A stretch of DNA of 64,000 nt from Myxococcales bacterium (GTDB lineage: Bacteria > Myxococcota > Myxococcia > Myxococcales > JAKAPL01): assembly GCA_021807105.1 (NCBI GenBank), contig JAKAPL010000007.1, positions 1 through 64,000 of the forward strand. Reading direction: 5' to 3'. Both the position numbers and the translations under genes were made by a program. How positions within the stretch are numbered: the stretch's first letter is position 1; each line of letters starts with the position of its first letter. The notes beneath the pieces were generated by a model, which searched no databases, was not told the origin of the DNA, and worked only from the letters and a program-made list of their open reading frames with translations. Shown piece after piece: positions 1-64,000 of the stretch.

Positions 1-216
1 GACGAGCGCGTGCGGCCGATTCCGTGGGTGCGACCACCGCCCTTCTTCCCCCCGCCCACTTTCCTCTGCCGGCGGTAGTTGCGCTTTCCAGAGCGACTGC
101 CGTAACGGCGAATGCTGCGACGACTCGACGGGTACGTGTACCTGCTCGCGACAGGTGGAGCGCCGGGAGAGCGCGACGCTCGCCGGCCGCGCGCGAATAC
201 GGTAGAGTCGCTTACG

Positions 217-1413
217 ATGGCTCGCGGCAGGATTGCGACGAGGGCGATTGCGTGCGCGATCGGGATGTTCGGGCTCGCGGCGTGCGCCTTCCAGCCCGCC
301 GGCGAGGGCGGCGACGGGGGGGGGAGCGGGGACGCCGGGAATGCATCGAGCGGAAGTGCGTCGGGCAGCGGATCGACGGGCGGTGCCTCGGGAAGCAGCG
401 GATCGAGCGGGAGTTCCTCGGGGATGGGATCGTCCGGGAGCAGCTCGGGCAGGGGGGGGCCGGTGTTGGTCGCGCGATTGGATCCAGCAGTCGGGCCTGT
501 CCAGGCAATGGCAGTGGATTCGACATACGTCTACTGGGCGGTAAACGGGGGCGAGTTGAACGGGTGGATTATGGCTGCGCCGGTGGCAGGAGGGGATGTG
601 GTCACCTTTGCCTCGGGGAGAGAGTGCGCGGCTCCCGAGGGGCTCGCGTCCGATGGCACGAACGTCTACTGGACGAGTCTAGGTGGAAGCGGCGCGTTAA
701 TGAAGGCGCCAGCGGCCGGTGGCGCGGCAACGACTTTGGTGTCTGGCGAGACGCCGATCCCCGTTGCGGTGGCCGGGAACAGCGTTTACTGGGGCAATTT
801 GGGCTTCCCGGCCGATCGCCCACCAACGGGGGTGCCGCCGGCGTCGACCGTCGAGAAGACGGCTGTCAGCGGGCAGGAGACGACGACTCTCGCGACGGTC
901 CTCGACGGAGGATGGGTCTGGACCCTCGCGGCGGACAGTACCAACGCCTATTGGATAGCGGGCCGGGGGGCGGCCGGGGACAAGACCCCGAGCACATTGA
1001 TGCAGGTGTCGGCCGATGGCGGGGTCCCGGTGCTTCTCGCGAGCAGCGATGGCGGGTTTGGCGCGATTCTGGCGGTGGATTCGACGAGCGTCTACTGGAC
1101 GGAACGCATTCCCGGCGCGGGCTCGACCGAGCTTGCGCTGATGAGGGTTCCTATCGGCGGTGGAGCTCCGGTGACCGTGGCATCCGGCCTCGGGAGTTGG
1201 GCTTTCGCGATCGTTGGAGAGACGGCCTACTACGCGGCAGGGGCCTCGGCGGACGTGATCTCCGCGGTTCCCGTCGATGGCGGATCGGCGACCGTGCTCG
1301 CCACGGTGGACGGCGAGGTCTGGAACTGGCTTCTCGGCAACGGAAGGAGCCTCTTCTGGATGGCGCTCAAGAACCGAAACGAGTTTGGGATCTATCGGCT
1401 GGACTTGAAGTAG
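217..1413 (+). CDS. lipoprotein with Ser/Gly-rich linker and beta-propeller-like repeats
   Basis: ORF 112..1413; internal ATG at 217 gives signal peptide with lipobox (MFGLAAC), G/S linker, then repeats of the type VYW..L.KAP..GG. Confidence 0.7.
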   Translation: MARGRIATRAIACAIGMFGLAACAFQPAGEGGDGGGSGDAGNASSGSASGSGSTGGASGSSGSSGSSSGMGSSGSSSGRGGPVLVARLDPAVGPVQAMAVDSTYVYWAVNGGELNGWIMAAPVAGGDVVTFASGRECAAPEGLASDGTNVYWTSLGGSGALMKAPAAGGAATTLVSGETPIPVAVAGNSVYWGNLGFPADRPPTGVPPASTVEKTAVSGQETTTLATVLDGGWVWTLAADSTNAYWIAGRGAAGDKTPSTLMQVSADGGVPVLLASSDGGFGAILAVDSTSVYWTERIPGAGSTELALMRVPIGGGAPVTVASGLGSWAFAIVGETAYYAAGASADVISAVPVDGGSATVLATVDGEVWNWLLGNGRSLFWMALKNRNEFGIYRLDLK

Positions 1414-1481
1414 GAGACGGCGCCGTCCCTCACGTGGCGGCCGGGCGGAGGTCGGGGGCGGCCACGAGGCGAGCCGGGCCG

Positions 1482-2543
1482 CTACCGGTGGCAGTAGAGG
1501 CACATCGCGTTGCGGCGGATCTCGGTGCTCGTGTGGCGGGCGAGGAAGCTCGCGGGGTGGGGGTTGCCGCCGATGCCGCCGACCTTGTGGCATTGGATGC
1601 AGTCGGAGGCGGGGCCCTGGTCGTGGCAGGACTGGCAGCTCCCGATGTCGTCGCGCGCCGCCGTGGCGTGCGAGGTGGGACCTGGGAACGCCCAGCCCGG
1701 AGGATGAGGGTTGCGCGGGTTCCCGCCGGCCGGCGTCAGGTTCTGCGCCGTGTGGCAGGAGGTGCAGAACGACGGGCCGTGGCAGCGGGCGCACATCGTC
1801 CGGTCGGCGAGTGCCTCCATGCTGTGGCGGGAGAGCCAGTCGCCGCGGTGGATCTGGAAGTCGTCGTTCACCTTCTCCGGGTAACGGGTCTCGACCGGGA
1901 TCGGTACGGTCTGGGCGTCGTGGCAGTTGCTGCAGTAAGTCTGGTCGTGGCACTTCTGGCAGGCCGCCGTGGTCGAGCGGGCGGCGGTCATGTGACGGCG
2001 CTTCACCCAGTCGTCCCCGTGCGAGAACGTCCCGGTGATCGGCTGGAGCGGGTAGCGCGTCAGGTCCTCGTGGCAGACCTCGCAGCGGCCGTTCTCGTAG
2101 TCGACCTGGTGGTTGTGGCAGGTCATGCAGGTCGCCATCTTGGGGGGCTCGAAGGTCTCGTGCGGCTCCGGCAGGACCTGGTGGCAGTACCGGCAATCCT
2201 CCTTCACCCGTTCGAGGTGCGAGGCGTGGTTCATCTCGAGGTGCCGGTCCTCGCGGAAGTAGGAGAGGGGGTGCTCTGGATCGCTGTGGCACATCCCGCA
2301 CTTGCCCTTGTCCTTGTCGTCCTGGTGGCATTGCAGGCAGGTGGCCTCGGAGGGGAGCACGCCGGACTCCCCGAGCTTCTTGGCGTCGTAGAGCTTGTCG
2401 TGGCACGTGCTGCAATCGATCCCTTCCTTCAGGTGCCGGGCGTGCGGGAAGAGGATCCGGTCCGCCTGCTGGCCGAAGAGGAACCGGCCCGCGCAGGAAG
2501 CGCCGGCGAGCAAGGCCACGGCGATCGCGGCGCGGCGGCTCAC
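1482..2543 (-). CDS. periplasmic multiheme c-type cytochrome (13 CXXCH)
   Basis: 13 CXXCH motifs counted; GTG start at 2543 (VSRRAAIAVALLAG) overlaps the stop of the upstream gene (GTGA). Confidence 0.85.
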   Translation of the reverse strand: MSRRAAIAVALLAGASCAGRFLFGQQADRILFPHARHLKEGIDCSTCHDKLYDAKKLGESGVLPSEATCLQCHQDDKDKGKCGMCHSDPEHPLSYFREDRHLEMNHASHLERVKEDCRYCHQVLPEPHETFEPPKMATCMTCHNHQVDYENGRCEVCHEDLTRYPLQPITGTFSHGDDWVKRRHMTAARSTTAACQKCHDQTYCSNCHDAQTVPIPVETRYPEKVNDDFQIHRGDWLSRHSMEALADRTMCARCHGPSFCTSCHTAQNLTPAGGNPRNPHPPGWAFPGPTSHATAARDDIGSCQSCHDQGPASDCIQCHKVGGIGGNPHPASFLARHTSTEIRRNAMCLYCHR

Positions 2544-3853
2544 TTGTGCTCTCGGAAGCTGACGGTAGGGTTGAAGACGACGCGGGCGATGACCTCGGTG
2601 TTCGGCGCGACGAGCGGCGTCACCGCCTCGACCCCTGCGAGCGAGACCTGCCAGAGCTTCGAGACGTCGTAGACCACCGAGATCGTGCCGTCGTACGACT
2701 CGCTCTGCCCGTTGACCGGCGCGCGGAAGCGGTAGTCCTCGAGGTCGAGGGCGGCGAGGAGCGCCGGCGAGAAGTGGCACGTCCCGAACAAGTCCGCGGC
2801 ATAGTAGCCGTTCTCGCCGGCCTCGGTGACTGGGATGAAGCCCGTGACGCCGTAAGCCGGGGCGAGCTGAAGGAGCAGCTCGCGTCCTTCGAGCCCTACG
2901 GTCGTCGTCGGCCCGGCGGTGAGCTTCACCCGCGCCCGGCCGCGGTGCCCCCAGCCCTCTTCGGTGCCGATCCCATAGAAGTCGCCGTCTACGGCGAACC
3001 AGCGTGAGATCCGCCAGGAACCCGAGCCGCCGACCTCGTCCTGCCGCTCCTCGGCGAAGACCGAGAAGATCGAGGCCGCCGAGATGAAGAGGTCGGGGGC
3101 GGTCCGCCGGTACTCGCCGGTGAGCTCGAGCGAAGGCAGCGGCTGCCATGTCGCGGACAGCTCGCCCTCGGCGAGTCGGTCGTCGATCGTCGACAGCAGG
3201 GCGTAGGCCGTCAGCGTGAGAGCCTGCAACGGGACGACATGGGCATCGAGGCCCGCCTCCTGCCGCGCCACGAGCCCCTGATCGAGCACGTCCACGAATG
3301 AGGCGCCGACTTCGCTCGTCAGGCTCGGCCGCCAGAAGGCCCGGGCGCCCGCCGCCGCGTCTCCCTCGGCGACGGCAAACCGCGGGACGACGATCGCCCC
3401 GCCGTAGGCCGTGAGCCCGAAGTCCTTGACCGGGGTGACCGTGACGTCCGCGCCGTCGATGGGCAGCACCTGGGCCGAGCCTCCCGTGACGAGCTGCCGG
3501 CCGACGCGGAAGTCGAGGTGCTTGTCGAACTCGCTGCCCTGGACGTAGGCGAGGTCGAGGTCGCCGCCCGATCCCGGATCGGCGAACTGGAACTGATCGC
3601 CGAGCTGGAGGGCGCCCCAGCCCGACAGGACGAACGACAGGTCGTCCACCGCCGAGTTCTGGATGTCGGTCCCGCGGACCGAGACCAGCTCGATGATCGG
3701 GACGACGCTGTGGACCTGCCCGTCGCGCAGATCCTGGAAGCCCTGGACGAGGGTGGTCATCGTGGCGTCGACGTTGTCGGCCCGGGCGGGGAGGGGGAGG
3801 GTGAGGGCGAGGGCGAGCAGCGCGAGCGCGCGGCCCGTTCGTTCACGGGACAT
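2540..3853 (-). CDS. outer-membrane beta-barrel (porin-like) protein linked to cytochromes
   Basis: Signal peptide (LALALTLPLPARA), alternating amphipathic strands, position between multiheme cytochrome genes. Confidence 0.65.
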   Translation of the reverse strand: MSRERTGRALALLALALTLPLPARADNVDATMTTLVQGFQDLRDGQVHSVVPIIELVSVRGTDIQNSAVDDLSFVLSGWGALQLGDQFQFADPGSGGDLDLAYVQGSEFDKHLDFRVGRQLVTGGSAQVLPIDGADVTVTPVKDFGLTAYGGAIVVPRFAVAEGDAAAGARAFWRPSLTSEVGASFVDVLDQGLVARQEAGLDAHVVPLQALTLTAYALLSTIDDRLAEGELSATWQPLPSLELTGEYRRTAPDLFISAASIFSVFAEERQDEVGGSGSWRISRWFAVDGDFYGIGTEEGWGHRGRARVKLTAGPTTTVGLEGRELLLQLAPAYGVTGFIPVTEAGENGYYAADLFGTCHFSPALLAALDLEDYRFRAPVNGQSESYDGTISVVYDVSKLWQVSLAGVEAVTPLVAPNTEVIARVVFNPTVSFREHK

Positions 3854-5510
3854 GCTCGACCACTCCGTCGATGTGCTCGCTCCCGCCGTCCGCGTCCACG
3901 AGGATGGTCCCGTTCGCGTCGATCGTTCCGGGATGGCACTTCACGCAATCCGACAGCGAGGTCCCGGGCCCGTGGCCGCCGACGCCGTCCTGCGGCGGGA
4001 TGCCGTGGCAGGTGCCGCAGGCCGCCTGGTTCGCGTCGACCTGGGTCCAGTCCGGCGTCCGGTGCAAGGACGGACTCTTGTCGTTCGCGAGGTCGCTGCC
4101 GCCCCCGTGGCAGTACGTGGTGCTGCACGTGAGGGTGGCGTGGTCCCAGCTCGGGGTCGCCCCGTCGGCGAAGGCGAGGCTGGAGCCGGAGATGGAGGTG
4201 GGGAAGACGATCGCCGGCGGCGGATGATCGACATGTCCCGGGTCGCCGGGAGCCGTCGGCACGAGGTGGCAGTCGCCGCAGGCGACCGGGCCGCGGAGCC
4301 GGTGCAGCGCCTGGAGGTGGGACTGGTGGGCGCCGACGCCGATGGCGGTGGTGTCCGTGTCGCCCTCGAGGTCCGGGGGAGGCGCCGGGCTCGCCGCGCT
4401 GCCGTGGCACGCCGAGCAGGTCCCGCTGCCGTCCCCCAGCTCCACCTTGCCGTCGATGTGCAACGCGGGGGCGATGAAGTTGCGGTTCGCGTCGACCACG
4501 AGGCCATGGCATGCCGAGCAGTGGGTCGAGCCGGGGTCGTGGTTGCTCGGAGGGAGCCCGTGGCAGGTCCCGCAAGCCGCCTGCCCCTGTCCGATGGCGC
4601 CCCAGACGGGGCGCGTCCGCGTCGCGTCGGCGTCGGCGAAGGCGTCGCCGTGGCAATACACGTTCGAGCAGGTCTGGGTCACGCCGTCGAAAGCCGGCGG
4701 CCCCTTGCGCGCCGTCTCGGGGGTCGCGGCGAGCGCGCCGAAGAGGACGCTCGGGGGGGCCGTGTTCACGCCCCCGTCGGCGGCGAGGAGGTGCCCCGGG
4801 TCGCTCCAGACCTTCGGCGGCACGTGGCACTCGGTGCAGGCGAACTGCTTGCCGAGCACGCCGCCGTCCACATGGGTCGCGTGGGCGCCCTCCGCGGGCG
4901 GGAGGCCATGACAGGTGTTGCACGCGGTCGGCCCGGCGGCGTGGCAGGTCGTGCAGGCCACGTGCGCGGCGCCGCCGGTGAAGTCGCTCCCGTGGCAGCT
5001 CGCGCACAGCCCGAAGTCCCAACCCGTCTGCCGGAGCAGGTTGCCATGGAAATCCGGGTCGCTCGGGTTGAGGATCCCGCCGGCGTGGATGGCGGAATCG
5101 AAGAACTCGAGCCGGCATTGCCCGACCCACTGGGCGACCGTGGAGGCGAGGTCCGAGAACGGCGCGTGGATCGAGTCGGCCGTCGCCGGTTCGAGCTTCT
5201 GGACGAGGCGTGAGTGGTCGTCGCCCGCGACCGCCGCCGGCGTCGTCCCGCTTCCGTCGCCGACCACGCCGAGGTAGCTCGAGAGATCGTAGCTCGCCGC
5301 GGGGGTGGGGCCGGAGTGGCAGCTCGTGCAGCTCTCGGCGAAGAGGGCGGAGATCTCGGGCCCGCCGCTCGACAGATCGCCCGCTTGCCAGGTCGGGCAG
5401 CCGCGGCTGTCCGAGGCGATCGGGCGTGGCCGGGCGCAGCCCGCGGCCGTGGCGAGGAAGGCCGCGCAGAGGAGCGCGAGAACTCCGGCGTCAGTTGGAG
5501 GTCGGCTCAC
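3843..5510 (-). CDS. multiheme cytochrome lipoprotein with CXXCH and CX4CH motifs
   Basis: 11 CXXCH plus CSNVYCH and CSTTYCH (Geobacter-type CxxxxCH...CXXCH arrangement); lipobox ATAAGC. Confidence 0.85.
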   Translation of the reverse strand: MSRPPTDAGVLALLCAAFLATAAGCARPRPIASDSRGCPTWQAGDLSSGGPEISALFAESCTSCHSGPTPAASYDLSSYLGVVGDGSGTTPAAVAGDDHSRLVQKLEPATADSIHAPFSDLASTVAQWVGQCRLEFFDSAIHAGGILNPSDPDFHGNLLRQTGWDFGLCASCHGSDFTGGAAHVACTTCHAAGPTACNTCHGLPPAEGAHATHVDGGVLGKQFACTECHVPPKVWSDPGHLLAADGGVNTAPPSVLFGALAATPETARKGPPAFDGVTQTCSNVYCHGDAFADADATRTRPVWGAIGQGQAACGTCHGLPPSNHDPGSTHCSACHGLVVDANRNFIAPALHIDGKVELGDGSGTCSACHGSAASPAPPPDLEGDTDTTAIGVGAHQSHLQALHRLRGPVACGDCHLVPTAPGDPGHVDHPPPAIVFPTSISGSSLAFADGATPSWDHATLTCSTTYCHGGGSDLANDKSPSLHRTPDWTQVDANQAACGTCHGIPPQDGVGGHGPGTSLSDCVKCHPGTIDANGTILVDADGGSEHIDGVVEHVP

Positions 5511-8478
5511 GGGGGTAGGGCGGCACGTAGGGATTGGCGATCTGGTGGACCGCGGGTACGGTCACGTCGGGGTACGACGGGACGGTCACGTCGGGGTTGG
5601 GGCCGTGGCAGACCGTGCAGGCCTCGACCGGGAGGCCGGTCGAGGGATCCGTCCAGGTATTCTCGGCCGCGTGCGCGAACGCGGCTGCCGAGTCGTGGCA
5701 CGAGGTGCAGACGACGGCGGACGGGTTCTGCCAGGAGGTGTTGACGCACGCGCCGGCCTGGCACGATTGGCCGATCCCGCAGGGCGCGCTCGCGCTGCAC
5801 GCCGCGCCCGAGTCGGCGTGGCACTTGGTGCAGTTGCGGATGTCCTGCGGGAAGAGACCTTTCGAGAAGTCGAAGAGGTGGTTGTCGGTTCCGCCGAGAA
5901 CGGTGAGCTTGCCGGGCTCGACGAGGTTGTTCTCCTCGGCAAAGCCCGCCCGGAGCCGCGCGAAGTGGATGTCGTGGATCAGGACCCGGAAGTCGACGGG
6001 CTGGCCGGAGGCGGGATTGGCTGTGAGGTAGCAGGCGCAGCGGTTGCTGCTCCCGGTGCACGCGACGCCGCCGGCCTCCGAGTAGGACTCGAAGCAGCCC
6101 TCCCAGCCGGCGCTCAGGCCGGCGCAATCGGTGGCCGCCGTCGCCGCCGTGCAGGGCGGGCCCTTGGTTCCGGCCGCCTTGGTGAAAAAGACGGGCGGGC
6201 CGGGCGTCGGGTCGACGGTGACGTAGCAGGTGGCCCCGGCGCCGCCCGCTGGCGCGGGTGCCCCCGGGAAGGCGGTGAAGCAAGCCTCCCAGCCGGCGGC
6301 GTGACCGCCACAATCGGCGTCGCCGTGCGCGGAACAACCGTTGCCCGGGTTTCCCACGGTGTGGTCGACGGCACCCGCGACGTGGCACTCCCAGCAGGAC
6401 TCGGGATCGCGGCGAGCATTCATGTCGGCGCCCCCCTCGTGGGAGTGGACCTGGAGCTGAACGTGGCAGGACTCGCAGGCGGCCTTGGTGATGACCTGCC
6501 GGGGTCGGATCGGACCCGTCGCGCCGAACTGGAAGTACTGCTGAGTGGTGCCGACGTCGGTGAACGGGACCCCGACGATCGAGTTGCCCGTTGGGCCCTG
6601 CCCGGAGGTCAAGAGCTCGGAGACGTAGAGGAGCACGCCGTACGTGCCCGGGGGGTTGGTCGGCCGGAGGATCGACATCTGGTTGTCGGGGGTGATCGGC
6701 GCCGATGGGAGCGCCATCATCATGTCGAAGGTGTACGTGTACACTCCAGGGATGGCGTCGGCGGCCAGCGTGCCGGAACTCGCGGTCATCGTGCCGGAGC
6801 CGCAGAACAGTTCCTGGGGATCGTCGGTGGGGCCGGAGATGTTGACGAGGGTGTAGTAGGCGGGGTTCGTCAAGAGGTCGGTGACCGGGCCCGCCGCCGT
6901 CGAGAGCGCGAAGGTCAGCGACATCACGTCGCCGGCCATGAAGACGGTCTTCTGGCCGGACGCGTCGAGGCCGCTTGCTCCCGTCAGGGTCACGTCCGTG
7001 AGTTGCAGCCCTGGCGCCTGGGTCCGGCTGTAGATCTCGTGGGCGGCGGAGATGGGCGCGAGGCCGTCGTCGGGGGCGTGGCAGACGGTGCACCAGAGGT
7101 CGGACGACTGCGCGCCGCCGCCGTGGCGGCGCAGCTCGCAGCCGCCCGTCTGGGCGTTGCACTTCGTCGGCTGGCCGAAGACCACGAGTCCGGCGCAATC
7201 GGAATCCTGCGCGCAGGGCCCGCTCGCCGGGACGCCCGCGACGCGCGGCGGGGTGAGCGAGCCCGCGGCGGCGACGCCCCCGTCGGGCAGGGACCCGGCG
7301 GCGAAGAACACGTTGTCGTGGCAGGAGCCGCACGCGAGGCGGGAGGGGTTCTGCTTCCAGCGATCGTCGGCGTGGCAGGCCGTGCAGTCCTTCTCCGCCG
7401 ACGGCATCGAGGGGAAGAGCACGTCGGTGAACTCGGCGAGCGTGGGGTCGGCCCCGGTCGGGTAGCCCCAGTCGGGGTGTGCGATTCCGGGATTGGCCAT
7501 GTGCATGCCCCGGTGGGCGCCGTGCACCTTACGCACGAGCGGGTTCGGGCTGTAGCCGTCCATGTTGTGGCAGGACTTGCAGTTCGCGATCGGGGTCAGG
7601 TCGAGCGCGTAGTTTCCGAGCGGCGAGAACCCCGGGATGATGTGCGCCTCGTAGCTCTTGCCCGACATCGGCCCGTAGTGGCATGCGTAGCAGGTCGGGT
7701 TCTCCTCGGGCCCGGAGGCGAACTCTTCCGTCCCGCCGTCCCAGGAGTCGTACAGGGTGTTCCCGCCGTCGGTGACGATCGTCTCGGCGCCCGGGGCGCC
7801 GATGGGGACGTCGGCGCGCTGGAAGACCTGGCTCACGCCGTCGGCGGTCGTCGCCCAGACCCCGGCCGTGTACGTCCCGGGGATCTCGCCGGAGACCGCG
7901 CCGAGCGTGTACGTCAGACTCCCATCCGGCTGCGGCGCGAGGTTCTGCTGCGTGGGGTCCGCGTAGGCCGGGGCGGCGAGAGCGATGTAGTGGTGCTGGT
8001 GCAACGCCCCGCCGTCGGGGGCCGTCCGGGCGTCGATGCAGTTGAGCAGGCCGCAATCGGTCTTCGTCAACGAGCCGAGGCGCGGGCCGTACAGATAGAG
8101 GTTCGCGGTGCCGAGCGCCGAAACGGGGATGGGCCCGCACGAATCGGTGAAGGATAGGGTGAGCACCGGCCGCTCGCCGGCCACGAAGTACGCTCCGTTC
8201 CTGGGGCTCGACACGGAGAGGTGCACGGAGAAGCCGCCGCACGTCCCGGCGCTCGTGCTCCCGGGCGCGCCGGTCGGGCCGACTTCGCCCGCGCCGCCCG
8301 AGGGGCCGCTCGGTCCTTGCGTCCCCGGGGCGCCGGCGGATCCGTTCGCCCCGTTCGCCCCCGTCGCGCCGGTCGCCCCGGGCTCTCCCGTCGGCCCGAT
8401 GGGCCCCTCGCACGCGCAGAGCAGCGGGGCCACCGCGAGGACTGCCGCCAGCAACGCCGCCCGGATACTCGATGGCAT
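5491..8478 (-). CDS. OmcA/MtrC-like decaheme cytochrome lipoprotein with N-terminal collagen-like repeat
   Basis: 10 CXXCH motifs; lipobox LLCAC; GPIGPTGEPGATGATGANG... Gly-X-Y tract after the lipid anchor. Confidence 0.85.
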   Translation of the reverse strand: MPSSIRAALLAAVLAVAPLLCACEGPIGPTGEPGATGATGANGANGSAGAPGTQGPSGPSGGAGEVGPTGAPGSTSAGTCGGFSVHLSVSSPRNGAYFVAGERPVLTLSFTDSCGPIPVSALGTANLYLYGPRLGSLTKTDCGLLNCIDARTAPDGGALHQHHYIALAAPAYADPTQQNLAPQPDGSLTYTLGAVSGEIPGTYTAGVWATTADGVSQVFQRADVPIGAPGAETIVTDGGNTLYDSWDGGTEEFASGPEENPTCYACHYGPMSGKSYEAHIIPGFSPLGNYALDLTPIANCKSCHNMDGYSPNPLVRKVHGAHRGMHMANPGIAHPDWGYPTGADPTLAEFTDVLFPSMPSAEKDCTACHADDRWKQNPSRLACGSCHDNVFFAAGSLPDGGVAAAGSLTPPRVAGVPASGPCAQDSDCAGLVVFGQPTKCNAQTGGCELRRHGGGAQSSDLWCTVCHAPDDGLAPISAAHEIYSRTQAPGLQLTDVTLTGASGLDASGQKTVFMAGDVMSLTFALSTAAGPVTDLLTNPAYYTLVNISGPTDDPQELFCGSGTMTASSGTLAADAIPGVYTYTFDMMMALPSAPITPDNQMSILRPTNPPGTYGVLLYVSELLTSGQGPTGNSIVGVPFTDVGTTQQYFQFGATGPIRPRQVITKAACESCHVQLQVHSHEGGADMNARRDPESCWECHVAGAVDHTVGNPGNGCSAHGDADCGGHAAGWEACFTAFPGAPAPAGGAGATCYVTVDPTPGPPVFFTKAAGTKGPPCTAATAATDCAGLSAGWEGCFESYSEAGGVACTGSSNRCACYLTANPASGQPVDFRVLIHDIHFARLRAGFAEENNLVEPGKLTVLGGTDNHLFDFSKGLFPQDIRNCTKCHADSGAACSASAPCGIGQSCQAGACVNTSWQNPSAVVCTSCHDSAAAFAHAAENTWTDPSTGLPVEACTVCHGPNPDVTVPSYPDVTVPAVHQIANPYVPPYPREPTSN

Positions 8479-8493
8479 GGGGTCTCCTTCCCC

Positions 8494-9333
8494 TCAACCC
8501 TCACCTTGGTAGACGTGCTCGCTCTCCGACGCCGTCGGCAGCGCGGACATCCCGAGGTAAGTAAACAACACGATACCGAACGCGGCGACCGACAGCAAGG
8601 CCGCTCGCCTTCCCTGCCACTGCTTCAACTTCCGCAGGTGGAGGTAGGCCCCGTAAACCAGCCAGGTGACGAGCGCCCAGTTCTCCTTGGGATCCCACAT
8701 CCAGTAGTCGCCCCAGGCGGACTTGGCCCACACCGACCCGAGGAAGAGACCCACGGTGAGCAGGATGAAGCCGAAGCGGGTCGCGTCGTAGGCCACGGCA
8801 TCGAGGGACACCTTCCCGGAGAGCGCCGTCCCGGCCCGCAGCGTCAGCTCGGGCTTCACGAGCCGCAGCCCCGACGCCACCGCGGCGACGAAGAGCGCCG
8901 CGTAGCCGCAGAAATAGACGACCACGTGGGGAACGAACCAGGCGCTCTGGAGGGCCGGAGGGAGTTGGACGATCTCCGCGTCCCACTTGCCCAGCGCGAA
9001 GAGCAGCGCGCCCGACGCCCCGAGCGCCGCCGCCACCCCGAAGACGCGCGTCCCGTACAGCCGTTCGATGGCGACCCCGACGGCGGCGACGCACAGGGCG
9101 AGCAGGACGAGCGACTCGAAGAGGGACTTGAACGGCGGCCTCCCCGCCGTCACCCAGCGGGAGCCGATCAGCGCCGCGTTGCACGCGACGCCGGCCCACA
9201 GTAGGGCGGTCGCCGCCCGCGCCACCCACGCGCGCCGCGCCGTCCAGGTCCCGCCGTACGCCACCGCCGCGACGCCGTACGCGGCGAGGGTGGCCGAGAA
9301 GAGGGGCTGCTCCACGAGGAACGCGCTGTCCAC
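8494..9333 (-). CDS. ccsA: cytochrome c biogenesis protein CcsA/CcsB (heme handling)
   Basis: WMWDPKENWALVTWLVYGAYLH tryptophan-rich heme-handling motif; multiple TM segments. Confidence 0.88.
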   Translation of the reverse strand: MDSAFLVEQPLFSATLAAYGVAAVAYGGTWTARRAWVARAATALLWAGVACNAALIGSRWVTAGRPPFKSLFESLVLLALCVAAVGVAIERLYGTRVFGVAAALGASGALLFALGKWDAEIVQLPPALQSAWFVPHVVVYFCGYAALFVAAVASGLRLVKPELTLRAGTALSGKVSLDAVAYDATRFGFILLTVGLFLGSVWAKSAWGDYWMWDPKENWALVTWLVYGAYLHLRKLKQWQGRRAALLSVAAFGIVLFTYLGMSALPTASESEHVYQGEG

Positions 9334-11163
9334 TCACGCCTCCTCCGGGTGTCGCCGCCGCCATTTCGGGGTCAGCGCGTCCAGGACGCCGAGCCCGGTG
9401 AGCAGGAAGCCCAGGAACACCCACGGCGCGCCGGGGTCGCGGACGACCTCGAGGCCCGAATAGGTGGGGTCGTGCTCGTCGAAGTTCACCTGGTAGAGCT
9501 TCCACGGCCCGAGGGTCATCGGGCGGTTGACCGCGACGACGGCGGTCTCGGTCCGCCCGTCCCGTACGGCCGTGATCCGGCTGCGGTAGGCGCGGACCTC
9601 CGCCGGCCGCCTCTCGAACGTCAGCACCGCCGCCCCCGCGAGCTTCACGGCGTCCCCGTCCCTCGCCGACAGGAGCGTCCTGCCGTCCGGCCCGGGGACG
9701 CCGCGCACGTCCACCTCGACGGCCGGGTTCTTCTCCTGCGCCGAGGCGCTCGAAGGCCGGTGGACCACCCGCGCCGAGGCGAGGAGGCGGGAGAGCCGCA
9801 CCCGCCCGTCGAGGAGCGTGAGCCCGTCCGCGTAGGGTTGGACCGACCGGCCTCCGTGATCGACGACCGTGACCTCCCGCCGGGACGCGTCCACCGTGAC
9901 CGCCCGCTCGACCGGCGTCGCGGGGACGAAGCGATAGCCCACGTCGGGGACGCCGTCGTCCTTCTCGCCGTGGCCCGCGAAGTTCGCGTAGAGCCACCGG
10001 TGGACGAGCTGCCCCCCCGTCGTGATCTGGACCTCGAGCGTCGGGTTCTCGGGGCCGGAGGGGCGGTCGTAGGCCGAACGGGTCCCGATGTCGTAGCCGA
10101 AGCGGCGGAAGAAGCGGAGCGCCTTGATCGAGACCCCGCCGGGGAACCGGACCTCGCCGCCGGGGCGGACGGGCTGGGTCACGCCGTCGAGGGTGAGGAG
10201 GTGCTCGCCGCGCGCGGGCGGTCCGGCCGAGCGCGCGCCGAGCCGCACGGCCACCGTGCCGTCGAGGGAGTCGGCCCGGTCGCGGCCGGACGCGAGCAGC
10301 TCGTCCTGGCCGTCGATCGAGACGCGCAGCGCCGGCTCCCCGCCGGCGGTCTCCTCCAACTCGTCGTTCACCACGAGGTCCGGGTAGTAGCCCTGGACGG
10401 TGAACCGGCCTCCACCCGGCAGCCGGTGCCAGACGCCGCGGTCGATCGGGAAGCTCGCCGCGAGCGACCAGCCGTGGCCCTTCGGCCGGTAGACCGCGAG
10501 CCGGTAGCGGTCCTCGTAACGGTCGACGTCGAACTGATCGAGCTTTACGGAGAAGCCGAGGTCGACGGTCCCGGCGGGCATCCCGCTCCGGTCGAGGACG
10601 GCGGTCGTCGCGGCCGGGCCTCCCACGTGGAGGTCGACTCTTCCCTTGATCGCGTACATCGCCGACAGCCCACCCCCGGCCACCATGGAGAAGAGCCCGA
10701 GGTGGGCAAAGAAGAAGCCGAGGTTCTTCCGGCGCGGCGGCCACCGCTGGACCATCGAGATCGCGAGGCCGGCGAAGAGCAGCCCGACGAGGGCCGCGAA
10801 CCAGAACGTGTGCGCGACGTAGGGCAACCCGAGCCCGATGATCGCGCCCGCGAGCCTCCCGTACGCGGCGCGGTAGGTCTCCTCCGGCTTCTGCTGGAGT
10901 ACGATCGTGCCGATGGCCGCCGCCCCCGCGAGGGAGAGGAGGACCGTGGCCGCGAAGCCGAAGCCCCCGAGCCGGTTGCCGAGCCGCCTGGGCCGGGCGA
11001 GGCCGACGGCCGTCAAGCCGAGCCCGGTCAGCGCGGCGACCGCCACGAGCGCCGCCGGCCTCGGCGCGATGAGCCATTGCGCGAGTGCGCCGGACGTGAT
11101 CGCGAGGGGCGCGATCAGCGACGTCCAACCGGCCCACGGGCGGTGGCTGCGGGCTGTTCCCAT
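9334..11163 (-). CDS. resB: cytochrome c biogenesis protein ResB
   Basis: ResB-like architecture (N-terminal TM helices, large periplasmic domain, GPWKLYQVNFDEHDPTYSGLEVVRDPGAPWVFLGF), adjacent to ccsA. Confidence 0.82.
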   Translation of the reverse strand: MGTARSHRPWAGWTSLIAPLAITSGALAQWLIAPRPAALVAVAALTGLGLTAVGLARPRRLGNRLGGFGFAATVLLSLAGAAAIGTIVLQQKPEETYRAAYGRLAGAIIGLGLPYVAHTFWFAALVGLLFAGLAISMVQRWPPRRKNLGFFFAHLGLFSMVAGGGLSAMYAIKGRVDLHVGGPAATTAVLDRSGMPAGTVDLGFSVKLDQFDVDRYEDRYRLAVYRPKGHGWSLAASFPIDRGVWHRLPGGGRFTVQGYYPDLVVNDELEETAGGEPALRVSIDGQDELLASGRDRADSLDGTVAVRLGARSAGPPARGEHLLTLDGVTQPVRPGGEVRFPGGVSIKALRFFRRFGYDIGTRSAYDRPSGPENPTLEVQITTGGQLVHRWLYANFAGHGEKDDGVPDVGYRFVPATPVERAVTVDASRREVTVVDHGGRSVQPYADGLTLLDGRVRLSRLLASARVVHRPSSASAQEKNPAVEVDVRGVPGPDGRTLLSARDGDAVKLAGAAVLTFERRPAEVRAYRSRITAVRDGRTETAVVAVNRPMTLGPWKLYQVNFDEHDPTYSGLEVVRDPGAPWVFLGFLLTGLGVLDALTPKWRRRHPEEA

Positions 11164-11317
11164 AATCCAGCGAGCGCAAAAGCAAGCGTCGTGCCGAGCC
11201 GGCGATGCGTGAATTGCCCCACCGGCATCGCTCTTTGTCTCGTTCCTGCCGGAAAGAGTTGCGGCGGCCGTTCACCCGGAGGACTTTCCTGCGCCACCCG
11301 GCGGCGCGCGCCTGGGC

Positions 11318-12853
11318 ATGGCCGGTCTGGTACGGTCCTTGCTGTCTCCCGCCTCCGTGGCTTCGCCGATCCAGATGCTCCACGATGGCTGGAGCCGGCT
11401 CGAGCGCTCCCTGCGGGCGCGCATCCTCGTCCCCACGAGCGTCCTCTTCACCGCGACCCTCGCGACCATGGTCGCCGCCGCCGCCGCGATCCATGGCGCC
11501 CAGATCGAGGAGGCGGCCCGCGACCACGCCGAGCTCTCCGCGAACCTGATCGCCGGCACCGTCTCCGCCGCGCTCGCCGACGCGGGCGGCGAGGGCGCCG
11601 GCGACGAGCTCTCGTCCGCGATGGCGGTGATTCGCCGGCACCACGAAGACATCAGTTGGATCTCGTTCCTCGCCCCCGGGGGCGAGGTCGTCCTGTCGAC
11701 CCGGCCGGAGCTGCTCGGCTCGTTCCCCTGGCCAGCCGGGAGCCTCGCCGCGAAGCTCGTGGTCCAGCGCGACACGTACGCCGTCCTCCGTCCGGTCCTG
11801 GTCCCGCCCTGCCGCGAGTGCAGCGCGAGGCCCGTGCTGGCGGGTTGGCTGGAGCTCCGCTTCTCCCGCGCCGCCTCCCGGGCGGCCCACGAGCGGCTCG
11901 ATCGCACGCTGCTGCTCACCGCGGTCCCCTCGCTCCTGCTCCTGCTCGCCATCGCCTGGTGGCTGCTCGGACGCGAGGCGATTCGCCCCCTGCGGCGGCT
12001 GGTCTCCGTCATGCGGACCGCGGAGGAAGGGAGCTACGACGTGTTCGCGGACGAGGGGCGGCCCGACGAGCTGGGCCTCGCCGCGCGGGGCTTCGACGCG
12101 GTGCTCGCGACCTTGCGCAAGAGCCAGGACGAGCTGACGGCGGTCTACCGGGAGCGGCTCGAACGCGCGGACCGCTTCGCGCTCGTCGGCGAGGTCGCGA
12201 CCGGGCTCGCCCACGAGATCAAGAACCCGCTCGCCGGCCTCTCCGGCGCCCTGGAGCTGCTCGCCGAGGACCTCGCCACCGTCCCCGCGCACGCCGAGGT
12301 CGTCGCCGAGATGCGCCGCCAGGTCGCCCGGCTCGCGGGCACGATGGAAGCCCTGCTCGGCTTCGCGCGTCCCGGCAAGCCGCGGATGGAGCGGATCCTC
12401 GTCAACGCCTCGCTCGCCCGGGCGCTCTTCCTCGTCGAGCACCAGGGCGCCTTCTCGCGCATCCGCGTCGTGCGCTCCCTCGCGGCGGACCTCCCGCCGG
12501 TCTCCGGCGACGCCGGGCAGCTCGAACAGGTCTTCTTGAACCTCTGCCTCAACGCCTGCCAGGCGATGGCGCGGGACGGCGGCACGCTGACCGTGCGGAC
12601 GCGGGCAAGGGACGGCGGCGTGGTGGTCGAGCTCGCGGACACGGGGCCCGGCATCCCGGTCGCCGCTCGCCCGCGGATCTTCCAGCCGTTCTTCACGACC
12701 CGCGAGAAGGGCAACGGCCTCGGCCTCGCCATCTCGGAGCGGATCGTGAGCGAGCACGGCGGCCGGATCGCCTTCATCTGCCCCCCCGCGGGCGGCACGC
12801 TCTTCACGGTCACGCTCCCCGCCGCCGCGGGGGGGTTACGGGAGGCGGCCTAG
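11318..12853 (+). CDS. membrane sensor histidine kinase
   Basis: HAMP region, H-box ATGLAHEIKNPLAGLSGALELL, N/G boxes NLCLNACQAM, DTGPGIP, GNGLGLAI. Confidence 0.92.
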   Translation: MAGLVRSLLSPASVASPIQMLHDGWSRLERSLRARILVPTSVLFTATLATMVAAAAAIHGAQIEEAARDHAELSANLIAGTVSAALADAGGEGAGDELSSAMAVIRRHHEDISWISFLAPGGEVVLSTRPELLGSFPWPAGSLAAKLVVQRDTYAVLRPVLVPPCRECSARPVLAGWLELRFSRAASRAAHERLDRTLLLTAVPSLLLLLAIAWWLLGREAIRPLRRLVSVMRTAEEGSYDVFADEGRPDELGLAARGFDAVLATLRKSQDELTAVYRERLERADRFALVGEVATGLAHEIKNPLAGLSGALELLAEDLATVPAHAEVVAEMRRQVARLAGTMEALLGFARPGKPRMERILVNASLARALFLVEHQGAFSRIRVVRSLAADLPPVSGDAGQLEQVFLNLCLNACQAMARDGGTLTVRTRARDGGVVVELADTGPGIPVAARPRIFQPFFTTREKGNGLGLAISERIVSEHGGRIAFICPPAGGTLFTVTLPAAAGGLREAA

Positions 12854-13035
12854 GAGGCTGGTGTGAAATGGCTGCCTGCTGCGAAAGCCGATCCCTTCGC
12901 TGCGACGGGCGGCCTCGTCGCTTCGCTGCTCAACGTACTGCAAAGAGTACGTCTGACGCTGCTCACTCCTCGGGCGCCCGTCTCGCCTCGGTCTCGGTTT
13001 TCTCGCGACGGCACCCATTCACACCAGCCTCCTAG
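12850..13035 (+). repeat. ~186-bp palindromic interspersed repeat, copy 1
   Basis: Bounded by CTAGGAGGCTGGTGTGAAATGG ... CCATTCACACCAGCCTCCTAG terminal inverted repeats; central hairpin ACGTACT-gcaaag-AGTACGT; near-identical to 55417-55604 in opposite orientation. Confidence 0.9.
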
Positions 13036-13095
13036 CGTGCCCGGCGCGACCTGCCACGGAGGACCCTCCCGCGGCGGCCCGCCGAGGGGGCCCGC

Positions 13096-14445
13096 GTGAA
13101 CGCGCGCGTGCTCGTCGTCGACGACGAGAAGCTCATCCGCTGGTCCGTCGGCGAGCGGCTCGACCGCAGCGGCCACGAGGTCTGGACGGCCGAGTCCGGC
13201 GAGCGGGCGTTGGAGATGCTCGCCGAATGCCGCCCCGACGTGATGCTCCTCGACGTGCGGCTCGGGCAGCTCGACGGCCTGGAGACGCTCCGGCGCGCGC
13301 TCGTCTCCCGGCCGGACCTGGTCGTCGTGATGATGTCCGCCCACGGCTCGATCGACGTCGCCGTCGAGGCGATGAAGCACGGGGCCGTGGACTTCCTCGT
13401 CAAGCCCTTCACCCTGGAGACGCTCGACGCCGCGGTGGATCGCGCCGCCGCCGCCGCCGCGGTCCGCCGGCAGATGTCGTCCGCGGTGGAGCTCTCCCCC
13501 GGCGGCGCGGACGCCCTCATCGGCGATTCGGCCGCCCTGCGCGAGATCCGCGAGGTCGTCACGCGGCTCGCCTCGAGCAAGACGACCACCGTCCTCATCG
13601 AGGGCGAGAGCGGGTCGGGCAAGGAGGTCGTCGCCCGCGCCATCCACTTCGGCAGCCCGCGCGCGGGCAAGCCCTTCCTCGAGGTCAACTGCGCCGCCCT
13701 CCCCGAATCGCTGCTCGAATCCGAGCTGTTCGGCCACGAGCGCGGGGCCTTCACCGACGCGCGGATCCAGAAGCGCGGCCTCGTCGAGCTGGCCGACGGC
13801 GGCTCGGTGATGCTCGACGAGATCGGCGACCTCCCGGCGGGCGGCCAGGCGAAGCTGCTCCGCCTGCTGGAGGCGAAGAGCTTCCGGCGGGTCGGCGGCG
13901 TGCAGGAGCTGTACTCGGACACCCGGGTCATCGCGGCGACCAACGCCGATCTCGAGCGGCGCGTCGCGGACGGGACTTTCCGGGCCGACCTCTTCTTCCG
14001 GCTCGCCGTCGTGCGGATCATCGTGCCCCCCTTGCGCGACCGGAGGGACGACGTCCCGGCGCTCGCCGCTTTCTTCGTCGCCCGTTACAACCAGGAGACG
14101 AACGGGTCGGCGCGGGGCATCTCCCCCGAGGCCATCGAGCGGCTCGTCTCGTACCACTGGCCCGGCAACGTCCGCGAGCTGCGCAACGTGATCGAGCGCG
14201 CCTTCGCGCTCCACCCCGACCTGGATGAGATCCGCCCCGAGCACCTGCCCCCCACCCTCCACGCGCGCGACCCCGCGGCGTCGCCGGGCGGGCACGAGAG
14301 CCCGCTGACGCTGGAGGCGGCCGAGCGGAGGATGATCCACGACGCCCTCGGCCGCGCCCACGGCAACCGCAGCCAGGCCGCCCGCCTCCTCGGCGTGACC
14401 CGGGACACCCTGCGCTACCGGTTGAAGAAGTTCGGGATGGGCTGA
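13096..14445 (+). CDS. sigma-54-dependent NtrC/AtoC-family response regulator
   Basis: Receiver domain (VLVVDDEKLIRWSV, DVMLLDVRLGQLDG), AAA+ GESGSGKE, GAFTDA, C-terminal Fis-type HTH (NRSQAARLLGVTRDTLRYRLKK). Confidence 0.95.
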   Translation: MNARVLVVDDEKLIRWSVGERLDRSGHEVWTAESGERALEMLAECRPDVMLLDVRLGQLDGLETLRRALVSRPDLVVVMMSAHGSIDVAVEAMKHGAVDFLVKPFTLETLDAAVDRAAAAAAVRRQMSSAVELSPGGADALIGDSAALREIREVVTRLASSKTTTVLIEGESGSGKEVVARAIHFGSPRAGKPFLEVNCAALPESLLESELFGHERGAFTDARIQKRGLVELADGGSVMLDEIGDLPAGGQAKLLRLLEAKSFRRVGGVQELYSDTRVIAATNADLERRVADGTFRADLFFRLAVVRIIVPPLRDRRDDVPALAAFFVARYNQETNGSARGISPEAIERLVSYHWPGNVRELRNVIERAFALHPDLDEIRPEHLPPTLHARDPAASPGGHESPLTLEAAERRMIHDALGRAHGNRSQAARLLGVTRDTLRYRLKKFGMG

Positions 14446-14595
14446 GCCGCTCCCGGGGAGGTCGTGCCGTGCGCAGGCGCGAGGAGGCTCCTGCGAAGGG
14501 CGGGATGGGGACGCGGGTAGATCCAGGCTCCTTGCATTGACAGCCGGATGGATCGCAGGCGACAGTAGCCGCTCCCGCCCACCGGAGCCTTCCCG

Positions 14596-17500
14596 ATGCG
14601 CATCCGAATCGTCCTCCTCGCTCCCCTCGCCCTCCTCGCCGCGCCGGCGGCCCTCGCCGTCAATCCCGCGTGGCCGAACCCGGAGGCGACGCGCGACCAG
14701 CTCGCCCTCCCCCAGAACTGGCCCGACGACCCGGGCTACGGCTACCTGTACCGCGACACGTGCAGCTCGGGTCCGCTCAAGGGGCAGCAGGTCTGGCGCC
14801 CCCAGCAGGGGCAATGGAACCTCTGGGGCTTCTACCCGCCCGACACCGAGGACCCCTGCGGCGATCCGAACTCGATGCCGTGGCTGCTCGGGAAGACCCT
14901 CTCGCCGCAGGAGCGGGCGGTGATGCGGGGGACGGGCATGTCCGCGGACGTGGCCTGGACCATGACCACCGGCGACCCCCGGGTGATCATCGCCGTCCAC
15001 GACTCGGGTGCCGAGTGGGACGACCGCGACCTCGTCAACAAGTGGTATCTGAACAAGGGGGAGCTGCCGGTGCCGCTGCACGCGGACGGCACGCCCTGCG
15101 CGGACTACGACTGCAACGGGGACGGCGTCTTCAACGTGCTCGACTACACCTCCGGCCGCGGTCACGATCAGCCGGACATCTCCATCGTCACCGACCCGCG
15201 CATCACCGGCTTTCCGTGCCCCGCGAGCCTGCCGAACTGCAAGCCCGGCGGCGACACGAACGGCAACGGCATCCTCGACCCCGAGGACCTGATCGTCATC
15301 TTCTCCGACGGGAAGGACAACGATCACGACGGGTTCGTGGACGACATCTGCGGCTGGGACTTCTTCCAGGGCGACAACGACCCGTTCGACGACGTCCACT
15401 ACGGCCACGGCACGGGCGAGGCGGAGGACTCGTCCGCCGAGGCGAACAACGGCATCGGCAACGCGGGCGTCTGCGCCGACTGCCGCGTCCTGCCGGTCCG
15501 GGTGGGCGACAGCTTCATCGCCGACGCGAGCCACTTCGGCGAGGGCGTCCTCTTCTCCCTGTCCCAGGGGGCGAGCGTGATCCAGGAGGCGCTGGGGACG
15601 CTCGACAACTCGCCGCTCATGCAGCGGGCGATCGACGCCGCCTACGCGCAGGGCGCCATCATCATCGCCTCGGCCGCGGACGAGGACAGCCAGCACCACA
15701 ACTACCCGTCGAACGCCGAGCACACCTTCGTCGTCCACGCCATCCGCAACGACAACCAGCCCCAGGACGCGACCTCGTTCATCCGCTTCAACGACTGCTC
15801 CAACGGCGGCGCCCACCTGGAGCTGTCCACCCCGGGGGCCTCGTGCTCGTCGGAGGCGACCGGCAAGAGCGCCGGCCACGCGGGGCTCGTCTACTCGGCG
15901 ATGCTGAAGTTCCACCCGAAGGATCCGCCCCTCTCCGCGGCGGAGGTCATGCAGCTCATGCAGCAGACCTCCGAGGACATCGACGTGCCCGGCTCCGCGA
16001 CCGACCCGACGCTCTATCCCTCGGGGCCCGGCTGGGACCTCTGGTTCGGCTTCGGCCGCAACGACGTGGGCGCCTCGGTCGCCGCGGTCCGCGACGGGGC
16101 GATCCCGCCGGAGGTGGACGTGACCTCGCCGCGCTGGTTCGAGACGGTGGATCCGTCGCAGACCCCGAGCCTCACGATCGTCGGGCGGGTCGCCGCGCGC
16201 CGGGCGGCCTCGTTCGACTACCAGGTGCAGGCGGCGGCCGGAGTGCAGCCGGCCCCCTCGGCCTTCGTGACCGTGGGGGGCGCCAAGGGGCTCTCGTCCC
16301 CGGTCGACGGCACGCTCGGGACCGCGGACCTCGCGAGCCTGATGCCGGACGCCGAGGCGGCCGCGACGATGGACGTGAACCAGTTCGCCGCGACCGTCGT
16401 GGTCACCGCCGTCGCCCACTACGGCGGGGCCATCGGGGACGTGACCGGGACGTTCCGCAAGAGCTTCTTCATCCACCGCGACCCGGATCTCTTCGCCGGC
16501 TTCCCCCTCTGGCTGGGCGCCTCGGGCGAATCCTCCCCGCACTTCGTGGACCTCGACGGCACGGGGCAGCACGACACGCTCGTCGTCGCGACGGCGGACG
16601 GCCGCGTCCACGCGATCGAGGCGGACGGGAGCGAGCGGCCGGGCTGGCCCGTAGAGACCGCGCCGCTGCCCGACGTCGCCGCGAACCCCGCGGTGCCCGC
16701 CTACGGCCCCGGCGGGCCGGCGGCGGGGACCGCGCAGGCGATCGACGCGACCGTCGCCGCCGGCAGCCTCCACGGCGATGGGACGATCCAGGTCGTCGCC
16801 GCCACCAACGACGGCGCGCTCTGGGCGTGGAACGCCGACGGCTCGGTCGTCTCCGGCTTCCCGGTCCACGCCGACCCGAGCCACTACCTCGATGGGACGA
16901 ACGACACGACCGACGGCGACGGCATGCAGATCGTCTACAACCTCGGGAAGGGGTTCTTCGCCTCGCCCGCGCTCGCCGATCTCGACGGGAACGGCAGGCT
17001 GTCGATCATCGCGCCGGGCGAGGACGGCTGGCTCTACGTCTGGGACGACAAGGGCAACCCCCGCCTCGGCTTTCCGGTCGAGATCTTCGACCCGGAGGGC
17101 GGCGCGGCGGAGGGGGTGAAGAAGATCATGCACGGGCGCCTCATGACCACGGCCGCGGTGGGCGACATCAACGGGGACGGCAAGCCGGAGATCGTGATCG
17201 GGTCCAACGAGGTGTACGGGACCGGGGGCAGCCGGGCGTACGCGGTCTGGGCCGACGGGGCCGCCCACGCGGGAGGGCCCTTCCTCCCCGGCTGGCCGGT
17301 CCGCCTCAAGGGGCTCGAGAACGACTTCCTGCCCGACGTGGGGCAGGGGACTCCCAACTGCGCCGCCCTCGCCGATCTCGAGGGGAAGGGGACGCTCGAC
17401 GTGGAGATCAACGGCATGACCGCGGCGCCGACGTTCTTCGACGGGGCGGGCCGGCTGTTGGGCGTGGCCGACGACGCGAACGTGGGGGTGAAGGCGACGA

Positions 17501-18222
17501 GCCAGGATCTGCCCTACCTCATCGCGATCAGCTACGGCTCGTTCGCCGACGTGGACGGCGACGGCAAGGTCGACTTCGTGGACGGGACCGTCGGCGCCCA
17601 GTACGCGATGAACGGCCTCTCCGGCGCGATCCGCGCGACGCCCTCCCACACGGTCAGCGCCTGGGCCGTGCAGCGGGCCGCCGCGGGGGGCGCGACGAGC
17701 TTCACCGCGGAGCCGTTGCCCGGCTTCCCCGCCCTCACCGCGGACTTCCAGTTCTTCGCGAACTACGCCGTCGCGGACATCGACGGCGACGGGAGGAACG
17801 AGATCCTCTCGGGCAGCGGCGTCTACCTGGCCACCGCGTTCCGCGCCGACGGGAGCCAGCCGGACGGCTGGCCGAAGAACACCGGCGGCTGGATCATCGC
17901 GACCCCCGCGGTCGGCGACCTCGACGGGGACGGTAAGATCGACGTGGCGACGAACACGCGCGAGGGCTGGCTCTACGTCTGGCACGGCAAGGGGCTCGCG
18001 AGCCAGAAGATCGAGTGGGAGAGCTTCCACCACGACGCGCAGAACACGGGCAACTACTCGACGCCGCTGCCGGTGCGGCACGGCCCCACCAGCACGACGA
18101 CGACGTCCCCGCCGGCCTCCAGGAAGGGCGGCTGCGGCTGCGGGAGCCCCGGCGCGGACGGCTCTCTCGCGCTCCTCTCGGCGCTCGTACTCCTCACCAC
18201 GCGCCGGCGCGCGCGGGCGTGA
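14596..18222 (+). CDS. S8 (subtilisin-like) peptidase with FG-GAP/VCBS-like repeats and MYXO-CTERM-like C-terminus
   Basis: VHDSGAEWDDRDL (Asp), YGHGTG (His), GKSAGHAG (Ser) triad positions; repeated DLDGDGK..I motifs; C-terminus GGCGCGSPGADGSLALLSALVLLTTRRRARA. Confidence 0.85.
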   Translation: MRIRIVLLAPLALLAAPAALAVNPAWPNPEATRDQLALPQNWPDDPGYGYLYRDTCSSGPLKGQQVWRPQQGQWNLWGFYPPDTEDPCGDPNSMPWLLGKTLSPQERAVMRGTGMSADVAWTMTTGDPRVIIAVHDSGAEWDDRDLVNKWYLNKGELPVPLHADGTPCADYDCNGDGVFNVLDYTSGRGHDQPDISIVTDPRITGFPCPASLPNCKPGGDTNGNGILDPEDLIVIFSDGKDNDHDGFVDDICGWDFFQGDNDPFDDVHYGHGTGEAEDSSAEANNGIGNAGVCADCRVLPVRVGDSFIADASHFGEGVLFSLSQGASVIQEALGTLDNSPLMQRAIDAAYAQGAIIIASAADEDSQHHNYPSNAEHTFVVHAIRNDNQPQDATSFIRFNDCSNGGAHLELSTPGASCSSEATGKSAGHAGLVYSAMLKFHPKDPPLSAAEVMQLMQQTSEDIDVPGSATDPTLYPSGPGWDLWFGFGRNDVGASVAAVRDGAIPPEVDVTSPRWFETVDPSQTPSLTIVGRVAARRAASFDYQVQAAAGVQPAPSAFVTVGGAKGLSSPVDGTLGTADLASLMPDAEAAATMDVNQFAATVVVTAVAHYGGAIGDVTGTFRKSFFIHRDPDLFAGFPLWLGASGESSPHFVDLDGTGQHDTLVVATADGRVHAIEADGSERPGWPVETAPLPDVAANPAVPAYGPGGPAAGTAQAIDATVAAGSLHGDGTIQVVAATNDGALWAWNADGSVVSGFPVHADPSHYLDGTNDTTDGDGMQIVYNLGKGFFASPALADLDGNGRLSIIAPGEDGWLYVWDDKGNPRLGFPVEIFDPEGGAAEGVKKIMHGRLMTTAAVGDINGDGKPEIVIGSNEVYGTGGSRAYAVWADGAAHAGGPFLPGWPVRLKGLENDFLPDVGQGTPNCAALADLEGKGTLDVEINGMTAAPTFFDGAGRLLGVADDANVGVKATSQDLPYLIAISYGSFADVDGDGKVDFVDGTVGAQYAMNGLSGAIRATPSHTVSAWAVQRAAAGGATSFTAEPLPGFPALTADFQFFANYAVADIDGDGRNEILSGSGVYLATAFRADGSQPDGWPKNTGGWIIATPAVGDLDGDGKIDVATNTREGWLYVWHGKGLASQKIEWESFHHDAQNTGNYSTPLPVRHGPTSTTTTSPPASRKGGCGCGSPGADGSLALLSALVLLTTRRRARA

Positions 18223-18287
18223 CCCGCGGCGAGGCCGGTCGGGAGGAGGGCCCGCCCCGCCCGGCCTCGATTCGTCGCGCGGCGCCG

Positions 18288-18893
18288 TCAGGGCGCCCCC
18301 CTCCACCCCAGGCCGCCGACGTAGATCTCCCGTGACCCCGCGCGCGTGGCCTCGGGCCGCACGCGCTGGACGCGCTGGAACCTCGGCTTCAACTCGCGGG
18401 CGACGAACGGGTCGAGGTCGGGTCCCATGAAGGCCTTGACCACGAGCGCGCCGCCGGGGCGCAGCGCCCGCGTCGCGACGGAGAGCGCCACCGCGACCAG
18501 CGCGAGCGAGCGGGCGCAGTCGGTCTCGTGGACGCCGGTCGTCTTGGGGGCCATGTCCGAGGCGACGAGCGCGAAGCCCCGCGGGGCGAGCGCGCGGGCG
18601 GCCTCCACGACCGCCGGATCGCGCAGGTCGCCCGCGAGGGTCGTGACGTTCGGGCCCACGGCGGCGATCGGCTCGAGGTCGACGCCCACGACCCGGCCCG
18701 TGGGGCCGGCGAGCCGGGCGAAGACCTGGAGCCAGCCTCCCGGCGCGGCGCCGAGGTCGAGGACGGCGGCCCCGGCGAGCGGCTCGAGCGGGAGCCGGCG
18801 CAGCAGCTCCTCGATCTTGAAGGCCGAACGGGCCCGCCGCCCCTGCTCCTTGGCGAGGCGATAGAAGCGATCCTTGGGTTGGTAGCGCGCCAC
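18288..18893 (-). CDS. rlmE: RlmE/FtsJ-family 23S rRNA methyltransferase
   Basis: RYQPKDRFYRLAKEQGRRARSAFKIEELL, VLDLGAAPGGW, VASDMAPKTTG; likely GTG start at 18893. Confidence 0.88.
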   Translation of the reverse strand: MARYQPKDRFYRLAKEQGRRARSAFKIEELLRRLPLEPLAGAAVLDLGAAPGGWLQVFARLAGPTGRVVGVDLEPIAAVGPNVTTLAGDLRDPAVVEAARALAPRGFALVASDMAPKTTGVHETDCARSLALVAVALSVATRALRPGGALVVKAFMGPDLDPFVARELKPRFQRVQRVRPEATRAGSREIYVGGLGWRGAP

Positions 18894-19139
18894 CGGCGCG
18901 CAGTCTATCCCGTTTCGCGTCCGGGCCGCCGCCGGACGGCCGCCGAAATTAAAGCGCGAGACGGCTCTGCCGGCGAGCGCGCGGGGCGCGGGGGCGTCCC
19001 CCCAAAAGGTCGCCTGGACGGAGAAAAGCGTGACAAACTTTTTTCCGAGCCTGGCTTCGCGCCGATTCCTGCTGATGAATCCTGGAAGGAACCCCGCGAG
19101 AGGTGCCGACGGCGCGACAGCCCGTCGTTGCAAGGGAGC

Positions 19140-19161
19140 CTCCCGATCGGCCCCGGCGCGC
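19140..19161 (+). repeat. 22-bp direct repeat, left copy (CTCCCGATCGGCCCCGGCGCGC)
   Basis: Exact 22-bp match to 25605-25626 in the same orientation. Confidence 0.9.
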
Positions 19162-19280
19162 CCCACGAGGTGAGCGACGTCCCGCATCCGAACCTCCGGC
19201 TCTCGCGCGATGCACAGGAGAACGTGCCCGTGGTTGGTGAGAAACGTCCAGGCCGGCCCAGGCTCTCGCGCAGCTCGAGC
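19161..19280 (-). pseudogene. truncated winged-HTH transcriptional regulator remnant
   Basis: WTFLTNHGHVLLCIAREPEVRMRDVAHLVG resembles the N-terminus of small winged-HTH regulators; homology stops at the 22-bp repeat. Confidence 0.55.
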
Positions 19281-19318
19281 CGCCGCCGGTCGTCGCCTGG
19301 CTACGGTCTCCTTGACGC

Positions 19319-20008
19319 CTATGTGAGCTGCAGCCACTCGATGACCTCCTGGACGCAGTCAGAGCTGACTTCCGGATCCTCGACGCGAGGGGCGCACAAC
19401 ACGCGCGAGAGCCCGGAGAGTCGGGAGATGGCGACCGCGTTCGAGCCGGTCGAGGAGTCTGGTCGTCCGGGGGCAGTCAGCACCACTCCCAGAACGTCCA
19501 GCCGGACCAACGAAAGAATCCGGAGCGCCATCAACGTGTGGTTGATCGTCCCGAGTCGATCCGCCGCGACGAGAAGAACGCGAGCCTCGAGCGCTCGCGC
19601 CAGGTCCATGGCGTTTCGCTCCCATGTCAGTGGGGAGAGGAGTCCGCCGGCCCCTTCGACCAGCAAGACGTCGGCGCGGGCGGCGTGCTCGCGGATCTGA
19701 TGGACGAGAGCTTCGAAGTCGATCTGCCTGCCTTCGCGATCGGCGGCTTCCGGTGGAGCCACGGGATCACGAAATCGCAACAACGCGTGCCGGGGTCCCA
19801 CCTGCCCCGTCGCACGAGCGAGCGCGACCCCGTCCTCCGTCTCGGCCGGGGGCCCGAGGCATCCAGTCTCCAGCGGCTTCACGGCCACGACGCGCCGACC
19901 AGCGCGGCGCAGCGCCCGAGCCAGGGCGCAGCCAGTCCAGGTCTTTCCCACGCCGGTGTCCGTCCCGGCGATCAGCAGCATCGAAGAGGTCGGCATGGTT
20001 TCGTTCAT
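19319..20008 (-). CDS. bioD: dethiobiotin synthase-like protein
   Basis: LLIAGTDTGVGKTWTGCALARAL P-loop, VKPLETGC, VEGAGGLLSPL, DRLGTINHTL; ATGA overlap with upstream larB-like gene. Confidence 0.85.
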   Translation of the reverse strand: MNETMPTSSMLLIAGTDTGVGKTWTGCALARALRRAGRRVVAVKPLETGCLGPPAETEDGVALARATGQVGPRHALLRFRDPVAPPEAADREGRQIDFEALVHQIREHAARADVLLVEGAGGLLSPLTWERNAMDLARALEARVLLVAADRLGTINHTLMALRILSLVRLDVLGVVLTAPGRPDSSTGSNAVAISRLSGLSRVLCAPRVEDPEVSSDCVQEVIEWLQLT

Positions 20009-20799
20009 CCTAGTGCTCCGTTGGTCGTGAGTCTGAACCGTGGAACGGATTGGAGGATGCGAAGCGCGGCGAACGCGGCCCCGAACCCGTTGTCGATGTT
20101 GCAGACGGTGACGCCCGAGGCGCAGCTCGTCAGCATCCCCGCCAGGGCAGCGAGGCCGCCGACGCCGACGCCATAGCCCACGGAGGTGGGTACGGCGATC
20201 ACCGGGATGGACACCAGCCCGCCGACCACGCTGGGCAACGCTCCCTCCATCCCGGCCACGACGATGGCCAACGCAGCCCGATCGAGGACCTCGCGGTGCC
20301 CCAGGAGGCGGTGCAGCCCAGCGACGCCGACGTCGTAGAGCCGCTCGAACTCGAGTCCGAATGCCCGTAACGCCTCGGCGCACTCCTCTGCGACGGGTAG
20401 ATCCGCGGTTCCCGCAGAGACCAACGCCACGGGTCCGTGGGGGAGCGGCGCAATCGGTCGCACCTCGACGAAGGCGACGCGAGCGAGCGAAGCGTAGCGC
20501 GTCTGTGGGAGCTCCTTGGCGAGGTACGCGGCCTGCTCCGGGTCCATGCGTGTGACGAGCACGTTTTCACCGGCGCGCACGAGCTCCCGCGCCACGCCCG
20601 CAATCTGCTGCGCGGTCTTGCCTTGCCCCAGAATGACCTCCGGCGCACCTTGCCGCAGCGCGCGGTGATGATCGACCGTGGCGAAGTCGAGGTCAGCGAA
20701 GGGGAGGTCGCGCAGTCTCGAGAGCGCATCCCCAACGACCACCCGCCCGGCCTGAACTTCTTCCAGGAGCACTCGCAGTCGAGCTACGTCCATCGTCAT
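20005..20799 (-). CDS. larB: LarB-like (nickel pincer cofactor biosynthesis, AIR carboxylase-like) protein
   Basis: FADLDFATVDHHRALRQGAPEVILGQGKTAQQI and VAGMEGALPSVVGGLVSIPVIAVPTSVGYG motifs. Confidence 0.88.
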   Translation of the reverse strand: MTMDVARLRVLLEEVQAGRVVVGDALSRLRDLPFADLDFATVDHHRALRQGAPEVILGQGKTAQQIAGVARELVRAGENVLVTRMDPEQAAYLAKELPQTRYASLARVAFVEVRPIAPLPHGPVALVSAGTADLPVAEECAEALRAFGLEFERLYDVGVAGLHRLLGHREVLDRAALAIVVAGMEGALPSVVGGLVSIPVIAVPTSVGYGVGVGGLAALAGMLTSCASGVTVCNIDNGFGAAFAALRILQSVPRFRLTTNGALG

Positions 20800-20878
20800 C
20801 CTCCACTGCTGCGCGATCGGTCCACGCTTCACGGGTCATCATTCGCACGGCATGGTCCATTCGCGTCCCGCCCTCGAC

Positions 20879-21739
20879 TCACGGGTTGCAGAAGTCGCAG
20901 CGGCCCGCCGGCGCCGCCGTCTCGGGGCGCTCCACCGTCACCTGGTGGCCACACAGGAGACAACGGTAGATGTCCGCTCGGGCCTCCCTCGTCGGGCTGC
21001 GACACTCCCCGCAGGGCAGACCGGGGACACGCTCGGCCAGTTGGAAGCCAGGCGCTTCGCAGTCAGGACAGAGAGTGCAGAGCTTGCGCGCGAGGTCTCG
21101 CGCGGCTTCGCCAATCATCCCCATGCGAGTGGGGTTCAGATGGGCGCGCAGATCTGTTTCCACGAAGACGGAGCCGTCGTCCCCGGCCTCGCCGCGAGCC
21201 CATTCGAAGGCCTCACGCAGCCTTTCCCAATCGGCAATGCCTTTTCGGATCTGGGGGTCGTCCTCGTGCCGCGGGCGCACCACCAACCCGTGTTCCGGGA
21301 ACCCCGCCGCGCGGGCGAACCTCTCGGCCTCCTCCCAACTCGAGGTGAGCACATGAGAGAAGCGGGCCCCACCCGAGGCCACACCGACCACCTCGACGCC
21401 CAGCACATCATCGATCCAGACGATCATCTCCACGTTCCAGGAAAACATGCCGGAGAACGGATCCGGCCCGAAGCTCCCCTCACTGGCGAGCCCCAGAGGC
21501 AGGCCCGCCAGCTCCATTCCGATGCGTGCCTTTTTCCGCGCCGCCTCGAGCTGGCGCCCAGCACGCGGGATGTCGCGCGTGAACGTTCCCAGCAGGTCCG
21601 TATCGTATCCCGCCACCCGCCGAACCCGACAGGCCAGAGCCTCCTCCAAAATGGGCGCTATCACGCCCTCCTTACCATGCTGCGTGAGGAGGGCCACGTC
21701 TCGACCACGATAGACACTCCCGCCAGACGTCGGCAGCAT
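20879..21739 (-). CDS. DUF6671-like protein with C-terminal zinc-ribbon-type cysteines
   Basis: GRDVALLTQHGKEGVIAPILEEAL, DTDLLGTFTRDIPR, LASEGSFGPDPFSG, WIDDVLG; CPDCEAPGFQ, CGECRSP, CLLCGH, CDFC; start 21739 chosen by homology pattern. Confidence 0.65.
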   Translation of the reverse strand: MLPTSGGSVYRGRDVALLTQHGKEGVIAPILEEALACRVRRVAGYDTDLLGTFTRDIPRAGRQLEAARKKARIGMELAGLPLGLASEGSFGPDPFSGMFSWNVEMIVWIDDVLGVEVVGVASGGARFSHVLTSSWEEAERFARAAGFPEHGLVVRPRHEDDPQIRKGIADWERLREAFEWARGEAGDDGSVFVETDLRAHLNPTRMGMIGEAARDLARKLCTLCPDCEAPGFQLAERVPGLPCGECRSPTREARADIYRCLLCGHQVTVERPETAAPAGRCDFCNP

Positions 21740-21987
21740 GACCAGCCTCCTCGATTCGTTCGACTGCCGTTCCGACCCGGCTCCAGGACTTCGCCCTCGC
21801 CGAGCACGACCGGATCGGGCCGACGCGCCCCCGATTGCCTCACGTCGACCGAGGCCGCGTCGACCGGCGCACCTCGCGACTCCAGGTCGGGAACCATGGA
21901 TGTCCGCCACCCAGGGCAGAGGTCGCGCGCCATCGGCGTTCATTCCGCTTGCGGTCACACCCTCACTTGCGCTAGCGTATACACGAT

Positions 21988-22599
21988 ATGCAGGTCGCGA
22001 TTCCAGTGTCACCCCGCGAGGGACGGGAGCCGATGAGCATGCTGCTGCTGGTCCGGAGCGCGGACGACCTCGGCGCCAGCATCGAGGCGGCCGGCGCCTT
22101 CCTGGTCCATCTGCGGCGCCGCTCGGTGAAGCCTCGCGAGTTCGACGAGGTCCTCGGACTTTGGCTCCGACGGGAGCTCGATGCAGATCTTCCCACGTGG
22201 ATCTGGCCCGCTCCCGAGTCCCGAGCGGGCGTTCGGGTGGGCGACGATCCCGTGGATGCTTCCGGACCGGGTCCGAGAGAAACTGCCGTGGGGATCCGGG
22301 AGGCCTTCTCGCTCTTGGGGCTGTGGTCCCTTTGCTGGATCGACGGCACCCTCCTGCGGGAGGCAAAGAACCCTGGCGAGCGGCGTCTCCGGCTCCTCGA
22401 GAGCCTGGCAACGGACGCGGCGCCACGAGCGAGCCGGCCAGGAGCCTTCTTCCCGGTCTTCGAGGCGACCGAGCCCAGCGGCTCCATCGAACCGATCATG
22501 CGGGAACTCGGTGACCGGTTTCCTCACCTCGTTGGCGGACGCTGGTTCGTCGATGATCGGGAGCTGGGGCTCCTCGTATCGAAGAGCGCCCACCGATGA
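21988..22599 (+). CDS. hypothetical protein
   Basis: 203-aa ORF divergent from the DUF6671-like gene; no recognised domain. Confidence 0.5.
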   Translation: MQVAIPVSPREGREPMSMLLLVRSADDLGASIEAAGAFLVHLRRRSVKPREFDEVLGLWLRRELDADLPTWIWPAPESRAGVRVGDDPVDASGPGPRETAVGIREAFSLLGLWSLCWIDGTLLREAKNPGERRLRLLESLATDAAPRASRPGAFFPVFEATEPSGSIEPIMRELGDRFPHLVGGRWFVDDRELGLLVSKSAHR

Positions 22600-22746
22600 A
22601 CGCACCCACGCACGCACCAATCATCGAGATCACCATGGGCAATGGGAGCGATTGGGCTGCCGTGTACCGTGCTGCCGAGAACATCCCGGGGTTCGAAGCC
22701 CTGCAACACCGCACAGCGCGTAGGGCGCAGAGAGGGGCATGATTCG

Positions 22747-23322
22747 ATGAACGACCGAGCGACGAGCAGAGACCTGGAGCATGCGAGCGCGCAGAAGGGA
22801 CCACTTCATCGAGTGGCTCTCGATGAACCCATCGGCGTGTGGGCTGGCCCCTGCGGGCCCACTGACGTCGATGTTGCCTTGAGCGCCTGCTGCAGCCTGC
22901 CTCACCACGGCCGCCTCACGCTCGTTCTCTGGCTTCCGCAGACCACGCCAGCGACGGATGCAGCTCGGGCTCTCGCGAAGGCGGGTGCATTCGCGGACAC
23001 CCTCGTGCTGATCGCGAGTGAAGGGGATCGGCTTCGCTGGGGAGCGCTCGGGGTCGCTGACCTCTGTGCGATTGCCCGCGGGAGCGGCGGCGTCCGCGTC
23101 CTCGTCGAGCCAGACTCGCGCAGGGCCGTGGCGGGATCCATGCAGCGGCTGCGCTCAGGCGACACTTTTTGCGTGGTCTGGTCGACCGAGCGAGGGCGCC
23201 CCGCACTGGACGGCTTGCTCGCCCTCGGGGCCGCCTGGCGCAACGCCTGGGACGAGCCGGAGGACGGCGAGTTCCATGGCTCCCCGCGAGGGCCCGACGG
23301 CGACCGACCCTGCGCAAGCTAG
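22747..23322 (+). CDS. hypothetical protein
   Basis: ORF 22642..23322 with internal ATG at 22747; codirectional with icd; no recognised domain. Confidence 0.5.
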   Translation: MNDRATSRDLEHASAQKGPLHRVALDEPIGVWAGPCGPTDVDVALSACCSLPHHGRLTLVLWLPQTTPATDAARALAKAGAFADTLVLIASEGDRLRWGALGVADLCAIARGSGGVRVLVEPDSRRAVAGSMQRLRSGDTFCVVWSTERGRPALDGLLALGAAWRNAWDEPEDGEFHGSPRGPDGDRPCAS

Positions 23323-23358
23323 ATGACCCAACACCAAGCGTAAGGAAGGAGAACGCGA

Positions 23359-24825
23359 ATGACTACGCCGTTCACGCCCCCGGAGAAGAAGCTCGTGACC
23401 CTCATCCCTGGGGACGGGGTAGGCCCCGAATGTGTGCGCGCCGCCCAACGAATCATCGAGGCGGTGGGCGCCAACGTCAGGTGGGAGGAGCGTCAGGCGG
23501 GCGCGAGCGTCTTCCGGCAGGGCATCGCATCCGGCGTCCCCCAGGACACCATCGAATCGATCCGCAGGACTCGAGTCGCGTTGAAGGGTCCACTGGAGAC
23601 TCCCGTCGGCTTCGGCGAGAAGAGCGCCAACGTCACCCTCCGAAAGCTCTTCGAGACCTACGGCAACATCCGTCCCGTTCGCGAGCTTCCGGGCGTAGCG
23701 ACCCCCTACAGCGGTCGCGGCATCGACCTGGTGGTGGTCCGCGAGAACGTCGAGGATCTGTACGCCGGCATCGAGCACATGCAGACCCCGGGGGTCGCGC
23801 AGTGCCTCAAGCTCATCTCCTCGAAGGGCTGCGAGAAGATCGTCCGCCTCGCGTTCGAGCTCGCCCTGGCCGAGGGCCGCACGCGCGTCCACTGCGCGAC
23901 GAAGTCCAACATCATGAAGCTGACCGAGGGCACGCTGAAGCGTACCTTCGAGAAGGTCAGTCGAGAGTATCCCGGAATCGAGGCGCAGCACATCATCATT
24001 GACAATTGCGCCCACCAACTCGTCAAGAAGCCAGAGCAGTTCGAAGTCATCGTGACGACGAACATGAACGGCGACATCATCAGTGACCTCACGTCGGCGC
24101 TGGTGGGCGGGCTCGGGTTCGCTCCGTCCGCGAACATCGGAAACGAGGTCGCGATCTTCGAAGCAGTACACGGCTCCGCGCCAAAGTACGCGGACAAGAA
24201 CGTCATCAACCCGACCGCGGTCGTCCAGTCGGCGGTCATGATGCTCCGTCATCTCGGCGAGTTCGAAGCGGCGGCGAAGATCGAGCACGCCATCCTCGTC
24301 ACGCTCGAGGACGGCAAGGTGCGGACCGGCGACGTCGTCGGTTACGACAAGGGGGCCTCCACCAGCGCCTTCACCGAGGCCATCATCGCGAACCTCGGCA
24401 GGAGGTCCGGTCGCTACCAGGTCCGGGCGTACAAGCCGATCGCGCTTCCGAAGATCGACCCGGCGCCCGACTTCGTGAAGGCGAAGGACCGACGCGTGGT
24501 CGGCATCGACATCTTCATCGAGTCCTCGCTCTCGCCCGAGGAGCTCGGGAAGAGCCTCGAGCACTTGGCCGCGGAGACGGCGACGAAGTTGAAGATGATC
24601 TCCAACCGCGGGACGAAGGTCTATCCGACCACGGGCGCGATGACCGACTGCGTCGACCACTGGCGTTGCCGCTTCATCCTTCCCGATCCGAAGGGCGACC
24701 TCGACGACCTCGCCATCTTCGGCCTGCTCCAGCGAGTCGCCTCGCAGCATCGCTGGATGCACCTCGAGAAGCTGCCTGAGTTCGACGGAGAGACCGGCTT
24801 CACCAGGGCGCAGGGCGAGGATTGA
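23359..24825 (+). CDS. icd: NADP-dependent isocitrate dehydrogenase
   Basis: LIPGDGVGPE, VVVRENVEDLYAGIEH, NMNGDIISDL, FEAVHGSAPKYADKNVINPTA isocitrate/isopropylmalate dehydrogenase motifs; extended C-terminal domain. Confidence 0.93.
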   Translation: MTTPFTPPEKKLVTLIPGDGVGPECVRAAQRIIEAVGANVRWEERQAGASVFRQGIASGVPQDTIESIRRTRVALKGPLETPVGFGEKSANVTLRKLFETYGNIRPVRELPGVATPYSGRGIDLVVVRENVEDLYAGIEHMQTPGVAQCLKLISSKGCEKIVRLAFELALAEGRTRVHCATKSNIMKLTEGTLKRTFEKVSREYPGIEAQHIIIDNCAHQLVKKPEQFEVIVTTNMNGDIISDLTSALVGGLGFAPSANIGNEVAIFEAVHGSAPKYADKNVINPTAVVQSAVMMLRHLGEFEAAAKIEHAILVTLEDGKVRTGDVVGYDKGASTSAFTEAIIANLGRRSGRYQVRAYKPIALPKIDPAPDFVKAKDRRVVGIDIFIESSLSPEELGKSLEHLAAETATKLKMISNRGTKVYPTTGAMTDCVDHWRCRFILPDPKGDLDDLAIFGLLQRVASQHRWMHLEKLPEFDGETGFTRAQGED

Positions 24826-25102
24826 TCCCTCGCCGACGAGCGGAGGATGCCAGGCACGTCGAGCAGGCGGCCCGTGTGCTTCGCGCGGGCGGCCTCGTCG
24901 CCATCCCCACGGAGACCGTCTATGGGCTCGGGGCCGACGCCGAGAACAGCAGCGCGGTGGAGCGCATCTTCGTGGCCAAGGGGCGTCCCACCACCCACCC
25001 GCTCATCGTCCAGATCCGTGACGCAGGTCAGCTCGACTCTTGGGCAGCGGAGGTCCCGAAGTCGGCACGCCTCCTGGCCGAGCGCTTCTGGCCGGGTCCC
25101 CT

Positions 25103-25357
25103 TCAGCCCGTCTTATTCACGGTCCGGCTGCTGCGGCGTCCGATTCCGCGCCTCCCGAAGGGGGGCCTTGCCACCCCTACAACGACATGGGGGGTGTGCT
25201 CGCTCCGTACCTCCTCGCGGGGGGCTTGCCACCCTCCAAACGACTTCGGGGGGAGGTGCTTTACGCGACGCCTCGTCGGTCGTCGCTCTCGCTTGCCCTT
25301 CTCGGCTCGCGGTCGAAAAACGCCTCGCTACGCCGTACCGTGAATAAGACGGGCTGA
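25103..25357 (+). mobile_element. MITE-like non-autonomous insertion (255 bp) with 21-bp perfect terminal inverted repeats
   Basis: TCAGCCCGTCTTATTCACGGT at left and ACCGTGAATAAGACGGGCTGA at right; no transposase; splits the sua5 reading frame. Confidence 0.85.
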
Positions 25358-25604
25358 GCCTCGTCCTTCGGCGAAGCCAACGCGTGCCTCACGTGGTGAC
25401 GGGTGGGCTCGAGACCGTCGCGTTGCGGGTGCCGGCCCACGACGTCGCGCTCTCGCTTCTCTCGACGTTCGGCGGCGGAATCGTCGCGCCATCCGCCAAT
25501 CGCTTCGGCGCCGTCAGCCCCACGACGGCTCGTCACGTCCGCGATGGGCTGGGCGCCGCCGTCGATTTCGTGCTGGATGGTGGCGCATGCGAGGTCGGCG
25601 TCGA

Positions 25605-25626
25605 CTCCCGATCGGCCCCGGCGCGC
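25605..25626 (+). repeat. 22-bp direct repeat, right copy (CTCCCGATCGGCCCCGGCGCGC)
   Basis: Exact match to 19140-19161. Confidence 0.9.
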
Positions 25627-25734
25627 AGGGCGAAGCTCGCGAGATCTCGCGCTGTCCGCCGCCCGCCTGCCGGATTGACGGGGATCGTTCCGCGGGGTGA
25701 TCGGGGCCCCGGGGCCGGGGAGGTGGCTTCTCAT

Positions 25735-25839
25735 CCCCTCGGAGGCCTCTGACGGCCCCTCGGAGGCCTCTCATGGCCCCTCAGAGGCCTCTCTGGGCCC
25801 CTCGGGGGCCTCTTGGGGCCCCTCGCAGGCCGTTCTCAT
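25735..25839 (+). repeat. 21-bp tandem repeat, 5 imperfect copies (CCCCTCGGAGGCCTCTNNNGG)
   Basis: Units starting 25735, 25756, 25777, 25798, 25819; most contain AGGCCT. Confidence 0.9.
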
Positions 25840-25954
25840 CGACTCCGAGGGGTGAGCGGGAGGGTCCAGGAATCGAGCGGGTGGCTCAAGGAAGTTGGGA
25901 GCGCCTCCCGGCGCCCCCTTGTGCTCGGAGCGCGGAGGCGCTAGGCCAGTGGGC

Positions 25955-27073
25955 ATGCGCCGGGCGTCGTGGTTGCTCTGGGTCGCGTTCGCGGCCTGCC
26001 GCTCCGCCTCCGCCCCCGCGCCGGCCGAGTCGTTCGCCGCCATCCCGAAGTTCGACGTCCACACGCACATCGCCCCGGGCGGCATGGCCCGCGCCCGCAA
26101 GCTCTTCGCCGCCGCGGGCATCGAGGCGGCGGTCAACCTCTCCGGGGGCGAGACCCCCGAGCGGCTCGCCGCGCAGATCGCGGCCGGCGCGAGCGGCCGG
26201 ATTCTCACCTTCGCGAACCTCGACTGGGACGGCGCGCTCCGGCCGGGCTGGGTCGAGGCGCAGGTCGCCTGGCTGCGCCGGGCGCGGGCCCTCGGCGCCG
26301 CCGGCCTCAAGATCTTCAAGTCGCTCGGCCTCACGATCCGCGACCCCGCGGGGGCGCTCATCGCGATCGACGACCCGCGGCTCGATCCGATCTTCGAGGA
26401 GGCCGGCCGGCTGGGGATGCCGGTCGCGATCCACGCGGGCGATCCCAAGGCGTTCTTCGAGCCGGTCACGCCCGCGAACGAGCGCTTCGCGGAGCTCTCG
26501 CTCAATCCGAGCTGGAGCTTCGCCGACCGTTCGGTCTTCCCGTCGTGGGAGGCGCTCTTCGGGCAGTTCTCCCGCCGGATCGCCCGCCACCCGGGGACCA
26601 CCTTCATCGGCGTCCACTTCGGCAACGACCCCGAGGAGCCCGCCCGGGTGGCGAAGCTGCTCGACGGCAACCCGAACCTCTACGTCGACACCGCGGCGCG
26701 CGTCGGAGAGATCGGCCGAAAGCCCCCCGAGGCCCTGCGGGCGATCTTCCTCGCCCATCGCCGCCGCATCCTCTTCGGCACCGACGTCGGCGTCGGCCCG
26801 CGCCACCTGACGCTCGGCGCCCCCGAGCCCCGGCCCGCGACCGAGGCCGACGCCCCCGCCTTCTACGCCGCCCACTGGCGTTTCTTCGAGACCGCGCGGC
26901 GGGGGATCGACCACCCCACGCCCATCCAGGGGAGCTGGAAGGTGGACGGCATCGGCCTGCCCCCGGACGTCCTCGAGGACTTCTACCACCGCAACGCCGA
27001 GCGGCTCTTCCACCTCGCCCCGCTGCCGCGCCCGGGGGCCCATCCCCGTTCACGCCCGCCGGCGGCGCGGTAG
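25955..27073 (+). CDS. amidohydrolase-family lipoprotein (metal-dependent hydrolase)
   Basis: VAFAAC lipobox; FDVHTHIAPGG, VAIHAGDP, FIGVHFGNDPE, ILFGTDVG metal-ligand motifs. Confidence 0.8.
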   Translation: MRRASWLLWVAFAACRSASAPAPAESFAAIPKFDVHTHIAPGGMARARKLFAAAGIEAAVNLSGGETPERLAAQIAAGASGRILTFANLDWDGALRPGWVEAQVAWLRRARALGAAGLKIFKSLGLTIRDPAGALIAIDDPRLDPIFEEAGRLGMPVAIHAGDPKAFFEPVTPANERFAELSLNPSWSFADRSVFPSWEALFGQFSRRIARHPGTTFIGVHFGNDPEEPARVAKLLDGNPNLYVDTAARVGEIGRKPPEALRAIFLAHRRRILFGTDVGVGPRHLTLGAPEPRPATEADAPAFYAAHWRFFETARRGIDHPTPIQGSWKVDGIGLPPDVLEDFYHRNAERLFHLAPLPRPGAHPRSRPPAAR

Positions 27074-27817
27074 GCTCACGAGGAAGAACGCCGAGGCGAC
27101 GAGGATCGCGATCGGGCCGGGGGGGCGGTGGAGGGCGGCGCCGAGGAAGGTCCCGGCCGTCGCGGAGGCGACGGCGATGGCCACCGAGATCGCGAACATC
27201 GACCGCAGGCTCCCGGCGAGGCGCTTGGCCGTGGCCGCCGGGATGATGATGAGCGAGCCCATGAGGAGGACGCCGAGGAAGCGGAGCCCGAGCGCCACGG
27301 TCAGGGAGAAGGCGACCAGGAAGGCGAGGTCGAGCGCGGCCACCCGGATGCCCGAGGTCCGGGCGATGTCCGGGGAGATGAGCGAGACGACGAGCCGGTC
27401 GCGAGAGGCGAGGACGAAGGCGATGACCGCGAGGGCCGCCGCTGCGCCGAGCGCCGACTGGAGCCCGGAGACCTTCCCCGCCCCGCCGAAGAGCGCGTCG
27501 ATCAGCTCCTCCCCGGAGGTGAGCAGGCTCCCGACGGCGAGCGCCGCGGAGAAGACGACCCCGACGACGGTGTCGATCGGCAGCCGCGTGCGCCGCTCGA
27601 TCCCCCAGATGAGGAGCGTCCCGAGCAGGAGCGTCGCGAGGGCGCCGAGCAGCGGCTGGAGCCGAAAGAGCAGCGCGAGGCCGATGCCGGGCAGGGCGAC
27701 GTGCGACATCGCGTCCGCCGCGAGGGTCATCCGCCGCAGGACCGCGAAGCAGCCGACGAGTCCGGCCGCGACGGCCATCGCGAGCTCCAGCCCGAGGCCG
27801 CCGGGGTCAAGGGTCAT
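27050..27817 (-). CDS. metal (Zn/Mn) ABC transporter permease, ZnuB-like
   Basis: LRRMTLAADAMSHVALPGIGLALLF, VGVVFSAALAVGSLL, FLGVLLMGSLIIIPAATA. Confidence 0.9.
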   Translation of the reverse strand: MTLDPGGLGLELAMAVAAGLVGCFAVLRRMTLAADAMSHVALPGIGLALLFRLQPLLGALATLLLGTLLIWGIERRTRLPIDTVVGVVFSAALAVGSLLTSGEELIDALFGGAGKVSGLQSALGAAAALAVIAFVLASRDRLVVSLISPDIARTSGIRVAALDLAFLVAFSLTVALGLRFLGVLLMGSLIIIPAATAKRLAGSLRSMFAISVAIAVASATAGTFLGAALHRPPGPIAILVASAFFLVSLPRRRRA

Positions 27818-28502
27818 GGACGTGGTAGTGGAGCGGACCGCCGTAGAGCTCCGCGAGCCGCTCGCCGGTGAGCATCTCGCGGGGCGGCCCGAAGCAGGGG
27901 ACGCCGTGGCCGAGGCAGAGGACGTTGTCGGCGTACCGATAGACGACCGAGATGTCGTGGGAGATCAACAGGAGGGTGAGGCCGTGCATCCGCTGGATGT
28001 CGTGGATGGTCTCACCGAGGCTCTCCTGGCCGGCCTCGTCCACGCCCGCCATCGGCTCGTCGAACAGGAGCACGTTGGGGCGCCCGATGAGGGCGAAGGC
28101 GACGAGGAGCCGCTGGAACTGGCCGCCCGAGAGGCTGCCGATGGGCATCGAGGCCGCCGCGGGGGCGAGGCCGACGTGGCCGAACGCGTGGACCGCCTCG
28201 CCGGGATCGGCGCCCGCGACCCGGCACTTCGCGGCGAGCAGCTCGGCGGCCGTGATCGGCAGGTCGCGCTCGACGTCCAGCTTCTGCGGGACGTAGCCGA
28301 TCCGCGTCCCCTCGGCCCACCGGAGGGTCCCGTCGTGGGGGAGCGCGCCGATCAGCGCGCGGAAGAGGGCGGTCTTGCCCGCGCCGTTCGGCCCGATGAT
28401 CCCGAGGGTCGTCCCGCGCTCGACGGCGAAGGAGAGCCCGTCGAGGACGAGGGTCTCGCCGAAGCGGACGCGGAGGCGGGCGACCTCGAGCGCGGGTTCC
28501 AT
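27807..28502 (-). CDS. metal ABC transporter ATP-binding protein, ZnuC-like
   Basis: GPNGAGKTALFRALIG Walker A, LSGGQFQRLLVAFAL signature, LLFDEP Walker B; overlaps permease gene. Confidence 0.93.
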   Translation of the reverse strand: MEPALEVARLRVRFGETLVLDGLSFAVERGTTLGIIGPNGAGKTALFRALIGALPHDGTLRWAEGTRIGYVPQKLDVERDLPITAAELLAAKCRVAGADPGEAVHAFGHVGLAPAAASMPIGSLSGGQFQRLLVAFALIGRPNVLLFDEPMAGVDEAGQESLGETIHDIQRMHGLTLLLISHDISVVYRYADNVLCLGHGVPCFGPPREMLTGERLAELYGGPLHYHVHDP

Positions 28503-28689
28503 CGGGCCCTGTTCTACTACGTCCCGGCGGGCCCGTGCCGCGCCGGGGGGCGGGCTTCGCGCCGCCGCTCCCGCGCCGGGACGGGGGCGGCGGCGCGAGG
28601 CTCCCCGGCTCGGCGGGGCAGGGCCCCGGGCCGCGGCGAGGGGGCTCCTTGACGGCCCCAGGCCGCTGCGTTAAGAGAATGCTCATCCC

Positions 28690-29319
28690 ATGAATCCCGA
28701 TTCATCCGGCGCCCCGCCGCTCCGGGAGGAGGTCAAGACCCTCTTTCGCGACCGGCTCCTCGACGCCGCGGAGGAGGTCTTCGCCGCGCGCGGCTTCGCC
28801 CAGACCCGGGTCGAGGACGTCGCCGCCCGCGCGGGGGTCGCGGTGGGGACCGTCTACAACTACTTCTCGGATCGCCGGGCGCTGCTCGCCGCGGTCATCG
28901 ATCGCCGCCGCGAAGGTTTCTCCCACAAGCTGCGTGAGGTCGAACGGACCTCGCGGGGACGCCCGTTCGTCGAGCGGCTCGATGCGTTCGTCGGCGGCGT
29001 GCTCGAACAGTTCGACGAGAACCGCCGCTTCTACCCGATCCTCGCCCAGGCCGAGTGCTCGCCGCCGCCGGACCGGCAGGCCGGCGGGCGCCTCTCCGCC
29101 CTCGCGGACGCCTACCGGCGCGCCGAGCGGCTCTTGGAGGGCGGGATGGCCGAGGGCGCGATCCCGCGGCAGGACGCCGGCCTGCTCGCCGCCGCGCTCA
29201 CCGGCATGCTCCGCGGCGTGGCCTTCCGGATGCTCCTGAATCCGAAGGGCGCCCCCTTCGCCGCCGACCGCGACGCCCTCGTCGCCCTCTTCCTGCGCGG
29301 CGCCCAGAGGCCGCGCTGA
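28690..29319 (+). CDS. TetR/AcrR-family transcriptional regulator
   Basis: RLLDAAEEVFAARGFAQTRVEDVAARAGVAVGTVYNYFSDRRALLAAV. Confidence 0.93.
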   Translation: MNPDSSGAPPLREEVKTLFRDRLLDAAEEVFAARGFAQTRVEDVAARAGVAVGTVYNYFSDRRALLAAVIDRRREGFSHKLREVERTSRGRPFVERLDAFVGGVLEQFDENRRFYPILAQAECSPPPDRQAGGRLSALADAYRRAERLLEGGMAEGAIPRQDAGLLAAALTGMLRGVAFRMLLNPKGAPFAADRDALVALFLRGAQRPR

Positions 29320-29325
29320 CCGGCC

Positions 29326-30567
29326 GTGAAAGTGAGCTCCGACGACATGGAAAGCACCTCCCCCGCCCCCATCACCTCGCTGCCCCAGCCGCCGAAGGCC
29401 CGCCCCCGCTCGGCGCGCCGCGCGTTCACGATCCTCGGCGCCGTCTTCGCGGCGCTGCTCGCCGGCGTCGGCGTCTACCTCTTCCTCACCCGCAACCAAG
29501 AGGAGACGGACGACGCCCAGATCGAGGCGGACGTGGAGCCGATCGCGCCGCGCGTCTCCGGCGCGGTCCTGTCGGTCGCGGCGCGGGACAACCAGCGGGT
29601 CGCGGCCGGAGCGCTGCTGGTCACGATCGATCCGGCCGACTACGAGGCGCGCGAGAAGCAGGCCGAGGCGGACCTCGCGCTCGCCCGGGCGGAGGCGGAC
29701 GCCGCCTTCGCCCAGGTGCGGATCATCGAGGCCTCGGCCCACGGCGGCCTCACGGCGGCCGAAGCGGCCCTCGCCGGCTCGACCGTCGGCGTCGGCTCGG
29801 CGAAGGCGTCGGTCGAGGCCGCGCGCGCGGCCGTCGCCCGGGCGCAGGCCAACGCCCACAAGGCGCGGCTCGACCTCGATCGGGCGCGCCAGCTCTTCGC
29901 CGACCGGGCCGTCCCGCAGGATCGGCTCGAGGCGACCCAGGCGGCGGCCGACGCCTCCGCCGCGGCCCTCGCCCAGGCGAAGGCCCAGTTCGCCGCCGCG
30001 CTCGACGCGCAGGGCCAGGCGGTGAGCCGCGTCGCCGAGGCCAAGGGGCGGCTCGGGATCGCGCGGCCGATCGACGCGGAGATCGCCGCGGCCCGGGCGC
30101 AGGCCGCCGCCGCCGCCGCGCGCGTCTCGGCGGCCGAGGCGGCGCTCGCGCTGAAGAAGCTCGACCTCGGCTACACGCGCGTCGTCGCGCCCATCGCGGG
30201 GATCGTGAGCAAGCTCCACCTCCAGCCCGGCCAGCTCCTCGCCGCCGGCCAGCCGATCGCCGAGCTGGTCCCGACCGCGATCTACGTCGAGGCGAACTTC
30301 AAGGAGACGCAGGTCGGCCGGATGCGGCCGGGCCAGCGCGCCAGCTTCGAGGTCGACGCCTTCCCCGGGCGGAGCTTCGCCGGCAAGGTCCAGAGCCTCT
30401 CGGGGGGGACGGGCGCGCGCTTCTCGCTCCTGCCGCCCGACAACGCCTCCGGCAACTTCGTCAAGGTCGTGCAGCGGATGCCGGTGCGGATCGAGATCAC
30501 GGACCCGCCCGCGGACCTGCTGCTCGCCGCCGGCCTGTCCGCGGACGTGACGGTGTACGAGAACTAG
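29326..30567 (+). CDS. HlyD/EmrA-family membrane fusion protein
   Basis: N-terminal TM, DDAQIEADVEPIAPRVSGAV, YTRVVAPIAGIVSKLHLQPGQLL, YVEANFKETQVGRMRPGQ. Confidence 0.92.
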   Translation: MKVSSDDMESTSPAPITSLPQPPKARPRSARRAFTILGAVFAALLAGVGVYLFLTRNQEETDDAQIEADVEPIAPRVSGAVLSVAARDNQRVAAGALLVTIDPADYEAREKQAEADLALARAEADAAFAQVRIIEASAHGGLTAAEAALAGSTVGVGSAKASVEAARAAVARAQANAHKARLDLDRARQLFADRAVPQDRLEATQAAADASAAALAQAKAQFAAALDAQGQAVSRVAEAKGRLGIARPIDAEIAAARAQAAAAAARVSAAEAALALKKLDLGYTRVVAPIAGIVSKLHLQPGQLLAAGQPIAELVPTAIYVEANFKETQVGRMRPGQRASFEVDAFPGRSFAGKVQSLSGGTGARFSLLPPDNASGNFVKVVQRMPVRIEITDPPADLLLAAGLSADVTVYEN

Positions 30568-30595
30568 CCGCCGCCTTCCGCGGCAGGGAGAGACC

Positions 30596-31948
30596 GTGCG
30601 GGCATCAGCAACGATCGCGGGGGTCGTGATCTTCGCCGCCCTCGCCGTGGGCGAGGAGCGGCGCGTCCTCACGCTCGAGCAGGCCGTGAAGATCGCGCTT
30701 GAGCGCAACCCGAGGCTGCGGGGCGCCCGGGCGGGGAGGCGGGCGCAGGCCGATCAGGCCCGATCCGTCCGCGGCCACCTCCTGCCCCTCGTGGACGTGT
30801 CGATGATGTACAGCGACGTGAACTCCCCGGAGGACGTCGGCGTCGGAGAGCTCCTCGGGCCGTTCCTGCCGAAGCCGCCCTCCGGCCAGGGCGGCGCCGC
30901 CGCCTCCTCGGTGCCCGCCGAGGTCCCGCTCCGGGGGCTGCAGGCCGGCCTCGGGACGGTGACCGTCGCCCAGCCGCTCCTCGGCCTCTGGCACCTCTCC
31001 CACGACTACGCCGCGGCCTCCGACCAGGCCGACGCGGCGGCCGACGACCTGCGCGGGCAGGAGGCCGATCTGCGCGAGCAGGTCGAGACGGGGTTGCTCG
31101 CACTCTTCGAGGCGCGCGCGCTCCAGGGGATCGCGGGGGCGAGCTACGCCCAGCTCCAGGAGCAGCTCCGGCTGACCGAGGCGAGGTTCAAGGACGGCGT
31201 GCTCACCCGCGCCGACGTGCTGCGCGTGCAGGTCGCGGTGGCGAACGCCGACCAGCAGCGGATCCAGGCGGCCGTCCAGGAGGACGTCGCGCGCGCCGCG
31301 CTGCTCACCACCCTCGGCCTCTCGCCGGAGGCCCAGGACGTGGACTTCGCCGAGCCCACGGAGCTCTCCTCGCGGCCCGTGCCGGAGAGCCTCGGAGAGG
31401 CCGAGCGCTTCGCCGACGTCCATCGGCCCGAGATCGCCGCCGCCCGATCGGGCCGCTCCGCCGCCCACCACGCGGCCGTCTCCTCCAGGCTGAAGCTTTT
31501 GCCCGAGATCAACGCCTCCGCGATGTACCTGCGCATCCAGGGCATGCCCGCGGGCCTGCCGCCCGACTACTTCATGCTGGGCGTCAACCTCGACTGGCCG
31601 ATCTGGGAGTGGGGCTCGACGTACTATGCCTCCCGCGCCGCCGCCGAGCGCGACGACGCGGCGGCCGCCCAGATCCAGGGCGTGCAGGACGCGGTGGCGC
31701 TCGATGTCCACCGCCGCCTGCAGGAGGAGCGGGCCGCGGCCCACGCCGTCGCGGTGGCCCAGGACGCCATCACGCAGGCCGAGGAGGCGTTCCGGGTCAC
31801 CGAGGCGCTCGTCCGAGCCGGGAGCGCCACCACGACCGATCTGCTCGATGCCCAGTCGGCCCTGACCCAGGCGCGGCTCAACCTGGTCCGCGCGAAGTAT
31901 CAGGATCTCCGGGCGCGTTCGGCCCTCAAGCGCGCGATGGGGGCGTGA
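30596..31948 (+). CDS. TolC-family outer-membrane efflux protein
   Basis: LTLEQAVKIALERNPRLRGA and coiled-coil OEP repeats; GTG start. Confidence 0.88.
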   Translation: MRASATIAGVVIFAALAVGEERRVLTLEQAVKIALERNPRLRGARAGRRAQADQARSVRGHLLPLVDVSMMYSDVNSPEDVGVGELLGPFLPKPPSGQGGAAASSVPAEVPLRGLQAGLGTVTVAQPLLGLWHLSHDYAAASDQADAAADDLRGQEADLREQVETGLLALFEARALQGIAGASYAQLQEQLRLTEARFKDGVLTRADVLRVQVAVANADQQRIQAAVQEDVARAALLTTLGLSPEAQDVDFAEPTELSSRPVPESLGEAERFADVHRPEIAAARSGRSAAHHAAVSSRLKLLPEINASAMYLRIQGMPAGLPPDYFMLGVNLDWPIWEWGSTYYASRAAAERDDAAAAQIQGVQDAVALDVHRRLQEERAAAHAVAVAQDAITQAEEAFRVTEALVRAGSATTTDLLDAQSALTQARLNLVRAKYQDLRARSALKRAMGA

Positions 31949-32142
31949 GGCGACGGCCTCATCGCTCCCGTCCCAGTCGAGCCGGCACTCTGACGCGCTG
32001 CCCCTCTCCTCCCGTTCCCGTGCCGCGAGCCTCGGGCTCCCCCGCACGCGCCCAATCTCGCCGCAGCCGCGCCCGGACCTGCGCCGCGGCCTGGGGCCAC
32101 CGGTTGACGGCACCCCCGCCGCTCGTCTATGAGGCGCTCCCC

Positions 32143-32592
32143 ATGGCTACGCTCCCCGAAAAACTCCTCGCGCCCGCGGTCCGGCCCGTGGTCATCGCCG
32201 ACTGCGCCGGGCTCGTCGACGCGGAGGTCGCGGACAAGGGGGGGATCGGCGGCCTCGCGATCAAGGCCGGCTACGCGGTCGTCAAGGCGGTCAAGCCGGG
32301 CATCATCCCCGAGGTCATCGACGGCCTCCTGCCCGAGTTCGCGGGCAAGCTCGACCCGATCTGGCAGGGCTGGGCCGCCGGGGGCGGCGAGCCGCTCGCG
32401 CCGTACTTCGAGAAGCGCGCCGCCGAGGTGGCCGAGGCGCTGCTCGCGATCACCGACGAGCGGGCGGCCCGGACGAAGAACGCGACGCTGCGCAAGGCGT
32501 ACGAGAAGCTCCGTCCGGCGGGGAGGAAGAACGTCGAGCAGGCCGTCCCGCGGCTCGCCCAGATCCTCGAGAAGCACGCCGGGACGCGGTAG
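32143..32592 (+). CDS. DUF6918-like protein
   Basis: LLAPAVRPVVIADCAGLVDAEVADKGGIGGLAIKAGYAVVKAVKPGIIPEVIDGLLPEF. Confidence 0.65.
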   Translation: MATLPEKLLAPAVRPVVIADCAGLVDAEVADKGGIGGLAIKAGYAVVKAVKPGIIPEVIDGLLPEFAGKLDPIWQGWAAGGGEPLAPYFEKRAAEVAEALLAITDERAARTKNATLRKAYEKLRPAGRKNVEQAVPRLAQILEKHAGTR

Positions 32593-32609
32593 GCGCGGCC
32601 GGCGCGCGG

Positions 32610-32901
32610 TCAGCCCGCGAAGAGGCCGTCGAGCCTCCCGTTGACCTCGTCCGCGACGCGCTTGCCGATCGGCCCGGGCACGAGGAGGCCGAACTCCAGC
32701 TCGATCTCGAGCTTCTCGCCCGTGACCTGGTAGCGGCCGTTCGCGCCCATCCGGGCCATCGTGCCGGAGAGCTTCGCCGCGTCCGTCTCGTGGCGCAGGG
32801 AGTGGCGCGAGGCGATCTCGTCCAGGATCCTGCGGGTCGCCTCGTAGATCTCTTCCCGGGCTCCTGCCCGGGAAGCTGCGCGTGAACTTCTCCTTGGCCA
32901 T
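32610..32901 (-). pseudogene. small protein (possibly PHA-system-like) with an apparent frameshift
   Basis: MAKEKFTRSFPGR then out-of-frame continuation REEIYEATRRILDEIASRHSLRHETDAAKLSGTMARMGANGRYQVTGEKLEIELEFGLLVPGPIGKRVADEVNGRLDGLFAG; frame changes at the CTTCCCGGGC-TCCT-GCCCGGGAAG palindrome (32852-32875). Confidence 0.55.
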
Positions 32902-32910
32902 CGCGGTCTC

Positions 32911-33678
32911 CTATGCGTAGTGGGTGGGGTCGGCCACGCCGGCCTGCGCGAAGCCCCGGCGGCGCAGGGCGCAGGCGTCGCAGCGGCCGCAGGCGAGCCC
33001 CGCGGGCGTCGGATCGTAACACGAGTGGGTGAGGCCGTAGTCGAGGCCGAGGGCGAGGCCGGTCCTCACGATCTCCGCCTTGCTCATGCGCAAGAGCGGC
33101 GCCTGGATCGCGACGGGCCGGCCGCGCTCGACCGCGGCGCGGGTGGCGACGGCGGCGAGCGAAGCGAAAGCGGCGATGAACTCCGGCCGGCAGTCGGGAT
33201 AGCCGCTGTAGTCCACCGCCGTGACGCCGATGAAGATCTCCCCGGCGTCCACGACCTCCGCGAGGCCCAGGGCGAGCGAGAGGAAGATGGTGTTGCGGGC
33301 GGGGACGTAGGTCGCCGGGACGCCGGCGTCGCCGGGGGCGCGGTCCTTGGGGACGGCGATGTCCGCGGTGAGCGCCGAGCCGCCGAAGGCGCGCAGGTCC
33401 AGCTCGACGACGCGGTGGCTCGCGACGGCGCGGGCCCGGGCGAGGGCGCGCGCCCGCTCGACCTCCACGGCGTGGCGCTGGCCGTAGGCGACGGTGAGGG
33501 CGTGGACCTCGGCTCGCGCGCTCTGGGCGATGGCGAGGCAGGTCGCCGAGTCCATGCCGCCCGACAGGAGGACGACCGCGGCGCGCTTCCCGCCCGCCCT
33601 GGAGCGGGGGAACGAATCCCCTCCCGGCGCCGGGCCGCCGATCCGGGCCCCTCTGCCTGGTGGCATCAACTGCGCCAT
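32911..33678 (-). CDS. queC: 7-cyano-7-deazaguanine synthase QueC
   Basis: VVLLSGGMDSATCLAIA, YGQRH, THSCYDP...ACGRCDACALRRRGF. Confidence 0.95.
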   Translation of the reverse strand: MAQLMPPGRGARIGGPAPGGDSFPRSRAGGKRAAVVLLSGGMDSATCLAIAQSARAEVHALTVAYGQRHAVEVERARALARARAVASHRVVELDLRAFGGSALTADIAVPKDRAPGDAGVPATYVPARNTIFLSLALGLAEVVDAGEIFIGVTAVDYSGYPDCRPEFIAAFASLAAVATRAAVERGRPVAIQAPLLRMSKAEIVRTGLALGLDYGLTHSCYDPTPAGLACGRCDACALRRRGFAQAGVADPTHYA

Positions 33679-33747
33679 GCTCCGGTGGGTCCGCCTCGTC
33701 GCCGCGCCTCGACGGCCGGGCCGGTCCGGGGACTCATGGACGCACCG

Positions 33748-34143
33748 TCAGAGCCCGGCGTCGGAGTAGCAGCCCGTGTTCGAGCCGGCCGGGGCGCAGA
33801 GCTGGTAGCTGCCGCCTGCCTGGCAGAACGTGACGCAGCTCTGGCCCGCCGCGCAGCCGCCGTTGTTCGGGTTCGCGCTGCTGCAGAACTCGCAGGACGA
33901 GCCGCCGTCGGCCGCCACGCAGACGCAGGTCATGCCCATGGGCTCGTTCTCGTAGTTGGCCGTCAGGCCGTCCGGGCAGCCGCCGTCCGCGGAGAACATG
34001 CCGCACAGGACGCAGGCGGCCGAGCCCGTGCCCTGGGCGGCGCCGCCGTCGGTCAGCCCGGCGACCGAGCCGTCGGGCGCGCCCCCGCCGCCCGCTCCTC
34101 CCCCGCCGTGGATCCCAGTCTTCGCCGCCGCGGCGTTCGGCAC
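33748..34143 (-). CDS. Cys-rich lipoprotein, likely starting further upstream
   Basis: Upstream in-frame LLGLLLAACGSTG lipobox (about 34150-34180) joins VPNAAAAKTG...; Cys-rich C-terminus. Confidence 0.55.
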   Translation of the reverse strand: MPNAAAAKTGIHGGGGAGGGGAPDGSVAGLTDGGAAQGTGSAACVLCGMFSADGGCPDGLTANYENEPMGMTCVCVAADGGSSCEFCSSANPNNGGCAAGQSCVTFCQAGGSYQLCAPAGSNTGCYSDAGL

Positions 34144-34251
34144 CCCGGTCGACCCGCAGGCGGCGAGGAGGAGGCCGAGGAGCGGCGATCGAAGTGATCG
34201 GTGGCGCGGGGTCGTCAGCGTCTTGCCCGGGTCGGGGTTGCCTTCGCCGCC

Positions 34252-34656
34252 TTACGCCGAGAACGACTGGCCGCAGCCGCAGGTGTTCTTTGCGTTCGGG
34301 TTGTTGAACTTGAAGCCCGAGCCCGAGAGGCCGTCGACGTAGTCGATCGAGGTCCCCTTCAGGTACTGCGCACTCATCGGGTCCACGCAGACGGGCAGCC
34401 CCTCCGCCTCGAAGACGATGTCCGTCGGCTGCGTCTTCTCGACGATGTCGAGGTCATAGTTGAAGCCGGAGCAGCCGCCCCCCACGACGCCGACGCGGAG
34501 GGTGTAGCCGTCGAGCTTCTGCTCGGCCATGGCCTTCTTCACCATCTCGATGGCCTTGGGGGTCAGCGAGACCGGCGACCGGCGCGGCGGGCGAACGGGC
34601 GCGGTCGGCTGCGTGGCGGGGGTCTCGATCGTGGCGGGCTGCGTCCTCTCGTCCAT
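34252..34656 (-). CDS. erpA: HesB/IscA/ErpA-type iron-sulfur cluster insertion protein
   Basis: LRVGVVGGGCSGFNYDLDI, FKFNNPNAKNTCGCGQSFSA. Confidence 0.93.
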   Translation of the reverse strand: MDERTQPATIETPATQPTAPVRPPRRSPVSLTPKAIEMVKKAMAEQKLDGYTLRVGVVGGGCSGFNYDLDIVEKTQPTDIVFEAEGLPVCVDPMSAQYLKGTSIDYVDGLSGSGFKFNNPNAKNTCGCGQSFSA

Positions 34657-34722
34657 GGTTCCTCCGTCTCCAACAATCTGGACTCGATATAACTCCATTC
34701 CCGACGGACATCCAGGGCAGCG

Positions 34723-36264
34723 TCAGGGCTGGTTGTTCGAGAGGACAACCAAGGGGGCGCCGTCGCTCCGGATCGGGTTGCCGGTCAGCTCGTTGTCCGA
34801 GACCATGACCCGGTCGACGCCGGCGCCGACGTGGATCGCGGTGCCGATCGCGTCCTGGAAGAAGTTGTCGTGGATCATCGCCCGGCCGCCGAGGAGGTCG
34901 ATGGCCGGCTGACTCTTGTTCCAGGAGAGGACGAAGGCGTCGGAGAGCATGATCAGGCCGCCCTGGTCCCAGCGGACCGCCTGGTTCCAGGAGCCCCAGA
35001 ACGTCACCCCGCGGGCGTCGATCGCCGCCTCGCCGTTGTCGTGGCCCCAGATGGCGATGTGGTGGCTGCCGCCGCCCGCGTTCGCGAGGTTCAGATTGGA
35101 GATGTGGACCGCGTAGGGTTGGGTGTTCTGCACGTCCAGGCCCACGTCCACGTTGTCGAAGTCGATGTCGGACATCTGGCCGTTCATGGCGCCGTGCGAG
35201 GTCGCGATGAACTGGGCCCCGACGGAGTAGCCCCACGAGAAGACGTCCTCGACGACCTCCCAGTCGGTGCGGCCGAAGATGAAGGTGACCGCGTTCGCGC
35301 TCTGGTACGCCTCGATGGCTGGGTCCTGGGTCCAGAAGGGCCAGAAGTGGATATCCTGGATGCGGCCGATGTCGTAGCACTGGTCGACCGAGATGCCGGT
35401 CCGCAGCGGCTGGCCGTAGACGCCGCGCACGAAGTGGCGGCCCGAGGGGTGCGTCGCGAGGTCGATGCCCTGGTAGGAGTTGACGAGGAGGGTGTCGAGG
35501 ACGGTCACGTTGTCGCCGCCGCCCGCGCGGAGGGTCCAGGGATAGGCGACCGGCGGGTTCGTCTTCGTCTGGTTCGGGTAGAAGACGACGACCCCCTCGA
35601 TCGTGGAGGTGGAGCCGCTCAAGGTGATGAACGGCGTTCCGTTCGCGTCACCCGCCCCCTCCACCGCGAGGAGCGTCGTACCGTGGTCCTGCGCGTACGC
35701 CTCGGGTCCGCGGAAGACCCCGACGAGCGAGGTGTACGCCGGGACGGTGAGGTGGCTGCCGATGAAGTAGTTCCCGGAGGGCAGGAAGACGATCCCGCCG
35801 CCCGCGCTCCCCGCGTCGTCGAGCGCGTGCTGGATCGCCGCCGTGTCGTCGGTCGTGCCGTCGCCCGCCGCGGAGTAGGGCGCGCTTCGGACGTCCAGGT
35901 AGCCGAGGCCGGGGGTCGCGCCCGCCGGGCCCTGCGGCCCTCTCGGGCCGGTCGGGCCGATGGGGCCGGCGGGGCCGGTCGCGCCGGTCGGCCCGGGGAT
36001 GGGGATGCCGAGCATGCCGGAGGCTCCGGTCGCCCCCACGGGCCCGGAGGGGCCGGTCGCCCCCGCGGGCCCGGAGGGGCCGGTCGTCCCCGTCGCCCCG
36101 GCGGGGCCGGAGGCCCCCGTCGGGCCCCGCGGACCGGCGAGCCCGCTCCCCGGCGGGCCGGCGGGTCCCTCGGGGCCGAGCGGGCCTGCCGGCCCTGGCG
36201 GGCCGGCGGAGCCCGTGCAGGCGGTGAACGCGACGGCGAGGAGGACGGCGCAGATCGTCTTCAT
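34723..36264 (-). CDS. lipoprotein with collagen-like Gly-X-Y region fused to pectate-lyase-type right-handed beta-helix
   Basis: Lipobox [25 protein letters not shown]... tract; then [29 protein letters not shown]...[13 protein letters not shown]. Confidence 0.85.
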
Positions 36265-36505
36265 GGCGGGACCTCGACGGGGGAGCCTCCCATTGATGGC
36301 ATCTGCTCCGGTTCGCGTCAAACGGGAGCGGGAGCCCCTGATCCGTCGATAAGGGCGCATCGACTTCTGGGGCGAGGAGCGAAGCTTTGGAGCTGCACCT
36401 TGTCTCGCCGGCCAGGGCCGCGCCTCACACGGGGTGATCGCTTCTTACGGACGGATTAGGGCCCCGGGTTGCCGCGCGCGCCCGTTCGTGGAACAGTGGC
36501 GCGCG

Positions 36506-37744
36506 ATGGAGGGCGTGACGGCCGGGGGCGCCGTGACCGCGCGGGCCGCCCGCTGGGGGCTCGCGCTGCTCACCCTCGTCAACCTGGTCAACTACCTCGA
36601 CCGGTACATCGTCGCCGCGCTCGTCACGAGCCTGAAGAAAGTCCCCGGGTTTCATCTCTCCGACGCGCGGGCCGGCTCCCTGATGACCGGCTTCGTGCTC
36701 GTCTACCTCGCGACCTCGCCCATCTTCGGCGCGTTGGGCGACCGCCGCTCGCGGCCGGCGCTGGTCGCGCTCGGCGTCGGGCTGTGGAGCGTCGCCACGA
36801 TGCTCTCCGGCCTCGCCCGGAGCTTTCTCGGCCTCTTCGCGGCCCGCGCGGCGGTGGGCGTGGGCGAGGCGGCCTACGCGACCATCGCCCCCGCGCTGCT
36901 CGCCGACTACTTCCCGCACTCCTCGCGCGGCCGCGCCTTCTCGGTCTTCTACGCGGCGATCCCCGTCGGCGCCGCGCTCGGCTACGTCGCGGGCGGGCTC
37001 GTCGCGGCGCGCTGGGGTTGGCGCGCGGCCTTCCTCGTCGCGGGCGGGCCCGGCCTGCTCGCCGCGCTCGCGCTGCTCGGCCTCCCCGATCCCCCGCGCG
37101 GCGTCCTCGACGAGGCCCCGGCGGCGCGCGCCGGCGCGGTGCGGCTCGCCCGCAACGTCCCGTACCTCGTCACGGTCGCCGGCTACGCGGCCTACACGTT
37201 CGGGCTGGGCGGCCTCGCCTTCTGGATGCCCGCGTTCCTCACCCGCGTCCGCGGCGTCTCCGAGGCCCAGGCCACGGTCCGCTTCGGGACGATCGTCGTC
37301 GTGACCGGCTTCGCCGGGACGTTCGCCGGCGGCTGGCTCGGGGACCGGCTGCTCGCGCGGACGCGCCAGGCGTACCTGTGGGTCTCCGGCGTGACCACGC
37401 TCGCCGCGGCGCCCCTCGCGCTCGTGGCGCTGCGGGCGAAGGGGGAGGGCGTCGCCTTCGCGGCGCTCGCCGCCGCCGAGCTGCTCGCCTTCGCGTCGAC
37501 CGGGCCGATCAACTCGGCCATCGTCAACGTCGTCGCGCCGGAGGTCCGCGCGACGGCGGTCGCGATCTCCATCCTCGCGATCCACCTCCTGGGCGATGTC
37601 CCCTCGCCCGTCCTCGTGGGCGCGCTCTCCGACGCCGCCTCGCTGCGCGACGCGATCCAGATCCTCCCCGCGGCGCTCCTCGCGGGCGGCCTGGTCTGGA
37701 CCGCCGGTGCGGCGATCGGCTCCCGGCGGGGCTGGGCGAGCTGA
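36506..37744 (+). CDS. MFS transporter (Spinster-like)
   Basis: NLVNYLDRYIVAALVTSLKK, GALGDRRSRPALVALGV, about 12 TM segments; ATG at 36506. Confidence 0.88.
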   Translation: MEGVTAGGAVTARAARWGLALLTLVNLVNYLDRYIVAALVTSLKKVPGFHLSDARAGSLMTGFVLVYLATSPIFGALGDRRSRPALVALGVGLWSVATMLSGLARSFLGLFAARAAVGVGEAAYATIAPALLADYFPHSSRGRAFSVFYAAIPVGAALGYVAGGLVAARWGWRAAFLVAGGPGLLAALALLGLPDPPRGVLDEAPAARAGAVRLARNVPYLVTVAGYAAYTFGLGGLAFWMPAFLTRVRGVSEAQATVRFGTIVVVTGFAGTFAGGWLGDRLLARTRQAYLWVSGVTTLAAAPLALVALRAKGEGVAFAALAAAELLAFASTGPINSAIVNVVAPEVRATAVAISILAIHLLGDVPSPVLVGALSDAASLRDAIQILPAALLAGGLVWTAGAAIGSRRGWAS

Positions 37745-38260
37745 TTACAGCGGGCAGAGGTGGCCGCTGATGCAAAACGGCTGGCCGCCCCGGTAGGGAC
37801 GCGCGCAGCAGCGCTGGCCGGCGGTGCAGCAGAGGTTGCCGCATGGATGCGCGCAGGTCCCGCCGTCGCAGTCGTTCCCGGGGCACGTGCCGCCGCAGCC
37901 GTCGGCGGCGCCCGCACACTGGCCGGCGCACTGGGGCGTGCAGGGGCCCCCGCTCGACGTGCTCGACACGCTCCCGCTGGAGCTCCCCGTCTCGCCGCCG
38001 CTCGAACTGCTCGACGCGCTCCCGCTGGAGCTCCCCGTCTCGCCGCCGCCCGACGTGCTCGTGGCGCCCCCGCTCGTCGAGCCGGTGCCGGACGCGCCGC
38101 CGGTGCTGGAGCCGGCCGCCGCCACGCAGCTCCCCGCCGAGCAGCTCTCCCCGACCGAGCAAGGGGGGTCGCAGCTCCCGCCGCCCGCGGGGGCCGATGC
38201 GCCGCAAGCGGCCAGCCCGAGGATGCCGGTCGCGAGGATTCCGAGTCCGAGCTTCTTCAT
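37745..38260 (-). CDS. Cys-rich lipoprotein with Ser/Gly/Thr linker
   Basis: Lipobox LGLAAC, low-complexity linker with a 48-bp internal duplication, C-terminal CAHPCGNLCCTAGQRCCARPYRGGQPFCISGHLCP. Confidence 0.75.
   Translation of the reverse strand: MKKLGLGILATGILGLAACGASAPAGGGSCDPPCSVGESCSAGSCVAAAGSSTGGASGTGSTSGGATSTSGGGETGSSSGSASSSSSGGETGSSSGSVSSTSSGGPCTPQCAGQCAGAADGCGGTCPGNDCDGGTCAHPCGNLCCTAGQRCCARPYRGGQPFCISGHLCPL
37951..38046 (+). repeat. 48-bp tandem duplication inside the lipoprotein linker
   Basis: CGCTCGA..TGCTCGACNCGCTCCCGCTGGAGCTCCCCGTCTCGCCGC twice (37951, 37999). Confidence 0.85.
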
Positions 38261-38335
38261 GGTCGAACCTCCACGGCCGTCTTGACCATCCTGAATTAAC
38301 GTCCGGCGCCGCGGATGGCTTCAACCCCGGGGAGG

Positions 38336-38656
38336 TCAGGGGGGGCATTGCCCCGAGTGATCCACGCAGAACGGCTGCCCGCCGTGGACGGGCGAGGGAC
38401 AACACTCGTTCCCCTCGGGGCAGCAGCCGTCCCCGCAGGGAACGACGCACGGGCCGGCGCCGGCGTCGCCCCCACCCCCACCCCCACCGTCCCCGCCGGA
38501 GCCCGCGTCGTTCGAGCCGCCGCCGGGATTGCCGAAGCCGTTCCCCTGGCCCGCGGTGCCGCCGCCCCCCGCCACCGTGTTCCCCGGGTCGCTCACCGGG
38601 ACCGGCGAATCGCCGCAGCCCCAGAGCAACGCCGAGATCAGCAGGAGCGTCTTCAC
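38336..38656 (-). CDS. small Cys-rich lipoprotein, paralog of 37745-38260
   Basis: LLWGC lipobox, Gly-rich linker, C-terminal CVVPCGDGCCPEGNECCPSPVHGGQPFCVDHSGQCP. Confidence 0.7.
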   Translation of the reverse strand: MKTLLLISALLWGCGDSPVPVSDPGNTVAGGGGTAGQGNGFGNPGGGSNDAGSGGDGGGGGGGDAGAGPCVVPCGDGCCPEGNECCPSPVHGGQPFCVDHSGQCPP

Positions 38657-38701
38657 CTCGTTGGCCTCCTACCCCATGATAACGCAACCGCGGGCGGGCG
38701 A

Positions 38702-40831
38702 TCAGCGGGCGAGGGTCTGGGGTTTGCCGGTTCGTAGGGCGGCCTCGATCGCGAAGGTCGCCTCGGTCGTCCGCAAGAGCGAATCGAGCGGGATGGGAGG
38801 GACGCCGCTCTTCACCGCTTCGACGAACGCGGCCGCCTCGGCCCGGTGGCCCTTGTCCTGCCCGAGCCCGCCCGCGTGACGCCGCCGGCCCTGCCCGCTC
38901 AGGGTCAGCGTGCGAAAGTCGTCGAGCACCGCGGCGCGCCCGCCGCCGAAGACCTCCAGCCGCTCCTTCGGGAACGAGGGGTCGCCGTCGGTCGCGTAGG
39001 CGATCGTCCCGGCGGAGCCGTCGGCGAAGGCCATCGTGGCCACGGTCTGGTCTGCCGGCCCGCCCTCCGCCTGGACGCGGACGGGCGGCGCGCCGCAGAC
39101 GAACGACAGGAGGTCGACGAAGTGGCAGAGCTCGCCGATGATCCGGCCGCCGCCCACGGCGCGATCGAGGATCCAGCTCTCGGGTGGCAGCGGGCCGGCG
39201 TTCACCCGGCAGATCAGGGCGAGGGGACCGGCGCGGTCGCGGAAGAAGCCTTCGAGCTTCACGGCGAGGGGAGAGAAGCGGCGGTTGAAGCCGGCGAGGA
39301 GGATGCGCCCCGAGCCGAGCGCGGCCTCCCGCAGCCGGTCCAGCTCGGCCGGCCCGAGTGCGAGCGGCTTCTCCACGAAGACGTGCTTGCCGGCGGCGAG
39401 GGCGAGGGCGGCCTGCTCGGCGTGCAGGTTGTGGCGGGTGGCGATCACCACGGCGTCGATCGCCGGATCGGCGCAGAGCGCGGCGAAGCTCGTCGCCGCC
39501 CGGGCAAAGCCGAAGCGTTCGCCGAGCTTCGCGGCGGTGATCCCCCGCGCCGAGACGATCGTCGACAGGCGAACCCCCTTCGCGCGGGCGAAGGCGGGGA
39601 CGAGGACCGAGCTCGCGAAGGCGCCCGCTCCCGCGATCCCCAGCCGCACGTCGCCCCGGTGCGGCTCGGGCGCGGGCCGGAGCGCCACCGTCTCCTCGAT
39701 CTTCCGGTCGGCCGGGTACGTCAGCAGGATCCCGAGGTACGGCTCGCGCCGCTCTCCGGAGAGGAGCGCGTAGGCCTCCTCGGCGCGGTCGATCGGAAAG
39801 CGGTGGGTGACGAGCGGCCGGACATCCACCCTCCCGTCGGCGCACAGATCGAGGAAAGCCCCGAAGTTGCGCTCCTCGGTCCAGCGGACGTAGCCGATCG
39901 GGTAGTCGTGCCCCTGCTCCTCGTAGGACGGGTCGTAGCGGCCGGGGCCGTAGGCGCGCGAGAGCAGGAGGGAGAGCTCCTTGTCGTAGTAAGGGTGGCG
40001 CGGCACGTCCATCGGCACCGCGCCGACGACCACGACCCGCGCCCGGTCGCGGGCGATCTCGCCCGCGAGCTCCACCGGATCGTTGCTGTCCGCCGCCGCG
40101 CAGATGACGACGGCGTCGACGCCCCGGCCGTTCGTGAGCGCGGCCACCGCCTGGCCTACGTCGCCGGAGCGCGGGAGGGCGCGGGTCGCGCCGCCGGCGA
40201 GGGCCGCCTCCAGCTTCGCCGGATCGAGGTCGATGCCCAGGACCTTGCAGCCCGCCGCCCGCAGGATCTGGACCGCGAGCTGACCGATGAGGCCGAGCCC
40301 GATGACCGCGACGGTCTCGCCGAGGGCGGGGGCGGCCGTCCGCACGCCCTGGAGGGCGATCGCGCCGACCGTGACGAAGGCCGCCGCCTCGTCGCCGACG
40401 CTCGCCGGGACCTTCGCGCACAGCCGCATGGGGACCGCGTTGACCTCCGCGTGGTTCGCGACCTTCGCCCCCGCGCAGGCGACCCGATCTCCGGGCGAGA
40501 AGCCCGGGGTCCCCGGACCGACCGAAAGCACCGTGCCCGCGCACGAGTAGCCGAGCGGCATCGGCTCGTCGAGCCGCGCCCAGACCGTCCGCGCCGTGGC
40601 GACGACCCCGTCGCGCCCGAGCTTGTCCACGACCTTCTGGACGAGATCGGGCCGTTCTTGCGCTTTGCCGAGGAGCGACTTCTTCCCCAGCTCGAGCACC
40701 ATCTTCTCGGTGCCTGCGGAGAGGAGCGAGGCCGCGGTGCGGACCAGCACCCCGCCGGGCTCCACGGCCGGCACCGGCACGTCCGAGAGGGTGAGCGCTC
40801 CCGTGCGGTAGGAATGGAGGACCTGTTTCAC
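38702..40831 (-). CDS. bidomain oxidoreductase: zinc-type alcohol dehydrogenase fused to Gfo/Idh/MocA dehydrogenase
   Basis: GYSCAGTVLSVGPGTPGFSPGDRVAC, VIGLGLIGQLAVQ; then RLGIAGAGAFA, GKHVFVEKPLALG, ELCHFVDLLSF. Confidence 0.9.
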   Translation of the reverse strand: MKQVLHSYRTGALTLSDVPVPAVEPGGVLVRTAASLLSAGTEKMVLELGKKSLLGKAQERPDLVQKVVDKLGRDGVVATARTVWARLDEPMPLGYSCAGTVLSVGPGTPGFSPGDRVACAGAKVANHAEVNAVPMRLCAKVPASVGDEAAAFVTVGAIALQGVRTAAPALGETVAVIGLGLIGQLAVQILRAAGCKVLGIDLDPAKLEAALAGGATRALPRSGDVGQAVAALTNGRGVDAVVICAAADSNDPVELAGEIARDRARVVVVGAVPMDVPRHPYYDKELSLLLSRAYGPGRYDPSYEEQGHDYPIGYVRWTEERNFGAFLDLCADGRVDVRPLVTHRFPIDRAEEAYALLSGERREPYLGILLTYPADRKIEETVALRPAPEPHRGDVRLGIAGAGAFASSVLVPAFARAKGVRLSTIVSARGITAAKLGERFGFARAATSFAALCADPAIDAVVIATRHNLHAEQAALALAAGKHVFVEKPLALGPAELDRLREAALGSGRILLAGFNRRFSPLAVKLEGFFRDRAGPLALICRVNAGPLPPESWILDRAVGGGRIIGELCHFVDLLSFVCGAPPVRVQAEGGPADQTVATMAFADGSAGTIAYATDGDPSFPKERLEVFGGGRAAVLDDFRTLTLSGQGRRRHAGGLGQDKGHRAEAAAFVEAVKSGVPPIPLDSLLRTTEATFAIEAALRTGKPQTLAR

Positions 40832-40938
40832 GAGGAAGACCTATCGTCGCCGCCCGCCCCCGATGTCAAGCAACGGCCATGGGGAGGGGGAGCGGGGGCG
40901 GGCGGTCAGCCGCTGCCGGACGTTGATCACGGGCTGCT

Positions 40939-41295
40939 GAGCGCTCGTCTGGGCGAGACGAGCAGCCGTCTAGGCGAGACGAGCGGCCGTCTAGGCGAGA
41001 CGAGCGGCCGTCTGGGCGAGACGAGCGGCCGTCTGGGCGAGACGAGCAGCCGTCTGGGCGAGACGAGCGGCCGTCTAGGCGAGACGAGCGGCCGTCTAGG
41101 CGAGACGAGCGGCCGTCTGGGCGAGACCAGCGGTCGTCTGGGCGAGACCAGCGGTCGTCTGGGCGAGACCAGCGCTCGGCAGGCCCAGCCCAGCGCTCGG
41201 CAGGCCCAGCCCAGCGGTCGACAGGCCCAGACCAGCGCTCGACAGGGCGAGACCAGCGCTCGTCCGGGGGAGACGAGTGACCGTCCGGGCGGCCT
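40939..41295 (+). repeat. 21-bp minisatellite, about 16-17 copies (GAGCGGCCGTCTGGGCGAGAC)
   Basis: Strict 21-bp periodicity from 40939; 11 close copies then a diverged CAGCGCTCGGCAGGCCCAGCC subgroup. Confidence 0.95.
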
Positions 41296-41540
41296 CGCCG
41301 GCCGGCGCTCCGAAGAAGGCTGTCACGCCTTCGCGCCTCCAGGCGACCTTGCTGGATGAAGGGCGCAGCAGAAGGCCGTGGCAGTCCAGGACGCCGGAAT
41401 CGGTCTTCGGCCGGGAGCTCCACCCGGACGTCGTCCTGGAGCCGGTACGGAGCTGCGCCAGCTCGTCATGAGCTGCCGGGCGGCGGGAGCGGGAACGGGA
41501 CCGGGGCGGGTTTCAGCGGTACGGCGCCTCTTGCAGATCC

Positions 41541-41557
41541 ACTGAACAAGCGTATAG
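41541..41557 (+). promoter_or_regulatory. putative LexA box
   Basis: ACTGAACAAGCGTATAG matches 16 of 17 positions of the reverse complement of the Myxococcus LexA consensus CTRHAMRYBYGTTCAGS; 10 bp upstream of imuA ATG. Confidence 0.65.
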
Positions 41558-41566
41558 CCTCTCGTC

Positions 41567-42391
41567 ATGGCCGCTCGTCCGCTGCCGATCGACGCTTTGC
41601 CGGCAGGGGCGCTCGTCTCTCCCACGGAGCTTGCCGGCCGGTGGCCCAGGACGCTCGCCTCGGGGCTGCCCGCGCTCGACGGGCTGCTCGGCGGCGGCTT
41701 CCCCGAGGGCCGGATCACCGAGCTGCGCGGCGAGCGGGGCGGCCGGACGACCCTGGCCTTTCGCGTCGCGGCGGGGCTCTCCAGGGAGGGGCGGCTCGTC
41801 GCGGTCGTGGACGGCCCGGACGCCTTCGACGCGCGGGCGGCCGAGGCCGTCGGCGTCGACCTGCGGCGGCTCCTCTGGGTCCGGCCGCCTCCGCCCCGCG
41901 CGGCCGGCGCCGCGGACGCCCTCGTGCGCAGCGGCCTCTTCGCGCTCGTCCTCCTGGACCTGCCGCGCGCGCCGCTGCCGGCCCCCGCCGACTGGGTCCG
42001 CCTCGCCCGTCTCGCGGAGACGCACCGGACCGCGCTCGTGACGATCGGCGCCCCGCCGGGGCGCGGCCCGGGCTTCTGCGCCACGGTGGCGCTCTCGCTG
42101 CGTCACGCCCGCACCCACTGGCTCGGCCGCGGCCCGGGCCGTCTCCTCGCCGGCTTCTCGGCGCAGGTCGAGCTCGTCCACGACAAGCGCGGCCGCCCCC
42201 CCGGCGCCGTCCGCCTCCACTTTCGCGCGCCGGAGCCGTTCCCGGAGGCGCCGCGCGAGGACTCCCCCGACGTCCATGGACACGGGAGGAAGGGCCCTCC
42301 CGAACGTCCATGGGAGAGAGCCGATGGGCGGTGCGGAGGGGGTTTGGGGCCAGGGCCGCTTCGGGGGAGCGAGGCGGGAGGGCTGCCGTGA
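41567..42391 (+). CDS. imuA: ImuA-like (RecA-related) mutasome protein
   Basis: LASGLPALDGLLGGGFPEGRITELRGERGGRTTLAFRVAA; GTGA overlap with imuB. Confidence 0.82.
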   Translation: MAARPLPIDALPAGALVSPTELAGRWPRTLASGLPALDGLLGGGFPEGRITELRGERGGRTTLAFRVAAGLSREGRLVAVVDGPDAFDARAAEAVGVDLRRLLWVRPPPPRAAGAADALVRSGLFALVLLDLPRAPLPAPADWVRLARLAETHRTALVTIGAPPGRGPGFCATVALSLRHARTHWLGRGPGRLLAGFSAQVELVHDKRGRPPGAVRLHFRAPEPFPEAPREDSPDVHGHGRKGPPERPWERADGRCGGGLGPGPLRGSEAGGLP

Positions 42392-43893
42392 GGGGCGCGC
42401 CGCGGCTCGGCTGTGCCTTCATTCCGGGACTCTCGCTCCAGGCCCTCCTGCGGGAGCGGCCGGACCTCGATCCTGCGGCGCCGATCGGCGTCTATCCCGC
42501 GGAGGAGCCGTCTGCGCGGGCGCGGCTCTCGGCGGTGAACCGGGCCGCGGCGGCGCTGGGGCTCCACGCGGGGCTCGGTCTCCCGCGGGCGCGGGCGATC
42601 GGCCCCGGGGCGGTGCTCGCGCCCTGCACGCCGGCCGCGCGGGAGCTGCTCTTCGCCCGCGCCCGAGCGGCCGCGGAGACGGTCGCGCCCGCGGTGGAGC
42701 CCGGACCGGCCGGCGTGCTCTACGCCGACCTCTCGGACGTGCGCTCTCTGTACGGCGGCGAGCACGGGGCCGCGGCGGCGCTCCAGGCCGCGCTGCGCCG
42801 GGCTGGGATCGAGGGGTGGATCGGCGTCGCGGGCAGCCGGATCGCCGCTCGCGCGGCGGCGCGGCACGGCCGTGGGATCGAAGAGGTGCCCGAGGGGCAG
42901 GACCGGACCTTCCTCGCGCCGCTTCCCCTCGCCCTGCTCGACGCCTCCGAGGAAGTCCGCGCGACGTGGGTCCGCTGGGGGCTCGCCACGGTCGGCGACT
43001 TCGCGCTGCTGCCGCGGGACGGGGTGGGGGCCCGGCTCGGGCCGGAGGGGGTGCGGCTGCACCGGATCGCCGGCGGCGAGGAGGTCGAACCCTGGCAGCC
43101 CGGCCGGCCGGCCGAGGACGTGGTGGAGAGCGTCGAACTGGAGTGGGGCGTCGCGCAGGTCGAGCCGCTCCTCTTCGCGCTGCGCGCGCCGCTCGATCGG
43201 CTGCTCGCGCGCCTCTCGACGTCGGGCCTCGCCTGCGGCGGGATGTCGTTTGGCTTCACCCTCGACCCGCGGGGGCTCTGGTCGCGGGAGGTCGAGGTGG
43301 CCGCGCCGACCCGGGAAGTCCGGCCGCTCCTCGGGCTCGTCCGCTGGGCGCTCACGAAGGAGCCGCCGCCGGCTCCGGTGACCGGCATCCGCGTCGCGAT
43401 GGCCGCGGCCCGCGCGCCGTCCGCGCAGCTCCGACTCTTCGGCTTGCCGGAGGCGCCGCCCGAGCTGCTCGGGACGACGCTCGCGCGGATCGAGGCGCTC
43501 GCCGGCCCCGGCCGCTCGGGGGCGCCGGTCCTCTCGGACACGCACTTTCCGGGGGACGAGTCCGCGAGGCTCTCCCGCTTCGCGCCGCCCCCGCCGCCCG
43601 ACGCCGGCGAGCGGGTCGCGCCGCGCGGCCGCACCGCCGCCTTCCGGCTGTTCCGCCCGCCGCGGCCGGTGGAGGTGCTCGTCGCGCGCGGGCGCCCCGC
43701 CGCGCTCCAGGGCGCCTCCCTGCGCGGCCGGGTGATCGACTGCGCCGGCCCCTGGACCGTCGCGGCGGCGCAGGTGGAGCGCGCGGCACGGGCGCTCGAC
43801 TGCTACGACGTCGCGCTCGCCGACGGCGGGACGTATCGACTCGTCTTCGACCGCCTCGCGGGCCGCTGGCAGGTCGAGGGGGAATACGATTGA
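42388..43893 (+). CDS. imuB: ImuB-like Y-family DNA polymerase homolog
   Basis: GCAFIPGLSLQALLRERPDL, VLYADLSDVRSLYGGE, IGVAGSRIAARAAARHG; lies between imuA and dnaE2. Confidence 0.88.
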   Translation: MRGAPRLGCAFIPGLSLQALLRERPDLDPAAPIGVYPAEEPSARARLSAVNRAAAALGLHAGLGLPRARAIGPGAVLAPCTPAARELLFARARAAAETVAPAVEPGPAGVLYADLSDVRSLYGGEHGAAAALQAALRRAGIEGWIGVAGSRIAARAAARHGRGIEEVPEGQDRTFLAPLPLALLDASEEVRATWVRWGLATVGDFALLPRDGVGARLGPEGVRLHRIAGGEEVEPWQPGRPAEDVVESVELEWGVAQVEPLLFALRAPLDRLLARLSTSGLACGGMSFGFTLDPRGLWSREVEVAAPTREVRPLLGLVRWALTKEPPPAPVTGIRVAMAAARAPSAQLRLFGLPEAPPELLGTTLARIEALAGPGRSGAPVLSDTHFPGDESARLSRFAPPPPPDAGERVAPRGRTAAFRLFRPPRPVEVLVARGRPAALQGASLRGRVIDCAGPWTVAAAQVERAARALDCYDVALADGGTYRLVFDRLAGRWQVEGEYD

Positions 43894-46800
43894 ACCCGCT
43901 CGCTCCCAGTTCCCTTCGCCCGGGGACGTCGATCTCCAGGGGGGGCAGGAAGGCAGGAACACCTCCCGCGTACGTCGAACTGCGCGCGGCCTCCGCGTTC
44001 TCGTTTCTGCGCTCGACGATCCAGCCCGCGGATCTCGTCCGGCGGGCCGCGGCGCTCGGCTACCCGGAGCTGGCCCTCGCCGACCGCGACGGGCTCGCCG
44101 GATCGCCGCAGTTCTGGGGGGCGGCGGGAGAGGTGGGCCTGCGGCCGATCGTAGGGGCCGATCTCGCGGTCGCGGGCGCGGGGAGGCTGCTCTTGCTCGT
44201 CCGGGACGTGGAGGGGTACCGGCACCTGTGCCGGCTCGCGACGCTCGCGCAGGGACGAGGCGGCGCCTCGGGGGCGGGGGCGGTCACGTGGGAGGAGTTG
44301 GAGGATTTCGCGGGCGGGCTGACCGCGCTCACGGGCGGCCCCGAGGGGATCCTCCCGCGGGCGCTCGCCGGCGGCGATCCTCTCGCGCTCGGGGATCGGC
44401 TCCGGTCGATCTTCGGCCGCGACCGCCTGCTCGCCGAGATTCAGCGCCACGGCGATCCGCGGCAGGAGCGGGAGAACCGCCGCCTGCTCGCCCTCGCCGG
44501 CCGGCTCTCCCTGCGGGTCGTGGCGACGAACGGCGTCCGCTGCCTCTCCCCCGAGGACGTCCCGCTCCTCGACGTCCTCACCTGCATCCGGCGCAAGACG
44601 ACGCTCTCCGCCGCGGGGACGTACCTCGCCCGTAACGCCCGGACGTGCCTCGCGAGCCCGCGGGAGATGGCCGAGCGCTTCGCCGATCTCCCCGCCGCCG
44701 TGGCCGCGACCGCCGAGGTCGCCCGCGAATGCGCGTTCACGCCCGGCGCGCTGCCCTACCGTTTCCCCGACTTCTCCGTGCCCCCTGGACAGACCGAGAG
44801 CGGCCTCTTGCGCGCCTGGGTCGAGGAGGGCGCCCGCCGCCTCTGGCGCCCGATCACCCCGGCCGTCCGGGCGCAGTTGGATCGCGAGCTGGCCCTCATC
44901 GAGAAGCTCGGCCTCGCCGGCTACTTCCTGATCGTCGGGGACCTCGTCCGCTTCTGCGAGCGGGAGGGGATCCTCGCGAAGGGGCGCGGCTCGGCGGCCA
45001 ATTCCGCGGTCTGCTACGCGCTGAACATCACCACCGTCGACCCCGTCGGACGCGGGCTCCTCTTCGAGCGGTTCCTGTCGGAGGAGCGCGCCGGCTGGCC
45101 CGACATCGACATCGATCTGCCGAGCGGCGGCGAGCGCGAGAAGGCCATCCAGTATGTCTTCTCGACCTACGGCCCGAGTCGGGCGGCCCTGTGCGCGGAG
45201 GTCATCACCTACCGCGATCGGAGCGCGGTCCGTGAAGCCGGCAAGGTCCTGGGCTTCTCCCACGAGGAGATCGATCGCCTCTCCCGCGGCATCTCCTGGT
45301 TCGAGCCACGGGCCGGGCAGGACCCGGAGCTGCGGCTGCGCCGTGCCGGTCTCTCTCCAGAGGATCCGAGGATCCAGCTCTGGGTCTCCCTCGTCGGCCG
45401 CCTCCAGGACATGCCGCGCCACCTCTCGCAGCACTCGGGGGGCATGATCATCGCCGCCGGCCGGCTCGACGAGGTGGTGCCGATCCAGCCCGCCCGGATG
45501 CCGCGCCGGACGATCATCCAGTGGGACAAGGACGACGCGGAGAGGCTGGGGCTCATCAAGATCGACCTGCTCGGCCTGGGGATGCTCGCCGCGCTGCAGG
45601 AGGCGCAGATCCTCGTGCGCGAGCAGGACGCGGACTTCGACATCTCCCACCTGCCGCCCGACGACCCCGCGGTCTACGCCCTTTGCAACCAGCCGTTCCC
45701 CGACACGATCGGCGTCTTCCAGATCGAGTCGCGCGCGCAGATCGCCACGCTCCCACGCCAGAAGCCGCGCGAGTTTTACGACCTCGTGGTCGAGGTCGGC
45801 CTCATCCGCCCGGGGCCCCTCGTCGGCAAGATGGTCAGCCCATACCTGAAGCGGCGCGCCGGCCGGGAGAAGGTCACCTACCTGCACCCGTCGCTCGAGC
45901 CGATCCTCGCCCGGACGCTCGGCTTCCCGCTCTTCCAGGAGCAGCTCCTGCGCGTGGCCATGACGCTCTCCGGCTTCAGCGCGGGGGAGGCCGAGGCGCT
46001 GCGGCGCGCGATGACCCACAAGCGCTCCGCCGAGCGGATGGCCGCCTTCGCCGAGCGCTTCCAGGCAGGGGCGCGGCAGAAGGGCCTCACCGCGGGAGAG
46101 GCGCGCGAAGCCTGGTCCTGGTTCGATGGCTTCGCGCAGTACGGCTTCCCCGAGAGCCACGCCTACGCCTTCGCCTACTGGGTCTACGCGAGCGCGTACC
46201 TGAAGGCCCACCACCCGGCCGCCTTCCTCGTCGCGCTCCTGAACGCCCAGCCGATGGGCTTCTACAGCTCCGCGACCCTGATCCAGGACGCCCAGCGCCA
46301 CGGGGTCGAGGTCCTCCCGCCGGATGTCCTGCGCAGCCGATGGGACAGCTCGCTCGAAGGCGATGGGGTGCGGCTCGGGCTGCGGATGGTCCAGGGGCTC
46401 GGAGCCAAGGCCGGCGACCGCTTCATGGCGGAAGGGCGGCGCGGGAGGTTCGTCTCGCCGGCCGATCTCGCGGAGCGCTGCGGCTTCTCGCTGCGCCAGA
46501 TGGAGACGCTCGCCGAGGCGGGCGCGCTCGCGGGCTTCGGCCTCGGGCGGAGGGAGGCGCTCTGGGAGGTGCGGGCAGCGATGGGGACCGGCGGGCCGCT
46601 GTGGACGGGGAGGGCGGGAGGTCCGCGGGCCTCGCGTCCCCCGTCCTCCCCCCTCCCCGGGATGTCCTCCCTCGAGGAGACGCTCGCCGACTACCGCACC
46701 CTCGGCGCCACCGCCGGCCCGCAGATCGTCGCCCGCTGGCGGGCCGCCCTCGCGCGAGCGGGCGTGACTCCCGCCTCGGACGTGCTCGGCCTCCCCGACG

Positions 46801-47075
46801 GCCGCTGGACCCGCATCGGCGGCCTCGTCATCGCGCGCCAGCACCCGACCACCGTGCGTGGCCTCATCTTCGTCACCCTCGAGGACGAGACCGGCCACGC
46901 GAACGCGGTCGTGATGCCCGGCGTCTTCGAGCGCTACCGCGCCGTCCTGCTCGACTCCCCCCTCGTCGTCATCGAGGGGCCGCTCCAGAACGTGGACGGC
47001 GTCGCGAGCGTCAAGGCCAAGAAGCTCCATCCCTTCGGCGGCCCCGTGCCCTCTCGCTCGCACGATTTCCGGTGA
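43890..47075 (+). CDS. dnaE2: error-prone DNA polymerase DnaE2
   Basis: YVELRAASAFSFLRSTIQPADLV PHP domain, GRGSAANSAVCY, WPDIDIDLPSGGEREKAIQYVF, HLSQHSGGMI; TTG start overlapping imuB stop. Confidence 0.93.
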   Translation: MNPLAPSSLRPGTSISRGGRKAGTPPAYVELRAASAFSFLRSTIQPADLVRRAAALGYPELALADRDGLAGSPQFWGAAGEVGLRPIVGADLAVAGAGRLLLLVRDVEGYRHLCRLATLAQGRGGASGAGAVTWEELEDFAGGLTALTGGPEGILPRALAGGDPLALGDRLRSIFGRDRLLAEIQRHGDPRQERENRRLLALAGRLSLRVVATNGVRCLSPEDVPLLDVLTCIRRKTTLSAAGTYLARNARTCLASPREMAERFADLPAAVAATAEVARECAFTPGALPYRFPDFSVPPGQTESGLLRAWVEEGARRLWRPITPAVRAQLDRELALIEKLGLAGYFLIVGDLVRFCEREGILAKGRGSAANSAVCYALNITTVDPVGRGLLFERFLSEERAGWPDIDIDLPSGGEREKAIQYVFSTYGPSRAALCAEVITYRDRSAVREAGKVLGFSHEEIDRLSRGISWFEPRAGQDPELRLRRAGLSPEDPRIQLWVSLVGRLQDMPRHLSQHSGGMIIAAGRLDEVVPIQPARMPRRTIIQWDKDDAERLGLIKIDLLGLGMLAALQEAQILVREQDADFDISHLPPDDPAVYALCNQPFPDTIGVFQIESRAQIATLPRQKPREFYDLVVEVGLIRPGPLVGKMVSPYLKRRAGREKVTYLHPSLEPILARTLGFPLFQEQLLRVAMTLSGFSAGEAEALRRAMTHKRSAERMAAFAERFQAGARQKGLTAGEAREAWSWFDGFAQYGFPESHAYAFAYWVYASAYLKAHHPAAFLVALLNAQPMGFYSSATLIQDAQRHGVEVLPPDVLRSRWDSSLEGDGVRLGLRMVQGLGAKAGDRFMAEGRRGRFVSPADLAERCGFSLRQMETLAEAGALAGFGLGRREALWEVRAAMGTGGPLWTGRAGGPRASRPPSSPLPGMSSLEETLADYRTLGATAGPQIVARWRAALARAGVTPASDVLGLPDGRWTRIGGLVIARQHPTTVRGLIFVTLEDETGHANAVVMPGVFERYRAVLLDSPLVVIEGPLQNVDGVASVKAKKLHPFGGPVPSRSHDFR

Positions 47076-47138
47076 GCCCGCCCCCCGGGCCGCCGGTCGA
47101 TTGACCCGGGGGCCCCCCCCGCCTATTGTCTCGCCCCC

Positions 47139-48019
<881 letters not shown>

Positions 48020-48023
<4 letters not shown>

Positions 48024-50212
48024 GCGATCTGCTCTTCGAGCTGGGGAGCGAGGAGCTCCCCGCCCGCTTCGTGAACCCCGCGGCGCGGGAGCTGCGCGAG
48101 CGGGTCGTCGAGGCGCTCGACGGCGCGCGGCTCTTCCACGGGGCGGCGCGCGAGTACGGGACGCCGCGGCGGATCGCGGTCCTCGTCGAAGGGGTGGCGG
48201 AGCGCCAGGCCGATCTCGAGCGCGAGGCGGTGGGGCCGGCCGCGAGGGCCGCGTTCGACGCCGCCGGCCAGCCGACGAAGGCGGCCGAGGGCTTCGCGCG
48301 CGGCCAGGGGGTCGGCGTCTCCGCGCTCGTGCGCGTCCAGACGCCGCGGGGCGAGTACGTCGCGGTGCGCGTGCGCGAGCCCGGCCGGCCGGCGGCCGAG
48401 GTGCTCCCCGGACTGCTCGAGTCGGCGATGAGGAAGATCACCTTCCCCAAGGCGATGCGCTGGGGAGCGGTGGAGGTGACCTGGGCGCGGCCGCTCCAGT
48501 GGATCTGCGCCCTCTACGGGCGGACCCTGCTGCCCGTCCGGTACGGCGACGTCGCGAGCGGCGGGGCGACGCGCGGCCACCGCTTCCTCGACCCCGCGCC
48601 CGTCGCGCTCGACGAGCCTGCCTCGTACGCGGCGCGGCTGCGCGAGGCCCATGTCCTCGCGGCCTTCGACGAGCGGCGGGCGCGGGTGCTCGCGTTGGCC
48701 GAGGAGGCGGCGGCGAAGACGGGCGGCGTGCTCGTGCGCGACGATTCGCTGCTCGATCAGGTCGCGAACCTCGTCGAGTGGCCGGTCGCGATCGCGGGAG
48801 GCTTCGACCCCGGGAATCTCACGCTGCCGCGGGAGGTCCTGCTCTCGGAGATGAACGGCCACCAGCGCTACTTCGCGGTCGCCGGGGTGGACGGCTCGCT
48901 GCGGCCGGCGTTCGTGGCGGTCTCGGCGACTCCGGTGATGGATCCGGCCGTCGCGCGGCACGGTTACGAGCGCGTGCTGCGCGCGCGGCTCGCCGACGCC
49001 CGCTTCTTCTTCGACGAGGACCGCAAGGTCCCGCTCGAGTCCCGGGTCGAGGCGCTCGGCGCGGTCGTCTTCCAGCAGAAGCTCGGCACGAGCCTCGAGA
49101 AGGTCGAGCGGATCGGCCAGATCGCCGGCTGGCTCGCCGCCGCGGTGAAGCTCCCGCCCGAGGCCGCGGCGACGGTCCAGCGCGCCGCGCGGCTGTGCAA
49201 GGCCGACCTCACGACCGGCATGGTCGGGGAGTTCCCGGAGCTGCAGGGCGTGATGGGGCGCGAGTACGCGCGGGCGAGCGGCGAGCCCCCGGAGGTCGCC
49301 GCCGCGATCGAGGAGCACTACCTGCCGCGCTTCTTTGGCGATCGGCTCCCCGCCTCCCGGGCCGGCGCGATCGTCGGCGCCGCCGACCGGCTCGACACGC
49401 TCTGCGGACTCTTCGGGATCGGGAAGCCGCCGACCGGCGCCGCCGATCCGTTCGGCCTGCGGCGCGCCTGCCTCGGGATCATCCACGTCACGCTCGCCCA
49501 GGGGCTCCGCTTCTCCCTCGCCGCCGCGATCGGCCGGTCGATCGAGCTGCTCGCGGGCAAGCTCACGGTGGCGGCCGAGGACGTGCAGGCGCAGGTCCGC
49601 GCCTTCTTCGCGGCGCGGCTCGCGGCCCTCTGGTCCGAGGAGTTCCCCCTCGACCTCGTGACGGCCGTCCTCGCCGCCGGCTTCGACGACATCTGGGCAG
49701 CCCGCAAGCGGCTCGCGGCGCTCGCCGCGATCCACGGGTCGTCCGAGTTCCTCCCGCTGGCCGCGGCCTTCAAGCGGGCGGTCAACCTCCTCGTCAAGTC
49801 GGCGGAGAAGGACGAGAAGGTGGCCGTCCTCCTCGCCGCGGGGGCGGGGGCGCGCCCGAAGGAGGGGCCGCTCGATCGGGTGGATCACGAGAAGCTCGCC
49901 GAGGAGGCGGAACGGGCGCTCTACAAGGCGGCGCTCGCCGCGCGCCGGAAGGTCGAGGAGGCCGTCGAGCGGGACGACTACGCCGCGGCGCTGCGCGAGG
50001 TGACCGCGCTGAAGCCGGCGATCGATCTCTTCTTCGAGCAGGTCCTGGTGATGGCCGAGGAGCCGGTCGTGCGCCACAACCGGATCCTCCTGCTCGCCGC
50101 CCTGCGCGAGCTGTTCGCCGCCGTGGCCGACCTCTCGCAGATCCAGACCCCGCACGAGGGCGTCGCGCCCGCTCCCCCGCCGGCCATGGTCTCGAAAGGT
50201 GCGGCGAAGTGA
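48020..50212 (+). CDS. glyS: glycyl-tRNA synthetase beta subunit
   Basis: [48 protein letters not shown] start overlapping glyQ stop. Confidence 0.95.
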
Positions 50213-51165
50213 CGGTCCTCGACTTCGAGAAGCCCATCCGCGAGCTGGAGCGGAAGATCGATGAGCTCAAGGAGCTGGCGAGCGGGGAGGGGGTCGACTT
50301 CGACGAGGAGATCAGGAAGCTCGAGCGCAAGGCACGGCGGCTCCAGGTCGAGATCTTCAGCGATCTCTCGCCCTGGCAGATCGTGCAGCTCGCCCGTCAC
50401 GCCGAGCGCCCGTACGTCCTCGACTACGTCCAGTTCCTCTTCACCGACTTCGCCGAGCTGCACGGCGACCGGCGCTTCGCCGAGGACCCGGCGCTCATCG
50501 GCGGCTTCGCCCGCTTCGACGGCGAGCCGGTCCTCGTCCTCGGCCACCAGAAGGGGCGCAACACCAAGGAGAACCTGCTGCGCAACTTCGGGATGCCACG
50601 GCCCGAGGGGTACCGCAAGGCGACGCGCCTCGCCCGGCTCGCCGCGCGCTTCGGACGTCCCGTGCTGACCTTCATCGACACCTCGGGGGCCTACCCGGGC
50701 ATCGGCTCCGAGGAGCGCGGCCAGGCGCAGGCGATCGCCGAGTGCCTGGAGACCATGGCGGGCCTTCCCGTACCGGTCATCGCCACGGTCATCGGCGAGG
50801 GCGGCTCCGGCGGCGCGCTCGCCATCGGCGTCGGCAACCGGATCCTGATGCTCCAGTACGCTTATTACTCGGTCATCAGCCCCGAGGGGTGCTCGTCGAT
50901 CCTCTTCCGCGAGCCGACGCGGGCGCCGCGCGCGGCCGAGGCGCTCAAGCTCACCGCCGGCGATCTGCGCGGCTTCGGCGTCGTCGACGAGGTCGTGCTG
51001 GAGTCGCCGGGCGGCGCCCACCGCGACCCGGCTCGCACCGCCGAGAACCTCGGCCGCGCCCTGCGCCAGCACCTCGCCCAGCTCCGGGCGCTCTCCCCCG
51101 ACGAGCTCGTCGAGGACCGCTACCGGCGCTTCCGCGGCATGGGAGTCTTCGAGCAAGTCGAATGA
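50209..51165 (+). CDS. accA: acetyl-CoA carboxylase carboxyltransferase alpha subunit
   Basis: FEKPIRELERKIDELKELA, LGHQKGRNTKENLLRNFGMPRPEGYRKA, FIDTSGAYPGIGSEERGQA; GTG start at 50209. Confidence 0.96.
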   Translation: MTVLDFEKPIRELERKIDELKELASGEGVDFDEEIRKLERKARRLQVEIFSDLSPWQIVQLARHAERPYVLDYVQFLFTDFAELHGDRRFAEDPALIGGFARFDGEPVLVLGHQKGRNTKENLLRNFGMPRPEGYRKATRLARLAARFGRPVLTFIDTSGAYPGIGSEERGQAQAIAECLETMAGLPVPVIATVIGEGGSGGALAIGVGNRILMLQYAYYSVISPEGCSSILFREPTRAPRAAEALKLTAGDLRGFGVVDEVVLESPGGAHRDPARTAENLGRALRQHLAQLRALSPDELVEDRYRRFRGMGVFEQVE

Positions 51166-51212
51166 CCCTTGCCGCCGGGTGCGCGGCTCTGCTATTCCCC
51201 CGGCGATTCCCC

Positions 51213-51287
51213 GCGGGCGTAACTCAGGGGTAGAGTGCCATCCTCACACGGTGGAAGTCGGAGGTTCAAACCCTCCCGCCCGCACCA
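51213..51287 (+). tRNA. tRNA-Val(CAC)
   Basis: Cloverleaf: GCGGGCG/CGCCCGC acceptor, CCATC-CTCACAC-GGTGG anticodon arm (CAC), GGAGG-TTCAAAC-CCTCC T-arm, encoded CCA. Confidence 0.93.
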
Positions 51288-51318
51288 GGCTGCTGCTCGA
51301 CGTGCTCCGGAGGATGCC

Positions 51319-52668
51319 ATGGCGATCCGTTCTCCCGCTCGCGGGCTCGAAGTCGAGCCCTTTCGCGCCGTCCGCTACGCGGAGGGAGCGCCCGGCGGGC
51401 TCTCGCGACGGATCGCGCCGCCCTATGACGTGATCTCGCCCGCCCAGCGCGACGCGCTCGCGTCGCGCGATCCGCACAACGTCGTCGAGCTGATCCTCCC
51501 GCAGGATCGTCCCGGGGAGGACCGGTACGCCCGCGCGGGCAGGACGTGGCGGCAGTGGCTCGCCGAGGGCGTCCTTCGGGAGGACGCAGAGCCGGCCCTC
51601 TACGTGCTGCACCAGCGCTTCTCCTGGGACGGCGAGCCGCGGCTGCGCAGGGGATTTCTGGCGCGGCTGCGGCTGCGCGAGTTCGCCGACGGGGTCGTCC
51701 TGCCGCACGAGAAGACGCTTTCGGGCCCGAAGGCCGACCGGCTCGCGCTGTTCCAGGAGGTTCGCGCGAACCTCTCGCCCATCTTCTCGCTCTATCCCGA
51801 CGAGCGCGGGGAGGTGGACGCGCTGCTCGCCCCGGCCGTGGATCGGCTCCCCGACGCGGCCGCGAGCGGCGATGACGGCCATGGGCCCATCGAGAACCGC
51901 CTGTGGCGGGTCGGGGACCCCGGGGTCATCGGCCGGGTCCGCGAGGCGATGGCCGCGCGGCGCGCCTACATCGCCGATGGCCACCACCGCTATGAGACCG
52001 CGCTCAACTACGCGAAGCAGGCCGACGCGCGGCGGCCGGACCCCGGCGCGCCGCACCACTTCGTGCTCAGCTACTTCTGCGCGATGAGCGACCCGGGGCT
52101 CCTGATCCTGCCGACCCACCGGCTGCTCCATGGTCTCCCCGGCTTCGAGCTCGAGCGGCTGCTCGCGGCGGCCGGCGGCGAGTTCACGATCACGCCGATC
52201 CAGGAGGATCTGAAGGAGGAGGAGGGGCGGTCGCGGGTGCTCGCCGCCTTGCGCGAGGCCGGGGAGCGCCGGCCCAGCTTCCTCGCGGTCGATCGTGGCC
52301 GCGCCGCGCTCCTCTCGCTCTCGCCGGGGCTCCGGCTGGAAGGAATCGTCGAGCTTCCGAGGAGTTCCGAGGTCCGTGGCCTCGACGTGACCCTGTTGCA
52401 TGGTCTCGTCTTCCAGCGAATCCTCGGCCTCTCGCCCGCGTCGCAGGAGCGCAAGGAGAACCTCGACTACGTCAAGGACGCCGCCGAGGCCGTCGCCGCC
52501 GTCGCGGCCGGAACGGCCCAGGCCGCCTTCCTCCTGAACCCCACGCGGATGGGCCAGGTCCGGAGCGTGGCGGAGGCCGGCAAGGCGATGCCCCAGAAGA
52601 GCACGTTCTTTTATCCGAAGCTCCCATCCGGCCTGGTGTTCAATCCGCTCGTCCCTCTTCGCGCGTAG
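51319..52668 (+). CDS. DUF1015-family protein
   Basis: PFRAVRYAEG, APPYDVISPAQRDAL, HNVVELILP, IADGHHRYETAL. Confidence 0.88.
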   Translation: MAIRSPARGLEVEPFRAVRYAEGAPGGLSRRIAPPYDVISPAQRDALASRDPHNVVELILPQDRPGEDRYARAGRTWRQWLAEGVLREDAEPALYVLHQRFSWDGEPRLRRGFLARLRLREFADGVVLPHEKTLSGPKADRLALFQEVRANLSPIFSLYPDERGEVDALLAPAVDRLPDAAASGDDGHGPIENRLWRVGDPGVIGRVREAMAARRAYIADGHHRYETALNYAKQADARRPDPGAPHHFVLSYFCAMSDPGLLILPTHRLLHGLPGFELERLLAAAGGEFTITPIQEDLKEEEGRSRVLAALREAGERRPSFLAVDRGRAALLSLSPGLRLEGIVELPRSSEVRGLDVTLLHGLVFQRILGLSPASQERKENLDYVKDAAEAVAAVAAGTAQAAFLLNPTRMGQVRSVAEAGKAMPQKSTFFYPKLPSGLVFNPLVPLRA

Positions 52669-52768
52669 CCTTCGCGGGGGAGCCGCCGAGCCCCCGCACC
52701 GTCGTGGGAGCCGGCCGTGGGTGGGCGCGCTGGCCGGCGAGGAGGGGATGGATAGCGGCCATTCCTGG

Positions 52769-52843
52769 CCGCAGCCCAACCCGGTAAAGGGGCGGGCCGC
52801 GCTGCGTCTTCCGGACCGCCTGACGGCGCTCCTCGCCGGGGGC
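52769..52843 (+). repeat. diverged interspersed repeat, copy A
   Basis: CCGCAGCCCAACCCGGTAAAGGGGCGGGCCGCGCTGCGTCTTCCGGACCGCCTGACGGCGCTCCT similar to 59829-59906. Confidence 0.6.
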
Positions 52844-52908
52844 CTCGGCGATCGCCCCCACGGCTGGACCCTCGATCCTGCCCGGGCGGTGGTGGTGGGT
52901 TATGCTTC

Positions 52909-54741
52909 TTGAACGTGGATGCCGTGGAGCAGATGGGGGCGAATGTCGTGGCCGGCGGGGTGGCCTTCGAGGTCTGGGCGCCGCTGCCCGCGCGGGTCGA
53001 GCTCGTGCTCCTGTCCGGACCGCGAGCGGGGACTTGGCCGATGCGGCGGCGCTCCGATCACGTCTGGGTCGTGCTCGCCGAGGGCGTTGGACCGGGCGAC
53101 CGTTACTTCTTCCGGATCGACGGCCGGGACCGGCCGGACCCTTGCTCGCGGTCACAGCCGGAGGGGGTGCACGGTCCGTCGGCGGTCGTCGATCCGGCAG
53201 CGTTCCGCTGGACCGGGCGTCTCGTCCGCCCGGCGTTCGCCGCCCTCGTGATTTACGAGCTGCACGTGGGCGCCTTCACCGGGCCGGGGACCTTCGACGC
53301 CGCGGCCGCGATGCTCCCCGCGATCGCCGACCTCGGCTTCTCGGCGGTCGAGCTGATGCCGGTCGCCGAGTTCCCCGGCGGCCGCGGCTGGGGGTACGAC
53401 GGCGTCGACCTCTTCGCGCCGCAATCGACCTACGGTGGACCCGAGGGGCTGGCGCGGTTCGTCGACGCCGCCCACCGGGCGGGTCTCGTCGTGCTCCTAG
53501 ACGTCGTGATGAACCACCTGGGGCCCGAGGGCAACTACCTGGCCGAGTTCGGCCCGTATTTCTCGGCGCGCGAGAGGACGCCCTGGGGGCCGGCGATCGA
53601 TTTCGACGGACCTTCGGCGGGACCGGTGCGCGAGCACTTCCTCGCGAGCGCGCTCCACTGGATCGACGAGTGGCGGGTGGATGGCTTGCGCCTCGACGCG
53701 GTGCACGCGATCGTCGATCGTGGCCCGATCCACCTCCTCCGCGAGCTGGCCGGCCGGGTCGCCGCGCGCGTCGTCTCCGGGCGGGCCCCCTATGTGGTCG
53801 CGGAGAGCGACGACAACGACGTGCGGCTCGTCCGCCCGCCGGGGGAGGGCGGCTATGGACTGACCGCCGTCTGGGCCGACGACTTCCACCACGCGGTCCA
53901 CGCGCTCTTGACCGGCGAGCGGGCTGGCTACTACCAGGACTTCGGGACGGTGGGGCACCTCGCCGCCGCGCTCTCCCACGGCTTCGTCTACGAGGGCCAG
54001 TGGTCTGCCCATCGCGGGCGGGGACACGGCACGGTCGCGCGGGGCGAGCGGGTGGACCGCTTCGTGATCGCCACGCAGAACCACGACCAGATCGGGAACC
54101 GCGCGCGCGGTGAGCGGCTCTCGGCGATGCTGCCGTCCGACGCCGAGCGGCTGGCCCTCGCGATCACGATGATCGCGCCGGGCGTGCCGCTGGTGTTCAT
54201 GGGGCAGGAGTATGGGGAGCGCCGGCCGTTCCCGTATTTCACGAGCCATCCGGATCCGGCGATCGCCCGGTCGGTGACCGAGGGGCGCAAGCTCGAGTTC
54301 GCGCGGTTCTCGTGGACCGGTGCGCCGCTCGATCCACAGGACCCGGCGACCTTCGAGTTGGCCAAGCTCGACCGGGCCGCGGCGGGGGCCACGGGCCGCG
54401 GACTTCTGTCGCTCACCCGCGATCTGCTGCTGCTGCGCCGACGGCTCCCCGCGCTCGTCGATCCCGACCGTTCCCACGTGGCCGCCGAGGCGGACGAGGA
54501 CGGGCGGATGCTCCGCCTGTTGCGGGGACGGACCGGCGAGCGGCTGCTCGCGCTGTTCTCCTTCTCGTCCGATCCGCGGACCTGGGAAGGCTTTCTCCCC
54601 GACGGTGAATGGACCCCGGTGCTCGACGTCGCGGACGCCCGCTACGGGGGGCCGGGTGCCTCGCCGGATCGGCTGCGAGGTGGCCCCTGCGAGACGCGCC
54701 TGCCGCCGTATGGAGCGAGGCTGTACGTGGAGCGGCGGTGA
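52909..54741 (+). CDS. treZ: malto-oligosyltrehalose trehalohydrolase
   Basis: YELHVGAFTGPGTFDAAAAMLPAIADLGFSAVELMPVAEFPGGRGWGYDGVDLFAPQSTYGGPEGLARFVD; VDGLRLDAVHAI; NHDQIGNRARGERL. Confidence 0.93.
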   Translation: MNVDAVEQMGANVVAGGVAFEVWAPLPARVELVLLSGPRAGTWPMRRRSDHVWVVLAEGVGPGDRYFFRIDGRDRPDPCSRSQPEGVHGPSAVVDPAAFRWTGRLVRPAFAALVIYELHVGAFTGPGTFDAAAAMLPAIADLGFSAVELMPVAEFPGGRGWGYDGVDLFAPQSTYGGPEGLARFVDAAHRAGLVVLLDVVMNHLGPEGNYLAEFGPYFSARERTPWGPAIDFDGPSAGPVREHFLASALHWIDEWRVDGLRLDAVHAIVDRGPIHLLRELAGRVAARVVSGRAPYVVAESDDNDVRLVRPPGEGGYGLTAVWADDFHHAVHALLTGERAGYYQDFGTVGHLAAALSHGFVYEGQWSAHRGRGHGTVARGERVDRFVIATQNHDQIGNRARGERLSAMLPSDAERLALAITMIAPGVPLVFMGQEYGERRPFPYFTSHPDPAIARSVTEGRKLEFARFSWTGAPLDPQDPATFELAKLDRAAAGATGRGLLSLTRDLLLLRRRLPALVDPDRSHVAAEADEDGRMLRLLRGRTGERLLALFSFSSDPRTWEGFLPDGEWTPVLDVADARYGGPGASPDRLRGGPCETRLPPYGARLYVERR

Positions 54742-54787
54742 ACGCGCGACGGGCGCAACGTTGAGATGGGGCTCCGGCGACGGTACA

Positions 54788-55396
54788 ATGGCGCCGATGG
54801 CTCGTTGGCGCGCTCGGGAGCTCTGGTTCGCGGATTCCCGGGATCTCCTCGCGAACTATGTCTCGTCGGGGCCGGGGCAGCTCTTCTCTGCCTTGCCGGG
54901 CCCCCCCGAGCCCGGGACGTGGCCCGTGGGGCAGGTCATCCCGCTGGTCCTCGTCCTGCGGGACCGGATGCTGCGCATCCCGACTCACGGGCGCGTGCTC
55001 GCCGCGGGGGGCGACGGCGAAGGGCACTGGAGCGTGCAGATCGAGATGACGTCGATGCCCGAACGCCTCCCCGCCCGTTCGAGCGGGCGCGGTCCAGTGA
55101 AGGTCCGCGTGACGCTCGAGGACGGCCGGCGGCTCGACGCCGTCGCGAGGCGCATCGAAGCCGATACGCTCCAGTTGGACGTGGTCTTGCCGCCCAAGAG
55201 CGGGGAGATCATCCGCCTCGCGATCCGCCCTCCGGGCCGGCTCTGGCCCATCCGGCTCGTGGGCGAGCCTCGGGCCGGAACGGGGGGGAGCCGGGTCGTC
55301 ATCCTGTTCCGCGGACCGCGCGAGGAGATCGTCTGGGGCGCGCTCGCCGACGAGGCGACGAACCACCCGTCGCGGCTCATGCTCACGCCGGCGTGA
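54788..55396 (+). CDS. PilZ-domain-like protein
   Basis: SRDLLANYVSSGPGQLFSALPGPPEPGTWPVGQVIPLVLVLRDRMLRIPTHGRVL. Confidence 0.5.
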   Translation: MAPMARWRARELWFADSRDLLANYVSSGPGQLFSALPGPPEPGTWPVGQVIPLVLVLRDRMLRIPTHGRVLAAGGDGEGHWSVQIEMTSMPERLPARSSGRGPVKVRVTLEDGRRLDAVARRIEADTLQLDVVLPPKSGEIIRLAIRPPGRLWPIRLVGEPRAGTGGSRVVILFRGPREEIVWGALADEATNHPSRLMLTPA

Positions 55397-55416
55397 AGGG
55401 GCGGGGGCCTCGGCGC

Positions 55417-55604
55417 CTAGGAGGCTAATGTGAAATGGGTGCCGTCGCGAGAAAACCGAGACCTAAGGCGAGACGGGCGCCCGAGGAGTGAACCGCGTCA
55501 AACGTACTCTTTGCAGTACGTTTTGCAGCGAAGCGACGAGGCCGCCCGTCGCGAGCGAAGGGATCGGCTTTCGCAGCAGGCAGCCATTTCACGCGAGCCT
55601 CCTA
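55417..55604 (-). repeat. ~188-bp palindromic interspersed repeat, copy 2 (inverted relative to copy 1)
   Basis: Reverse complement closely matches 12850-13035 end to end; same terminal inverted repeats and central ACGTACT/AGTACGT hairpin. Confidence 0.9.
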
Positions 55605-56333
55605 CTGGCAGTACGAGGGGCCGAGGCCGCTCGGCGTGCACGTTTGTTGGTCGGGACAGGTCCCGCCGTCGTCGCAAAGATCCAGGCAGTAGCCCGGGCC
55701 GCCGGGATTCTCGGCGGCGCAGACCTGGTGCGGGCCGCAGAGCTCGCTGCGCGAAACGACGGCGGTCCAGCAGGGGACCGAGTTGGGCGTCAACGGCGGT
55801 TCGCACGAGGAGAGCTCGCCTCTCCGAGCGCCGGAGGGTACGCAGAGGCCGCCGAAGACGGGCACGCACGTCCCCGCGTCGCCGTCGCCCGCCGTGCAGG
55901 TGCCGCCATCCGGGTTGCACCTGACTGCCGTGCAGCTCCCGCCGCGGCAGCCCTCGTCGATGGTACAGTCCTGGTAGCTGTTGCAGCTCGCGCCCAGGCC
56001 GCCGCAGGTCGGCCCCCCGCTCGAAGTGCTGCCGCCGGTCGTCCCAGTGCCGCTGGTCGAGCCCGAGCCGGTCCCGCTCGTCGTCCCCGAGGTCCCCCCG
56101 CTGCTCGAACCGCCGATGGGCCCGCCGCTGGAGCTGCTCGATGTCCCGCCGCTGGAGCTGCTCGATGTCCCGCCGCTGGAGCTGCTCGATGTCCCGCCGC
56201 TGGACGCCTGGGAGCAGGGATCGTGCGATCCGCCGTCCACCTGGCAGTAGCTCTCGCCGGGGTCGTCGTAGGCCTCGACGCTCACGAGGCAACCGGCGAG
56301 CAGCGGCAGCACGGCGAGGAGAGAGAGACGCAT
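55602..56333 (-). CDS. Cys-rich lipoprotein with Ser/Gly/Thr linker
   Basis: LLAGC lipobox; (GGTSSSSS)n linker; Cys-rich C-terminal region ending PSYCQ; TAG stop lies in the repeat boundary. Confidence 0.75.
   Translation of the reverse strand: MRLSLLAVLPLLAGCLVSVEAYDDPGESYCQVDGGSHDPCSQASSGGTSSSSSGGTSSSSSGGTSSSSSGGPIGGSSSGGTSGTTSGTGSGSTSGTGTTGGSTSSGGPTCGGLGASCNSYQDCTIDEGCRGGSCTAVRCNPDGGTCTAGDGDAGTCVPVFGGLCVPSGARRGELSSCEPPLTPNSVPCWTAVVSRSELCGPHQVCAAENPGGPGYCLDLCDDGGTCPDQQTCTPSGLGPSYCQ
56121..56192 (+). repeat. 24-bp tandem repeat x3 (CCCGCCGCTGGAGCTGCTCGATGT) in lipoprotein linker
   Basis: Three consecutive identical 24-bp units plus a partial fourth. Confidence 0.9.
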
Positions 56334-56339
56334 GGGGTC

Positions 56340-57113
56340 CTACTCGTGTTCCGAATCCACGGGAGAGTGCCAGCCGGCGATCGCCCAGACGAGGCCCCCC
56401 GCGAGCAGGGCGGCGCCCCCGTAGAAGAGACCGTTCGCGGCGTACGCCTCGCCGTTGGCCGCGTCGAACTGCGACTGCGAGATCCCGTGGAGCCACCAGC
56501 CGACCCCGGGCCGCGGGGTATCGCCCGCGCGGCTGTTGCTCGCCACGATGGCCAGGATGCCGCCGGCGACCATGGCCGCGGCGCCGGCGCCGCCAGTGAT
56601 CCAGGCCCCGATGGGCGGGCCGGCGTGGCGCCGCGGCTCGGTGACGGCCGCCGCGGGGGCGGACGGCGTGGCCTGCGGGGCCGGAGTGGACGAGACGGCG
56701 GGCGGATGCGGCGGGAGCCAAGGCGCGGGCTTCGGCTCGGCCGCGGCGGGCGCCGTCACGAGGATGGGCTTGGGCGACGCCGCAGGGACGCTCGCGGCCG
56801 CTCTGGCTTTCGCGTTCATCTCAGCGATCAGCGCGAGGACCACGGCGCGGTTCTTCGCCTGCGGGAGGTGGCGCAGGTAGCCCCGGTAGAAGAACTCCGC
56901 TCGCTCCCAGCGGTGCAGCGCCCGGTAGCACTGACCGAGGTTGAAGAGCAGACCCGGGACCGGATCCAACTCGTAGGCCTGCCGGGCGTCCGCGAGGGCC
57001 TTGTCGAAGTCCCCGGCGTCGTACTCGACGATCGACCGCGCGGCGAGCCGGCGCGCCTCCTTCGCCGGAGAGGCGCCGGCCAGGACGATCGCCGCGATCA
57101 GGATCGCGGTCAT
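56340..57113 (-). CDS. TPR-containing membrane protein
   Basis: FDKALADARQAYELDPVPGLLFNLGQCYRALHRWERAEFFYRGYLRHLP tetratricopeptide pattern; TM segments. Confidence 0.7.
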   Translation of the reverse strand: MTAILIAAIVLAGASPAKEARRLAARSIVEYDAGDFDKALADARQAYELDPVPGLLFNLGQCYRALHRWERAEFFYRGYLRHLPQAKNRAVVLALIAEMNAKARAAASVPAASPKPILVTAPAAAEPKPAPWLPPHPPAVSSTPAPQATPSAPAAAVTEPRRHAGPPIGAWITGGAGAAAMVAGGILAIVASNSRAGDTPRPGVGWWLHGISQSQFDAANGEAYAANGLFYGGAALLAGGLVWAIAGWHSPVDSEHE

Positions 57114-57117
57114 CGGA

Positions 57118-58488
57118 TCACCTCCCGAACGGGTCGAGCATGCCGGTATTGTCGCCGGCCGACGCCGGGCGCCCGTCCGCGCCGCGCGTCCCGCGGCGCC
57201 CGGTCTTCCCCCGGGGCGGCCCTTCGGCCTCGCCGTCCGGTCTGGCGGATGCTTCTGGTTTTTCGACGGCCGGCGCCGCTCGCGGGGGGGCCGCGGCGGC
57301 GACGACCGGAGGCGTGGCGGCAGGAACGGGAGGCAGCTCAGGGTGGGCCTCGGGCAGCGGTGCCAGCGGGGCAGGCGCCTTGGCCTCCACCGGCGCCGCC
57401 GCGGCGGCCGGCGTCGGAACCGCGCTGGAATCCCTTCCCCCGCCCAGGAAATACCAGAGCGCCAGCAAGCCGACGACCACCCCGACCGCGGCCGCGATGG
57501 CCGGGAGCCACCAGCGAGGCCGCCCGGACGAGACGGGGATCAGCTCGAGGGCCGGCTCCGAATCCCCGGCGCGGGCCGCCGCCGCCCCGCCGCCGCCGAG
57601 CTTCCCGAGGGCCTCGACGATCTCGCCCGCGCTCTGGAGCCGCTTCTGCGGCTCCCGTTCCAGGCAGCGGTAGACGAGCTGGGCGAACGCGGGCGGGATC
57701 GCCTGCCCGCCCGGGGTCCGATCGGGCATCGCCTGCGGCGCGGTCGTGAGCTGCTTGACCATCAACTCGCCAAACGACTTGCCGCGGTACGGGAGCTGAT
57801 CCGAAAGCATCCAGTAGGTGACCACGCCGAGCGAATACAGATCGGAGCGGTAGTCGACGGGCCGGCCCGCCGCCTGCTCGGGAGACATGTACTCGGGCGT
57901 GCCGAGGATCATGCCGGCCCGGGTGTGGGGCCGTTCCTTCTCGCTGATCTCGGTGTTCGAGAGCTTCGCGATCCCGAAGTCCAGGAGCTTCGCGAAGTCC
58001 TTGTCCTCGCCGCGGTGGACGAGGAAGATGTTCTCCGGCTTCAGGTCGCGGTGGACGATCCCCTTGGCGTGCGAAGCGGCGAGCGCGGAGGCGACCTGGC
58101 CGATGATGTGGACGGTCCGCCCGAGCAGGAAGGGCCCCTCGGTCTCGCGGGCCTTCGCGAGATCGCGCCCTTCGAGAAGCTCCATGATGAAGTAGTTGTA
58201 ACCGCCCGGTTCCTCAACGAAATCGACGATCTCCACGATGTGCTCGTGGTTGATCTGGTTGACCGCCCTGGCCTCGTGGAAGAAACGGGCCACGACCTCC
58301 GGGTTGCCCGCGAACTCCGGCAGGAGGAGCTTCAGCGCCACCCTCCGGCCGAGCTTCTTGTGCTCGGCGAGGAACACCTGCCCCATTCCTCCGGAGCCGA
58401 GGAGGTCGAGGATCTTGTATGTCCCGATCTCGCTTCCGGGCGTCGGGATGGGTCGGTGGCCCGGATAGCTCGTGACGGTGTCTCCCAT
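57118..58488 (-). CDS. Ser/Thr protein kinase with C-terminal TM segment
   Basis: YKILDLLGSGGMGQVFLAEHKKLGRRVALK, IVHRDLKPENIFLV, LLDFGIAKL, GTPEYMSPEQ; start M at 58488. Confidence 0.93.
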   Translation of the reverse strand: MGDTVTSYPGHRPIPTPGSEIGTYKILDLLGSGGMGQVFLAEHKKLGRRVALKLLLPEFAGNPEVVARFFHEARAVNQINHEHIVEIVDFVEEPGGYNYFIMELLEGRDLAKARETEGPFLLGRTVHIIGQVASALAASHAKGIVHRDLKPENIFLVHRGEDKDFAKLLDFGIAKLSNTEISEKERPHTRAGMILGTPEYMSPEQAAGRPVDYRSDLYSLGVVTYWMLSDQLPYRGKSFGELMVKQLTTAPQAMPDRTPGGQAIPPAFAQLVYRCLEREPQKRLQSAGEIVEALGKLGGGGAAAARAGDSEPALELIPVSSGRPRWWLPAIAAAVGVVVGLLALWYFLGGGRDSSAVPTPAAAAAPVEAKAPAPLAPLPEAHPELPPVPAATPPVVAAAAPPRAAPAVEKPEASARPDGEAEGPPRGKTGRRGTRGADGRPASAGDNTGMLDPFGR

Positions 58489-58725
58489 TCGCGGACTCTC
58501 GAACGGCGCGGAATCTACCAGCCTCGGAGCGGCAGTGGCAAGGAGGCGATCGAGGGCGCCCAGGGGCTCGGACAAAGGGAAACCGTACGGGCAGGATCCG
58601 CTCTTAACTTCCACTCCTCGCGATCATGACGATCGACTCCAGAGGAGCGAGACGTTGATCACGCGGCTCGACAGATGCGTCACGGGGAGCGAAGCCTCGA
58701 CTCCTGGGAGCTGCCCGGCAGGCGA

Positions 58726-59775
58726 TCACCTCAACTCCTCCCAACGCGGGGGGCGGGGTGTTCGAGCGATCGGCGGCGGCTCGACGGCCAGGATGTACTC
58801 GGCCCGCCGGTTCCTCGCCTCCGGGGTCTCGTCGGGGGTGGCCACGGCGAGTGCCTCTTCCCCGAACCCGGCCGTCAGGATGGGGAGGTGGACCCCGTGG
58901 GCGCGCAACCAGAGGCCGATGCTGCGCGCCCGCGCCTCGGAGAGAGCCTGGTTGCCCTCCCGGGGCCCGACGGTGTCGGTGTACCCCACGACGAAGAGTC
59001 GGAGCGGCGCCGCGCCACCCACGCGGTGGAGCGCGATGAGGATCCGGGCGACGCTCTCCGCGAGCTTGCCCGCCTGGGACGCCGGGATCTGCGCGCTGCC
59101 CGTCGGGAACTCGACCTCCTCGTGCGGGATCTCGAGGAACCACGGGTAGAGGACCAACCCGCCGTGCAGGCCATCGGGATCGAAGACCGTCACCTCGATC
59201 GAGAGCGGCGTGCCCGCCCCCGGCACCCGCGCGGTGAACGGCTCCCCGGCCGCCGCCCCGCCGAGCGGCTCGTCCGCCGCGCCGGCGCTCCGGCCGTCGT
59301 CGCCCCGGACCACGACCCTCGCGTGATCGGCCTGCCGGTTGAACGTGAGGTGGACGGTGCGCGCCGGGAGGTCGAGGCCGCCCTCCGCGAGCGCGACCCG
59401 CGGCGCCTCTGCGACCTCGGCGTCGAACTCGAGGTGCATCGACGCCTCCTGGCCGCCGATTCGGGCCGTCAGCGTCCCCTCGTAATGACAGCGGCCGGCG
59501 GGCTGATCGAGCGGGAAGCGCCCGGAGCGTCCGGCCGCGATCCGGCCGATTCGCTCGTGGACGCCGGTGGGGGCGCAACCCGACCGGACGAGATCGAGGT
59601 GGACGTCCCGCACGTCCGTGCGGGCGAGCACGGTCACCAGCGGCTTCTGCCCGGCGAGGACCTGGCCGACGAGCTCAACCTCGACCGGATCGGCGAGCGC
59701 CGCGGTGGCCGGCAGGCAGAGGAACGCCGCGGCGATGGTCCCCCGCGTGAGGCGCGACCGCATCGCCGGGGACAT
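58726..59775 (-). CDS. OmpA-family outer-membrane protein
   Basis: C-terminal LFVVGYTDTVGPREGNQALSEARARSIGLWLRAHGV. Confidence 0.85.
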   Translation of the reverse strand: MSPAMRSRLTRGTIAAAFLCLPATAALADPVEVELVGQVLAGQKPLVTVLARTDVRDVHLDLVRSGCAPTGVHERIGRIAAGRSGRFPLDQPAGRCHYEGTLTARIGGQEASMHLEFDAEVAEAPRVALAEGGLDLPARTVHLTFNRQADHARVVVRGDDGRSAGAADEPLGGAAAGEPFTARVPGAGTPLSIEVTVFDPDGLHGGLVLYPWFLEIPHEEVEFPTGSAQIPASQAGKLAESVARILIALHRVGGAAPLRLFVVGYTDTVGPREGNQALSEARARSIGLWLRAHGVHLPILTAGFGEEALAVATPDETPEARNRRAEYILAVEPPPIARTPRPPRWEELR

Positions 59776-59828
59776 ACCAGGAGGGGGGGCCGAGGGCTAC
59801 TCACGCCCGCGCAGCGCAGCCAAGCACA

Positions 59829-59906
59829 GCCGCAACCCAACGCGGCCAAGGGGCTCGGCCGCGCTCCGTCTTCCGGACCACCTGGCGGCGGTCCTCTGGC
59901 GGGGGG
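59829..59906 (+). repeat. diverged interspersed repeat, copy B
   Basis: CCGCAACCCAACGCGGCCAAGGGGCTCGGCCGCGCTCCGTCTTCCGGACCACCTGGCGGCGGTCCTCTGGCGGGGG similar to 52769-52843. Confidence 0.6.
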
Positions 59907-59996
59907 AGGCCAGCTCCGCACCCCCACCCGCTCTCGCCTTCGCTGCTCGCCGGAGAAATCTTCGCACCGCACACGAGCATTCTCGGGAGTAGCCGA

Positions 59997-60494
59997 TCAA
60001 CTCCGCCGCTCGATGGCCTGGCGGATCGGGAGGAAGAGCCAGAGGCAGGCCCCGAAGACCACGTGCTCCGCGATCAACGCCGCGGGGGGACCGGCGAGCG
60101 CGAGGTCCGTGGTCGGGATCACGACGAACCGGACGAGGAGCCAGACGGCGAGCCCGTACAGGATCCCTACCGGGATCAGCACCTCGGTGGGGAACTCGGC
60201 GAACAGCGTGGCGAAGATCACGCCCAGGACGGCGGCGGCCACGGCGTGGAGGAGGAGGCCGACGGCGATCGTGCCCGCGCTGACGGGCGCCGTCATCGCC
60301 CGCGAGCCGAGGAAGAACGAGGCGACCGCCTCGATGGGGCGCCACGCCGACTCGCCCGCGGTCGAGACGAGCAGCAGGGCGAGCAACGCCATGGCCGCGC
60401 CCCCGATGAGGCCCGAGGCCGCCCCTCCCAGGACCAACCCACCCAGGCCGCCGAGCACGAGACCATGACGCGGGTGGACGGCGACCCGTGGCAT
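59997..60494 (-). CDS. integral membrane protein of unknown function
   Basis: About four TM segments in a 165-aa ORF. Confidence 0.6.
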   Translation of the reverse strand: MPRVAVHPRHGLVLGGLGGLVLGGAASGLIGGAAMALLALLLVSTAGESAWRPIEAVASFFLGSRAMTAPVSAGTIAVGLLLHAVAAAVLGVIFATLFAEFPTEVLIPVGILYGLAVWLLVRFVVIPTTDLALAGPPAALIAEHVVFGACLWLFLPIRQAIERRS

Positions 60495-60607
60495 GCCCTA
60501 ACCGTAAGGCTCTGGGGGAGGCCCGGCCACGGGCGTTGGACGGCGCTGGCGGACTCGGCCGGCGGCGCAGGTGAAGCCGGCGGCGGCGGCGTGCTATCTA
60601 GAGGACG

Positions 60608-61750
60608 ATGCGCTCCATCGTCCTGTCCACCGTCCTCGCCGTCACGGCCGGCTGTGGGGGGCACGCCGCGGAGCCCGACGCCGGGGCCGACGCCGGTGAT
60701 GGCCTCCCCACCCCCGCCCTCTCTCCGGCCGACGCCTGCGCGCGGCTCGCCGCCGCGCTCGCCTCGGTCGAGGTCCGTTGCGGGCGGCTCGCCGCCTCCG
60801 ACCAGGCGCGCTACGCCGCCTCCCTTTGCACCGGCTGGGTGGACGCCGAACAGGCCGCCTGGGACGCCGGCCGGTTCGCCTACAGCGCGCAAGCGGTCTC
60901 CTGCGCCGTGAGCTTTCGGGCCGCGGAGCCCTGCAACCTCTCGACCCGAACGCTGACGGGCTGCGAGCCGCTCGCCTGGGGCACGCTCGCGACCGGCGAT
61001 CCCTGCGGCGACGACCTCGCCTGCGCGTTCGGCGACTACTGCTACCGGCAGGCGCCCGGCGACTCGTGCGGTACGTGCGCGCCCGACCCGTCGACCGGCG
61101 GCGCGTGTGGCCCGGCCGCTTCGAATGCGCCCTGCGCCTCCGGCATCTGCGACGGCGAACAGTGCCAGGTCGAGGCCGGCGTGAACGGCTTCTGCAACAC
61201 CCTCATCGGGGGCGGCGGCGCGGTCTGCCAGCCGGGCCTCGCCTGCCTCGACGGCAACTGCCGATCCCCGGGGGCCGCCGCGGCCCGGTGCGTCACGTCC
61301 TCGGATTGCCAGGACGGCCTCTACTGCTCGTCCGAGGGCGCGTGCGCTGCTCGGCCGCTGCAGGGGGCCCCCTGCCCCGACGGTGTCTGCGGCTTCGGCC
61401 TCGTCTGCACCTATGGCCCGGACGGCGGCCCCGGCGACGGGGGCGCCGACGCCGGCGAACCGACCTGCGCGAAGCTCGTCGCGGGCGGCCCCTGCGTCGC
61501 CGATCTCTCCGGCCAGCCCGACTGCCTGGAAGGGGAGTGGTGTGACGGGGACGGCGGCTGCCTCCCGCGGCCCGCCCTCGGCGAGTCGTGCTCGGCCCGC
61601 TCGCCGTGCCTCGCCGGCGTCTGCGACGCGGGGACGTGCGGGGAGCTGCCGGCCGGGGCTGCCTGCCAGTTCGCCCAGGACTGCGAGAGCCAGCTCTGCG
61701 GCGGCGAGAGTCTGACCCCCGTCTGCGGCGGCGCGTGCAGCGGGCCCTGA
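60608..61750 (+). CDS. Cys-rich lipoprotein
   Basis: AVTAGC lipobox; dense cysteine spacing such as CASGICDGEQCQVEAGVNGFC. Confidence 0.75.
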   Translation: MRSIVLSTVLAVTAGCGGHAAEPDAGADAGDGLPTPALSPADACARLAAALASVEVRCGRLAASDQARYAASLCTGWVDAEQAAWDAGRFAYSAQAVSCAVSFRAAEPCNLSTRTLTGCEPLAWGTLATGDPCGDDLACAFGDYCYRQAPGDSCGTCAPDPSTGGACGPAASNAPCASGICDGEQCQVEAGVNGFCNTLIGGGGAVCQPGLACLDGNCRSPGAAAARCVTSSDCQDGLYCSSEGACAARPLQGAPCPDGVCGFGLVCTYGPDGGPGDGGADAGEPTCAKLVAGGPCVADLSGQPDCLEGEWCDGDGGCLPRPALGESCSARSPCLAGVCDAGTCGELPAGAACQFAQDCESQLCGGESLTPVCGGACSGP

Positions 61751-61945
61751 GCCGGCGGGGTCCGCCGGTCCCGCCGGCTGCCAGGCGGATGGATCGCGCG
61801 GCGGATGGATCGCGCGCCTCCCGGTCACCGTGGCCGTCACCGTGCGTCACCCGCGCCGGGCGGAGTGGGAGGCGCCTGGTTCTGGGCCTTCACGCGGCCC
61901 GGAGATAACCCGTCGAGCGCGTGGCACGTGAAGTTCCATCGCGGT

Positions 61946-62641
61946 CTAACGGGGAGCGAGGGCGCGACCGCGAGAGACCGCGTTCGCGCCGCGTGCCGAG
62001 CCGTCGCGTGGCGCGAGGTTCGGCCTTATCGGCCTCAACCTCGAGCGGCGGCGGGCGGGCGGCAGCCGCAGCGCAATCAGGGCGTCGAACGGGACCGCGT
62101 CGAGCGGCTCGATGACCACATGATCGCCCGGCTTCGCCTCGATGACCAGGACGCGGCCGTCGACCGCGCTGTCCACGAGCGCGGTGTGCCACACATAGTA
62201 CGCGTCGCCCCCCCGCACCAAGGCCGGCTTGTCCGTCTCTACGCCGTCCCGTTCGAGGAAAAGCAGCACGTCGCCCTTGCGCAATAGCGAGCGATCGAGG
62301 TCGGCCGTGAGGACGCGATTCAGCCCGTTGACCGGCACGCCGAGCTGCCGGTGGCGGATCAGCACGCTCGGCGTGACCGAGAATCGCCGCCACGGGATTC
62401 CGAGCGCCTTCTCGAAAGCGAAGAAGATGAGCCCGAGGCAGTCGATTCCTTGGTTGCAGCGCCGCCGCCCGCAACCGGGACGCCCATCGCGCCCGCCGAA
62501 CACGTACGGCTTGCCGAGGTATGCTTCCGCCGCGGCGACGATCCGATCCTGCGCCGTTACGTGCCCGACCCCAGGGGGGGCGCCCCGCGGAGAAAGCGCG
62601 GAGAGCGCCAGCGCGAGGACCCAGGGATCAAGGTGAGCCAC
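61946..62641 (-). CDS. NlpC/P60-like cysteine peptidase/amidase family protein
   Basis: VAAAEAYLGKPYVFGGRDG...GIDCLGLIFFAFE, KGDVLLFLER, WHTALV. Confidence 0.6.
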   Translation of the reverse strand: MAHLDPWVLALALSALSPRGAPPGVGHVTAQDRIVAAAEAYLGKPYVFGGRDGRPGCGRRRCNQGIDCLGLIFFAFEKALGIPWRRFSVTPSVLIRHRQLGVPVNGLNRVLTADLDRSLLRKGDVLLFLERDGVETDKPALVRGGDAYYVWHTALVDSAVDGRVLVIEAKPGDHVVIEPLDAVPFDALIALRLPPARRRSRLRPIRPNLAPRDGSARGANAVSRGRALAPR

Positions 62642-63254
62642 CGCTCTTTACGCCTCCTAAACTCACACCTCTGGCCTTCGTAAGGCGAGCGTTCACGGTG
62701 GACGCTACCGCGCCGCACCGCCTTCTGGCAAGGCGCGCATCCTGCATCTCGCGCCCTCCGCCGCACGCGGATCACTCGGCAGCGCAAGGGGCTGACGCAC
62801 CCTGCGATTCGACGGCGCCCTGTCGGGAGGAGACGCTCGGTCACCGCCCCAGCGCCGAGCGGCCACCCGCGCATTTGCGGGTCTTGCGAGGTGCAGCTCC
62901 CATCTGATAAAAACGACGGCGCTCACCGGAGATCCTCAAAACGCCGCCGAATGACGCGCAGGTATGTCGTAAGCGTGTCCCGCCCGATGCGCCAACCCTG
63001 GGGGTGCCAGGAAAGTGACCTACTGCGGCACATGCATGCGTGACTCGTTAAGCACGTGGCACGCCTCATGCAGTCGTACGGGCACAAGGAAATGCAGAGC
63101 GGGTTCCGATTCGCTTGTGGCTATTTTCAGCCCAAAGCAGACAGAAATGGCGGCACATGAAATGCTCCAGGGATGCAGGTCTCCCAAGAACCTCGGCAGC
63201 TCGCGTTGCCGGTTGTCGGGTTCATCCATCCGGCTGCTTCTGGCACATGGGACC

Positions 63255-64000
63255 TCACTCGATGCGCACGTCATCAGCCACTCCGAGGTCGTCGAGAATC
63301 TGCCGCAGATCCGCTTCAAGTGATGTGGCTGCGTCCGACTTCACGGTTACCGTGAAGTCGATCCCCACTTTCAGCTCGGAACCGCTCCTGAGCTTCGGAA
63401 GGATCTTCGTTCCGAGGCGATTCCATATCTCGGGCGGGACGACGCCCACGAGCCGAAGAATTCGGGTCGCCGCCCCGCTGGAACTGGGCGTCGGCGTGGG
63501 TACCGGAGAGGAGGATTCGCCGCTCTCGGCGCCTAAGGTTGGGCCGTTCGCCGGGCTCGCGGCAGGCCTCTCCGGCGGGGGCGCGCCACTCTTCAGTGCC
63601 TGCGCCCTTGTCTTCGCAAGGAGGAAGACCCCCGGCTCGAAGACAATCTCGTCTGCCGACACGGCCTCTGCGTGCCACACCCGTTCGTAGCTGCCGTCGC
63701 CACGAGGACCAGAGGCGAGACCGAAATCCCCGCGGCCGACCAACTCCACAAGCTTCGTTCGCAGAGTCGCGTCGGGGTCGAGGAGCCGCGTCAGCGTCCC
63801 GTCGAGGAAGCTCTTGCGCAAACCAGGTAGCGGCCATGCACCGGACTCCTTCAGTGCCGGAGGCCAGTTCCGATCGATGTAGCCTGCGCCGACGGACTCG
63901 TTGAGGAGCGCCTCGGACTTCAGAGCTGCGATCACCCGGCCGCAGAGCGTCTCGGCACCGCTCGAGTGGCCGGCACCGAGGTCGATGACCTTGAGGCCAT
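63255..64000 (-). CDS. C-terminal part of a DUF499-like large ATPase, running off the window edge
   Basis: Frame stays open to 64000: GLKVIDLGAGHSSGAETLCGRVIAALKSEALLNESVGAGYIDRNWPPALKESGAWPLPGLRKSFLDGTLTRLLDPD...GDFGLASG...YERVWHAEAVSADEIVFEPGVFLLAKTRA. Confidence 0.5.
   Translation of the reverse strand, partial: GLKVIDLGAGHSSGAETLCGRVIAALKSEALLNESVGAGYIDRNWPPALKESGAWPLPGLRKSFLDGTLTRLLDPDATLRTKLVELVGRGDFGLASGPRGDGSYERVWHAEAVSADEIVFEPGVFLLAKTRAQALKSGAPPPERPAASPANGPTLGAESGESSSPVPTPTPSSSGAATRILRLVGVVPPEIWNRLGTKILPKLRSGSELKVGIDFTVTVKSDAATSLEADLRQILDDLGVADDVRIE

Follow-up and report, generated by a model that had tools for sequence, protein, structure and literature searches.

MITEs are usually seen as decayed transposons, which are defined by their ends and whose interior is neutral. 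To our knowledge, each of the families ERIC (RU-1), RUP and NEMIS/Correia is bound to one type of end. These families share many features with MITE1, the element that we describe here from a 64,000-nucleotide stretch of DNA (the window) of a soil-dwelling Myxococcales bacterium (the host): they are short (about 100-170 bp), non-coding, palindromic, TA-flanked and intergenic, reach high copy numbers and are moved in trans. Unlike them, MITE1 has a core that is found between several unrelated terminal repeats and shows covariation between bacterial families. By sequence, the element was compared with these families through Rfam. For QMITE2 of Coxiella burnetii, the part of the publication drawn on here reports a length of about 190 bp, terminal repeats with a core, a fold over the whole length (reported as -113) and about 78 copies (PMC10969869). 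MITE1 resembles it in size, in its combination of terminal repeats and core, in the full-length fold and in copy number, whereas QMITE2 has direct repeats of 7-9 bp, and that part of the publication describes no conserved core with exchanged ends (PMC10969869). REP, BIME and REPIN sequences are likewise dispersed palindromic repeats at gene ends, from which MITE1 differs by its long terminal repeats and putatively duplicated target and by having neither REP units nor a cognate RAYT. A literature search for MITEs of Myxococcota or for IS1182 MITEs found no relevant report. We consider it probable (roughly 0.75) that MITE1 is a MITE mobilized by a transposase acting in trans, and that it inserts at CTAG in a manner that often restores stop codons and contains an old core found across different ends.

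The initial annotation of the window had placed two near-identical palindromic units at 12850-13035 and 55417-55604. Both lie where it put them and share 93% identity across positions 12-196 of a 206-base query. With the flanking TA excluded, however, they span 12853-13032 (copy 1, + strand) and 55420-55602 (copy 2, - strand). MITE1 thus measures ~180 bp, with 19-bp terminal inverted repeats (GGAGGCTnnnGTGAAATGG) and flanking TA inside CTAG, and it contains no open reading frame, in agreement with its description as non-coding. The bounding inverted repeats that had been claimed are bipartite (GGAGGCT-nnn-GTGAAATGG), and their motif AGGAGGCTNNNGTGAAATGG occurs four times in the window when up to 3 mismatches are allowed, compared with an expectation of 0.05. 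Copy 1 starts with the left terminal repeat GGAGGCTGGTGTGAAATGG (12853-12871, + strand) and ends with the right one (13014-13032, - strand), in which one base is deleted and which scores 2 mismatches. Between them lies a hairpin core (12872-13013, + strand; core length about 140-142 nt) that is conserved in other Myxococcota. The inner complementary arms GACGGGCG...CGCCCGTC are present as annotated, and so is the central stem-loop ACGTACT-gcaaag-AGTACGT (12933-12952, + strand), whose helix covaries across cores and whose stem is extended in copy 2 (55500-55523). Putative target duplications flank copy 1 at 12851-12852 and at 13033-13034, the latter followed by G; the flanking TA dinucleotides of copy 2 lie at 55418-55419 and 55603-55604. 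Copy 1, which matches a covariance model of the core with 146.8 bits at 12871-13018, is located between a histidine kinase gene (11318-12853, + strand), the last base of which falls exactly at the element, and an NtrC-type response regulator gene downstream (13096-14445, + strand). Copy 2 (129.5 bits) adjoins a predicted lipoprotein-like open reading frame (55602-56333, - strand) that ends exactly at the element and has no match in NCBIfam.

Only within the window is MITE1 a two-copy element, as the initial annotation had it. The host genome, an assembly of 3.76 Mb in 129 contigs that is 95% complete, contains many copies, and a blastn search of Myxococcota found the core in 26 of 195 genomes. 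With 83+75 = 158 terminal repeats (up to 2 mismatches; control 0) and 44+50 = about 94 cores (up to 1 mismatch; control 0), roughly 90-100 copies are present genome-wide. Among the 66 two-ended copies that were rebuilt from fetched loci, 43 measure 180-184 bp and the remainder about 75 to 450 bp. The longer variants mostly contain a second element, MITE2, nested at CTTAG in the core with this pentamer on both sides; the length classes of MITE1 arise from internal deletion and nesting. Because MITE2 is found in both relative orientations at this one site in the core, at least two independent insertions must have occurred. The terminal inverted repeats, the TA/CTAG flanks, the many copies in several length classes and the lack of an open reading frame support the initial suggestion of a MITE, and the window element is neither restricted to two copies nor matched by an Rfam family or an IS end.

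MITE1 is preceded by CTA and followed by TAG; over both sides of the 66 two-ended copies, conservation is 85% for C, 84% for T and 92% for A. As CTAG is itself palindromic, a 2-bp TA duplication and a 4-bp CTAG duplication look alike, and no wider palindromic target was seen around CTAG in these copies. The tetramer is rare in the window, with 12 occurrences found versus about 160 expected. TTAG and CTAA are likewise depleted there. Of the 30 MITE1 elements with both flanks, 15 have a coding frame that terminates right at the junction, its TAG stop codon consisting of the flanking TA and the first G of the element; among empty CTAG sites, 6 of 29 coincide with a frame end in this way. Both window copies obey this rule: the TA at 12851-12852 completes the stop of the histidine kinase frame (11318-12853), and on the - strand the TA at 55603-55604 completes that of the frame at 55602-56333. 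When intergenic CTAG sites alone are taken for comparison, the enrichment falls short of significance (p = 0.08), and the placement at stop codons may therefore result from the choice of target combined with selection against disrupted genes.

We suggest that the transposase of another element would recognize both terminal repeats of MITE1 and place the unit within CTAG, so that TA (or CTAG) flanks it on either side. Such insertions would often hit a TAG stop codon and restore it, thereby keeping the gene intact, since CTAG is very rare and often located at stop codons and since the element begins with G. The transposase specific for the host's own ends would then have been lost, or be missing from the assembly. 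None of the terminal repeats read in the host genome leads into a transposase gene, and the search for a full-length IS or REP-associated transposase with the ends of the window element found no partner in this incomplete assembly.

TA flanks at CTAG fit the target choice of IS630, and one IS630 gene is present in the host genome, so mobilization by IS630 with TA duplication might be considered. We regard this as very improbable, because the sole IS630 of the host has unrelated ends rather than the MITE1 terminal repeats, and because IS630 is lacking in 10 of the 12 other element-bearing genomes; G053, which was recently active, and the closed G022 are among those without it. The host gene in question (G000:C8:721-1155, locus L048) appears intact and lies near a contig end. 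Two further groups of transposases were rejected as well. The distribution of Y1 (RAYT) transposases does not follow that of the element, as they match in genomes with and without it and give only one weak match in the host; together with the lack of REP units, this leaves the BIME- or REP-type mobility proposed in the initial annotation unsupported. DDE transposases of the PF01609 (DDE_Tnp_1) type were dismissed as a common mobilizer, as the closed genome G022 has none and those of G053 lack the ends.

The core of MITE1 is strongly structured. As RNA, copy 1 folds into one long imperfect hairpin of -100.3 kcal/mol versus -64.3 kcal/mol for shuffled sequences (z -8.5), and copy 2 folded as DNA gives z -5.7, which bears out the palindromic character noted before. 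A covariance analysis of collected cores, as the initial annotation had proposed, revealed strong compensatory changes: on 31 diverse cores, a 31-pair hairpin has 96.3% of its cells paired, and 16 pairs show double changes. These amount to 114 double-change cells; shuffles yield 32 and slid structures no more than 23, and this excess indicates that the fold is maintained. Its upkeep could be due to selection on an RNA, to selection on a DNA hairpin, or to correction of one arm by the other, and the covariation would be expected from the latter two as well as from an RNA.

The covariation could also point to a hairpin that the host keeps at gene ends as a structured RNA or cis-regulatory element, such as an RNase III processing site or an attenuator between operon genes, and whose transposon-like ends are a relic. 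The position of the window copies between operon genes is in line with this, as is the finding that two genera carry elements with different outer arms at one and the same junction, where an acyl-CoA synthetase-like gene meets livH. We nevertheless judge such a function of the element improbable, as it occupies about 90 unrelated sites in the host genome while being absent from the nearest relatives, and as the nested insertions speak for recent mobility. No Rfam family reaches its gathering score for the element, and a scan of the copy 1 region found neither an intrinsic terminator nor a sigma-70 promoter signal. The strongly covarying hairpin, which no RNA family matches, may or may not be a domesticated structured RNA as suggested earlier.

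Homologues of the core are present in several families of Myxococcota (26 of 195 genomes, blastn) and are 61-78% identical to the cores of the host, whereas the host's two nearest relatives, included in the same search, lack it. The host's terminal repeat is absent from these two relatives and from the others of a 60-genome sample, in which a single match with one mismatch was judged to be chance; no such repeat was found in viral contigs. A scan of 84,980 species for the core pattern found it in Myxococcales/Anaeromyxobacter-type MAGs, and scattered matches in other phyla look like chance. The homologous elements are 188-192 bp long and TA-flanked, and they are bounded by other terminal repeats, namely GTGCYCCgnCCCAGGCA, GTGCTCCGACCGGGGTG, GTACCTCGACCGCGGC, GAGAGCCGAACCGCTT and GAGCGCCGAACAGGTTA, and further GAGCGGTTTTCAGTTGC, GAGCAGTTTCCTCTTGA and AGCGCATCCCACAACC. 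In a comparison of the cores, these group largely by genome or close relatives. The ends of the host type, of a second type in genome G051, of MITE2 and of the rest agree at 3-7 of 19 positions, which is chance level. The remaining ends, of the TA-G type, grade into each other (14 of 19 between G121 and G041, with G149 intermediate), and some of the end differences may therefore reflect gradual divergence instead of switching.

Two observations concern individual loci. At the acyl-CoA synthetase-like gene/livH junction, where core-bearing elements with different outer arms were seen in two genera (L096 and L098, in G037 and G081, and L234 in G079), either inheritance in place with a renewed stem or repeated insertion could account for the pattern. 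In G025, the locus L230:509-941 contains four perfect tandem 108-bp units that correspond to the middle of the core and lack terminal repeats, and other solo cores lie near TAG stops at L217, L251 and L253.

Transposases with matching ends could be named for two of the related types. The IS1182 elements of Myxococcota (NF033551, E 2.4e-92) insert at CTAG, as the MITE does, with ends that read TA followed by GAGCACCGA..., and in genome G121 the IS1182 end CTAGAGCGCCGAACAGGTTTAG coincides with the MITE end CTAGAGCGCCGAACAGGTTA, a link that relies on transposase fragments of about 28 aa at contig ends. An IS-end match is absent for the window's own ends, yet a related type carries those of IS1182; in the host genome itself, no match to IS1182 was found. 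The MITE differs from IS1182 in having no transposase and in its core, for which a comparison with IS1182 internal DNA gave no sequence match, and a derivation of the core from the IS1182 interior was consequently rejected. IS1272, a member of the IS1182 family, is reported to replace stem-loops upon insertion without target duplication (PMC5678879), unlike the MITE with its putative duplication. As a speculation, replacement of this kind might be how hairpins and transposon ends come to be recombined. In G053 (L186/L194), an IS1182 copy is inserted at the centre of the 16-bp perfect palindrome GGCCGCCTAGGCGGCC.

The second type is MITE2, whose ends (CCCGTCTTATTCACGG) occur 179+182 times in the host genome, corresponding to roughly 180 copies. 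One 247-bp copy with these IS1380-type ends lies in the window (25107-25353, + strand). Where MITE2 is nested in MITE1, it has a 5-bp CTTAG/CTAAG duplication. The two IS1380 genes (NF033539) of the host lie between ends that match those of MITE2 and are unrelated to those of the window's 186-bp element; from this sequence match, the resident IS1380 transposon is clearly the predicted partner of MITE2. The core of the short MITE2 variant is related to that of MITE1: the 174-bp form is matched from end to end by the core covariance model (57.1 bits, E 1.5e-11), a second match reaches 48.4 bits (E 1.5e-9; both E-values are rough), and the 174-bp form aligns colinearly with the core at a score of 65, whereas none of 400 shuffles exceeded 42. 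For long MITE2 variants, the model gives weak scores or no match. As the core of the 174-bp form is nearer to cores at L100 and L161, which belong to other genomes, than to the host's own MITE1, local gene conversion is not the cause of the resemblance. The occurrence of homologous cores between IS1182-type and IS1380 ends implies that a conserved hairpin core is carried by the ends of at least two transposase families.

These data tentatively suggest, at somewhat less than even odds, that the core is a persistent unit which has repeatedly gained the ends of unrelated transposases (IS1182-type, IS1380-type and at least two more), with selection acting on the fold and not on the ends. An ordinary MITE family that co-diverges with its own IS1182-like transposase lineage, and whose core is kept similar by recency, copying and hairpin-guided correction of the arms, seems less likely. 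In favour of co-divergence, all TA-G-type ends begin with G, have CTAG as their target and grade into one another in similarity, and IS1182 of these genomes also inserts at CTAG. Co-divergence does not readily account for the host, second G051 and MITE2 ends, which agree only at chance level around cores that are still 61-78% identical, nor for the IS1380 ends and 5-bp duplication of MITE2.

In the reading that we favour, the core would be an old module that spread between transposon ends, those of IS1182 type in one genome, of IS1380 type in the host and of other types elsewhere. Its fold would most likely be under selection because the folded form aids movement or makes the presence of the element between genes harmless. 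A structured interior that stays conserved as the ends change opens the question of what the core of a MITE does. The placement at stop codons, in turn, shows how a repeat can grow to about a hundred copies where genes are densely packed and still leave them unbroken.
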